This document shows, in pieces, positions 1 through 37,703 of a stretch of 37,703 nucleotides of DNA. Location: contig JAFQAT010000027.1 of assembly GCA_017399865.1 (NCBI GenBank), positions 1 to 37,703 on the forward strand, written 5' to 3'. This stretch comes from Bacteroidales bacterium. GTDB lineage: Bacteria > Bacteroidota > Bacteroidia > Bacteroidales > UBA932. Under the pieces are notes generated by a model. It worked only from the letters and a program-made list of their open reading frames with translations, searched no databases and was not told the origin of the DNA. The position numbers and the translations under genes were made by a program. Each line of letters begins with the position of its first letter. Positions within the stretch are counted from its first letter, which is position 1.

Positions 1-2
1 CG

Positions 3-602
3 TCGCTGACGCTCCTCGGCTCCACCTTCTCTCCGACTCTGGACCGCATAGCCTTCGAGACCAACCATGCCAGCAACAACGTCTTTGCGGAAACCCTGCT
101 CCGCATTCTCGGAAAGGAACTCAGGGGGAGTGCCAGCTACGATTCATGCTATGTAGCGTTGAACGATGTGCTGAAAGAACTTGCAGTAGACACATCACGC
201 GGCCTTCAGGTCCAGGACGGAAGCGGTCTCTCGCGCCAGAACTATGTCTCAGCTGACTTCTTCTGCCGCTTTCTCGATGCAATGATGGATTCTCCGTCAT
301 ACGAAAGTTTCCTGAATTCCCTGCCGTCACCCGGTGGCAACGGAACCCTCAGCTACAACATGAAGGGCCAGCCGACGGCAATGAGGTCCCGTATAAAGGT
401 CAAGAGCGGCTCGATGAACGGCGTCCGCTGCTACAGTGGCTACATCCTACCTGCAGACTATGCTTCCGGTAACGCTGCCCGTGAAGACATTCTCTCCAGG
501 ACAATAGTCTTTTCCATCATGACCAATAACTGCACATCACCGACCTGGAAGGTACGCCCGCTGCTGGACAAGATAATGGTGACTCTTGCTTCGGGAAACT
601 AG
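3..602 (+). CDS. dacB: D-alanyl-D-alanine carboxypeptidase/endopeptidase, PBP4 (S13) family, C-terminal part
   Basis: The open frame runs in from the left edge and stops at a TAG at 600-602, giving about 199 residues of a longer protein. The piece carries two of the three penicillin-binding motifs: an SxN motif (S-N-N within HASNNVFAE, about nt 72-80) and a KTG-like box written K-S-G-S (about nt 402-413) followed by a conserved beta-strand. The spacing and the sequence around them match S13 peptidases, which trim or cleave peptidoglycan cross-links in the periplasm. The SxxK active-site motif and signal peptide would lie upstream, outside the window. The next gene on this strand starts 51 bases downstream. 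Family assignment is confident; the symbol is by analogy with dacB. Confidence 0.85.
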   Translation, partial: SLTLLGSTFSPTLDRIAFETNHASNNVFAETLLRILGKELRGSASYDSCYVALNDVLKELAVDTSRGLQVQDGSGLSRQNYVSADFFCRFLDAMMDSPSYESFLNSLPSPGGNGTLSYNMKGQPTAMRSRIKVKSGSMNGVRCYSGYILPADYASGNAAREDILSRTIVFSIMTNNCTSPTWKVRPLLDKIMVTLASGN

Positions 603-653
603 ATTAGCACAGTTGTTGCGTTGTGCCGAAGAGGTTAGTTATTAAACAGTGTT
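603..653 (+). repeat. Short degenerate REP-like fragment between dacB and the lipocalin gene
   Basis: The segment 605-617 (TAGCACAGTTGTT) matches 12 of 13 bases of the left end of the 65-bp repeat at 5876-5888 (TAGCACGGTTGTT). A GTGCC follows nearby, echoing the other repeat end. It may be a decayed copy of the element that brackets the transposase at 6 kb. The match is short, so confidence is low. Confidence 0.35.
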
Positions 654-1193
654 ATGAAACGTCTGATTTCTTTGGCATTGGCGGCATTGTCGCTCCCGAT
701 GCTCTCTGCTGCACAGGATGTGCAGTATGACAATTCTCCTGTATCTCAATTCGATCTTTCAAAGTATCTCGGCACATGGTATGAGATAGCCCGTTTTGAC
801 CATAGCTTCGAACGCGGGATGGATAACGTCATTGCGGAATATCTTCTGCGTGAAGACGGAAAGATCGATGTGGTCAATTCCGGATGGAAGAACGGGAAGT
901 TCAAAGTGGCTGACGGAAAGGCAAAACAGCCGGATCCGTTGGCGGACCCGGCCCATCTTGAAGTATCTTTCTTTCTGTTCTTCTACAGCGACTACAATGT
1001 GATGATGATAGATGACGACTACCAGATCGCCTTGGTCGGAAGCAAGAGTCCGAAGTATCTCTGGATACTGTCCAGGACTCCTTATGTCACAGATTCTGTG
1101 ATGGATCTTGTGCTTGAGGAGGCTTCCAGCAGAGGTTACGACATCAACGACCTCATCTGGGTCGACCAGTCGGCCAATGCGGCAGGTATCTAG
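654..1193 (+). CDS. blc: Lipocalin family protein (Blc-like)
   Basis: The 179-residue protein begins with a signal peptide (residues 1-20, ending LSAA-Q). The first lipocalin signature, G-T-W-Y-E-I-A-R, starts at residue 40, and SFERG follows as in bacterial Blc proteins. The C-terminal S-R-T-P motif and terminal helix are also Blc-like. Bacterial lipocalins bind fatty acids or lysophospholipids in the envelope. E. coli Blc is an outer-membrane lipoprotein, but no lipobox cysteine is visible here, so this one is probably a soluble periplasmic or secreted form. Its stop codon shares a CTAG with the stop of the convergent ROK gene. The fold assignment is strong; the ligand is unknown. Confidence 0.85.
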   Translation: MKRLISLALAALSLPMLSAAQDVQYDNSPVSQFDLSKYLGTWYEIARFDHSFERGMDNVIAEYLLREDGKIDVVNSGWKNGKFKVADGKAKQPDPLADPAHLEVSFFLFFYSDYNVMMIDDDYQIALVGSKSPKYLWILSRTPYVTDSVMDLVLEEASSRGYDINDLIWVDQSANAAGI

Positions 1194-2311
1194 AGACGCA
1201 TGATGCCGTTTCTGCGGTCCAGCTGGTCGAGGGCGAAGGCGTATGCTCCGATTGCTATCGCCTTGCCGGCACCGAGCTTCGATACAGTGACTCCGATCCT
1301 CTTCTGAGGGTCGAAGTCCACTTCGATCTCGCTGCCGTGGATCTTGATCTTCTGTTGCTCTCCCTTCATGAATCCGTCAAGTTCCTCCTCGTTGTCGAGG
1401 TCATAGACCTTCATAGGTATCCTTCCGAGCTGCTGGCCGTCCAAGGTGCTGATCTTCGATCTCATGACTTCCAGGATGGCCGGCTTCAGGTATTTTGCCG
1501 CTCCGGTCATTCCTCCTCCGAGGACTACGAGTCCGTCTGTAAGGTTGACTGCCGGTATGATGGCTTCTCCGGTGAGCTCGCCCATTTCGGCGAATGCCTG
1601 TACGGCCGCTTCGCGTGAGCCTTCCAGGCGTCCTTCCGCTATATCGAAGATGTCCTTCGGCTCAAGGTCGCGTCCGTCTCCCGAGAGTTCCTTGTATACC
1701 CTCTTTACGGCTCTGATGGAAACTCCTTCCTCTATGATTATGTCAGGACGCTTGCTGTGCGGGAAATAACAGGTCTCCACGCACGAGTTGTCGCCTCTGT
1801 TCATCATTCCGTTCACTATCATTCCGACTCCGAAACCGTCTCCGAACACGTATCCGAGGAGATTGCGGTATCTCTTGCTGCTTCCTGAGAGTTCGAGACG
1901 CTCATTGATCTCAGGCAAGACTCCTCCCAACGCTTCTCCATAGGCAAACAGGTCTCCGTCGTTGTTTATATATACAGGGATTCCGAACTTCTTTCTGAGA
2001 TACGGACCCAGCGCCACGCCATTTCTGAAAGATGGGAAATTCAGAAGATAGCCGTAGATTATTCCGTTAGGATAGTCTGCAGGTCCGGGGAAAGCGAAGC
2101 TGATGGCGGCTGGCTGTCTGTCGAGCTGGTCTCTCACCATTCTGAAGCCCTTGACCATGGTCTGGAGGCAAAGTTCAAGGTCGTGCGAGTTCGCATCCAA
2201 TGTTATCGGCTCTACGATGAATTCTCCGCCCTGCATGGCTCCGAATACCATAACGGCGCTGTTTGCGTCAAGTGTCATGACGATTCTTGAGTCGGTTCTG
2301 AAGTTGGCCAT
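1190..2311 (-). CDS. ROK-family sugar kinase-like protein
   Basis: This 373-residue protein has the actin-like fold layout of ROK kinases and regulators: an N-terminal phosphate-binding strand (VMTLDAN), a central I-N-N-D-G-D segment (residues 115-120, D118 the likely catalytic base) and a C-terminal glycine-rich V-V-L-G-G-G-M-T-G motif. The cysteine-rich zinc motif of classical ROK glucokinases is not visible, so the substrate may not be glucose. There is no N-terminal helix-turn-helix, which argues against an Xyl/NagC-type repressor. I chose the ATG at 2311 because the upstream ATG (2347) falls inside a predicted -7 box at 2345-2352. It diverges from an aldose epimerase-like gene, consistent with sugar metabolism. 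Confidence 0.75.
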   Translation of the reverse strand: MANFRTDSRIVMTLDANSAVMVFGAMQGGEFIVEPITLDANSHDLELCLQTMVKGFRMVRDQLDRQPAAISFAFPGPADYPNGIIYGYLLNFPSFRNGVALGPYLRKKFGIPVYINNDGDLFAYGEALGGVLPEINERLELSGSSKRYRNLLGYVFGDGFGVGMIVNGMMNRGDNSCVETCYFPHSKRPDIIIEEGVSIRAVKRVYKELSGDGRDLEPKDIFDIAEGRLEGSREAAVQAFAEMGELTGEAIIPAVNLTDGLVVLGGGMTGAAKYLKPAILEVMRSKISTLDGQQLGRIPMKVYDLDNEEELDGFMKGEQQKIKIHGSEIEVDFDPQKRIGVTVSKLGAGKAIAIGAYAFALDQLDRRNGIMRL

Positions 2312-2344
2312 TGTCTGTTTTTTGTGTTTATATGTGGTCAAATG

Positions 2345-2352
2345 CAAATATA
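2345..2352 (-). promoter_or_regulatory. Predicted Bacteroidota -7 box for the ROK gene
   Basis: On the minus strand this reads TATATTTG, a match to TAnnTTTG. The ROK start codon lies 34 bases downstream. A TTTG lies further upstream but only 15 bases away, shorter than the usual 19-21, so the -33 element is uncertain. Confidence 0.45.
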
Positions 2353-2382
2353 ATCATTAAATTTACACAAAAATAGAAGCAT

Positions 2383-3255
2383 ATGACAATTTTATCCAAT
2401 GACACTCTCCGCGTCGAGGTCAGCGCTCATGGCGCAGAACTTCAGAGCATCAGAAAAGGCGATGTTGAATATTTGTGGCAGGGAGACAGCAGATATTGGG
2501 GAAGGCGGTCTCCAGTGCTTTTCCCTATTGTGGGCAGCGTATGGGAGGCGAGATACAGGGTCGATGGAACCGAGTATCAGCTCGGCCAGCACGGCTTTGC
2601 CCGTGATATGGATTTCACACTTGTGAGCGCTTCGGAAACAGAAGTCCGTTACAGGCTGGAGTCTTCTGAGGAGACTCTTGCGAAGTATCCGTATCCCTTT
2701 GTTCTCGAGATAGCATACCGTCTTCATGGAGGATGCGTGGATGTGATATGGGAAGTCTCCAATCCTTCGGATAAGGAGATGTTTTTCCAGATAGGAGCCC
2801 ATCCTGCTTTCTTCTATCCTGATTATGATCCGGAAGCTCCGGGCAGGGGATTCTTCACATTCGACCGTTCGGAGGGCATAGAGTGCATCAGAATCAAGGA
2901 GAAGGGATGTGTGGATGCGCAGACAAAATGGCCGCTGGAGATGCCTGAAGGCCGTCTCAAACTGGAAAAGGATACATTCGATGCGATAGATACGATCATG
3001 ATCCAGGACAGTCAGATCAGCAAGGTGAATATGTTCCGGGAGGACGGAACCCCTTGGCTCTCGCTTTCGTTTGATGCTCCTGTGGTCGGCATCTGGTCGC
3101 CTCCTGGAAAGGTCGCTCCTTTCATCTGCATCGAACCTTGGTACGGACGTTGCGACCGTGTGGGGTATGAGGGCGAATACAAGGATAAGGACTGGACCAA
3201 CCGCCTTATGCCAGGCGAAAGGTTCAGGAGTGTATATACTATAGAGATTGCATAA
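2383..3255 (+). CDS. Aldose 1-epimerase family protein (LacX/GalM-like)
   Basis: This 290-residue protein has no signal peptide and matches cytoplasmic LacX-type aldose epimerases. Typical segments are the early G-A-E-L-Q-S-I and Y-L-W-Q-G-D, the S-P-V-L-F-P-I-V-G strand, the Q-H-G-F-A-R motif with the conserved histidine (about residue 70), G-A-H-P-A-F in the middle and the C-terminal C-I-E-P-W-Y-G segment. These enzymes interconvert anomers of hexoses or hexose phosphates. It is transcribed divergently from the ROK gene with only 71 bases between the start codons. The stop codon overlaps a perfect 8-bp inverted repeat (3254-3273). Family is secure, substrate is not. Confidence 0.85.
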   Translation: MTILSNDTLRVEVSAHGAELQSIRKGDVEYLWQGDSRYWGRRSPVLFPIVGSVWEARYRVDGTEYQLGQHGFARDMDFTLVSASETEVRYRLESSEETLAKYPYPFVLEIAYRLHGGCVDVIWEVSNPSDKEMFFQIGAHPAFFYPDYDPEAPGRGFFTFDRSEGIECIRIKEKGCVDAQTKWPLEMPEGRLKLEKDTFDAIDTIMIQDSQISKVNMFREDGTPWLSLSFDAPVVGIWSPPGKVAPFICIEPWYGRCDRVGYEGEYKDKDWTNRLMPGERFRSVYTIEIA

Positions 3256-3273
3256 TCACTACAAATAGTGATT
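3254..3273. repeat. Perfect 8-bp inverted repeat at the end of the epimerase gene
   Basis: AATCACTA and TAGTGATT are separated by a CAAA loop. No T-run follows, so it is a poor intrinsic terminator. It sits 22 bases upstream of the predicted feoAB -7 box, so an operator role is also possible. Confidence 0.5.
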
Positions 3274-3294
3274 GAACTGAAAGAGATTAATCCT

Positions 3295-3302
3295 TACCTT
3301 TG
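3295..3302 (+). promoter_or_regulatory. Predicted Bacteroidota -7 box for feoAB
   Basis: The sequence TACCTTTG matches TAnnTTTG exactly and ends 18 bases before the feoAB start codon. No clear TTTG is seen at -33. Confidence 0.45.
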
Positions 3303-3320
3303 CTGCCCGGCAAATGATAT

Positions 3321-5867
3321 ATGAAACTATCGGAACTGAAGACAGGTGAGCGTGGCGTGATCGTTAAGGTGAACGGTCACGGGGGATTCCGCAAGAGGAT
3401 AATCGAGATGGGTTTCGTGAGAGGCAACAAGGTCAATGTGATCCTGAATGCTCCCTTGCGTGACCCCATCGAGTATGAAATCATAGGATACAAGATCTCT
3501 CTTCGCCGAGAGGAAGCTTCGAAGATAGAAGTGATCAGCGAGACGGAGGCGAAGGAGATGCTGTCGGACCGCGAGTCGCTTCCGGCCCTCGAATCGGAGG
3601 AGGCGTGGATCGAGCGCGGGATGACCACATTGGCGGAGGAACGCCGAAAGGTGATCAGGGTTGCTCTGGTCGGAAATCCCAACTGCGGAAAGACATCCCT
3701 TTTCAATATTGCTTCGGGCAGCCATGAACACGTCGGCAATTACAGCGGAGTGACCGTGGATGCCAAGGAGGGTACTTTCGAGCATGGGGGATATACCTTC
3801 AAGATCGTAGACCTGCCGGGCACATACTCGCTTTCTGCCTATAGTCCGGAAGAACTTTATGTCCGTAAGAACCTTATCGAGGATGTTCCTGACGTTGTGA
3901 TCAATGTTGTAGACGCGTCGAACCTCCAGCGAAATCTTTATCTGACCACCCAGCTTATAGACATGAACCTCAGGGTTGTGATGGCCCTGAACATGTATGA
4001 CGAGCTGCAGGCCAAGGGCGACAAGCTTGACATCAAGCAGCTGGGATGGCTTCTGGGCATGCCTGTCGTGCCGACCGTCAGCCGTACGGGCGAAGGAATA
4101 GATGCCTTGTTCGATACGGTGATTCAGATATATGAGAAGGCGGATCCGAGCCTTGCGCGCCATATCCATATCAATCATGGAGCGGAGCTGGAACTCAGCA
4201 TAAACCGCGTTAAGGACCTGATCTCCAAGACTGAAGACATACGATCGAAGTATTCTACACGATATCTTGCCATCAAGTATCTTGAAAACGACATGGAGAT
4301 AGAAGGCGTGGTCGAAGCGCTTCCGGACCGTGACGAGATCATTTCCGCCCGTTTCGAGGAGAATGCGAGGATAAGGGGGCTGCTCGGCTCCGGCCTTGAG
4401 TCGTCGATGGTAGATGCGAAGTATGCGTTCGTCCAAGGTGCCCTGGCAGAGACATATGTCCCTTCCTCAAGGAAGAGGAAATGGCACACTTTGACGGACC
4501 GCATAGATGCCGTGGTCACCAACAGATGGATGGCCTTCCCGATATTCTTCTTCCTGCTATATATCGTATTCAATACTACGTTCGTGGCCGGAGAGTATCC
4601 TATGAGGTGGATAGAATGGCTGGTTGAGACCTTCGGAGCCTTCGTCTCATCGATGATGGCGGACGGGTGGCTGAAGGATCTGGTCATCGACGGAATCATC
4701 GGCGGAGTCGGCAGCGTGCTTGTCTTTCTGCCGAATATTCTCCTTCTGTATCTGTTCATCTCCCTTCTCGAGGACTCCGGATACATGGCTCGCGCCGCGT
4801 TCATAATGGACCGTCTGATGCATAAGATCGGCCTTCACGGAAAGTCATTCATCCCGATGGTCATGGGATTCGGCTGTAATGTGCCTGCAGTCATGGCGAC
4901 CAGAACGATCGAAAGCCGCAAGAGCCGCCTGATCACAATGCTCATCATTCCGCTTATGTCGTGTGCGGGACGTCTGCCGGTATATGTGCTCATAGCAGGA
5001 GCCTTCTTCCCCCGCCATGCCGGTCTTGTGTTGCTTGGACTATATGCATTGGGTATAATCCTGGCCGTGATTGCGGCGAAGGTGATGAGCACTTTCTTCA
5101 AGGATGACGACCTTCCTTTCGTGATGGAACTACCTCCTTACCGTGTACCTACGGCGAAGTCCATCTTCAGACATACTTGGGAAAAGGGACGCCAGTATCT
5201 CCAGAAGATGAGCGGCATCATACTCGTATGTTCTATGGTGATCTGGTTCCTCGGATATTTCCCTAACCACGATGCTTACGGCAGCGTCCAGGAACAGCAG
5301 GAACACTCATTCATCGGATATGTCGGCAAGGCAATGGAGCCGGTTCTCGAACCTCTGGGATTCGACTGGAGGATGGGAGTTGGCATCGTTGCGGGTGTAG
5401 GCGCCAAGGAACTGGTGGTCAGCACTCTAGGTGTGATGTATGCCGATGAGGAGCCTGTCGGCACCGGTCCTGCTCTTGCCGGTCCTGCTGGTCCTGCGCT
5501 TGACGGGTCTGACGGTCTGGAGGCTTCTGCCGGGTCTGCTATTCCGGAGGCTTCTGTCGGGTCTGACGGTTCTGGCGCTTCTGCCGGGTCTGCTCTTACC
5601 GGGTCTGCCGTTGTTGACGGAGACGAGGTTCCGTCTTCCGGAGCCGACACGCGTCTGCAGAAGGCTTTGGTGCGCTCGGTAACTCCTGCAGGAGCACTTG
5701 CCTATATGGTCTTCATCCTCCTTTACTTCCCGTGCATAGCCACCTTCGTCGCCATCAAGAATGAAAGCGGAGGCTGGAAATTGGCCATAGTGACGGCAGT
5801 CTACACAATCCTCCTCGCCTGGGTAGCCGCCTTCATCACCTTCCGCCTCGCCTCCCTCTTCCTGTAG
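3321..5867 (+). CDS. feoB: Ferrous iron transport protein, FeoA-FeoB fusion
   Basis: This 848-residue GTP-driven Fe(II) importer of the inner membrane is a natural fusion. Residues 1-72 form a FeoA (SH3-like) domain. The FeoB G domain follows: G1 GNPNCGKT (118-125), G2 around GNYSGVTV, G3 DLPG (164-167), G4 NMYD (224-227) and G5 near SRTG (254-257). After a helical spacer come the membrane domain and both Gate regions, including CGRLPVY and GVGAKELVVST. The unusual part is residues 710 to about 775, a low-complexity Ala/Gly/Ser/Pro/Asp stretch encoded by degenerate 27-bp repeats in the loop before the last membrane segments. The frame stays open through it. FeoA-FeoB fusions are known in Bacteroidota; the repeat insertion is the odd feature. 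Confidence 0.96.
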   Translation: MKLSELKTGERGVIVKVNGHGGFRKRIIEMGFVRGNKVNVILNAPLRDPIEYEIIGYKISLRREEASKIEVISETEAKEMLSDRESLPALESEEAWIERGMTTLAEERRKVIRVALVGNPNCGKTSLFNIASGSHEHVGNYSGVTVDAKEGTFEHGGYTFKIVDLPGTYSLSAYSPEELYVRKNLIEDVPDVVINVVDASNLQRNLYLTTQLIDMNLRVVMALNMYDELQAKGDKLDIKQLGWLLGMPVVPTVSRTGEGIDALFDTVIQIYEKADPSLARHIHINHGAELELSINRVKDLISKTEDIRSKYSTRYLAIKYLENDMEIEGVVEALPDRDEIISARFEENARIRGLLGSGLESSMVDAKYAFVQGALAETYVPSSRKRKWHTLTDRIDAVVTNRWMAFPIFFFLLYIVFNTTFVAGEYPMRWIEWLVETFGAFVSSMMADGWLKDLVIDGIIGGVGSVLVFLPNILLLYLFISLLEDSGYMARAAFIMDRLMHKIGLHGKSFIPMVMGFGCNVPAVMATRTIESRKSRLITMLIIPLMSCAGRLPVYVLIAGAFFPRHAGLVLLGLYALGIILAVIAAKVMSTFFKDDDLPFVMELPPYRVPTAKSIFRHTWEKGRQYLQKMSGIILVCSMVIWFLGYFPNHDAYGSVQEQQEHSFIGYVGKAMEPVLEPLGFDWRMGVGIVAGVGAKELVVSTLGVMYADEEPVGTGPALAGPAGPALDGSDGLEASAGSAIPEASVGSDGSGASAGSALTGSAVVDGDEVPSSGADTRLQKALVRSVTPAGALAYMVFILLYFPCIATFVAIKNESGGWKLAIVTAVYTILLAWVAAFITFRLASLFL
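5463..5620 (+). repeat. In-frame 27-bp degenerate tandem repeat inside feoB
   Basis: The clearest units are 5520-5546, 5547-5573 and 5574-5600, each nine codons long. They translate as EASAGSAIP, EASVGSDGS and GASAGSALT, followed by a partial unit. A 17-base word recurs exactly at 5524-5540 and 5578-5594. Related GPA/GSD codons lie just upstream. Confidence 0.85.
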
Positions 5868-5872
5868 CTCCC

Positions 5873-5937
5873 GTCTAGCACGGTTGTTCGGGTAAGTCCT
5901 TGATTACTAAATCTTTCTGTCTTGTTGTGTGCCAGAC
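5873..5937 (+). repeat. REP-like repeat, left outer copy
   Basis: The 65-bp unit begins GTCTAGCAC and ends GTGTGCCAGAC. It aligns over its full length with the reverse complement of 7051-7115, sharing both ends and a central TGATTACTAAATCTTT-like block. It lies just after the feoB stop and may also serve as a boundary. Confidence 0.6.
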
Positions 5938-5954
5938 CCCATCTTTAAAACATT

Positions 5955-6020
5955 GGTTTGTTACGCAGGTGTTTGTAAAGAATTGATTTGTAGTGGCTTA
6001 TGGGGTATGGTGTGCTAAAC
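5955..6020 (-). repeat. REP-like repeat, left inner copy
   Basis: This unit has the opposite orientation to the left outer copy and ends GTGTGCTAAAC. It shares TTTGTAAA followed by an ATTGA block with the copy at 7051-7115. The transposase stop codon (6015-6017 on the minus strand) lies inside it. Confidence 0.55.
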
Positions 6021-6903
6021 TAATTCTTTGACATACTTGGGATCAAGATGAATGATACGGGCAATCTGCTTCGGTGAACACAGATATTCCTTGCGCAGCT
6101 CTTTAGCAAGTCGTATGCGCATCTGTGCATCCAGCCTGCGTAGATTGGTTGTGCGGAACATCCTCAAGCATAGAGTCACAGCCTTCTCCCGGAGCTCCAT
6201 GTCAGGAAGTGCCACTTTATCGTTTATTCCGAGGCTCCGGTTGATTTCTTCCTCTTTGCTCTGCCCCATGAAGAATGTGAAGCTCTTTGGTGTGCGGAAA
6301 AGTTTTTCCACCATCTTGTAGTCTACGTAGTTACCTGGCCATATATATCCCTGTGGTGTAATTTTCCAGTCAGCTGGGATAGTGGCCTGGGTCTGAAACA
6401 GACGTCTTTGCTCCCTTAAGGTCAGATCAGAAACCTGTTTCCAACCAAAAGTAATCTCAGACATCTTTTCAGGCAGTCTGAAATATAGTCCTCCTGATGA
6501 CCATTGATAATCTTCCGGGCACCAGCAATATCCGGCAGCAATGCTGTTACGTAATGCATACGCTATCGAGTTGAGGATATAGCGCTCCTTTACATGAATA
6601 GCGGTTTGAGTGCCATATCGCATATTTATGTATGAATCTGTCTCTGAATCGCTTGCATTCATCTAATGTCCCATAGAGAATAAAGTGGACATGATTGTCC
6701 ATCAGACAGAATGCCAGTATTCTGACATTGCATTTAAGCATGCACAAGGCAACGAGGTTCATGCCAGCTATAAAAGCTTGCTTGTCTTCAAATAGATAGT
6801 CTGAACGGAAACCGTCAGAAAACAGATGGTAGAATCCGGGCTTTTCCATATATCGTATCGTTATTATCTCTCTCCTCATTCTCCCTCCTTTCCTGATATA
6901 CAA
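6015..6903 (-). pseudogene. REP-associated tyrosine transposase (Y1/IS200-like), frameshifted
   Basis: Two overlapping minus-strand frames together make one transposase of about 295 residues. The upstream frame (6903-6547) has the Y1 fold with the HUH metal-binding motif in M-D-N-H-V-H-F. The downstream frame (6662-6015) continues with the helix expected to carry the catalytic tyrosine, then P-E-D-Y-Q-W-S-S, which is typical of RAYT proteins. It ends in a C-terminal helix-turn-helix-like tail (SPKQIARIIHLDPKYV). Switching frames needs a +1 shift near nt 6600-6660. It could be a decayed gene, a sequencing error or a programmed frameshift. Start codons at 6903 or 6879 are both possible. The enzyme class is confident; whether it is functional is not. 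Confidence 0.75.
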
Positions 6904-6967
6904 CAGAGCCAGGAAATGACTGCCACAAAGATTGACATAATAGTTGAGAATAACAATATTTTGCAGA

Positions 6968-7031
6968 GTTTAGCACAGTGCATTTTTTAATTAGTTGATT
7001 TATAATATGTTATAAATAACTGTGTGCTAAT
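6968..7031 (+). repeat. REP-like repeat, right inner copy
   Basis: This copy begins GTTTAGCACAG and ends CTGTGTGCTAAT, so its two ends form an inverted repeat (6971-6978 with 7020-7029) around an AT-rich centre. It lies upstream of the transposase start. Confidence 0.55.
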
Positions 7032-7050
7032 CTCATGCTTTAAAGAAAGG

Positions 7051-7115
7051 GTTTGGCACACAAGGTTTTGTAAAAGATTGAATATCAGTTAATTGTGTTG
7101 AACTGTGTGCTAGAC
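7051..7115 (-). repeat. REP-like repeat, right outer copy
   Basis: The 65-bp unit begins GTTTGGCACACA and ends ACTGTGTGCTAGAC. Its reverse complement aligns with 5873-5937. It ends 63 bases before the start codon of the next gene. Confidence 0.6.
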
Positions 7116-7178
7116 TGACTGACAAGGCTGAAGTGTGTGGCGGGAGATTTGCAAAAGCTGTCCGGAAAACGAACAGAC

Positions 7179-7778
7179 ATGAAGACACTTATCGTATTCA
7201 ATCATCCCTATGAGGGAAGTTACTGCCGGGCAATACTTCAGGCGGTGGAAACAGGACTTCAGGAAGCAGGAAATCCATACAAGGTCATAAATCTGGACAA
7301 GGACGGGTTTGATCCGGTCATGAGGGCTAAGGATCTCAAGGCCTTTGCCATGGCGGGAAAGGCCATGGCAAACGCCTTGGATGAGGTGGACCCGCTTGTG
7401 ATGAAGTATAAGGACGATCTTGAGTGGGCGGATCGACTGGTCATGATCTTCCCGATCTGGTGGATGACTTCGCCGGCCATGACTAAAGGTTTCATTGACA
7501 AGGTTATATTCCCGGCAGTCGCATACAATATGGTGAAGGGACGCCTTGTCTCGCGTCTCCCGATAAGAAAGGTGACAGTAATCACGACCATGAACACCCC
7601 TGCCGACATCTACAGAGACATGTTTGACAACAGTATAGAAGGCTCTCTTGTCAAAGGAACCTTCAGGCAGATCGGCATAGAAGACATTGAATGGATCAGC
7701 CTTAACGGTGTCAAGCAGGCCGCTCCTGAACAGCGTGCGGCCTGGCTGGAGGAAGTACGGCAGAAGTTTGCCTTATGA
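7179..7778 (+). CDS. NAD(P)H:quinone oxidoreductase-like flavodoxin-fold protein
   Basis: The 199-residue protein has the flavodoxin-like fold of the NQO1/MdaB/KefF family. An N-terminal strand and phosphate loop (MKTLIVFNHPYEGSY) are followed by the F-P-I-W-W-M segment (about residues 90-95), which shapes the flavin and quinone site, and then the P-A-M-T-K-G-F-I-D-K helix. Members transfer hydride from NAD(P)H to quinones in the cytoplasm. I chose the ATG at 7179 over an in-frame GTG at 7137 because the family starts directly with the first strand. The stop codon directly abuts the stop of the convergent antiporter gene. Confidence 0.85.
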   Translation: MKTLIVFNHPYEGSYCRAILQAVETGLQEAGNPYKVINLDKDGFDPVMRAKDLKAFAMAGKAMANALDEVDPLVMKYKDDLEWADRLVMIFPIWWMTSPAMTKGFIDKVIFPAVAYNMVKGRLVSRLPIRKVTVITTMNTPADIYRDMFDNSIEGSLVKGTFRQIGIEDIEWISLNGVKQAAPEQRAAWLEEVRQKFAL

Positions 7779-9149
7779 TTATTTCCTTGGAAGGCGAAGG
7801 AAGATGGCGATCAAGGCGAATGTTCCCATTACGAAAGGATAGTAGAGGTATCCGATTATTGAGATCGATGATGCCCCGGACAGTCCGGCAGCCATCAGAA
7901 GCTGGGCTCCGTATGGGATTATTCCCTGGATCAGACACGAGAAAGTGTCGAGGATACTTGCGCTTTTGCGTGGGTCAAGTCCATATTTCTTCGTGATATC
8001 CTTTGCGATGCCGCCGGTTGTGATGATTGCTATCGTATTGTTTGCTGTGCAGAGGTTGGCAAGGGATACCAGGCCGGCGATGCTGAGCTCCGCACCGCGC
8101 TTTCCGCTTATCTTACGGGTCATGCCGCTGACGATGAAGTCCAGTCCACCGTTGGCACGGATCAGTTCAAGCATGCCTCCGGCAAGCATTGTCACGATGA
8201 TCAGATCTCCCATTCCGCTGATTCCGTCCCCTACAGATGTCAGGAAAGATGTCCAGCCAAGGCTTCCGTTGAGGAAGCCGATGATGGCGTTAACGAACAG
8301 TCCTATCGTCAGCACTGCAGCTACATTGATGCCTGAAACAGCGAGCACGATGACAAGAATATAAGGAACCAGCAGGATCCAGTCTATAGGGCCGGCTTCA
8401 GGCGTTACATATACGGATGATCCCAGTATTATATAAAGTATTGCAACGATTATTGCTGCCGGACCGGTGATCCTGATATTTGCCTTGAACTTGTCCGACA
8501 TAGAGCATCCCTGGGTCCTGGTCGCTGCGATGGTCGTGTCTGATATGAACGAAAGATTGTCCCCGAAGAATGCTCCTCCGACTATGATGGCAGTGATGAA
8601 GGGTGTGCTTGAGAGGACCCCTGATGCTCCCGTGAGAGCCAGTTCTTCAGCGATTCCCGCTGCAACAGGCACGAGAGCGACTATAGTTCCGACGCTTGTT
8701 CCTATGGACATGGAGATGAAGCATGCGGCAAGGAAAAGACCTGCATAAAGCAGTCTGCCCGGAAGTATCCTTAACGCCAGATTTACCGTGGCATCGATTG
8801 CTCCGATCTCCTTCGCTGTTGCCGCGAACGCTCCTGCAAGCACGAATATCCATATCATCAGGAGCACGTTCTTGTTGCCGGCCCCTTCCGAGAATATGGC
8901 GATCCTCTGCTCCAGAGTCTTTCCGCGGCAAATGATGACGGCATAGATCGATGCGATCAGGAATGCCGCAGAGATAGGGATGGCATAAAAGTCCCCGACC
9001 ACTATGGATGAGACAAGGTATACGCAGAGGAATACGAGCAGCGGGCTCAATGCAAGCCAGCCGTTCATCGGTCTGGCTTCATATGCAGCCCATTTCTTCT
9101 TGACCCCTTTCAGGAGGTCGTTGATGTATCTGTTTGGAATAATGCCCAT
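7779..9149 (-). CDS. nhaC: Na+/H+ antiporter, NhaC family
   Basis: This 456-residue inner-membrane protein has about a dozen hydrophobic segments. The S-I-G-T-S-V-G-T-I and G-G-A-F-F-G-D-N-L-S-F-I-S-D-T-T motifs are diagnostic of NhaC-type antiporters in the ion-transporter superfamily. Such proteins export Na+ (or exchange organic anions) against protons. The frame could extend to 9281, but the extension is polar and passes through a predicted -7 box at 9170-9177, so I use the ATG at 9149. It diverges from queH, and the two probably have back-to-back promoters. The ion or metabolite specificity cannot be read from the sequence. Confidence 0.88.
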   Translation of the reverse strand: MGIIPNRYINDLLKGVKKKWAAYEARPMNGWLALSPLLVFLCVYLVSSIVVGDFYAIPISAAFLIASIYAVIICRGKTLEQRIAIFSEGAGNKNVLLMIWIFVLAGAFAATAKEIGAIDATVNLALRILPGRLLYAGLFLAACFISMSIGTSVGTIVALVPVAAGIAEELALTGASGVLSSTPFITAIIVGGAFFGDNLSFISDTTIAATRTQGCSMSDKFKANIRITGPAAIIVAILYIILGSSVYVTPEAGPIDWILLVPYILVIVLAVSGINVAAVLTIGLFVNAIIGFLNGSLGWTSFLTSVGDGISGMGDLIIVTMLAGGMLELIRANGGLDFIVSGMTRKISGKRGAELSIAGLVSLANLCTANNTIAIITTGGIAKDITKKYGLDPRKSASILDTFSCLIQGIIPYGAQLLMAAGLSGASSISIIGYLYYPFVMGTFALIAIFLRLPRK

Positions 9150-9169
9150 GGGAAATTGTTTTGCGGGTG

Positions 9170-9177
9170 CAAAGATA
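9170..9177 (-). promoter_or_regulatory. Predicted Bacteroidota -7 box for nhaC
   Basis: The minus strand reads TATCTTTG, an exact TAnnTTTG match, 21 bases before the nhaC ATG. It supports the short start. Confidence 0.5.
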
Positions 9178-9190
9178 CATAAAATTGGAT

Positions 9191-9198
9191 TATCTTTG
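9191..9198 (+). promoter_or_regulatory. Predicted Bacteroidota -7 box for queH
   Basis: TATCTTTG on the plus strand is the same octamer used on the opposite strand only 13 bases away. The queH ATG (9244) lies 45 bases downstream. Confidence 0.45.
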
Positions 9199-9243
9199 CG
9201 GAGATATCTCGACTTCGATCGATATGACAAATAGAGGCTTGAT

Positions 9244-10002
9244 ATGATAGAGAGAGGGCAGATAAAGGCAGATAAGAACAAGCGTACGGGGCTTCAGGCG
9301 CCGATGGGGGAGACTACGGTCCTCCTCCACACCTGCTGTGCACCATGCTCAAGCGCCATAATCGAGGCGATGATGCAGAACGGGATAACTCCTGTCATAT
9401 ATTACTGCAATCCCAACATCTATCCTCGGGAAGAATACGAGATCCGCAAGAACGAATGTACAAGGTACGCCCAGGCTTTAGGCTTGGAAATCATAGATGC
9501 GGACTATGACCATGAGAACTGGCTTGATGCTGTCAAAGGTCTTGAAGGAGAGCCGGAAAGGGGAGGACGCTGTCTGAAATGCTTCAAGCTCCGCCTGCTC
9601 CGTACGGCACAGTATGCCCGTGAGAGTGGCATAAAGGTGATTACCACAACCCTGGCTTCATCCCGCTGGAAGTCCCTTGACCAGATAAACGAAGCCGGAT
9701 TATGGGCCTGTCAGACGGTGTCGTCCGGAAAATCCCGTGCTTTTCCGGATAAGGGAACGGAATCAGGCAGTTTGTCCGGGAATGTACAGGATATCCCGGA
9801 TAAAGAACAGGAATCAGTCTGTCTGTCCGGGAAACGCCAGGAAAATACGGATGCGGATATGATTCAGTCTGAAGTCATCTGGTGGGACCATAACTGGCGT
9901 AAAGGCGGTCTTCAGGAGCGCCGCCTCCAGATAATCAAGGAATACGATTTCTACAACCAGCTCTATTGCGGCTGCGAATTCAGCATGAGAAAGGAGGACT
10001 AA
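9244..10002 (+). CDS. queH: Epoxyqueuosine reductase QueH, with repeat insertion
   Basis: The 252-residue protein matches QueH (DUF208), the iron-sulfur enzyme that reduces epoxyqueuosine to queuosine in tRNA. The cluster-binding cysteines are present: H-T-C-C-A-P-C (C31, C32, C35), R-C-L-K-C (C110, C113) and Y-C-G-C (C242, C244). The middle motif T-T-L-A-S-S-R-W-K is also typical. Between the family's QINEAG helix and the W-W-D-H-N-W-R-K segment lie about 45 extra residues (roughly 160-205), encoded by 51-bp palindromic repeats. The rest of the protein is intact, so it is probably functional. The start could also be at 9304 (MGETTVLLHT), as residues 1-20 are not conserved. Its stop overlaps the stop of the convergent lipoprotein gene. 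Confidence 0.9.
   Translation: MIERGQIKADKNKRTGLQAPMGETTVLLHTCCAPCSSAIIEAMMQNGITPVIYYCNPNIYPREEYEIRKNECTRYAQALGLEIIDADYDHENWLDAVKGLEGEPERGGRCLKCFKLRLLRTAQYARESGIKVITTTLASSRWKSLDQINEAGLWACQTVSSGKSRAFPDKGTESGSLSGNVQDIPDKEQESVCLSGKRQENTDADMIQSEVIWWDHNWRKGGLQERRLQIIKEYDFYNQLYCGCEFSMRKED
9724..9858 (+). repeat. In-frame palindromic 51-bp repeats inside queH
   Basis: Two units with a 17-codon period read FPDKGTESGSLSGNVQD and IPDKEQESVCLSGKRQE. A partial unit flanks each side. The first hairpin is a perfect 9-bp inverted repeat, TCCGGAAAA (9724-9732) with TTTTCCGGA (9741-9749). The second pairs TCCGGGA (9775-9781) with TCCCGGA (9794-9800). A third half-site lies at 9826-9832. Confidence 0.8.
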
Positions 10003-10433
10003 AGACCTCCTTCACATGATTTCACTACGACCTCGCAACCTTCCTTTACCTCTGCAGGAATCTCGCACCTGGTATACCGGGTGCTTTCGGCAGCGTCGTT
10101 TTTGGACGTCAGGGTAAGATTCTTGTCTTTTATCTCGACATCATATGCTGCTGCCCATTCTTCACCGTCGTTATATTTTCCGGTAAGAAGGCCGTTCTCA
10201 AGATTCCATGTTCCGCGGTAGAGACGGTATGCACCGGAGCCGATCTTCTGGTACATCTCGAACGTCTTGTCTTCTCTGAAACCAAGATATACGTCTCCGC
10301 TTACAGACAGTGATGTGCTGTGCCATTCTCCGCACAGCTGTTCCTCAAGCGATATCTTGCTGTCCTTGTCCTTTCCGCAACCTGCCAGTATCAGCAGTGC
10401 TGAAAATATGTATAGTAACTTTTTCATGTTCAA
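9999..10433 (-). CDS. Small lipoprotein, lipocalin-like beta-barrel candidate
   Basis: The 144-residue protein opens with a lipoprotein signal peptide whose lipobox is L-A-G-C. A short charged linker follows, then a G-E-W-H-S-T-S segment and alternating strand-rich sequence (TFEMYQKIGSG, YRGTWNLENG, LTLTSK). That pattern resembles the small lipocalin-like lipoproteins common in Bacteroidota, but I cannot name a family with confidence. It lies 37 bases downstream of the subtilase gene on the same strand and may be co-transcribed with it. The start could be Met1 or Met3 (10427). No function is assigned. Confidence 0.75.
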   Translation of the reverse strand: MNMKKLLYIFSALLILAGCGKDKDSKISLEEQLCGEWHSTSLSVSGDVYLGFREDKTFEMYQKIGSGAYRLYRGTWNLENGLLTGKYNDGEEWAAAYDVEIKDKNLTLTSKNDAAESTRYTRCEIPAEVKEGCEVVVKSCEGGL

Positions 10434-10444
10434 TGCGTTTTTGA

Positions 10445-10465
10445 ATTTCCGGGCTGGCCGGAAAT
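10445..10465 (-). repeat. Perfect 8-bp hairpin between the subtilase and small lipoprotein genes
   Basis: ATTTCCGG and CCGGAAAT are separated by five bases. No T-run follows on either strand, so it is a weak terminator candidate. Its core (TTTCCGG/CCGGAAA) resembles the palindromes inside queH. Confidence 0.5.
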
Positions 10466-10470
10466 AATGT

Positions 10471-12579
10471 TTAGAGCCATCCTCCGTTGCTGGTTGCGAA
10501 AGGTCTTGATGCTATAGAAAGTTCACGGACATATGACATTTCGCCGATTCCGTCTTCCTTTGAAGCGTCTTTTCCGACCGCTCCCTTGAGGACGATCTTT
10601 CCGGAGCCGATCTTCGAGCACTCGATCTCAAGCTTACCGTTCCTGATGACAGGGTCCGACGCAAGTCCGAGAGCTGTCTTTGTGGCTGAATCGACACTGA
10701 CGGTATAATTGTCATAAGGATTGCAGTAGCGGCTGATGTCTATGCTCATCTTCTTTCCTGCCTGGGTCAGGATGGTAGGCGTACCTTCGATGGCCATGAG
10801 GAACTTCCATGCATCCACAGCTCCTGTTCCCATCTTTCCCTTGTATTTTCCGAGGTCGAGCTTGGTCCATGAGTAGCTGCTGAGGTCATAATAGTCCTTT
10901 GTTCCTGTAAGGCTCGCGTCCATCTCGTTGACCGAGGTAAGGAGCAGGGACTGGAACTCATCCCTTGTCAGCTTCTTGCCTATCTTCTTTGCATAGGAGA
11001 TTCCAAGAGCGGCGACTCCGGATACATGAGGACATGCCATCGATGTTCCCTGCATGTAGACATAATTCTGGTTGCCTTCGATGCCCGGTGATCCCTGGGC
11101 GGCATTCGAGACACCTGTTGAAAGGATCATCATGCCGTAGTTCTTATCGTCGAAATATTCTCCTCCAGGTGCAGCTACCTTGCATCCGGGACCATAATTG
11201 GTATATCCTCCAGGAAGGTAGTCGGCTCCGAAAGCAGTCACTGAAATCACATAAGGAAGGGCTCCCGGATAGCTTGAGTAAGGCTGTCGGTGGTTTCCTG
11301 CCGCGAAGACGGCGATGTTTCCTTCCAGAGACTGGTGGTTGCTGTTAGCCGGGTCAAGGAAATACTTCAAGGCAGCATTTTCAAGAGGCGATCCGTCGAT
11401 CTTCACATCCTTTCCGTCGATCTTGAACTCGCCTCCGTTTATGTACATGTCGTCGCTTGTGATGGCATAAGAGTTTCCGTATGAGCATTGAGCTATGCAG
11501 GCTCCGTTGTCAGCGGCGTATATGAATGCAGCGGCATTCTGGGCGTCGGAAGCGCTTCTGCTGCCTTCGAATATCTGGCATGACATGAGTCTGACGCCGT
11601 CCCCCTTGCCTGTGCCGCCGGCAATCGAGCTCACTCCTGTGCCGTTGCCGTTTTCAGCTCCGATGATTCCGGCCACATGGGTTCCGTGGCCGCTTCCCTT
11701 GGTCCAGTTCAGAAGGCTGCCCTTGACTGCTTCAACGTCCTTTCCTTCAAGAACTCCGTTGACGTAGTCCTTAGTTATCTTGGTGCATCCAACGAAGTTG
11801 AATCCGTATTTGTCATCTATGAATCCGTTTCCGTCATCGTCCACGTTTACGTCGCCGTTCAGTTCGGCTTCATTTACCCAGAGGGAATTCTTGAGGTCCT
11901 CATGCATGCTGTTCACTGCGCAGTCGAAGACGGCCACAATCACACTAGGGTCACCTCCTGTGAGCCTCCATGCGTCACGCACTCCTACGTCAGCACCGGC
12001 AACGGCGTTCTTGGCGACAGTCTTGTCTCCCGTGTTCACAAGGTTCCACTGATAAGGAAGATACGGGTCGTCGAATCCGTAAGGTGAATCTTCAGGAACA
12101 GGGCTCATCTTCGTCTGAGGCGCAGGAACGAACTCCACGACCTTGTCGGAAGTCACCGGTTCCAGGAACGAGTTGTACTGGACGGATACCACCGAAGGAA
12201 GCGATGCAGCCTTGGCTGCAGCTTCCCGGAGAGGGGTGCTTTCGTCAAAGCTAATCTGATACCATCTGTGAAGCCCGTATTTTCTGGCGACTTCCGCGTT
12301 CTTAGGCTGGATCAGGAGGGCCGGGAAGAGGTCATCGGCCTCTGATACGGCCAGGATGCCCGCGACAGCCTCTGCATCGCCTCCGGCAATGCGTGCCGCT
12401 GTCGCTTCATCGAGCTTCACCAGCAGCGAACCCTGCTGGAATTCTCCCTGGGTGTCTCCCACGATCTTGGTCATGAGGTCCTTTCCTTCCTGAGCGACAG
12501 GACCGTTTTCCGTAATCTCCTTAGTACATGCAGTACCTGCAAGCGTCAGCACTGCCAGAGCATAAAAGATTCTCTTCAT
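10471..12579 (-). CDS. S8 subtilisin-like serine peptidase lipoprotein
   Basis: This 702-residue protein has a lipoprotein signal (lipobox near A-G-T-A-C, C18). Residues about 45-140 look like an inhibitor-type propeptide (GSLLVKLDEAT ... VVSVQYN). The subtilase domain (about 165-560) carries D219 in V-F-D-C-A-V-N, H298 in G-H-G-T-H-V-A-G, oxyanion N429 in A-A-G-N-H and S513 in G-T-S-M-A-C-P-H. The triad is complete, although the Asp motif reads D-C-A instead of the usual D-[ST]-G. About 110 C-terminal residues form a beta-rich tail. It starts 4 bases after the GH2 gene, so the two are in one operon. It could process or degrade surface or host proteins; the substrate is unknown. Confidence 0.88.
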   Translation of the reverse strand: MKRIFYALAVLTLAGTACTKEITENGPVAQEGKDLMTKIVGDTQGEFQQGSLLVKLDEATAARIAGGDAEAVAGILAVSEADDLFPALLIQPKNAEVARKYGLHRWYQISFDESTPLREAAAKAASLPSVVSVQYNSFLEPVTSDKVVEFVPAPQTKMSPVPEDSPYGFDDPYLPYQWNLVNTGDKTVAKNAVAGADVGVRDAWRLTGGDPSVIVAVFDCAVNSMHEDLKNSLWVNEAELNGDVNVDDDGNGFIDDKYGFNFVGCTKITKDYVNGVLEGKDVEAVKGSLLNWTKGSGHGTHVAGIIGAENGNGTGVSSIAGGTGKGDGVRLMSCQIFEGSRSASDAQNAAAFIYAADNGACIAQCSYGNSYAITSDDMYINGGEFKIDGKDVKIDGSPLENAALKYFLDPANSNHQSLEGNIAVFAAGNHRQPYSSYPGALPYVISVTAFGADYLPGGYTNYGPGCKVAAPGGEYFDDKNYGMMILSTGVSNAAQGSPGIEGNQNYVYMQGTSMACPHVSGVAALGISYAKKIGKKLTRDEFQSLLLTSVNEMDASLTGTKDYYDLSSYSWTKLDLGKYKGKMGTGAVDAWKFLMAIEGTPTILTQAGKKMSIDISRYCNPYDNYTVSVDSATKTALGLASDPVIRNGKLEIECSKIGSGKIVLKGAVGKDASKEDGIGEMSYVRELSIASRPFATSNGGWL

Positions 12580-12583
12580 ATGT

Positions 12584-15112
12584 CTATTCTGTCTTTATGT
12601 TCATTACTGCCTTATCCACTCCCTTTCCGCTTACTTCGACGGTTATCTCTCCCTCTTCGGTTCCGCTCTGCACGATGACTGTCAGCTGTCCGCTGAAAAG
12701 ATGCATCTGCGGCTTCTGGAACGGTTCCAGACATGTCGGATCTCCGTTGGCGATGGCTCTGAAGCTTCCCGCGCCGCTTACCTTCACGTTTACAAGCCTG
12801 CTGTCGGTCGGAACTGGATTGCCGTCTTTGTCCACGAGGCTTACGTTGATATAGCAGAGGTCTTCTCCGTCGGCCTTAAGCACATTTCTGTCAGGCGTCA
12901 GCCTTATTGCCGCAGCCTTTCCTGCTGTGCGAACAGTCTTTTCTTCGACAGCCTCTCCGCTCTCGTCATATGCCACGACTCGGATCTCACCAGGCTGATA
13001 TGTCACTTCGTTCCACATCAGGCGGAAGCGCTTCATTGCGTCTTCTCCGAGACATGGCACCTTGCCGTCAGATTCGGCAAATGTACGGACTCCCTGCGAT
13101 TCACCGTTGACGAAAAGTTCCGCAGACGGATATGAGGTGTAGACGAATACAGGAGTCACTTCTCCTTCGCGTCCCTTCCAGTTCCAGTGCGGAAGGACAT
13201 GGAGGGTCTCCTCCGTCCTGTTCCACTGGCTTCTGTACAGGTAATAGCGGTCCTTAGGGATGGATGCCAGGTCGATTATTCCGAATACGGAAGAATGGTT
13301 CGGCCACGCGTCGGTGTCATATGGCGAAGGCTCGCCCAGATAGTCGAATCCCGTCCATACGAACTGTCCTATGCACCAAGGGTAGTCCTCGTCTGCAGCA
13401 AAGTCGTTGTCCGGAATGTTCGACCACCAGCAGAATTCGGTGTCATATGATGACGACTGATGGTCATCATGCATGATTGCCGAGCCGATTGCGGCTGGGA
13501 AGTGGTACACTCCTCGCGAGCTCACCGTCGAAGCGGTTTCGCTTCCGAGGATGATCCTCTGCGGAAGAAGCTCGTATGCAGGGATGTATCTGTCCACCTT
13601 GTAATTGAATCCGACGATATCTAGCTGCTCTGCGAATCCGTTGACCGTCACGGCGTTATACTGGTCCATTCCGCATGTCACCGGACGGGTAGGGTCCTCC
13701 TGATGGCAGATGTCCTGCAGCCACTTGGCTACAACCAGTCCCTCAGGCTTCCACTGCGAAGGCACTTCGTTGCCGATGCTCCACATGACTACGGAAGCGT
13801 TGTTGCGGAAATGATGGAGCATGTTGATCATGTCTCTCTCCGCCCATATCCTGCCGTCTCCGCTGTCCTGGTTGAAGAATCTGTGGTATCCGTTCTCGCA
13901 TTTGGCGATGTCCCATTCGTCGAAATTTTCGCACATGACCATGAATCCCATCTCGTCGCAAAGCTCGATCAGCTCTTCGGCTGGCATGTTGTGCGAGGTG
14001 CGTATCGCGTCGCATCCCATGTCCTTGAGCATCGTCAGCTGACGGCGGATGGCTGCCTTGTTGACGGCTGCACCGAGAGGACCGAGATCATGGTGGAGGC
14101 AGACTCCGCGGAACTTGCGTGCCTGACCGTTGAGGAAGAATCCCTTGTCAGGGATGATCTCTATCGTCCTGAAACCGAATCTTGTGCTGACCTTGTCCTG
14201 CAGGTCCTTTCCGTGCCTTACGCTTATTTCAGGCCTGTCCATGTCCCAGTCGGTGTCGACCGATCCGCCTGTATAGACCTCTGTCTCAGCAGAATAAAGG
14301 ACAGGGTTTTCAGGAGACCACAGTGAGGGACGTCTGACGGTGATGTTCTGTTCCACTTCTCCCTTATGTATCTGTCTTGTGTCAGTCTCTTCAGCCACGA
14401 CGCTTCCCTGGCTGTCGATGATCCTGGTCTTTATCGTGACTGCCGAACCGTCCTGCACTCCGTTTATCTTTGTCCTGATGCGGACTGTCGCATGGTCATA
14501 GCTTACATGCGGAGTGGTCACATACGTACCCCAGACCGGTACATGGACCTGCGGCAAAGTGATGTGGCGGACCTTTCTGTACAGGCCGGCTCCGGGATAC
14601 CATCTCGAGGACTGCTCCCTGTTTTCAAGCAGCACGGCTATGTCGTTGCTGCCTTCCTTGACCTGCCCGGTCACGTCGCACCAGAAGGAATTGTATCCGT
14701 ATGGCCAGAAACATACTTTCTCTCCGTTCACGAATACCTGTGCCTCGCTCATGGCGCCGTCGAAATACAGGATATGCCTGCGTCCGTCCATCTCTTCCGC
14801 CTCGATCTCGAGGCAGCGGCGATATGCGCCCTTGCCCATGTACGGCAGCCCTCCTGTACGGCCGGTCTTTTCAGTGGCCACATCTTCGCCGTTCTGTACG
14901 ACGGCTACGGTCTGGAGGTCGTTAGACTTGTCAAACGGACCATATATGGCCCAGTCGTGAGGTATGGATACCTTTTCCCAGCCTTCTGTAGCCTCGATAT
15001 CGTGGTCCTTGCGGAACTCCCATTCCTTCAGAATGGTTTCGCTGCGCCGGTTCTGTGCAAGAGCACAGAGGGCAGCCAGCGATAGTATCAGTGTAAGAAT
15101 TGTCTTTTTCAT
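12584..15112 (-). CDS. Secreted GH2 beta-galactosidase
   Basis: The 842-residue enzyme has a signal peptide (residues 1-19, ending CALA-Q) and the GH2 order: sugar-binding jelly-roll (about 25-190), Ig-like domain (about 195-315), then a TIM barrel. The acid/base is E449 in W-S-I-G-N-E-V and the nucleophile is E525 in L-G-S-E-T-A-S. A DUF4982-like Ig domain follows (around VFVYTSYPSAELFVNG), then another beta domain at the C-terminus. GH2 covers several beta-glycosidases, but beta-galactosidase fits best beside a GH53 galactanase, whose products it would trim in the periplasm. I chose the ATG at 15112 since the one at 15124 adds four residues encoded by a dispersed repeat. Confidence 0.88.
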   Translation of the reverse strand: MKKTILTLILSLAALCALAQNRRSETILKEWEFRKDHDIEATEGWEKVSIPHDWAIYGPFDKSNDLQTVAVVQNGEDVATEKTGRTGGLPYMGKGAYRRCLEIEAEEMDGRRHILYFDGAMSEAQVFVNGEKVCFWPYGYNSFWCDVTGQVKEGSNDIAVLLENREQSSRWYPGAGLYRKVRHITLPQVHVPVWGTYVTTPHVSYDHATVRIRTKINGVQDGSAVTIKTRIIDSQGSVVAEETDTRQIHKGEVEQNITVRRPSLWSPENPVLYSAETEVYTGGSVDTDWDMDRPEISVRHGKDLQDKVSTRFGFRTIEIIPDKGFFLNGQARKFRGVCLHHDLGPLGAAVNKAAIRRQLTMLKDMGCDAIRTSHNMPAEELIELCDEMGFMVMCENFDEWDIAKCENGYHRFFNQDSGDGRIWAERDMINMLHHFRNNASVVMWSIGNEVPSQWKPEGLVVAKWLQDICHQEDPTRPVTCGMDQYNAVTVNGFAEQLDIVGFNYKVDRYIPAYELLPQRIILGSETASTVSSRGVYHFPAAIGSAIMHDDHQSSSYDTEFCWWSNIPDNDFAADEDYPWCIGQFVWTGFDYLGEPSPYDTDAWPNHSSVFGIIDLASIPKDRYYLYRSQWNRTEETLHVLPHWNWKGREGEVTPVFVYTSYPSAELFVNGESQGVRTFAESDGKVPCLGEDAMKRFRLMWNEVTYQPGEIRVVAYDESGEAVEEKTVRTAGKAAAIRLTPDRNVLKADGEDLCYINVSLVDKDGNPVPTDSRLVNVKVSGAGSFRAIANGDPTCLEPFQKPQMHLFSGQLTVIVQSGTEEGEITVEVSGKGVDKAVMNIKTE

Positions 15113-15116
15113 ATTC

Positions 15117-15147
15117 AATGTCATTCTGAACGAAGTGAAGAATCTTT
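15117..15147 (+). repeat. Dispersed 'ILNEVKNL' repeat, copy 1
   Basis: The sequence CAATGTCATTCTGAACGAAG followed by TGAAGAATCT lies between the GH2 and GH53 genes. It matches 36151-36174 closely, and on this strand it would translate as VILNEVKNL. Repeats with this translation recur in many bacterial genomes as intergenic elements. Confidence 0.65.
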
Positions 15148-16240
15148 AATAAGCAGCAAACGGATCAAGTGCCGCAGTAGGCCTTCCGTCCTTGAACGCC
15201 CCTTTGTCATATGCATTCCATCCGAGATCCTCATAGCTTGACGGCTTCCACCTGCCGTCCGTCTGCGGCTCCCAGTAGAACACTCCAAGACATCCGTCCA
15301 TTCCGCTTGTCTGCCCCAGGATATATTCCATGGCTTCTTTCGACATCTGCGGCTCGCTTACCGGCATGCCGACTTCGCAGAGCATCACTTCCTTTCCGAA
15401 CTTTCCGTACATGGCCTTGATGTTCGCCAGACATTTGTCGGTGTTCGGCTTCCAGTCGCACCATCCGCCGTTTTCCCACCATGAAGGATAGAGGGACATG
15501 CCTATGATGTCGTATGATGCGTTGTTTTTCTGCATGAGGCCGAAGAACCAGTCGTAGAGGCCGGCGTCATGACCATTGCTCAGATGTACGATGACCTTTG
15601 CAGCGGGGTAGATTTCCTTTACGGCACCATATCCGGCATTCAGAAAGGTCACGAAACTTCCCACGGACTGTCCGCTGACCTTTCCGAGCGGCCATAGCAT
15701 TCCCTGGTTTACTTCATTGCCGACCTGAACCCATTCCACGTCGATGCCTTCGTCCTTCAAGGCCTTGAGGACTTCGGATGTATGGTCCTTGACGGCCTGC
15801 GCCATCTGTACGGCATTGAAGTCCTTCCATCCCGCAGGGACATTCTGCTTGCTCGGATCTGCCCATGAATCGCTGTAATGGAAGTCTATCATGATGCGCA
15901 TGCCAAGCTTTTGGGCGCGTTTCGCTTTTGCGACCACGTCATCTTTTCCGCACCATCCTGCCTCCGGATCCACCCATACGCGAAGCCGGATCGCATCGAA
16001 TCCGATATCCTTCATGAGCGCGGTGCATTCGGTCTCCTTCCCTTCGGCATCGTAGAATTTCTGTCCGTCCTTTCCCATCTCGGTTACCCAGCTGATGTCC
16101 GCTCCTTTTGCAAATGTGGTTTCGGATACATCAGGCGTTTCTGTTTCCGTTTCCGGTTTCGTGCTGTCCGGATCTTCCGGAGTGCATGCTGCCAGCAGTG
16201 CAGTCATGGCGGCAGATAATAAGATTCTGTATGTTTTCAT
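15146..16240 (-). CDS. GH53 arabinogalactan endo-beta-1,4-galactanase lipoprotein
   Basis: This 364-residue lipoprotein (lipobox L-A-A-C, C19) has an acidic ED pair right after the cysteine, compatible with surface export in Bacteroidota. The single TIM barrel shows GH53 landmarks: K-G-A-D-I-S-W near residue 45, I-R-L-R-V-W-V, the D-F-H-Y-S-D-S-W-A-D-P strand, acid/base E176 in V-G-N-E-V-N-Q-G-M-L-W-P, and nucleophile E289 in L-C-E-V-G-M-P. GH53 enzymes cut beta-1,4-galactan side chains of pectin to galacto-oligosaccharides. It is first in a minus-strand operon with the GH2 and S8 genes and diverges from the regulator gene. Assignment is very strong. Confidence 0.95.
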   Translation of the reverse strand: MKTYRILLSAAMTALLAACTPEDPDSTKPETETETPDVSETTFAKGADISWVTEMGKDGQKFYDAEGKETECTALMKDIGFDAIRLRVWVDPEAGWCGKDDVVAKAKRAQKLGMRIMIDFHYSDSWADPSKQNVPAGWKDFNAVQMAQAVKDHTSEVLKALKDEGIDVEWVQVGNEVNQGMLWPLGKVSGQSVGSFVTFLNAGYGAVKEIYPAAKVIVHLSNGHDAGLYDWFFGLMQKNNASYDIIGMSLYPSWWENGGWCDWKPNTDKCLANIKAMYGKFGKEVMLCEVGMPVSEPQMSKEAMEYILGQTSGMDGCLGVFYWEPQTDGRWKPSSYEDLGWNAYDKGAFKDGRPTAALDPFAAY

Positions 16241-16268
16241 ATACTTCCTTCCGGTTTCCCTTATCTGA

Positions 16269-16276
16269 CAAATATA
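16269..16276 (-). promoter_or_regulatory. Predicted Bacteroidota -7 box for the GH53-GH2-S8 operon
   Basis: The minus strand reads TATATTTG, matching TAnnTTTG. It lies 29 bases before the GH53 start codon. Confidence 0.5.
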
Positions 16277-16289
16277 TGAATAATTTTAC

Positions 16290-16297
16290 TATTTTTG
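16290..16297 (+). promoter_or_regulatory. Predicted Bacteroidota -7 box for the DUF6377 regulator
   Basis: TATTTTTG matches TAnnTTTG. It excludes the upstream ATG at 16295 and supports the one at 16331. It lies 13 bases from the opposing GH53 box, so the two promoters may share control. Confidence 0.5.
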
Positions 16298-16330
16298 TAT
16301 CTGAATGTTAATCAAATGACTGATATTGCC

Positions 16331-17932
16331 ATGAAAATCAGAGGTCTGTCTGCTGTTCTCGTATTCTGTTTCCTGGCTCTTTCCTGCGGAAGAGGGGAGA
16401 AAAGCCGGTATGAAGAGCATCTGTCGAGGCTTGATGCCACCCTTGGGATGGCTGACGAATATGTCCGGGCCAAAGAGCAGAAGATAAGTACGATAGAGAA
16501 CATGCTGCACTCAAGAGGGGTGACCCCGATGCAGCAGTATCATATCTACGGACAGCTGTACGAAGAATACTTCGCTTTCCAGTTCGATAAGGCAAAGGAT
16601 GCCATCGATAACCAGATATCCCTGGCAGATAAGATGGGAGAGAGAAGCTTGAAGGACGATGCGATGCTTGACAAGGCCCTGCTTCTGACCAATGCAGGAT
16701 TCTTTCTGGAAGCGAGCCAGGTCTTTGATGTCTTGGATACATTGGCCTTTGACGAAGGTCAGATGGTTGCCTGGTATAATGCAAGACAGAAGTTTCTGCG
16801 CGATTATCAGGAATATGTAAGGTCGTCGGAATTCATTGTCCCGGATGCAGACAAGATCAAGCTCTATCAGGACAAGGTCCTTGCCGGCACACCGTCAACG
16901 TCTCCTATGAACCGTCATATGCGCATTCTCAGGATGATAGAGGGACGCGAATTCGAAAAGGCCTATGAAGAGAACCTCAGGTTCATACAGTCTTTGGATC
17001 CGTCGGAGCATGATTATGCCGTCCAGACATATTGGCAGGGATTCATATGCGAGAATCTTGAAAAGGAAGAGGAGAACCTTTACTGGTGGGTCGAGTCAGC
17101 GATCAGCGACATAAAGGGGGCGGTAAAGGACAATGCATCATTATGCTCTGTTGCCATAAAGCTTGATTCACCGGAAGACACCGAACGTGCCTTCAAATAC
17201 ATCAGGATTTCCCTGGATGATGCGGTCTATTATAATGCCAAGCTGCGCAAGGTACAGATCGCCTCTACCATGCCATGGATTCAGAGCGCCTATACCGAGA
17301 GCAAGGAGATGCAGAACCGTGACAGGAACCGCTATTTCATCTTTACCGTGGCGGCGGCACTTCTTCTTTCCATGGTTTCCTTCCTGTCCATAAGCTTTTA
17401 TGCCAAGGGAAGACGGTCTGCACGTGAAATTCGGAAGAAGACCGAACAGCTTGCCGAATACAACCGTTCCATCAAAGAGGCGGAAGACAATCTCCGCAAG
17501 ACCAACTATGACCTCATAGAGGCAAATGCGGCCAAAGAGGAGTATCTCGGCCTCTTCCTCTCGATGTGCTCGGGCTATCTTGACAAGCTCAAGAAAAGCA
17601 TCACCCGCGACCAGTATGATGCCGAACTGAAGAATTTCTACAAGACTTTCGACACTTCTTTCCTCTCGCTTTACCCGTCTTTCGTCGAGGACCTGAACTC
17701 CCTTCTCAAGGAGGACGGACGTATAGTCCTGAAGGAAGGGGAGATGCTCAATACCGAGCTTAGAATCTTCGCTCTGATCAAGCTAGGCATCACCCAGTCG
17801 TCCCATATCGCATCCCTTTTGAGGTATTCTGTCAATACGATCTACAACTACAGGGCGCAGATAAAGAATGCCGCCAGGGAGGATAGGGACAACTTCGAAG
17901 AAAAGGTGAAAAAGATCGGTTCAAGGCACTGA
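16331..17932 (+). CDS. DUF6377-type membrane-bound transcriptional regulator of glycan utilisation
   Basis: The 533-residue protein starts with a signal or lipoprotein leader (ending A-L-S-C). A helical, TPR-like region follows, expected in the periplasm (about 25-330). There is one membrane span (about 335-358), then a cytoplasmic coiled coil (RKKTEQLAEYNRSIKEAE). The C-terminal block has the DUF6377 signature, with E-L-R-I-F-A-L-I-K-L-G-I and L-L-R-Y-S-V-N-T-I-Y-N-Y-R, a helix-turn-helix-like element. DUF6377 proteins are common next to Bacteroidota PULs and are thought to sense glycan or its import and control transcription directly. It sits between the galactanase operon and susC and ends in a strong terminator. 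Which operon it controls is inference. Confidence 0.85.
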   Translation: MKIRGLSAVLVFCFLALSCGRGEKSRYEEHLSRLDATLGMADEYVRAKEQKISTIENMLHSRGVTPMQQYHIYGQLYEEYFAFQFDKAKDAIDNQISLADKMGERSLKDDAMLDKALLLTNAGFFLEASQVFDVLDTLAFDEGQMVAWYNARQKFLRDYQEYVRSSEFIVPDADKIKLYQDKVLAGTPSTSPMNRHMRILRMIEGREFEKAYEENLRFIQSLDPSEHDYAVQTYWQGFICENLEKEEENLYWWVESAISDIKGAVKDNASLCSVAIKLDSPEDTERAFKYIRISLDDAVYYNAKLRKVQIASTMPWIQSAYTESKEMQNRDRNRYFIFTVAAALLLSMVSFLSISFYAKGRRSAREIRKKTEQLAEYNRSIKEAEDNLRKTNYDLIEANAAKEEYLGLFLSMCSGYLDKLKKSITRDQYDAELKNFYKTFDTSFLSLYPSFVEDLNSLLKEDGRIVLKEGEMLNTELRIFALIKLGITQSSHIASLLRYSVNTIYNYRAQIKNAAREDRDNFEEKVKKIGSRH

Positions 17933-17986
17933 ATGCCGCTCTGATTCTGTCACTTTTTCCACTTTTTCAGTATCTGTGATATTTTT

Positions 17987-18019
17987 ATAACCCGCTATTA
18001 TACAGCGGGTTATGATTTT
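17987..18019 (+). terminator. Intrinsic terminator of the regulator gene
   Basis: A perfect 10-bp stem, ATAACCCGCT (17987-17996) with AGCGGGTTAT (18004-18013), has a 7-base loop and is followed by GATTTTT. It lies 55 bases after the regulator stop codon. Confidence 0.85.
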
Positions 18020-18198
18020 TGCGGAGGTCTGATAATCCACTTGCCGAAAACCTTTGCGTCATGGTACCCCTTTTTTGTCCACTTTTTTGCTTGTTTTTGA
18101 GGTGTAAGTCTATTGAAAATCAATATGTTATAGTGTGGTTGTCCACTAATTTGCCCCTATCGTAAGTCAGAGTGGACGGAGGTGCGTTATTTTTTTAT
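18020..18198 (+). promoter_or_regulatory. susC upstream control region with repeated TTGTCCACT boxes
   Basis: The gene-free stretch 17933-18260 holds the terminator and then this region. A 16-base direct repeat, TTGTCCACTTTTTTGC (18075-18090) and TTGTCCACTAATTTGC (18139-18154), differs at two central bases and has a 64-base offset. AGTGGAC at 18171-18177 is the inverted complement of GTCCACT at 18141-18147. These are good candidates for regulator binding sites; the role is inferred from position only. Confidence 0.55.
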
Positions 18199-18206
18199 TA
18201 AATTTG
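18199..18206 (+). promoter_or_regulatory. Predicted Bacteroidota -7 box for susC
   Basis: TAAATTTG matches TAnnTTTG, leaving a leader of about 45-50 bases before the susC ATG at 18261. No good TTTG is present at -33, which fits an activator-dependent promoter. Confidence 0.5.
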
Positions 18207-18260
18207 AGACACGAATTTAAAATTTCGTACATAAACACATTAACACATAAACACTAACCC

Positions 18261-21200
18261 ATGAAACACCTAACTTATCGAATCGCCCTTATCTTTGCGA
18301 TAATGGCTCTGAGCTGCGCCAATGCGTTCGCTCAGCAAGTGAAAGGTACAGTCAAGGATTCAGCTGGCGAGCCTGTAATAGGCGCTGCGGTCGTTGTTGA
18401 AGGCACGACCAACGGTACAGTTGTTGACCTCGACGGTAATTTCGTGTTTGACACAGCAGTCCCTTCAGACGCAGTCCTTGTGGTTACTTCCATCGGCTAC
18501 AAGACTGCCCGCGTTCCAGTAGGGGGCAGCTTAAACATCGTGCTTGAAGAAGACACGACAATGATCGAAGAAACGGTGGTGGTCGGATACGGCGTCCAGA
18601 AGAAGAGCGTCGTGACTGCAGCGATTTCTTCCATTACTTCTGATGACTTGAAATCACAGTCGCAGACCCGAGTGGACAATCTCCTTCAGGGTATGACTTC
18701 CGGAGTTGTCGTTACGACTCCTTCCGGTGCTCCTGATGCAGCCGGCCAGGTACGCGTACGTGGTGTCGGTTCCATCAATGGAAGTGATCCTCTTTACATC
18801 ATTGACGGTTTCGCAGTCAGCGGAGGCATCGACTACCTGAACCCTAACGACATCGAACGTATCGAAGTCCTTAAGGATGCCGCTTCAGGTGCCGTGTATG
18901 GTGCACGTGCAGCGAACGGAGTAATCCTCGTTACCACAAAGCAGGGTCAGAAGGGTAAGACCAAAGTGAATTATGACTTCTCTTACGGATGGCAGAATCC
19001 ATGGCGCAAGCCTTCAGTCCTCAATGCTACTGAATATGCCATCATGATGAACGAGGGCTACCTCAATGCAGGACAGGCTCCTATATATGATGATCCGTAC
19101 TCGTTCGGAGAAGGTACTGACTGGGTCGGCCTCATCTTCAACAACAACGCGCCTGTAATGAAGCATGACCTCAATGTCAGCGGCGGTAACGAAAAGACTA
19201 CATATTCTACATCTTTCGGCTATCTCAGCAGAGAAGGTACAATCGGCGGTAACTACGGCCGTTCGAACTATGACAGATTTACAGTCCGCCAGACTATGAA
19301 TACTGTCCTTTTCGACAATACAGCAGACAGGTCATGGCTCAACAAGATGACCATGAGCACAAACGCTTCTTATGCGCATATCAATTCTACCGGCATCAGC
19401 AACAACTCTGAGTTCGGTTCGCCTCTCGGCTCTGCTCTGGGCATGTCTCCGCTTCTTGATGTATATGCTACTCCGGAAGAGGAAGAGTCATACAAGACAA
19501 TGTATCCTGACGGATATGCACATATCGTACGAGATGCTTCCGGCAGGGCTTATACTGTAGTTGACGGTAATGTATACAATGAGCAGACCCATCCGCTTGC
19601 TTCATTGAGCCTTCCTGGAACAAAATATGACACAGACAAGTTCGTTGCCAACGGTGCTGTCGAACTGAACATCTGGGACGCCCTCAAGTTCCGTTCATCA
19701 GTCGGCATCGACCTTGCGTTCTGGGGAAATCACGGATACTCAAAGCAGTATTTCCTTTCTTCAAAGAGCTACAATTATAATACTGTAGCATCTGAGACCA
19801 CATACGACAAGGACGGCAATGCCACAACTACAGAGAAGATCAACTATGCCGAGTCTGCACAGCAGGAGATGAACCGCGCCCTCAGATGGCAGGTGGAGAA
19901 TGTCATCTCTTACGACAAGACCTTCGGAAAGCACAGCGTTGCTGCAGTCCTCGGACAGACAGCCATCCGTTCTACTTCTTCAAATGTAGGAGCCAATGCC
20001 CGCGGACTCATGTATCCATACGATGAGTGGAAGATTTCGGTAAACAATACTGTCGGACAGCAGGCTGACGGAAACCGTAACGGCTGGGGAAGCTGGAACT
20101 CGATCGCCTACTCGCTTCTCTCATACTTCGGCCGTGTTTCATACAACTATGATGAGCGCTACATGGCGGAGGTCACAATGCGTGCCGACGCCTCTTCAAA
20201 CTTCGGCCCTAACAACAAGTGGGGATACTTCCCTTCATTCAGCTTGGGTTGGAATGCGAAGAACGAAGAATTCCTCAAGGACGTATCGTGGCTTTCAGGC
20301 TTGAAGCTTCGCGGATCATGGGGTATAAACGGTAACGACCAGATCGGTAGCTTCAGATATGCTGTCTATATGAGCTCCGGCAACAACTATACCTTCGGTT
20401 CAGGTGCCAACGGCAGCGAGACCATCAGCATCGGAGCAAAGCCTAACGGACTTGCAAACCCTAATGCAAAGTGGGAGCAGTCGATCCAGACTGACCTCGG
20501 AGTTGATTTGGGATTCCTTGGAAACCGCGTCACATTCACTGCTGACTGGTATAACAAGGTTACTTCCGGAATGCTTATGGATATGCAGGTGCCAGGATAT
20601 GCAGGTGACTCGGCCCCTATCGGAAACGTAGGTACCATGTCAAATTCAGGTGTCGAGCTTGATCTCGGATATCGTGACGATTATGGTGATTTCAGCTGGA
20701 ACATTTCGGCAAATGCAACCTATACGAGAAACGTCCTTACTGAACTTGGAGACGACGCTACTTCTCTTTACGGTTCATCTCACAAGATCGGCCAGCTCAC
20801 ACGCGGTATCGTAGGTCTTCCATTCCCATACTTCTACGGCCACAAGTCAGACGGTATCTTCCAGAATGCAGAAGAGGTTGCGGCTCATGTAAATGCGAAC
20901 GGACAGGCTCTCCAGCCTAACGCCCAGCCTGGTGACGTACGTTTCGTGGATGTTGACGGTGACGGTGACATCGATGACGACGACCGCACTTACATCGGCA
21001 AGGGTACTCCTGACTGGTCATTCGGTCTCAATATCGGCTTCGAGTGGAAGGGAATCGATTTCAGCATGCTCCTTCAGGGCGTGGTAGGAAATCAGGCATT
21101 CAACGTGACACGTCGTACAGACCTCTATTACATCAACCTTCCTAAGACCATCCTCAACCGCTGGACAGGAGAAGGCACATCCGACACACAGCCAAGATTC

Positions 21201-21500
21201 ATGTTCGATTCTCCGAACAACAACTATCGTTCGTCTGACCTTTGGGTAGAGGATGCATCCTTCCTCCGCGCCCGCAACGTGCAGCTCGGATACACCCTTC
21301 CTCAGAAATGGACTAAGAAGTTCTTCGTGCAGCGTCTGAGAGTCTATGCTCAGGCGGAGAATCTCTTCACCCTTACAAAGTATTCAGGTTGCGATCCTGA
21401 AGTTACCGGAGGAAACGGCTTCAGCTCTGACCTCGGTGTTGACCGCGGAGTATATCCTCAGTCACGCACATTCTCAGTCGGTGTAAACCTTAACTTCTAA
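18261..21500 (+). CDS. susC: SusC/RagA-family TonB-dependent outer-membrane transporter
   Basis: This 1079-residue outer-membrane beta-barrel begins with a signal peptide cleaved after N-A-F-A (residue 24). A carboxypeptidase-regulatory-like domain follows (about 26-95; VKGTVKDSAGEPVIGAAV). The SusC-type E-E-T-V-V-V-G-Y-G box (103-111) comes next, then the plug with V-R-V-R-G-V-G-S-I and P-L-Y-I-I-D-G-F. The barrel ends in a terminal F. With SusD it forms the pedal-bin glycan importer at the cell surface, powered by TonB. There is no FecR/STN-type N-terminal extension, which agrees with control by the DUF6377 protein and not an anti-sigma pair. susD follows 19 bases after the stop. Confidence 0.97.
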   Translation: MKHLTYRIALIFAIMALSCANAFAQQVKGTVKDSAGEPVIGAAVVVEGTTNGTVVDLDGNFVFDTAVPSDAVLVVTSIGYKTARVPVGGSLNIVLEEDTTMIEETVVVGYGVQKKSVVTAAISSITSDDLKSQSQTRVDNLLQGMTSGVVVTTPSGAPDAAGQVRVRGVGSINGSDPLYIIDGFAVSGGIDYLNPNDIERIEVLKDAASGAVYGARAANGVILVTTKQGQKGKTKVNYDFSYGWQNPWRKPSVLNATEYAIMMNEGYLNAGQAPIYDDPYSFGEGTDWVGLIFNNNAPVMKHDLNVSGGNEKTTYSTSFGYLSREGTIGGNYGRSNYDRFTVRQTMNTVLFDNTADRSWLNKMTMSTNASYAHINSTGISNNSEFGSPLGSALGMSPLLDVYATPEEEESYKTMYPDGYAHIVRDASGRAYTVVDGNVYNEQTHPLASLSLPGTKYDTDKFVANGAVELNIWDALKFRSSVGIDLAFWGNHGYSKQYFLSSKSYNYNTVASETTYDKDGNATTTEKINYAESAQQEMNRALRWQVENVISYDKTFGKHSVAAVLGQTAIRSTSSNVGANARGLMYPYDEWKISVNNTVGQQADGNRNGWGSWNSIAYSLLSYFGRVSYNYDERYMAEVTMRADASSNFGPNNKWGYFPSFSLGWNAKNEEFLKDVSWLSGLKLRGSWGINGNDQIGSFRYAVYMSSGNNYTFGSGANGSETISIGAKPNGLANPNAKWEQSIQTDLGVDLGFLGNRVTFTADWYNKVTSGMLMDMQVPGYAGDSAPIGNVGTMSNSGVELDLGYRDDYGDFSWNISANATYTRNVLTELGDDATSLYGSSHKIGQLTRGIVGLPFPYFYGHKSDGIFQNAEEVAAHVNANGQALQPNAQPGDVRFVDVDGDGDIDDDDRTYIGKGTPDWSFGLNIGFEWKGIDFSMLLQGVVGNQAFNVTRRTDLYYINLPKTILNRWTGEGTSDTQPRFMFDSPNNNYRSSDLWVEDASFLRARNVQLGYTLPQKWTKKFFVQRLRVYAQAENLFTLTKYSGCDPEVTGGNGFSSDLGVDRGVYPQSRTFSVGVNLNF

Positions 21501-21519
21501 TTAAACCCGGATGATGATT

Positions 21520-23019
21520 ATGAAAAAGATATTTTTTGCAATCTGCGCTTTCGCAGTTATGATTCTTTCATCGTGCGGTGAGGATTTCGTTACCGCAGTC
21601 CACAACTCTTCGGAGCCTCAGAGCGAGTATTATATCAACGAAGAGCGTATGTTCCAGGGTCTTGTGGCAGCATATGACCCATTGAAATGGTTTGACTACT
21701 TCTACGAATACGATGCTCTCAACATGGTGTCCGACATCATGGCTGACGACATCTATTGCGGCGGATCAAATGAAGGTGACCAGCCTAAGCTTGTGAAGAC
21801 CCACCTATATACAGTGACTTCACAGGAGCAGTGCGGTACCATCTGGACCATCGCATATTCAGGTATCAACCGTGCCTGCCATGTCCTCGAGAACGTTGAC
21901 AATGTGCCGGGTATGGCAGATGCTACAAAAGCGCTTTATAAGGCTGAGGCTACAGTGCTCAAGGCTTTCTATTACAATCTTCTCTGGAAGTTCTGGGGTA
22001 ATGTTCCTTATTATGATGTAAACCTTACAGCTCCTTATACAGCCCCTCAGCTCAAGGCAGACGAAGTGTACGAGAACATCGTTTCGCGTCTTGAAGAGGT
22101 GTTTGAAATGGACGTGCTTCCTATGAAGGCTGCTGCCGGAAATGAGGGACGTGTCACAAAGGCCATGGCTTACATGCTTTATGCTGAGACAGTAATGTAT
22201 CAGAATGATGAAACCCGTTACGGAAAGGCTCTTGACTGTATGGATGAAATCATCAACAGCGGCCAGTTCTCTCTTGTTGCAGACTTCGCATCCATCTGGG
22301 AGGAATCAGGCGAATGGGGATCTGAGTCTATCTGGGAAATCAACTATATTTCAGAAGGAGCAGCACGTTCATGGGGCTCTCCTATCCATAGCGGCGGTTC
22401 CGTATATCCTATGCTTACCGGCGTACCGGGTGCTCCTGAGGCATCTGGTTACAAGGGCGGCTGGGGCTTCGGTCCGGTAGCACAGTCTGCATGGGACATG
22501 TATGCAGAGGATGATATCCGTCGTGACGGTGGTATCCTCAACTTCTACTATGAGTTCCCTGACCTCAAGCTAGGTGAGGAGCGCTGGCAGTATACCGGAC
22601 TCTTCCTCAAGAAATATGTTGCAAGGATGAACGGAAACCATGGCCAGATCGCTGACGCCGACATGAACTACGGCAACAACCAGCGCTATTACCGTTATGC
22701 GGAGACCCTCCTCAATGCAGCAGAACTCGGAGTCCTCACAGGTAAGGACCGCAGCCAGCATCTCGCGGCTGTCCGCGCACGTGCGAACTGCAAGGACACT
22801 GGTGCGACCCAGCTTGACATCATCGAGGAGCGCCATAAGGAGTTCGTCGGCGAAGGAAAGCGCTATTGGGACCTCATCCGTACAGGACAGGCTGAGACAG
22901 TCCTCAAGGCTGCAAATCATGAGTGGAGACAGGTTGACTGGACTCCAAGCAAGAAGTACTGGCCTCTTCCTCAGACTGAGGTTGACAAGGATCCAAATCT
23001 TGTACAGAACAATTACTAA
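21520..23019 (+). CDS. susD: SusD/RagB-family surface glycan-binding lipoprotein
   Basis: The 499-residue lipoprotein has a lipobox (I-L-S-S-C) followed by G-E-D, an acidic export signal for the outer surface. The SusD helical repeats are visible, and the C-terminal landmark R-Y-W-D-L-I-R-T-G-Q is present (E-G-K-R-Y-W-D). The last segment, K-Y-W-P-L-P-Q-T-E-V-D, is the typical SusD ending. It closes the SusC barrel and captures oligosaccharides. I chose the fourth in-frame ATG-rich position (21520, MKKIFF) since it starts a normal signal peptide; ATGs at 21511 and 21514 would add only three residues. Confidence 0.96.
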   Translation: MKKIFFAICAFAVMILSSCGEDFVTAVHNSSEPQSEYYINEERMFQGLVAAYDPLKWFDYFYEYDALNMVSDIMADDIYCGGSNEGDQPKLVKTHLYTVTSQEQCGTIWTIAYSGINRACHVLENVDNVPGMADATKALYKAEATVLKAFYYNLLWKFWGNVPYYDVNLTAPYTAPQLKADEVYENIVSRLEEVFEMDVLPMKAAAGNEGRVTKAMAYMLYAETVMYQNDETRYGKALDCMDEIINSGQFSLVADFASIWEESGEWGSESIWEINYISEGAARSWGSPIHSGGSVYPMLTGVPGAPEASGYKGGWGFGPVAQSAWDMYAEDDIRRDGGILNFYYEFPDLKLGEERWQYTGLFLKKYVARMNGNHGQIADADMNYGNNQRYYRYAETLLNAAELGVLTGKDRSQHLAAVRARANCKDTGATQLDIIEERHKEFVGEGKRYWDLIRTGQAETVLKAANHEWRQVDWTPSKKYWPLPQTEVDKDPNLVQNNY

Positions 23020-23057
23020 CGGCAGCAATGCTATATGAATCTAAAATTGATTTGATT

Positions 23058-26000
23058 ATGAAAGGATTTTTCAAATATATAGCCGTTGCCATGGCGATGA
23101 CGCTGATTGCGATCGGCTGTGCACCTGATATTCTGGTTCCGGATCAGGGAAAGCTTCCTGAAGCGTCTGCAATGGAAGTCGTGATCACTCCGGATCAGAC
23201 TACAAACTATGTGACATTCTCTGTGAAGAATGCGAGAGGATTCGTTCCGATGTGGATTTTCGGTGAGGAAAAGATTGATGGCAAGGCCAGCAAGAATTAC
23301 ACCTATGTAGGCAATGACCTGGTTCTTCGTATCCGCGAAGAGGGTACGCATAAGGTAGAGGTGAAGGCCTATAATGCGAACGGAGTTTCCATGGGCTCGC
23401 AGATATGTGAGTATACCCTCGACAATACATATCGCGATCCGTTCGATCCTTCGCCATACATGAAGGCGATTGCAGGAGAATGGCAGTGGAACAATGAAGC
23501 CGACAAGCACTTCGGCTGTGGTCCTAACCTCGCTGATCCAATCAGCTGGTGGGGTGCAGGCGCCAATGAAAAGGCAGACTGGAGTCTTTATAACGACCTC
23601 ATGACATTCACTGCAGATGGAAAGTACTCTTTCAATCCTGGTGAAGATGGAAAGGTCTATGTGAATGCAGGATTCTCTGCCCTTGGAACATCTCCTGACG
23701 GAAATGACTTCCTCGTGGATATCCCTGCATATGAAACCACTTATGCTGTCGAGAACAGCTGGAATGCTGCCGGCATCGAGGAAATATGGATTGTTCTTCC
23801 AGAGCATAAGAATCTCTCTTACATCCCTAACCAGACCATTTATGACGATCCTCGTTTCCTGGTGATGGACTCAAAGCCTTCTGCAATGAGGAAGGAACTC
23901 AAGCTCGCTGCTGCTGAAGCTCCGAACGGAGACGGCACTATCTCATGGTACTATAACTTCATACCTGCAGTAAAGACAGCTGGACCTGAGGAACTCCTTG
24001 CCGGTACAGATGCTGCAGGAAAGGCATGGGTTATGGATTCTGCTGTTCAGGGACATCTCGGATGCGGTCCTGATGCAGAAAATCCTGCGAGCTGGTGGTC
24101 TGCTGCTCCGGATGAGAAGAAGGATTTCGGATTGTATGACGATGCCATCACATTCTTCCCTGACGGCAAGTATGTATATGATTCAGGTGAGGATGGCAAG
24201 ATGTATATCAATTGGGGCGTTACTGCAATAGGTCCTAACCCTGGAGCAGAGCCAGACATCGACATCGAGCAGGCTGACGTTGAGTCTACATATACTTTCG
24301 ACGGCGAGACAATCACTCTTGCTGCAAATACTCCTATGGTCTATGTCCCTTCTGACAAGGTATGGGCAGAACCTGTATTCCATGTGACATCGATCACTGA
24401 GACAACTCTTGTGGTTGTTGCCGAGAACCCTGGCTGCTATTGGCAGATGATCTTCCGTGCACGTGACGCAAAGGTTCCTGGAGCTGCTGTTGTCATCGGA
24501 AGCAAGTCTCCGGAAGATATCACAATGGCTCAGGGAGACAAGATCGAATTCGCTGCTGACATCAATCTTGCTGAAACATGGATCGATCCGGACTTCTTCA
24601 AGGTAGAAGGAGCAGGATATGTATTCAACGCTGTTGATGGCGACTACAGGTTTACCTATGATTCGGCTAACAAGTGGATCAAGGTAATTCCTCTGAACAA
24701 TGGTCAGAAGGCGACATATGATAACGGAAATGCTCTCTGGATCATCGGAGACGGCGGCGGAAAGCCTACAGTCAATCAGTTGATCGGCTGGAATACAGGT
24801 GATGCACCTCTTCCATTTGCTCAGACAGGTGACAATACATATCAGATCACGCTTGCAATGAAGGGTGAAGGCGGCTCAATAAAGGTGTTCGGACAGTCAG
24901 ATTGGGGTACAGAATGGAAACATGACGGCTACGGCACATTCAATGGAAACGGTCTCTTCAAACTCGGAGACGGAACAGGCGGAGACAGGAATGATGACGG
25001 TAACATCTACCATACAGAGTCACCTGCCGGCTATTATACATTCACTGTCGTTGACAACGGAGGTGTCCTTGACATGAGTGTAGCTGCTGCGACCATAGTT
25101 ACTCCTGGCACTCCGGAAGAACCGAAGATCAACATGTGGGAGAGAGCGACCAAGGATCAGATCACGACTTACTTCGTATCTGATTGGGGCCAGCCTACCC
25201 TGGATGTCGAGTATGAGATAGTTGACGGCGGCTATAAGATTGTCATTCCTGAGGGAACAGGAACAGCGCAGTGGATGGGCCAGTTCGCAGTCAACCATAC
25301 CAACATCGTGACTACCAAGGATAAGGCTTATGACTTCCGGTTCGTACTCAACTCGTCAGCAGACCATCCGGGAGTTACAATCAAGGCCACATACTTCGAT
25401 CCTAACAAGTGGGACAGCAATAATAATTCATGGGGTGCAGACGGTGATGCATACTTTGATGCAAAGCATGTCCTCAAGGCTGGTGAAGACTATGTATATG
25501 AGGTGAAAGGCAAGCAGGGTCTCGACATCCCTTGTCTGAAGCTTGTATTCGATTTCGGTGGCGCTGTAGGCGGATCGACAGTCGAGATCAAGGATATCAT
25601 CATCAAGGAAGGTGTCCTTGCACCGGAAGAACCGGAGCCAGAGCCAGGTCCTGGCGCATTCACTCCGGGAGAACAGCTCGACCTTATCGAGGCGGCTGAT
25701 GTTCTTGTAGGCACATGGACATGGGAGTCTTCGACAGACGGACACTTCGGTTGCGGTGATGCCATTGCCAATCCTGTCGGCTGGTGGAACGGTCCTGCAG
25801 ATTGCAAGGCAGATGCATCCATGTATGATGATACAATGACTTTCGCTGAAGACGGAACCTATACATTCGATCCGGTAGATGGTCACTCATACATTAATAC
25901 AGGTGTTACAAAACTTGATGCAGTGAAGGTGGATCAGCCATATGGCGACGACTGGAGGATTACTGCTGAAAAAATGACTTGTTCATACTCGGTTGAAGAA

Positions 26001-26195
26001 ACCGGTGAGTATCCTTCAATCGTTCTGGAAGCAGGTACATATTTCTCTTATGTTCCTAATGATGCATTCCTCGAAGCGCCTGAACTTTACATCACAGGCG
26101 TCTGGGAGAATCAGATCGAGATCTCTGCATATACTGCTACCGGCAATAACGGTGGCCCTATCGCATGGAGATACCGTCTCAAGAGAATAAACTAA
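23058..26195 (+). CDS. Multidomain surface glycan-binding lipoprotein (SusE/F-position protein)
   Basis: This 1045-residue lipoprotein (lipobox I-A-I-G-C) occupies the SusE/F position. After a PKD-like domain (about 30-125) comes a module starting G-E-W-Q-W at residue 140. Two more copies start at 321 (GKAWVMDS) and 885 (GTWTWES). All three share an H-[FL]-G-C-G motif, a W-W pair about 10 residues later, D-x-x-T/I-F and a D-G-x-Y/T strand. Between copies 2 and 3 lie a SusE/F-like beta domain (about 500-690) and a CBM4/9-like jelly-roll (about 695-860), followed by a short Pro/Glu linker. Such proteins bind polysaccharide at the surface; the triplicated module is probably the ligand-binding part. 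The ATG at 23028 is possible but adds a non-signal extension. Confidence 0.85.
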   Translation: MKGFFKYIAVAMAMTLIAIGCAPDILVPDQGKLPEASAMEVVITPDQTTNYVTFSVKNARGFVPMWIFGEEKIDGKASKNYTYVGNDLVLRIREEGTHKVEVKAYNANGVSMGSQICEYTLDNTYRDPFDPSPYMKAIAGEWQWNNEADKHFGCGPNLADPISWWGAGANEKADWSLYNDLMTFTADGKYSFNPGEDGKVYVNAGFSALGTSPDGNDFLVDIPAYETTYAVENSWNAAGIEEIWIVLPEHKNLSYIPNQTIYDDPRFLVMDSKPSAMRKELKLAAAEAPNGDGTISWYYNFIPAVKTAGPEELLAGTDAAGKAWVMDSAVQGHLGCGPDAENPASWWSAAPDEKKDFGLYDDAITFFPDGKYVYDSGEDGKMYINWGVTAIGPNPGAEPDIDIEQADVESTYTFDGETITLAANTPMVYVPSDKVWAEPVFHVTSITETTLVVVAENPGCYWQMIFRARDAKVPGAAVVIGSKSPEDITMAQGDKIEFAADINLAETWIDPDFFKVEGAGYVFNAVDGDYRFTYDSANKWIKVIPLNNGQKATYDNGNALWIIGDGGGKPTVNQLIGWNTGDAPLPFAQTGDNTYQITLAMKGEGGSIKVFGQSDWGTEWKHDGYGTFNGNGLFKLGDGTGGDRNDDGNIYHTESPAGYYTFTVVDNGGVLDMSVAAATIVTPGTPEEPKINMWERATKDQITTYFVSDWGQPTLDVEYEIVDGGYKIVIPEGTGTAQWMGQFAVNHTNIVTTKDKAYDFRFVLNSSADHPGVTIKATYFDPNKWDSNNNSWGADGDAYFDAKHVLKAGEDYVYEVKGKQGLDIPCLKLVFDFGGAVGGSTVEIKDIIIKEGVLAPEEPEPEPGPGAFTPGEQLDLIEAADVLVGTWTWESSTDGHFGCGDAIANPVGWWNGPADCKADASMYDDTMTFAEDGTYTFDPVDGHSYINTGVTKLDAVKVDQPYGDDWRITAEKMTCSYSVEETGEYPSIVLEAGTYFSYVPNDAFLEAPELYITGVWENQIEISAYTATGNNGGPIAWRYRLKRIN

Positions 26196-26210
26196 ACTTA
26201 TATCGGTTAC

Positions 26211-26252
26211 GGCAGGGGCAAAAGCCCGGAGTGGCTTTGCCCCTGCCTTTTT
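26211..26252 (+). terminator. Strong hairpin with T-run inside the PUL operon
   Basis: GGCAGGGGCAAAAGCC and GGCTTTGCCCCTGCC form a 15-bp stem with one bulged A and a 6-base loop, followed by TTTTT. It lies 16 bases after the glycan-binding gene and 21 bases before the GH16 start. By sequence it is a textbook intrinsic terminator, so distal genes are probably expressed by partial read-through. Confidence 0.9.
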
Positions 26253-26272
26253 AACTTTTAATGATTCAGAAT

Positions 26273-27724
26273 ATGACAAGGTTTATATTAAGTCTGATAT
26301 TCAGTCTGATGGCGGCAGGATGCGGAAAACCCGATTCTGGCGAAACATCGGGAACCTCTGAAGTGAATCTGACTCTGGATTGTGAAAGCATCGTAGTGTC
26401 GAGCGAAGCTGCTGAAAAGACGGTTTCTGTCACTTCTGACGGCGACTGGGGTGTGTCTGCAAAGGACAAGTCATGGGTCAGTGTGTCTCCAAGCGGAGGA
26501 GGCAAGGGCACTTCCGATATCCTTGTCAAGATCGCTGAAAACACTACCGGTGACGTCCGTGAAAACGCTGTCGTCTTCAGGACTAAGAGCGGACAGGTAA
26601 CTCTTCCTGTAAGGCAGAACTATGATGTTGAAGAAGTCACAATCTCGGATGCGGGATTCAAGAGCTATCTTCTTGAGGCATATGATGTTGACAAGGACGG
26701 TGTGCTGAGCACAAAGGAAGCGGCAGCAGTGACCGAAATCAGGGCTTCAGGCCGCGGTATCAAGGCCATGCCGGAACTGAACGATATCTTCACAGACATT
26801 ACCGTTCTGGACTGCTCTGATAACAAGCTTACAGAACTGGACATCACCCGTCTTCTCTCGCTGAAGACATTTGACGCTACAGGCAATCCTGATCTGAAGA
26901 AGATCTATGTCTGGAGCGGGTTCCAGGAGCCTGCCGGCTTCTCAAAGCCTGAGGCTGCCGAGTATGTGGAACCGGAAATCCCGACTCCTGCGGGATACGA
27001 ACTTGTTTGGCAGGAGGAGTTCAACGAGACAGCTACAGGACTGCCTGATACCAGGAAATGGTGGTATGAGACAGCGGAACCTGGCTGGGTGAACAATGAA
27101 CTTCAGACATATATCGCGGGCAAGAAGGGCGACATCGTCACCGCTGAGGTCAGTGACGGTACCTTGAAGATACGTGCGATCAAGGACGGAAACAGAGTGT
27201 ACTCTGCCCGTGTCAATACAAATGATGGCTGGACCTACGGCTATTTCGAGGCACGTCTCAAGCTCCCGAAGGGCAAGGGCACATGGCCTGCATTCTGGAT
27301 GATGCCGACCGTATGGTCCGGATGGCCGGACGGTGGTGAGATCGATATAATGGAGCATGTAGGATGCGTTCCTACAGAGGTCTCGTCTTCTATCCATTGC
27401 AAATCCTACTATCACGCGATCGGAACACAGAAGACTGCGGCAAAGAAGATAGCTACCGTCATGGACGAATTCCATGTCTATGCTTTGGAATGGACAGAGG
27501 AATATATAAAGACATACGTGGACGGTGTACAGCTGTTCTACTATAATCCTGACAATTATTCGGAAGGCCGTACAGCAAACACATGGCCGTTCAACAAGCC
27601 TTTCCAGCTTAAGCTGAACCTTGCATGGGGCGGTGATTGGGGAGGAATGTACGGAGTGGACGAAAGTTGTCTGCCGGCTACATATGAAATTGACTATGTG
27701 CGTGTTTTCCAAATACCTGAATAA
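26273..27724 (+). CDS. GH16 endo-beta-1,3-glucanase (laminarinase-like) lipoprotein
   Basis: The 483-residue lipoprotein (lipobox A-A-G-C, C17) begins with a BACON-like Ig domain (about 30-120). An unusual short segment with an EF-hand-like D-V-D-K-D-G-V-L-S loop and leucine-rich-repeat-like strands follows (about 122-215). The GH16 domain spans about 240-483 and has the catalytic G-E-I-D-I-M-E motif (E356, D358, E361). Its W-V-N-N-E-L-Q-T-Y segment near residue 272 is typical of laminarinase-type GH16. It would cut beta-1,3-glucan at the surface or in the periplasm. I chose the ATG at 26273 over 26261 because it starts the signal peptide directly. A strong hairpin separates it from the upstream gene. 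Confidence 0.92.
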   Translation: MTRFILSLIFSLMAAGCGKPDSGETSGTSEVNLTLDCESIVVSSEAAEKTVSVTSDGDWGVSAKDKSWVSVSPSGGGKGTSDILVKIAENTTGDVRENAVVFRTKSGQVTLPVRQNYDVEEVTISDAGFKSYLLEAYDVDKDGVLSTKEAAAVTEIRASGRGIKAMPELNDIFTDITVLDCSDNKLTELDITRLLSLKTFDATGNPDLKKIYVWSGFQEPAGFSKPEAAEYVEPEIPTPAGYELVWQEEFNETATGLPDTRKWWYETAEPGWVNNELQTYIAGKKGDIVTAEVSDGTLKIRAIKDGNRVYSARVNTNDGWTYGYFEARLKLPKGKGTWPAFWMMPTVWSGWPDGGEIDIMEHVGCVPTEVSSSIHCKSYYHAIGTQKTAAKKIATVMDEFHVYALEWTEEYIKTYVDGVQLFYYNPDNYSEGRTANTWPFNKPFQLKLNLAWGGDWGGMYGVDESCLPATYEIDYVRVFQIPE

Positions 27725-27726
27725 CA

Positions 27727-29943
27727 ATGAGAAAAACTTGTAATAATATCCTGCTTGTGGCCGCAACCTTGTTTGCTGTCGCATGCTCTGCTCCCAAGAG
27801 CGAGATCGACAGGAAGGTGGATGACCTTCTTGCGCAGATGACCCTCCATGAAAAGGTGGGCCAGATGAACCAGCTTTCAGGCGGAGCTTGGCTTGCTGAT
27901 CAGGCAGCCAAAGGAGAAGTCGGTTCCATACTTAACTGCGTGGATCCGGCTGAGATAAATGCTGTCCAGAAGGCTGCCGTAGAGCAGAGCCGCCTGGGAA
28001 TCCCGATTCTGGTGAGCCGTGACGTGATCCACGGATTCCGTACCATTTTCCCTATTCCATTAGGACTTGCAGCGACATTCGACCCTGAAATCGTTGAGGA
28101 AGGCGCTCGCATTGCTGCAGTCGAGGCTACGGCAAGCGGTGTCCGCTGGACATTCTCGCCTATGCTCGACGTGGCCCGCGATCCTCGCTGGGGCCGCGTC
28201 GCCGAAGGTTCGGGCGAGGACCCATATCTGGATGTACAGATGGGTGTGGCTATGGTCAAGGGCTATCAGGGAGAAGACCTGAGCGACCCGACCGCGATGG
28301 CTGCCTGCATCAAGCATTTCGTCGGCTATGGTGCTGCCGAGGGTGGACGTGACTACAATTCGACCATGATTTCGGAACGTTCTCTCCGCAACACATATTT
28401 CCCTGCATTCAAGGCCACAGCCGAGGCGGGAGCGGCTACTCTCATGACTTCGTTCAATGAGATCGACGGAATCCCTTCGACCGGCAACAAGTGGCTCCTC
28501 AAGGACATCCTGCGCGATGAGTGGGGATGGGAAGGAATGGTCGTGACCGACTGGAATTCAGCCGGCGAGATGATCGCCCACGGCTTCTCACGCGACCTCA
28601 AGCACACCACCGAACAGGCTGTGAACGCCGGTGTGGACATGGACATGATGTCATACGGCTTCATCCAGTATATCGAGGAACTCGTGAAGGAAGGAAAGAT
28701 TTCCGAGAGCGAGATCGACCGTGCGGTACGCAATATCCTCAAGCTCAAGTTCGAGCTCGGCCTCTTCGAGAATCCTTATGTCGACGAGACCCTTTCTGCG
28801 AAGGTGGATTATGCACCGGAGCATCTTGCTGCCGCAAAGCAGACAGCGATAGAGTCAGCGATACTTCTCCAGAACAAGGGTAATGTCCTCCCTCTTGACA
28901 AGGCAAAGACGATTCTTGTTACCGGTCCTCTTGCTGACGCACCTCACGACCAGCTCGGCACATGGGCATTTGACGGTCAGAAAGAGCACACCGTTACTCC
29001 TCTTGCCGCGCTTCGCAAGGAATACAACGTGATTTGGGAACCGGGTCTTGCATACAGCCGTGACAGGAACAAGTCTTCTTTTGCAAAGGTGCGCGCCGCT
29101 GCTTCCAGAGCAGACGCAGCAGTCGTATTTGTAGGTGAAGAGGCAATCCTTTCCGGCGAGGCCCACTCTCTCTCGAACCTGAACCTCCAGGGTGCGCAGA
29201 GCGAGCTCATAGCAGAGGTTGCAAAGGCAGGAAAGCCTGTTGTTGTAGTTGTCATCGCAGGACGTCCTCTTACAATCGAACGCGATCTTGCCAACTGCGA
29301 CGCCATGCTCTATTCTTTCCATCCTGGCACAATGGGTGGTCCTGCGCTTGCCGACCTCATCAAGGGAAAGGCTGTCCCTTCAGGAAAGACTCCTATGACC
29401 TTCCTCCGCGATGCAGGACAGGCTCCGTTCTATTACAACCACAACAACTCCGGACGACCATGCAACGGTACTGAGACGCTTCTCGAGGATATTCCGGCTG
29501 AGGCTGGTCAGACATCCCTTGGATGTACATCCTATTATCTGGACACAGGATATGGTCCGCATCTTCCTTTCGGATACGGACTTTCATACACTACATTCGA
29601 GTATGGCGCTCCTGCAGTCGCAGAGCCTGTGGTCGGCAAGGATGATGTGGTCAAGGCAAGCGTAGAACTGAAGAACACAGGAAAGTATGAGGCGACAGAA
29701 GTAGTGCAGCTGTATGTGCGCGACCTCGTCGGTTCGGTCGTTCGTCCTGTAAAGGAACTCAAGGGATTCAGGAGGGTTACCCTCGCTCCGGGAGAGTCTG
29801 CCAACGTGGAATTCGAACTTCCTGTATCAGACCTTGCATTCTGGAACATCGACATGGAATATGTAGTCGAGCCTGGAGACTTCCAGCTCTGGATCGCCGG
29901 TGATTCTGCATCTGGCGCACCTGTAGGATTTATTGTGAGATAA
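27727..29943 (+). CDS. GH3 beta-glucosidase-like lipoprotein
   Basis: This 738-residue enzyme (lipobox F-A-V-A-C, C20) has the standard GH3 order. The TIM-like barrel carries K-H-F-V-G-Y-G (about 196-202) and nucleophile D275 in V-V-T-D-W. The alpha/beta sandwich carries a G-E-A-H-S loop where the acid/base is expected. A C-terminal fibronectin-III-like domain closes the protein (F-G-Y-G-L-S-Y-T-T-F-E). It resembles BglX-type exo-beta-glucosidases, which release glucose from the oligosaccharides made by GH16 and GH30 enzymes. No acidic export motif follows the cysteine, so a periplasmic site is likely. The gene starts 2 bases after the GH16 stop. Confidence 0.93.
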   Translation: MRKTCNNILLVAATLFAVACSAPKSEIDRKVDDLLAQMTLHEKVGQMNQLSGGAWLADQAAKGEVGSILNCVDPAEINAVQKAAVEQSRLGIPILVSRDVIHGFRTIFPIPLGLAATFDPEIVEEGARIAAVEATASGVRWTFSPMLDVARDPRWGRVAEGSGEDPYLDVQMGVAMVKGYQGEDLSDPTAMAACIKHFVGYGAAEGGRDYNSTMISERSLRNTYFPAFKATAEAGAATLMTSFNEIDGIPSTGNKWLLKDILRDEWGWEGMVVTDWNSAGEMIAHGFSRDLKHTTEQAVNAGVDMDMMSYGFIQYIEELVKEGKISESEIDRAVRNILKLKFELGLFENPYVDETLSAKVDYAPEHLAAAKQTAIESAILLQNKGNVLPLDKAKTILVTGPLADAPHDQLGTWAFDGQKEHTVTPLAALRKEYNVIWEPGLAYSRDRNKSSFAKVRAAASRADAAVVFVGEEAILSGEAHSLSNLNLQGAQSELIAEVAKAGKPVVVVVIAGRPLTIERDLANCDAMLYSFHPGTMGGPALADLIKGKAVPSGKTPMTFLRDAGQAPFYYNHNNSGRPCNGTETLLEDIPAEAGQTSLGCTSYYLDTGYGPHLPFGYGLSYTTFEYGAPAVAEPVVGKDDVVKASVELKNTGKYEATEVVQLYVRDLVGSVVRPVKELKGFRRVTLAPGESANVEFELPVSDLAFWNIDMEYVVEPGDFQLWIAGDSASGAPVGFIVR

Positions 29944-29957
29944 ACAACACTTGAACT

Positions 29958-31604
29958 ATGAATAGATTTTCTACTCTTATCCTTGCCATGATAATGGCTG
30001 CGGTACCTTTTCTGACAAGCTGTGAGGAGGAAATCGATACTCCCGTGGAGAAGCAGCCTGCCTCTTACATAGGCCTCATACAGGCCTATGAGGAGGGTAG
30101 GGTGTTCTCTTCAGCGGAGATTTCTTCCGGATACTGCACCATCTCCTTCAATGACGGATTCAATATCAAGGTCCCTCAGACGGAAGTGGAGATAAATGAT
30201 CATACAGACTCGGAACCGCCGAAAATAACGGCAAGCGGAGGCTGGTGGAAGGTGGGTGATGTCACATTGCCGGTCAAGGTGGAGTCTTCGCTGACCATCA
30301 GGGAATCATCTCCTGTCTATGTGTATTTTGACAAGGTCACCCTTGTGATGTACCTCAGCAACAGGACTATACTGAAGTTCCCGAGCGTGGCTTTGGAAGA
30401 ACAGGAGAAACTGGAAGAAGAAATCAGCAGGAAGCAGAACATCCCAGTGGTCAGGATCACCACAGACGGAGGCAAGGGAATATATGACAAAAAGAATTAT
30501 GTCCCTGGCACGATAACCATCTCGGATCCTGAGAAGTTGTACAGCGATGTCGAGGAATTCTCCGGCCGCATGGGCATCAGAGGCCGCGGAAATTCGACAT
30601 GGAGCTTCCCGAAGAAGCCATGGAAGGTAAAGCTTGACGAGAAGGCTGAACTTCTCGGAATGCCTGCCGATAAGGAATGGGCCCTTCTTGCCAATTATGC
30701 GGACAGGACTCTGGTCAGGAATATCGTAGCCATGAAACTCTCGGAAATCTGCGGCTTCAGCTGGACTCCGCGTATGCGCAGTGTCGAGGTCTACCTGAAC
30801 AACGAGTATCAGGGTGTGTATACCCTCTGCGAGCATAAGAAAGTGTCTTCAGACAGGGTGGACATAGATCTGGTTGGCGACAATGACAACAGCGGTGATG
30901 CCGTTACCGGTGGATATTATCTCGAAATCGAAGAACAGCAGGATGAGACCACATGCTGGTGGACTTCAATGGGTGTTCCGATGATGTTCAGCGATCCTGA
31001 AGAGCCGACATCGCAGCAGCTTGCATATGTGAAAGGGCTTTTCGAATCCTTCGAGCAGGCGCTCTGGGCAAAGGACTGGTCGGAATCGACCGGCTATCCG
31101 AAATATATCGACGTGGATTCGTTCGTCGACTATTACATAGTCCAGGAACTTACCAAGAACATTGACGGAAACCTCCGCAAGAGTTCGTTCATCACCAAGG
31201 AAAGGGGAAAGAAGATGGAGATGTACCACCTCTGGGACTTTGACCTGACTCTTGGAAACTGCGGTTATTTCTGGGGAAACGTAGGCAACGGTCCGGAGAA
31301 CTTCTGGATCAAGATTGACAAATGGTATCCTCATCTTTTCGAAGATCCTGCCTTTGTCGCAAAGGTCCAGGACCGCTGGGCAGAGGTGCTGCCTGAATTC
31401 AGGACGGTTCCTGATTTCATCGACGAGCAGGTACTCAGCCTCGGAAAGGCCCAGAAGAGGAACTTCCAGAAGTGGAGCATATATGAGTCCGTGGACTGGG
31501 TATACTTCCCGTCCCTCGGTTCATATGAGAAGGAAGTCGATTATCTCAAGGAATTCTATACCAAGCGTCTGGAATGGCTTGACAGGGAATTAAATAAACT
31601 ATAA
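29958..31604 (+). CDS. CotH kinase-family lipoprotein within the PUL
   Basis: The 548-residue lipoprotein has its lipobox cysteine at C22, followed by E-E-E, a clear acidic surface-export signal. Residues about 35-145 form a beta-rich domain (YCTISFNDGF). From about 165 to 480 it is CotH-like, with G-I-R-G-R-G-N-S-T-W (206-215), K-P-W-K-V-K-L, W-A-L-L-A-N-Y-A-D-R and a D-F-D motif (D427, D429) in L-W-D-F-D-L-T-L-G. CotH proteins have an atypical kinase fold; the Bacillus homologue phosphorylates coat proteins. The role in a glycan locus is unknown. It lies 14 bases after GH3 and 1 base before GH30, so it is in the operon. Confidence 0.9.
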   Translation: MNRFSTLILAMIMAAVPFLTSCEEEIDTPVEKQPASYIGLIQAYEEGRVFSSAEISSGYCTISFNDGFNIKVPQTEVEINDHTDSEPPKITASGGWWKVGDVTLPVKVESSLTIRESSPVYVYFDKVTLVMYLSNRTILKFPSVALEEQEKLEEEISRKQNIPVVRITTDGGKGIYDKKNYVPGTITISDPEKLYSDVEEFSGRMGIRGRGNSTWSFPKKPWKVKLDEKAELLGMPADKEWALLANYADRTLVRNIVAMKLSEICGFSWTPRMRSVEVYLNNEYQGVYTLCEHKKVSSDRVDIDLVGDNDNSGDAVTGGYYLEIEEQQDETTCWWTSMGVPMMFSDPEEPTSQQLAYVKGLFESFEQALWAKDWSESTGYPKYIDVDSFVDYYIVQELTKNIDGNLRKSSFITKERGKKMEMYHLWDFDLTLGNCGYFWGNVGNGPENFWIKIDKWYPHLFEDPAFVAKVQDRWAEVLPEFRTVPDFIDEQVLSLGKAQKRNFQKWSIYESVDWVYFPSLGSYEKEVDYLKEFYTKRLEWLDRELNKL

Positions 31605-31605
31605 C

Positions 31606-33141
31606 ATGCGTATAAAGGTATTCTTATTGATGATGTTCTGTTTCTGTGCATGCAACTGCACGGAAAAGAACGAAGGGACCTCCGGTGGAGGGAACTCGGA
31701 TAAGGTTGAAACCGTCAAGGATGTGACGGCATATGTCACTACCTCTGACATGAAGACTCTTTTCAAGAAGTCTTCCTTCAGTTTCACTGATACCAATGTG
31801 CTGGATTCATACAATGTAAGGTATGACAAGTCCAGCCTCGGCAAGGAGATTGACGGGTTCGGTCTTGCTGTCACTACTGCTGTGGGCTACAACCTCATGA
31901 TGATGGATCCTGCTGACAGAACTAAGTTTCTGACGGAAATGTTCTCAAAGACAGAAGGCGTCGGATCAAGCCTCATCCGTGTTGCGATAGGAGCTTCGGA
32001 TTTCTGTCTCAAGGAAGAATATACATGGTGCGACAAGCCTGGTCTGGAAAACTTTGCAGTCCATGCCGAGGACAGAGACTTCCTCTTCCCTATACTCAAG
32101 GAGATTTATGCGATCAACCCTGATGTGAAGATCATCGCCTCACCGTGGTCATGTCCTAAGTGGATGAAGTGTCAGATGCCCGGAGGAAATTCATGGGATG
32201 CCTCAAAATTCAATGTGGCTGTCACCGAAGAAAAGGATCTTGATTCATGGACCGGAGGCCGTCTTAAGCCTTCCTGCTATCAGGTCTATGCAGACTATTT
32301 CGTGAAATGGGTGCAGACTATGGAAAATGAAGGTTTTGACATCTTTGCTTTGACAATGCAGAACGAGCCTCTTAATCCGGGCAACTCGATGTCTCTGGTG
32401 ATGCCTTGGCAAGACCAGAAGGAATTCGTCAAGGTACTCGGACCGGCAATGGAAAAGGCAGGTCTCGGCGATGTGAAGCTCCTCCTTTTCGACCATAATT
32501 TCAACTATGACGACAAGTCCGGACAGGACAATTATCCGCTTAATATCTATGCCGATCCGGAAGCATATAAATGGGCAGACGGTTCTGCATGGCACAGCTA
32601 CGGCGGTTCCGTGACGGAACTTGACGAGATATATGCCACCTATCCCGAAAAATCCATCTATTTCACGGAGGCGTCGATAGGAGAGTGGAACTATAAGTTC
32701 TCGAACTGTCTCATGGATGATTTCTCTTCGCTTTTCCTCGGTACCTTGAAGAGGGGAGGAAGCGGAGTGACGCTCTGGAATATGATGCTGGACGACAAGA
32801 ACGGCCCGTACAGTCCTCAGGACGGATCCTGCAAGACCTGCTATGGAGGTGTTACCATCAAGTCTTCTGATTACAAGACCATCTCAAAGAATAGCCACTG
32901 GTATGACGTTGCCCATGCATCTGCGGTTGTAAAGCCTGGCGCCAGAAGGATGGAGACTTCCGGATTCAGTTTCCCGGAAGCATTCGAATGCGAAATGTTC
33001 CTCAATCCTGACAATACTGTCGGTGTGCTCATGCTGAACAGGCTGTCTTCAGCCCAGCAGGTCATTTTCGTCAATGATGAATTCACAGTGAAGTATAATG
33101 TACCTGCCGGCTCATTGGTGTCTCTGATCTGGCAGGAATAA
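31606..33141 (+). CDS. GH30 endo-beta-1,6-glucanase-like lipoprotein
   Basis: This 511-residue protein has a cysteine-rich leader (F-C-F-C-A-C-N-C) with more than one possible lipobox cysteine, C16 most likely. The barrel shows G-F-G-L-A-V-T near residue 84, S-L-I-R-V-A-I-G-A-S-D-F, acid/base E254 in M-Q-N-E-P-L-N, and nucleophile E355 in Y-F-T-E-A-S. A C-terminal beta domain ends near V-S-L-I-W. The E-E-Y-T-W-C-D segment and overall pattern fit the GH30_3 beta-1,6-glucanases of Bacteroides better than galactanases or xylanases. It is the last gene of the operon, and its stop directly abuts the recO stop on the opposite strand. Confidence 0.9.
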   Translation: MRIKVFLLMMFCFCACNCTEKNEGTSGGGNSDKVETVKDVTAYVTTSDMKTLFKKSSFSFTDTNVLDSYNVRYDKSSLGKEIDGFGLAVTTAVGYNLMMMDPADRTKFLTEMFSKTEGVGSSLIRVAIGASDFCLKEEYTWCDKPGLENFAVHAEDRDFLFPILKEIYAINPDVKIIASPWSCPKWMKCQMPGGNSWDASKFNVAVTEEKDLDSWTGGRLKPSCYQVYADYFVKWVQTMENEGFDIFALTMQNEPLNPGNSMSLVMPWQDQKEFVKVLGPAMEKAGLGDVKLLLFDHNFNYDDKSGQDNYPLNIYADPEAYKWADGSAWHSYGGSVTELDEIYATYPEKSIYFTEASIGEWNYKFSNCLMDDFSSLFLGTLKRGGSGVTLWNMMLDDKNGPYSPQDGSCKTCYGGVTIKSSDYKTISKNSHWYDVAHASAVVKPGARRMETSGFSFPEAFECEMFLNPDNTVGVLMLNRLSSAQQVIFVNDEFTVKYNVPAGSLVSLIWQE

Positions 33142-33795
33142 TCAGGCGAACAGTTCTCTCAGGACCTTGAGGGAATTGACATTCAAGGCTGATTCCGTAT
33201 GGAATTCGATGTAGCGGAGGAGTTCCTCCGCTATTTCGTTTCTTACTGATCCTGAAAGGGGTATGAGCATGGTTTCTGCGAAGGATTCCTTCATGAGTCT
33301 TTCCACGACAGGGTAGTGGACCCCTGTAAAAGGCATGAGATCCTGCGTCTGAGGACTGAAGCCCAAGGCCATGGACAGTTCCAGAAGGAACCTTAAGTGG
33401 AAGTTGCTGAAATCGCTCTCTATGGAGTCGAGCAGCAGTATGTTCCTCTCGCACCACTCGTACAGTCCCTCTTCGTTCGCCCCGTCCTTCACGCATCTGT
33501 AGAGGACCTCGCTCATGAACATGGTCATGGAATTCTTGAACATGTTTCCCCTTATGCCTGAAAGATGATGGCGGAGGGATATATTGCGTGCCGTATAAAG
33601 ATTGGATCTGGATGTTTCCATGATGTCAGCTTCCAGGATGGACAAGGGCTGGAACAAGGACATGGCCGATTTCTTTCCGGCCCCGCGCACAAGAAATCCC
33701 CGTCGCCCGTATTCCTTGCTCAAGGTGTGGACAACAAGAGAGTTTTCACCGAATTTAGTGGTGTGAAGTACTATGAATTCTGTGACTTTAACCAT
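33142..33795 (-). CDS. recO: DNA repair protein RecO
   Basis: The 217-residue protein has the N-terminal OB-fold sequence of RecO (VKVTEFIVLHTTKFGENSLV, then Y-G-R-R-G-F-L-V-R-G) and a helical C-terminal region. RecO helps load RecA onto SSB-coated single-stranded DNA in gap repair. It is short for the family, as in many Bacteroidota, and the zinc-finger cysteines of some homologues are not visible. Its start lies inside the 3' end of rdgB (25-base overlap), which suggests translational coupling. Confidence 0.9.
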   Translation of the reverse strand: MVKVTEFIVLHTTKFGENSLVVHTLSKEYGRRGFLVRGAGKKSAMSLFQPLSILEADIMETSRSNLYTARNISLRHHLSGIRGNMFKNSMTMFMSEVLYRCVKDGANEEGLYEWCERNILLLDSIESDFSNFHLRFLLELSMALGFSPQTQDLMPFTGVHYPVVERLMKESFAETMLIPLSGSVRNEIAEELLRYIEFHTESALNVNSLKVLRELFA

Positions 33796-34403
33796 TCTGC
33801 CATAGCGCGGAGAGCCTTGCCTCTGTGCGAGATCTCGTTCTTCTGGTCCTCCGTGATGTCGGCGAGTGTCATGCCTGGATACTCGTCAGGGATGAAGATC
33901 GGGTCGTATCCGAATCCTCCGTTTCCTGATTTCTCGCGGGCTATGACGCCTTCCAGAGTGCCTTCGAACATATGGAGTTCTCCTTTGATTATCAGAGTGA
34001 TGACGCTCTTGAAACGTGCTCTTCTCGAAACGGTCTTGACTTTCATTCCGAGCGATGCCGCCATGCTGGCTTCGCCTTCCATCCTCTGGAGTTCGTACAG
34101 GACCTTGTCCATGTTCTTGTCGAAGTCCTTGTCATCTCCTGCATAGCGTGCCGTATAGACTCCTGGAGCGCCTCCGAGCGCGTCTACTTCCAGTCCGGTG
34201 TCGTCCGCGAAGCAGTCGCAACCGATCTTGTCATATAGATATTGAGCCTTCTGTATCGAATTGGCTCTCAATGTCTTTCCTGTTTCGGGAATATCTTCTG
34301 TGATTCCTACCTGCGCGAGAGAAACGAGCTCAAAGCCCTCGCCAAGAATTTCAGATGCTTCACGCAGTTTGCCGCTGTTGCCCGTTGCAAATGTCAATTT
34401 CAT
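33771..34403 (-). CDS. rdgB: XTP/dITP diphosphatase (RdgB/HAM1)
   Basis: This 210-residue cytoplasmic enzyme removes non-canonical purine nucleotides (XTP, dITP) from the nucleotide pool. The defining motifs are T-G-N-S-G-K near the N-terminus, F-A-D-D-T-G-L-E-V-D-A-L in the middle, then G-F-G-Y-D-P-I-F and a C-terminal S-H-R-G-K-A. The frame extends to 34499, but the family starts with MKLTFATGN, so I use the ATG at 34403. This agrees with a -7 box at 34438-34445. It is co-transcribed with recO. Confidence 0.95.
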   Translation of the reverse strand: MKLTFATGNSGKLREASEILGEGFELVSLAQVGITEDIPETGKTLRANSIQKAQYLYDKIGCDCFADDTGLEVDALGGAPGVYTARYAGDDKDFDKNMDKVLYELQRMEGEASMAASLGMKVKTVSRRARFKSVITLIIKGELHMFEGTLEGVIAREKSGNGGFGYDPIFIPDEYPGMTLADITEDQKNEISHRGKALRAMAEWLKSQNS

Positions 34404-34437
34404 AAAACTGCTGTTATCTAATACTGTTAAACCGCTG

Positions 34438-34445
34438 CAAAGGTA
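34438..34445 (-). promoter_or_regulatory. Predicted Bacteroidota -7 box for rdgB-recO
   Basis: The minus strand reads TACCTTTG, an exact TAnnTTTG match, 35 bases before the rdgB ATG. Confidence 0.5.
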
Positions 34446-34458
34446 TAAAAATATTTCG

Positions 34459-34466
34459 TATTTTTG
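34459..34466 (+). promoter_or_regulatory. Predicted Bacteroidota -7 box for the S41 peptidase operon
   Basis: TATTTTTG matches TAnnTTTG and lies 48 bases before the chosen ATG at 34514. It rules out the upstream frame start at 34466. It is back to back with the rdgB box. Confidence 0.5.
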
Positions 34467-34513
34467 TGGCACATATTGTGCGGGTATCCATACCTGCAAA
34501 TTTCAAACCTGAC

Positions 34514-36139
34514 ATGAACAGACGAAATGTATTGACACTTGCCGTGGCCTTTGCCATGTGCTTCTTTTCAACTCTTCATATTTCCGCGCAGTCCCAGAGC
34601 TTCAAACTCGGAAAGTGGGCGGAAATCCATAATTCGATAGTCAAGGAACTCAACCGTTCCTATGTTGATACCCTTCCTGTGGACAGAATCATGAGAGCCG
34701 GTGTGGATGCCATGCTGGACGAGCTGGATCCATATACAATCTATATCCCGGAGGAGGAAAACGAAGACCTTCAGATGCTTATGTCCAAGACTTACGGCGG
34801 TATCGGTGCCATCATCCACAAGAAGAAGGAGGACAATGTCATCATCAACGAGCCGTACGCCGGTTCGCCTGCACAGAAGTACGGACTTGTGTGCGGTGAC
34901 GAGATCATCGCCATCGATGGAGTTCCTACCAAAGGGCTGGAATCGAAGGAGAGCAGCGACAGAATGAAGGGAAAACCCGGCACCAAGGTCGTATTCAAGG
35001 TCAAGAAGGTTAGGACCGGCGACACCCTTGATATAGAGATCATAAGGGAAAGGATACATTTCCCTGACGTGGAGTATGCAGGAATGCTTGATGATACTAC
35101 AGGTTATATACTTCAGACAGGGTTTACTGATAATGTTTCAGGTGAGATCCGCTCTAAGTTCCTTGATCTCAAGAAGCAGGGCATGAAGAGGCTTGTGCTT
35201 GACCTTCGAGGAAACGGTGGCGGACTGATGAGCGAGGCTGTAAACATCCTTTCTCTCTTTGTTCCGAAAGGCTCTCTTGTGGTTACGTCCAAGGGCAACA
35301 GGCCGGAATCGTTGAGAGAGTACAGGACATCGACCGAGCCTGTGGATACTGAGATTCCGATAATCGTTCTTATAGATTCCGGATCTGCATCCTCTTCTGA
35401 AATTGTTGCCGGTGCACTTCAGGATCTGGACCGTGCGACGATCATGGGTAAGAGAAGCTATGGAAAGGGACTCGTCCAGTCGATAATTCCGCTTCCGTAT
35501 AATGGACAGATGAAGGTGACGACGGCAAAATACTATACTCCGAGCGGTCGCTGCGTACAGGCTATCGACTATTCAAGCCGCAATGAGGACGGAAGCGTGG
35601 GTCATATTCCCGACTCGCTCACAAAAGAATTCAAGACCGTTTCCGGAAGGATAGTCCGTGACGGCGGCGGTATCACTCCGGATGTAGACATACCTGTCCA
35701 GAACTATAGCAGACTCGTGTATTCGCTGGTTCTCGGAGGAGTGCTCGACCAGTATGTGATAGACTATGCCCGCAGGCATGATTCGATTCCTGCAGTGGAT
35801 GATTTCCATTTTACCGATGAGGATTTCGAGGATTTCATCAGGTTTGCCAAGACTCAGGAATTCGACTACCGCAGCAGCGCCAAGACTCTCTATGACCAGA
35901 TGAAGAAGGAGCTCGAGAAGGACGGCCTTGCTGATGCGATGAAGCCTGAGCTCGAGGCTCTGGGCAAGGCGATAGAGATGGATAAGGAAAGGTTCATCCG
36001 TCTGAAGAAGGATGAGATCATACCTTTCATCGAAGAAGAACTGGCGACCCGCTACTGGTTCCAGGAAGCCGGAGTCAAGGTCCGTCTCCGCTATGACGAA
36101 CAACTCAAGAAGGCCCTTGTTTCACCAATGTCATTCTGA
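34514..36139 (+). CDS. S41 C-terminal processing peptidase (Ctp)
   Basis: The 541-residue protein has a signal peptide (residues 1-26, ending I-S-A-Q). It has the S41A layout: an N-terminal helical part with L-D-P-Y-T, a PDZ domain (about 85-175; Y-G-G-I-G-A-I), and the peptidase core. The core carries G-S-A-S-S-S-E-I with nucleophile S293 and S-Y-G-K-G with the lysine base K318. A long helical C-terminal extension follows (about 430-541). Ctp enzymes cleave near C-termini of periplasmic proteins. The last codons and stop lie in a partial copy of a dispersed repeat. The HAD gene follows 25 bases on and is probably co-transcribed. Confidence 0.93.
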   Translation: MNRRNVLTLAVAFAMCFFSTLHISAQSQSFKLGKWAEIHNSIVKELNRSYVDTLPVDRIMRAGVDAMLDELDPYTIYIPEEENEDLQMLMSKTYGGIGAIIHKKKEDNVIINEPYAGSPAQKYGLVCGDEIIAIDGVPTKGLESKESSDRMKGKPGTKVVFKVKKVRTGDTLDIEIIRERIHFPDVEYAGMLDDTTGYILQTGFTDNVSGEIRSKFLDLKKQGMKRLVLDLRGNGGGLMSEAVNILSLFVPKGSLVVTSKGNRPESLREYRTSTEPVDTEIPIIVLIDSGSASSSEIVAGALQDLDRATIMGKRSYGKGLVQSIIPLPYNGQMKVTTAKYYTPSGRCVQAIDYSSRNEDGSVGHIPDSLTKEFKTVSGRIVRDGGGITPDVDIPVQNYSRLVYSLVLGGVLDQYVIDYARRHDSIPAVDDFHFTDEDFEDFIRFAKTQEFDYRSSAKTLYDQMKKELEKDGLADAMKPELEALGKAIEMDKERFIRLKKDEIIPFIEEELATRYWFQEAGVKVRLRYDEQLKKALVSPMSF

Positions 36140-36176
36140 CTGGACCCTTGTCATTCTGAATGAAATGAAGAATCTG
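36127..36176 (+). repeat. Dispersed 'ILNEVKNL' repeat, copy 2 (partial plus full)
   Basis: A truncated copy (CAATGTCATTCTGA, 36127-36139) supplies the last codons and stop of the S41 gene. A fuller copy (36150-36174, TCATTCTGAATGAAATGAAG then AATCT) supplies the HAD start codon. Copy 1 is at 15117-15147. Confidence 0.65.
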
Positions 36177-36791
36177 ATAGCATTATTCGATTTTGACGGT
36201 GTCATAGCCGATACCGAATCCCAATACACGGTTTTCTGGAACAGGATGGGACTGGATTATCTCGGTCTCGAAGATTTCGGCCATACCATAAAGGGCCAGA
36301 CTCTGGTACAGATATTCGGAAAGCATTTTTCCGGGATGGAGAAGCAACAGAATGAGATTGTTCCGCTCCTGGACGAGTTTGAAAGTAACATGTCCTATGA
36401 CTACATTCCGGGAGCATATGAGTTCATGGTGTCTCTGAAGGCTGTAGGCGTTCCGATGGCTATCGTCACAAGTTCCAATGACATCAAGATGCAGCATGTC
36501 CATAAGGCCCATCCGGAGCTTGCCGGCCTCGTGGATGCGATTCTCACAAGCGAGCATTTCTCCAAGTCAAAGCCTGATCCGGAGTGCTTTCTCAAGGGTA
36601 TGGATGTTCTTGGCGGAACCCCAGAAGGGACTGTGGTGTTCGAGGATTCCTTCCATGGCCTTACAGCCGGGCGCGCTTCAGGCGCCCGTGTCGTAGGCCT
36701 GGCCACAACAAACAAGAGAGAGGCGATTGCCCCTCTCTGCGATATTGTAATCGATGATTTTACGGGATTTACCCTAGATAGGATCTTATAG
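36165..36791 (+). CDS. HAD-superfamily hydrolase, beta-phosphoglucomutase/phosphatase-like
   Basis: This 208-residue cytoplasmic protein is a subfamily IA HAD enzyme. The nucleophile motif is F-D-F-D-G-V (D9 and D11), followed by a helical cap. Motif II is V-T-S-S-N, motif III includes K-S-K-P-D-P-E, and motif IV is V-F-E-D-S-F-H-G. The sequence resembles beta-phosphoglucomutases and sugar-phosphate phosphatases; the sequence does not decide between them. The chosen ATG (36165) lies within a dispersed repeat and gives MKNLIALFDFDG, the right distance to motif I. A longer in-frame reading starts inside the S41 gene and is unlikely. The 3' end overlaps the convergent regulator by 23 bases. Confidence 0.88.
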   Translation: MKNLIALFDFDGVIADTESQYTVFWNRMGLDYLGLEDFGHTIKGQTLVQIFGKHFSGMEKQQNEIVPLLDEFESNMSYDYIPGAYEFMVSLKAVGVPMAIVTSSNDIKMQHVHKAHPELAGLVDAILTSEHFSKSKPDPECFLKGMDVLGGTPEGTVVFEDSFHGLTAGRASGARVVGLATTNKREAIAPLCDIVIDDFTGFTLDRIL

Positions 36792-37050
36792 CTTCGACGT
36801 ATTCTGAGAATGCCTTCAGTCCTGCCGGAGTTATCCTGCATAAGGTCTGAGGCTTCTTTCCCTTGAATCCCTTTTCAATGGTGATGTACCCGGCTTCCGA
36901 GAGCTTGTCCAGCTGGACGCTCAAGTTGCCGGCTGTTGCACCTGTCGCTTCACGCAGGTATACGAAGTCTGCCTCTTCGAGGTTGACCAGCACAGACATG
37001 ACTGCCAGACGCAGTTCCGAATGGAGTAAGGGGTCCAGTTTCTTGAACAT
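36769..37050 (-). CDS. Winged-helix transcriptional regulator (MarR/ArsR-like)
   Basis: The 93-residue protein is a compact winged helix. An N-terminal helix with L-D-P-L-L-H-S-E-L-R-L-A is followed by L-R-E-A-T-G-A-T-A-G-N-L-S-V-Q-L-D-K-L as helix-turn-helix, a wing around K-G-F-K-G-K-K-P, and a C-terminal dimer helix. Short regulators of this type (HTH_34-like) often sit beside a membrane protein gene and are autoregulatory. Here a membrane protein gene lies 11 bases upstream in the same operon. The ligand and targets are unknown. Confidence 0.85.
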   Translation of the reverse strand: MFKKLDPLLHSELRLAVMSVLVNLEEADFVYLREATGATAGNLSVQLDKLSEAGYITIEKGFKGKKPQTLCRITPAGLKAFSEYVEAIRSYLG

Positions 37051-37061
37051 GGCAAACGGTG

Positions 37062-37640
37062 TTATTCAGCCTTTTTATTCATCATGATGCCTGGAACGAT
37101 CAGGTTCAGAACTGACGCTACAGCGACCCAGAGGGGCGCGAAATTGTTCTGAAAACAGAAAAGGGCGATCGTGCATCCTATTCCTGTGATGAATCCTCCG
37201 GCTGTTATGTAATTGTTCTTCAATACAAAACCGGTCATTGCCGCTGCAAATCCCAGCATCGCTACTGTCAGGTATCCGGTCAGATGAGGTGCAATGAACG
37301 CAAATACTGTGGCGAGAACCGTCGCAAATATTCCGTATGTCAGCCAGATCTGTCCTACGCTGCGGCTGATGAAGCTTTTTCCTCCGCTCTTGCACTTTCC
37401 TTTAAGGACTATCGGAAACAGTACCCATCCGACGACAGGTATGCCGAACCAGAGGAAATTCCATGCCGGATTTCCTGTCTGCATCAGAAGTATCCATACA
37501 GTTATCGAGAAAAGGAGCACTATGCTGCCCCAGAATATCATCGGAGTTCCGGCGTTCTTTTCAAAATCCTTTCTGCTCTTCTCGATCGCATCATTGATGA
37601 TCTGAAGGCTTCTTTCAGGAGTCATTTCATTGGTTTCCAT
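37062..37640 (-). CDS. Membrane protein of unknown function, partner of the winged-helix regulator
   Basis: This 192-residue protein has a soluble N-terminal helix of about 30 residues (SLQIINDAIEKSRKDF). Five to six hydrophobic segments follow, containing F-W-G-S-I-V-L-L-F, W-N-F-L-W-F-G-I-P-V-V-G-W and repeated Ala/Gly/Phe-rich helices. It ends in a short basic tail. I do not recognise a named enzyme or transporter family. It is the first gene of a two-gene operon with the regulator at 36769-37050, an arrangement often seen for small membrane proteins with a dedicated repressor. No -7 box is obvious in the 63 bases before the window edge. Confidence 0.8.
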   Translation of the reverse strand: METNEMTPERSLQIINDAIEKSRKDFEKNAGTPMIFWGSIVLLFSITVWILLMQTGNPAWNFLWFGIPVVGWVLFPIVLKGKCKSGGKSFISRSVGQIWLTYGIFATVLATVFAFIAPHLTGYLTVAMLGFAAAMTGFVLKNNYITAGGFITGIGCTIALFCFQNNFAPLWVAVASVLNLIVPGIMMNKKAE

Positions 37641-37703
37641 ATAAAAACTCTGTTTATCGGTTTGACTTTTCGGATCCTGTCCTTACCCTTCCGGACGGAT
37701 AAG

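Follow-up and report, generated by a model that had tools for sequence, protein, structure and literature searches.

The in-frame palindrome array of a Bacteroidales queH gene probably belongs to a REP-like system with a divergent HUH transposase

How does an enzyme gene come to carry, in frame, an array of DNA palindromes? We ask this of queH (epoxyqueuosine reductase) in the Bacteroidales genome GCA_017399865.1 (G000 below), within a window of 37,703 nucleotides, the whole stretch of contig JAFQAT010000027.1 that was analysed, where a sequence-only reading had described hairpin units between conserved QueH blocks. The best reading is that uncultured Bacteroidales have a REP/RAYT-like system and tolerate its arrays as coding sequence, and we judge it probable that the insert is a REP-like array which a divergent HUH (Y1) transposase dispersed and which came to rest in a QueH loop able to tolerate it. 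The features of the gene are as follows (palindromes and spacers have no strand).

9244-10002, plus strand: queH (epoxyqueuosine reductase) with the insert; 252 aa; Pfam PF02677 (QueH), E=4.1e-58
9721-9873, plus strand: expanded QueH loop, residues 160-210; open frame, the usual gap being 16 residues
9724-9749: unit 1, 26-bp palindrome with perfect 9-bp arms and an 8-nt loop (pattern, covariance model, folding)
9750-9774: spacer 1, 25 bp, 18 of 25 positions identical to spacer 2
9775-9800: unit 2, 26-bp palindrome with 7-bp perfect outer arms (pattern, covariance model, folding)
9801-9825: spacer 2, 25 bp (sequence)
9826-9851: unit 3, a decayed palindrome that keeps the 51-bp spacing (covariance model, E=0.008; without a stable hairpin)

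The window protein is a QueH by its domain and its conserved cysteines, and the solved QueH structure 7lc5 aligns to residues 25-152 before the insert and 213-249 after it. Between the DQINEAG and NWRKGG blocks we measured 65 residues versus the usual 16, about 49 extra; the insert first described is real, if somewhat longer than the roughly 45 residues then given, and the cysteines outside it are kept as claimed, with nine of them, rather than six or seven, invariant over 60 QueH sequences. QueH activity is presumably retained despite the insert, and the array is best read as coding sequence that this loop tolerates.

The insert is indeed built of 51-bp units with hairpins, the first stem being a perfect 9 bp as described: its DNA holds three units (starting at 9724, 9775 and 9826) separated by 25-bp spacers, and Tandem Repeats Finder, supplied with no period, recovered a 51-bp period at 9745-9842. 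The units share the consensus TCCGGRAA...TTYCCGGA, with a pyrimidine-purine step at each foot, and repeat every 51 bp. Folded as single-stranded DNA and compared with shuffles, units 1 and 2 do better (z -3.9 and -3.2) and unit 3 no better (z -0.2), and a covariance model trained on 44 sequences (including queH units 1 and 2, excluding unit 3) detected all three in the genome (E=2e-5, 3e-4 and 8e-3). All nine pairs are intact in only 3 of 74 units, and inner stem positions give no covariation above shuffles (83.3% versus 83.7% paired); because the inner stem pairs carry no compensatory signal, we call the unit a dyad that can fold rather than a proven hairpin. Folded as RNA, the whole insert (9715-9860) is more stable than its shuffled versions (z -3.2), and units pair with one another in that fold; Rfam gave no match at the gathering score over 9000-10800.

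Similar units lie outside queH, and the in-frame palindromic element proposed for this coding gene of a Bacteroidota genome is both present and, as had been suspected, dispersed. With 150 of 967 covariance-model candidates scored, we found 12 units at five places in G000: three in queH, four on contig C34 (with a fifth by pattern), two on C23, two on C61 and one, again in frame, in metH on C82. The model had been trained on eight of these 12, the others being queH unit 3, two C34 units and the metH unit. On C23 and C34 the arrays sit between ORFs, and on C61 a glycosyltransferase gene ends in a unit, which contains its stop codon. Further model matches in G000 were one weak match on C52 and a terminator-like palindrome on C46, and the perfect palindrome at G000:C46:39296, flanked by A and T runs in the manner of a terminator, was rejected as a unit. 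Pattern matches number 18 versus 3 in a reversed control for G000, 48 versus 0 for G032 and 23 versus 0 for G021, and they fall below the control in 5 of 38 genomes (G001, 4 versus 10; G006, 2 versus 3; G024, 1 versus 3; G026, 2 versus 3; G031, 1 versus 5). The covariance model gave 91 strand-wise matches in G032, most sites being counted on both strands, and no unit in G012. Among the matches listed, G080:C100:3544-3953 holds TCCGG hairpins in pairs, with 52 bp between the two members of a pair and 112 bp from one pair to the next, a dimer-like arrangement.

Counting gaps between successive pattern matches at 26 loci of G000, G021 and G032, without any spacing condition, we found 33 of 43 to be 51 bp, four to be 52 and one to be 50. 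Because arrays outside genes share this spacing, 51 bp looks like a property of the element and not an outcome of reading-frame selection, and since it equals 17 codons an array can gain or lose units without a frameshift.

What, then, disperses the units? On contig 17 of G032, a 311-aa ORF with an HUH motif (L094:2692-3624, plus strand; a relative is at L349:2998-3912, plus strand) has units on both sides: three before it, ending at a distance of 22 bp, and eight after it (one to three mismatches each), starting at 15 bp. Aligning this protein with 33 relatives, we found H75, H77, Y133 and N137 invariant in all 34, Y133 being the putative catalytic residue. Pfam and NCBIfam detect most members of the clade weakly or not at all: at E<=0.1, Y1_Tnp matches 12 of 34 (best 1.6e-5) and REP_Tyr_transpos (NF047646) 9 of 34 (best 1.8e-6), and the G032 protein scores below both cut-offs (15.6 bits for a cut-off of 23, and 12.5 bits for one of 80). 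The best solved-structure matches are transposases, weakly (2xm3, E=0.03), and the G032 protein has one relative in IMG/VR and none in plasmid and phage records at E<=1e-5.

Repeats on both flanks are a feature of many such genes. Requiring at least 8 common 10-mers between 600-bp flanks, we found matching repeats on both sides of 43 of 79 HUH genes of the genus (drawn from returned or hand-chosen loci, not at random, two being fragments without an HUH motif) versus 21 of 6162 mismatched pairs, and within the clade for 22 of 33; about half of the genes tested, not all, are thus flanked by palindromic repeats of their own, as is typical of RAYT genes. A strict test for like hairpins on the flanks gave 25 of 76 versus 29 of 5700 mismatched, and a relaxed one within the clade 22 of 35 versus 51 of 1190, the G032 gene failing the strict test (score 7) and barely passing the relaxed one (15). 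These hairpins, often at 51- or 52-bp spacing, differ from gene to gene (AGCACAAAA..TTTTGTGCT at G000:C48, TGTGCAAAA..TTTTGCACA at G004:C34, TCCGTAAAA..TTTTACGGA at G026:C25). Co-divergence of hairpin and transposase was rejected by a Mantel test, which found their similarities uncorrelated (rho 0.014, 2060 of 5000 permutations as high).

This lack of correlation is what one would see if another enzyme moved the arrays, or recombination spread them, and an HUH gene now flanked by them had merely landed there, and the own assembly, in which we saw no gene with matching flanks, points the same way. However, the repeats found on both sides of an HUH gene differ from those of other HUH genes, and we regard such a bystander role as unlikely. 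Of six HUH matches in G000, the three listed (C4, C48 and C17; 51%, 36% and 24% identity) are without TCCGG flanks, and no HUH gene occurs in the stretches round the other four own-genome arrays (that of C34 being cut by the contig end). The window itself holds an HUH transposase-like gene at 6015-6903 on the minus strand, 2.3 kb from queH and broken into two overlapping frames (ORFs 6547-6903 and 6015-6662); genes of G021, G024 and G026 that lie about 2 kb from queH are 70-86% identical to it. Pfam matches neither piece of the window gene, and its flanks are not TCCGG and have only one common 10-mer. By eye, a diverged direct repeat, TGTGTGCYA..CTTTAAA..TTTGTAAA, lies at its sides. Among the own-genome HUH genes examined, in an assembly 77.8% complete, there is no TCCGG-flanked transposase behind the queH array.

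If the array is REP-like, its units would be mobile, and a divergent HUH (Y1) transposase would move or copy them, presumably with the single-stranded hairpins as its substrate, in the manner of TnpA-REP/RAYT and IS200 enzymes. Such a transposase would have dispersed arrays across mainly herbivore-gut Bacteroidales, one of them landing in the tolerant QueH loop in a stop-free frame, where it could then gain or lose 17-codon units without a frameshift.

Local slippage, by contrast, would have made the queH units by tandem duplication with no mobile element at all. Adjacent units are alike, with a spacer identity of 0.47 within versus 0.32 between arrays (the arrays compared being chained at 50-52 bp by construction), and the two spacers of the window match at 18 of 25 positions. 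The unit nevertheless recurs at four other places in its own genome, in many congener arrays and beside a transposase-like gene, which refutes slippage as the origin of the unit and makes it improbable as the explanation of the insert; because neighbouring units resemble one another, growth of an array after arrival may be plain tandem duplication.

A second gene, metH, carries in-frame units in graded number. Scoring 14 of 22 metH loci with a broadened pattern (TCCGK, either strand, at most 3 mismatches), we found the linker between the first two domains to be 42 aa with one unit in G000 and G007, 59 aa with two in G021 and 76 aa with three in G032, in steps of 17 residues; where no unit is present it spans 36-40 residues in 8 of 10 scored congeners, and 50 and 85 in the other two. 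Both long-linker proteins (59 and 76 aa) score as MetH above the curated cut-off. Upstream of VPV[IM][VI]SVSVGDRSGRT in the metH of L091 and L100 we also noticed a second stretch whose length and sequence are not the same in G032 and G021.

The unit phase is the same in queH and metH, and within both genes only 51-bp spacings occur, as they also would if a 17-residue tandem peptide (SGKxxxxPDK) had been selected in both proteins and the palindrome were a by-product of its codons. That no stop codon is found in the 25 longer inserts scored among named QueH relatives fits selection on the peptide as well (the longer inserts of the 28-locus survey described below, taken from stop-free ORFs, are stop-free by construction). 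The same arrays, however, lie outside genes at C23 and C34, and at the glycosyltransferase end with a stop inside a unit. In a small sample, moreover, the insert diverges about evenly over the three codon positions, whereas the QueH core (G000, G021, G032) does so mainly at the third: for G000-G021 we obtained 0.40/0.44/0.48 over the 25 codons of insert versus 0.11/0.01/0.44 in the core, with some pairs showing their highest insert value at the third position (G021-G032, 0.44/0.36/0.72). Over four species (G000, G021, G032 and L228), the number of agreeing positions is 24-31 of 36 in the palindrome arms, which are thus kept, but 5-8 of 16 in the loops and 5-14 of 25 in the spacers. Selection for the peptide is in our view quite improbable. 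A relic CRISPR-like array, which short palindromic repeats at regular spacing might bring to mind, is scarcely credible given that the repeats vary in loop and arms, that the spacers of one array are partly related and that the arrays are many, short and scattered.

Returning to the REP-like array and the loop that holds it, relatives show the insert to be absent from many QueH proteins and not conserved in distant ones, as the earlier reading would have it. Among the best 80 of 156 relatives (named loci, all titled as Bacteroidales or Bacteroidia, 69 scored by program and the other 11 read by eye), 47 have the 16-residue gap and no insert and 33 are longer, the TCCGG type being present in only three (L228, L231 and L242). 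A first survey, in which 37 of 61 genomes matched, loci were obtained for 30 and 28 were scored, the window included (L031 and L037 did not parse), gave 14 loci of 15-16 aa and 14 longer. In a queH tree of 60 sequences, many of its nodes weakly supported, the longer loops and L283 fall into one group, made up mainly of herbivore-gut MAGs, within which the TCCGG type turns up at three places (the window with L242; L231; L228). This suggests either an old insert, lost and replaced many times, or repeated insertion. Nearest among the named relatives stand MAGs of uncultured Bacteroidales, Candidatus Cryptobacteroides records being more distant.

The other QueH inserts at the same loop are other, unrelated repeats. 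That of G026 recurs at four more places in its genome, one of them in frame in hutI (L365:226-1611, minus strand), and that of G023 at six places elsewhere. For the G033 insert, we found two copies: one of 82 bp (98%) about 0.26 kb past the 3' end of an HUH gene, and one of 79 bp (95%) on a different contig, with a Y1_Tnp match about 1.5 kb away. Comparing queH inserts with the HUH loci of the same genome (all but G035 and G006, for which no HUH locus was at hand), we counted 79 common 12-mers in G033, 6 each in G000 and G032, and 0 or 1 in nine others. Among 34 distinct longer inserts (the 11 eye-read loci being left out), 10 can pair at their 3' end with the QueH flank of the same species in a perfect stem of 8-14 bp (G012, G004, G008, G024, L229, L232, L241, L245, L251 and L254), compared with 0.5% of codon shuffles; the window insert is without this stem. 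The almost empty queH site of L247 is itself a 15-bp perfect hairpin, and in L227, a near relative of L247, the element is bounded by 41-bp direct repeats 162 bp apart. Because insert ends pair with their own flank and an almost empty site is a hairpin, the DNA at the QueH loop may itself be the attractant. More broadly, and tentatively, since we hold it to be somewhat doubtful in its full breadth, uncultured gut Bacteroidales could harbour a large and mostly unrecognised HUH clade, many members with a hairpin array of their own at a spacing of about 51 bp, and the QueH loop would be a repeated landing site where unrelated dispersed repeats become coding sequence. Elsewhere in the window, the FeoB ORF (3321-5867, plus strand) contains in-frame imperfect tandem repeats with periods of 9-27 late in the protein (5465-5593), perhaps another tolerated insert.

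How does this element compare with known systems? REP elements inside ORFs, including RPE-4 and RPE-6, are already known, as is a Bacteroidetes TnpA-REP subclass with atypical flanking structures. As far as the available excerpts go, REP elements are palindromes beside an HUH transposase with copies elsewhere, some inside ORFs (PMC2817692, PMC3733652, PMC6006769), and the present element resembles REP and RAYT/TnpA-REP (REPtrons, BIMEs/REPINs) in its short palindromes beside an HUH gene, its genome copies and the presence of some in ORFs; it probably works like one. It differs in its units with an 8-nt loop and a period of about 51 bp, in a 311-aa protein mostly below family cut-offs and in copy number, REP usually exceeding 100 per genome versus 12 units in the own genome. 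The foot motif separates it from the described REP classes: in the 8 nt on the 5' side of the stem, 1 of 74 units has the GT[AG]G foot conserved in GTAG-type REP (according to the accessible part of PMC8266576), and the CGTC foot, which in CGTC-type REP goes with a 4-5 nt loop, occurs in 17 of 74, here with a loop of 8 nt.

Subclass 2.6 of Bacteroidetes TnpA-REP (RAYT group 5), whose genes are flanked by atypical secondary structures with copies elsewhere in the excerpted account of PMC6006769, is alike in those structures and in being mostly found in Bacteroidetes; by that same description it is unlike in protein, with a median of 179 aa versus 311 here and YIH[QN]NP versus Y133 followed by xNRN. 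The sequence-only reading had compared the insert with Rickettsia RPE, and the likeness holds for in-frame insertion in conserved proteins (queH and metH here), while REP with HUH (RAYT) transposases, rather than RPE alone, is the closer parallel. RPE and CGTC-tagged intragenic REPs, in the available text of PMC3733652, give in-frame peptides in unrelated proteins, with clusters encoding 43-82 aa; CGTC repeats reportedly do not flank transposase genes there, whereas TCCGG arrays do in G032. PARCEL, as excerpted from PMC2996958, consists of tandem palindromic translated repeats spread in genomes, with a 25-residue amphipathic motif in ORFs without assigned function, unlike the 17 residues, little peptide conservation and housekeeping enzymes seen here. 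The accessible portion of a 2025 REP survey gives few Bacteroidota examples (PMC12306157), and in the parts of the open-access literature available to us (subscription papers lying outside this scope) we found no description of the present combination.

A system of this kind would widen the REP/RAYT idea so that it includes a divergent transposase clade from a common group of uncultured gut bacteria and, with candidate substrates lying beside many HUH genes, would make specificity testable pair by pair. The metH series (no, one, two and three units) offers natural in-frame growth and a view of mobile DNA becoming protein, and the inserts mark the QueH loop as a place of repeated enzyme lengthening.

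One further hairpin of the window, at 10445-10465, had been proposed as a dispersed copy because of its TTTCCGG core, and this does not hold: the covariance model does not find it and its arms run in reverse order (TTTCCGG...CCGGAAA versus TCCGGAAA...TTTCCGGA in the units), so we rejected it as an array unit. The hairpin itself is real (folding z -3.9) and stable, and it lies directly past the stop of a minus-strand S8 peptidase gene, where it is perhaps part of the transcript end.
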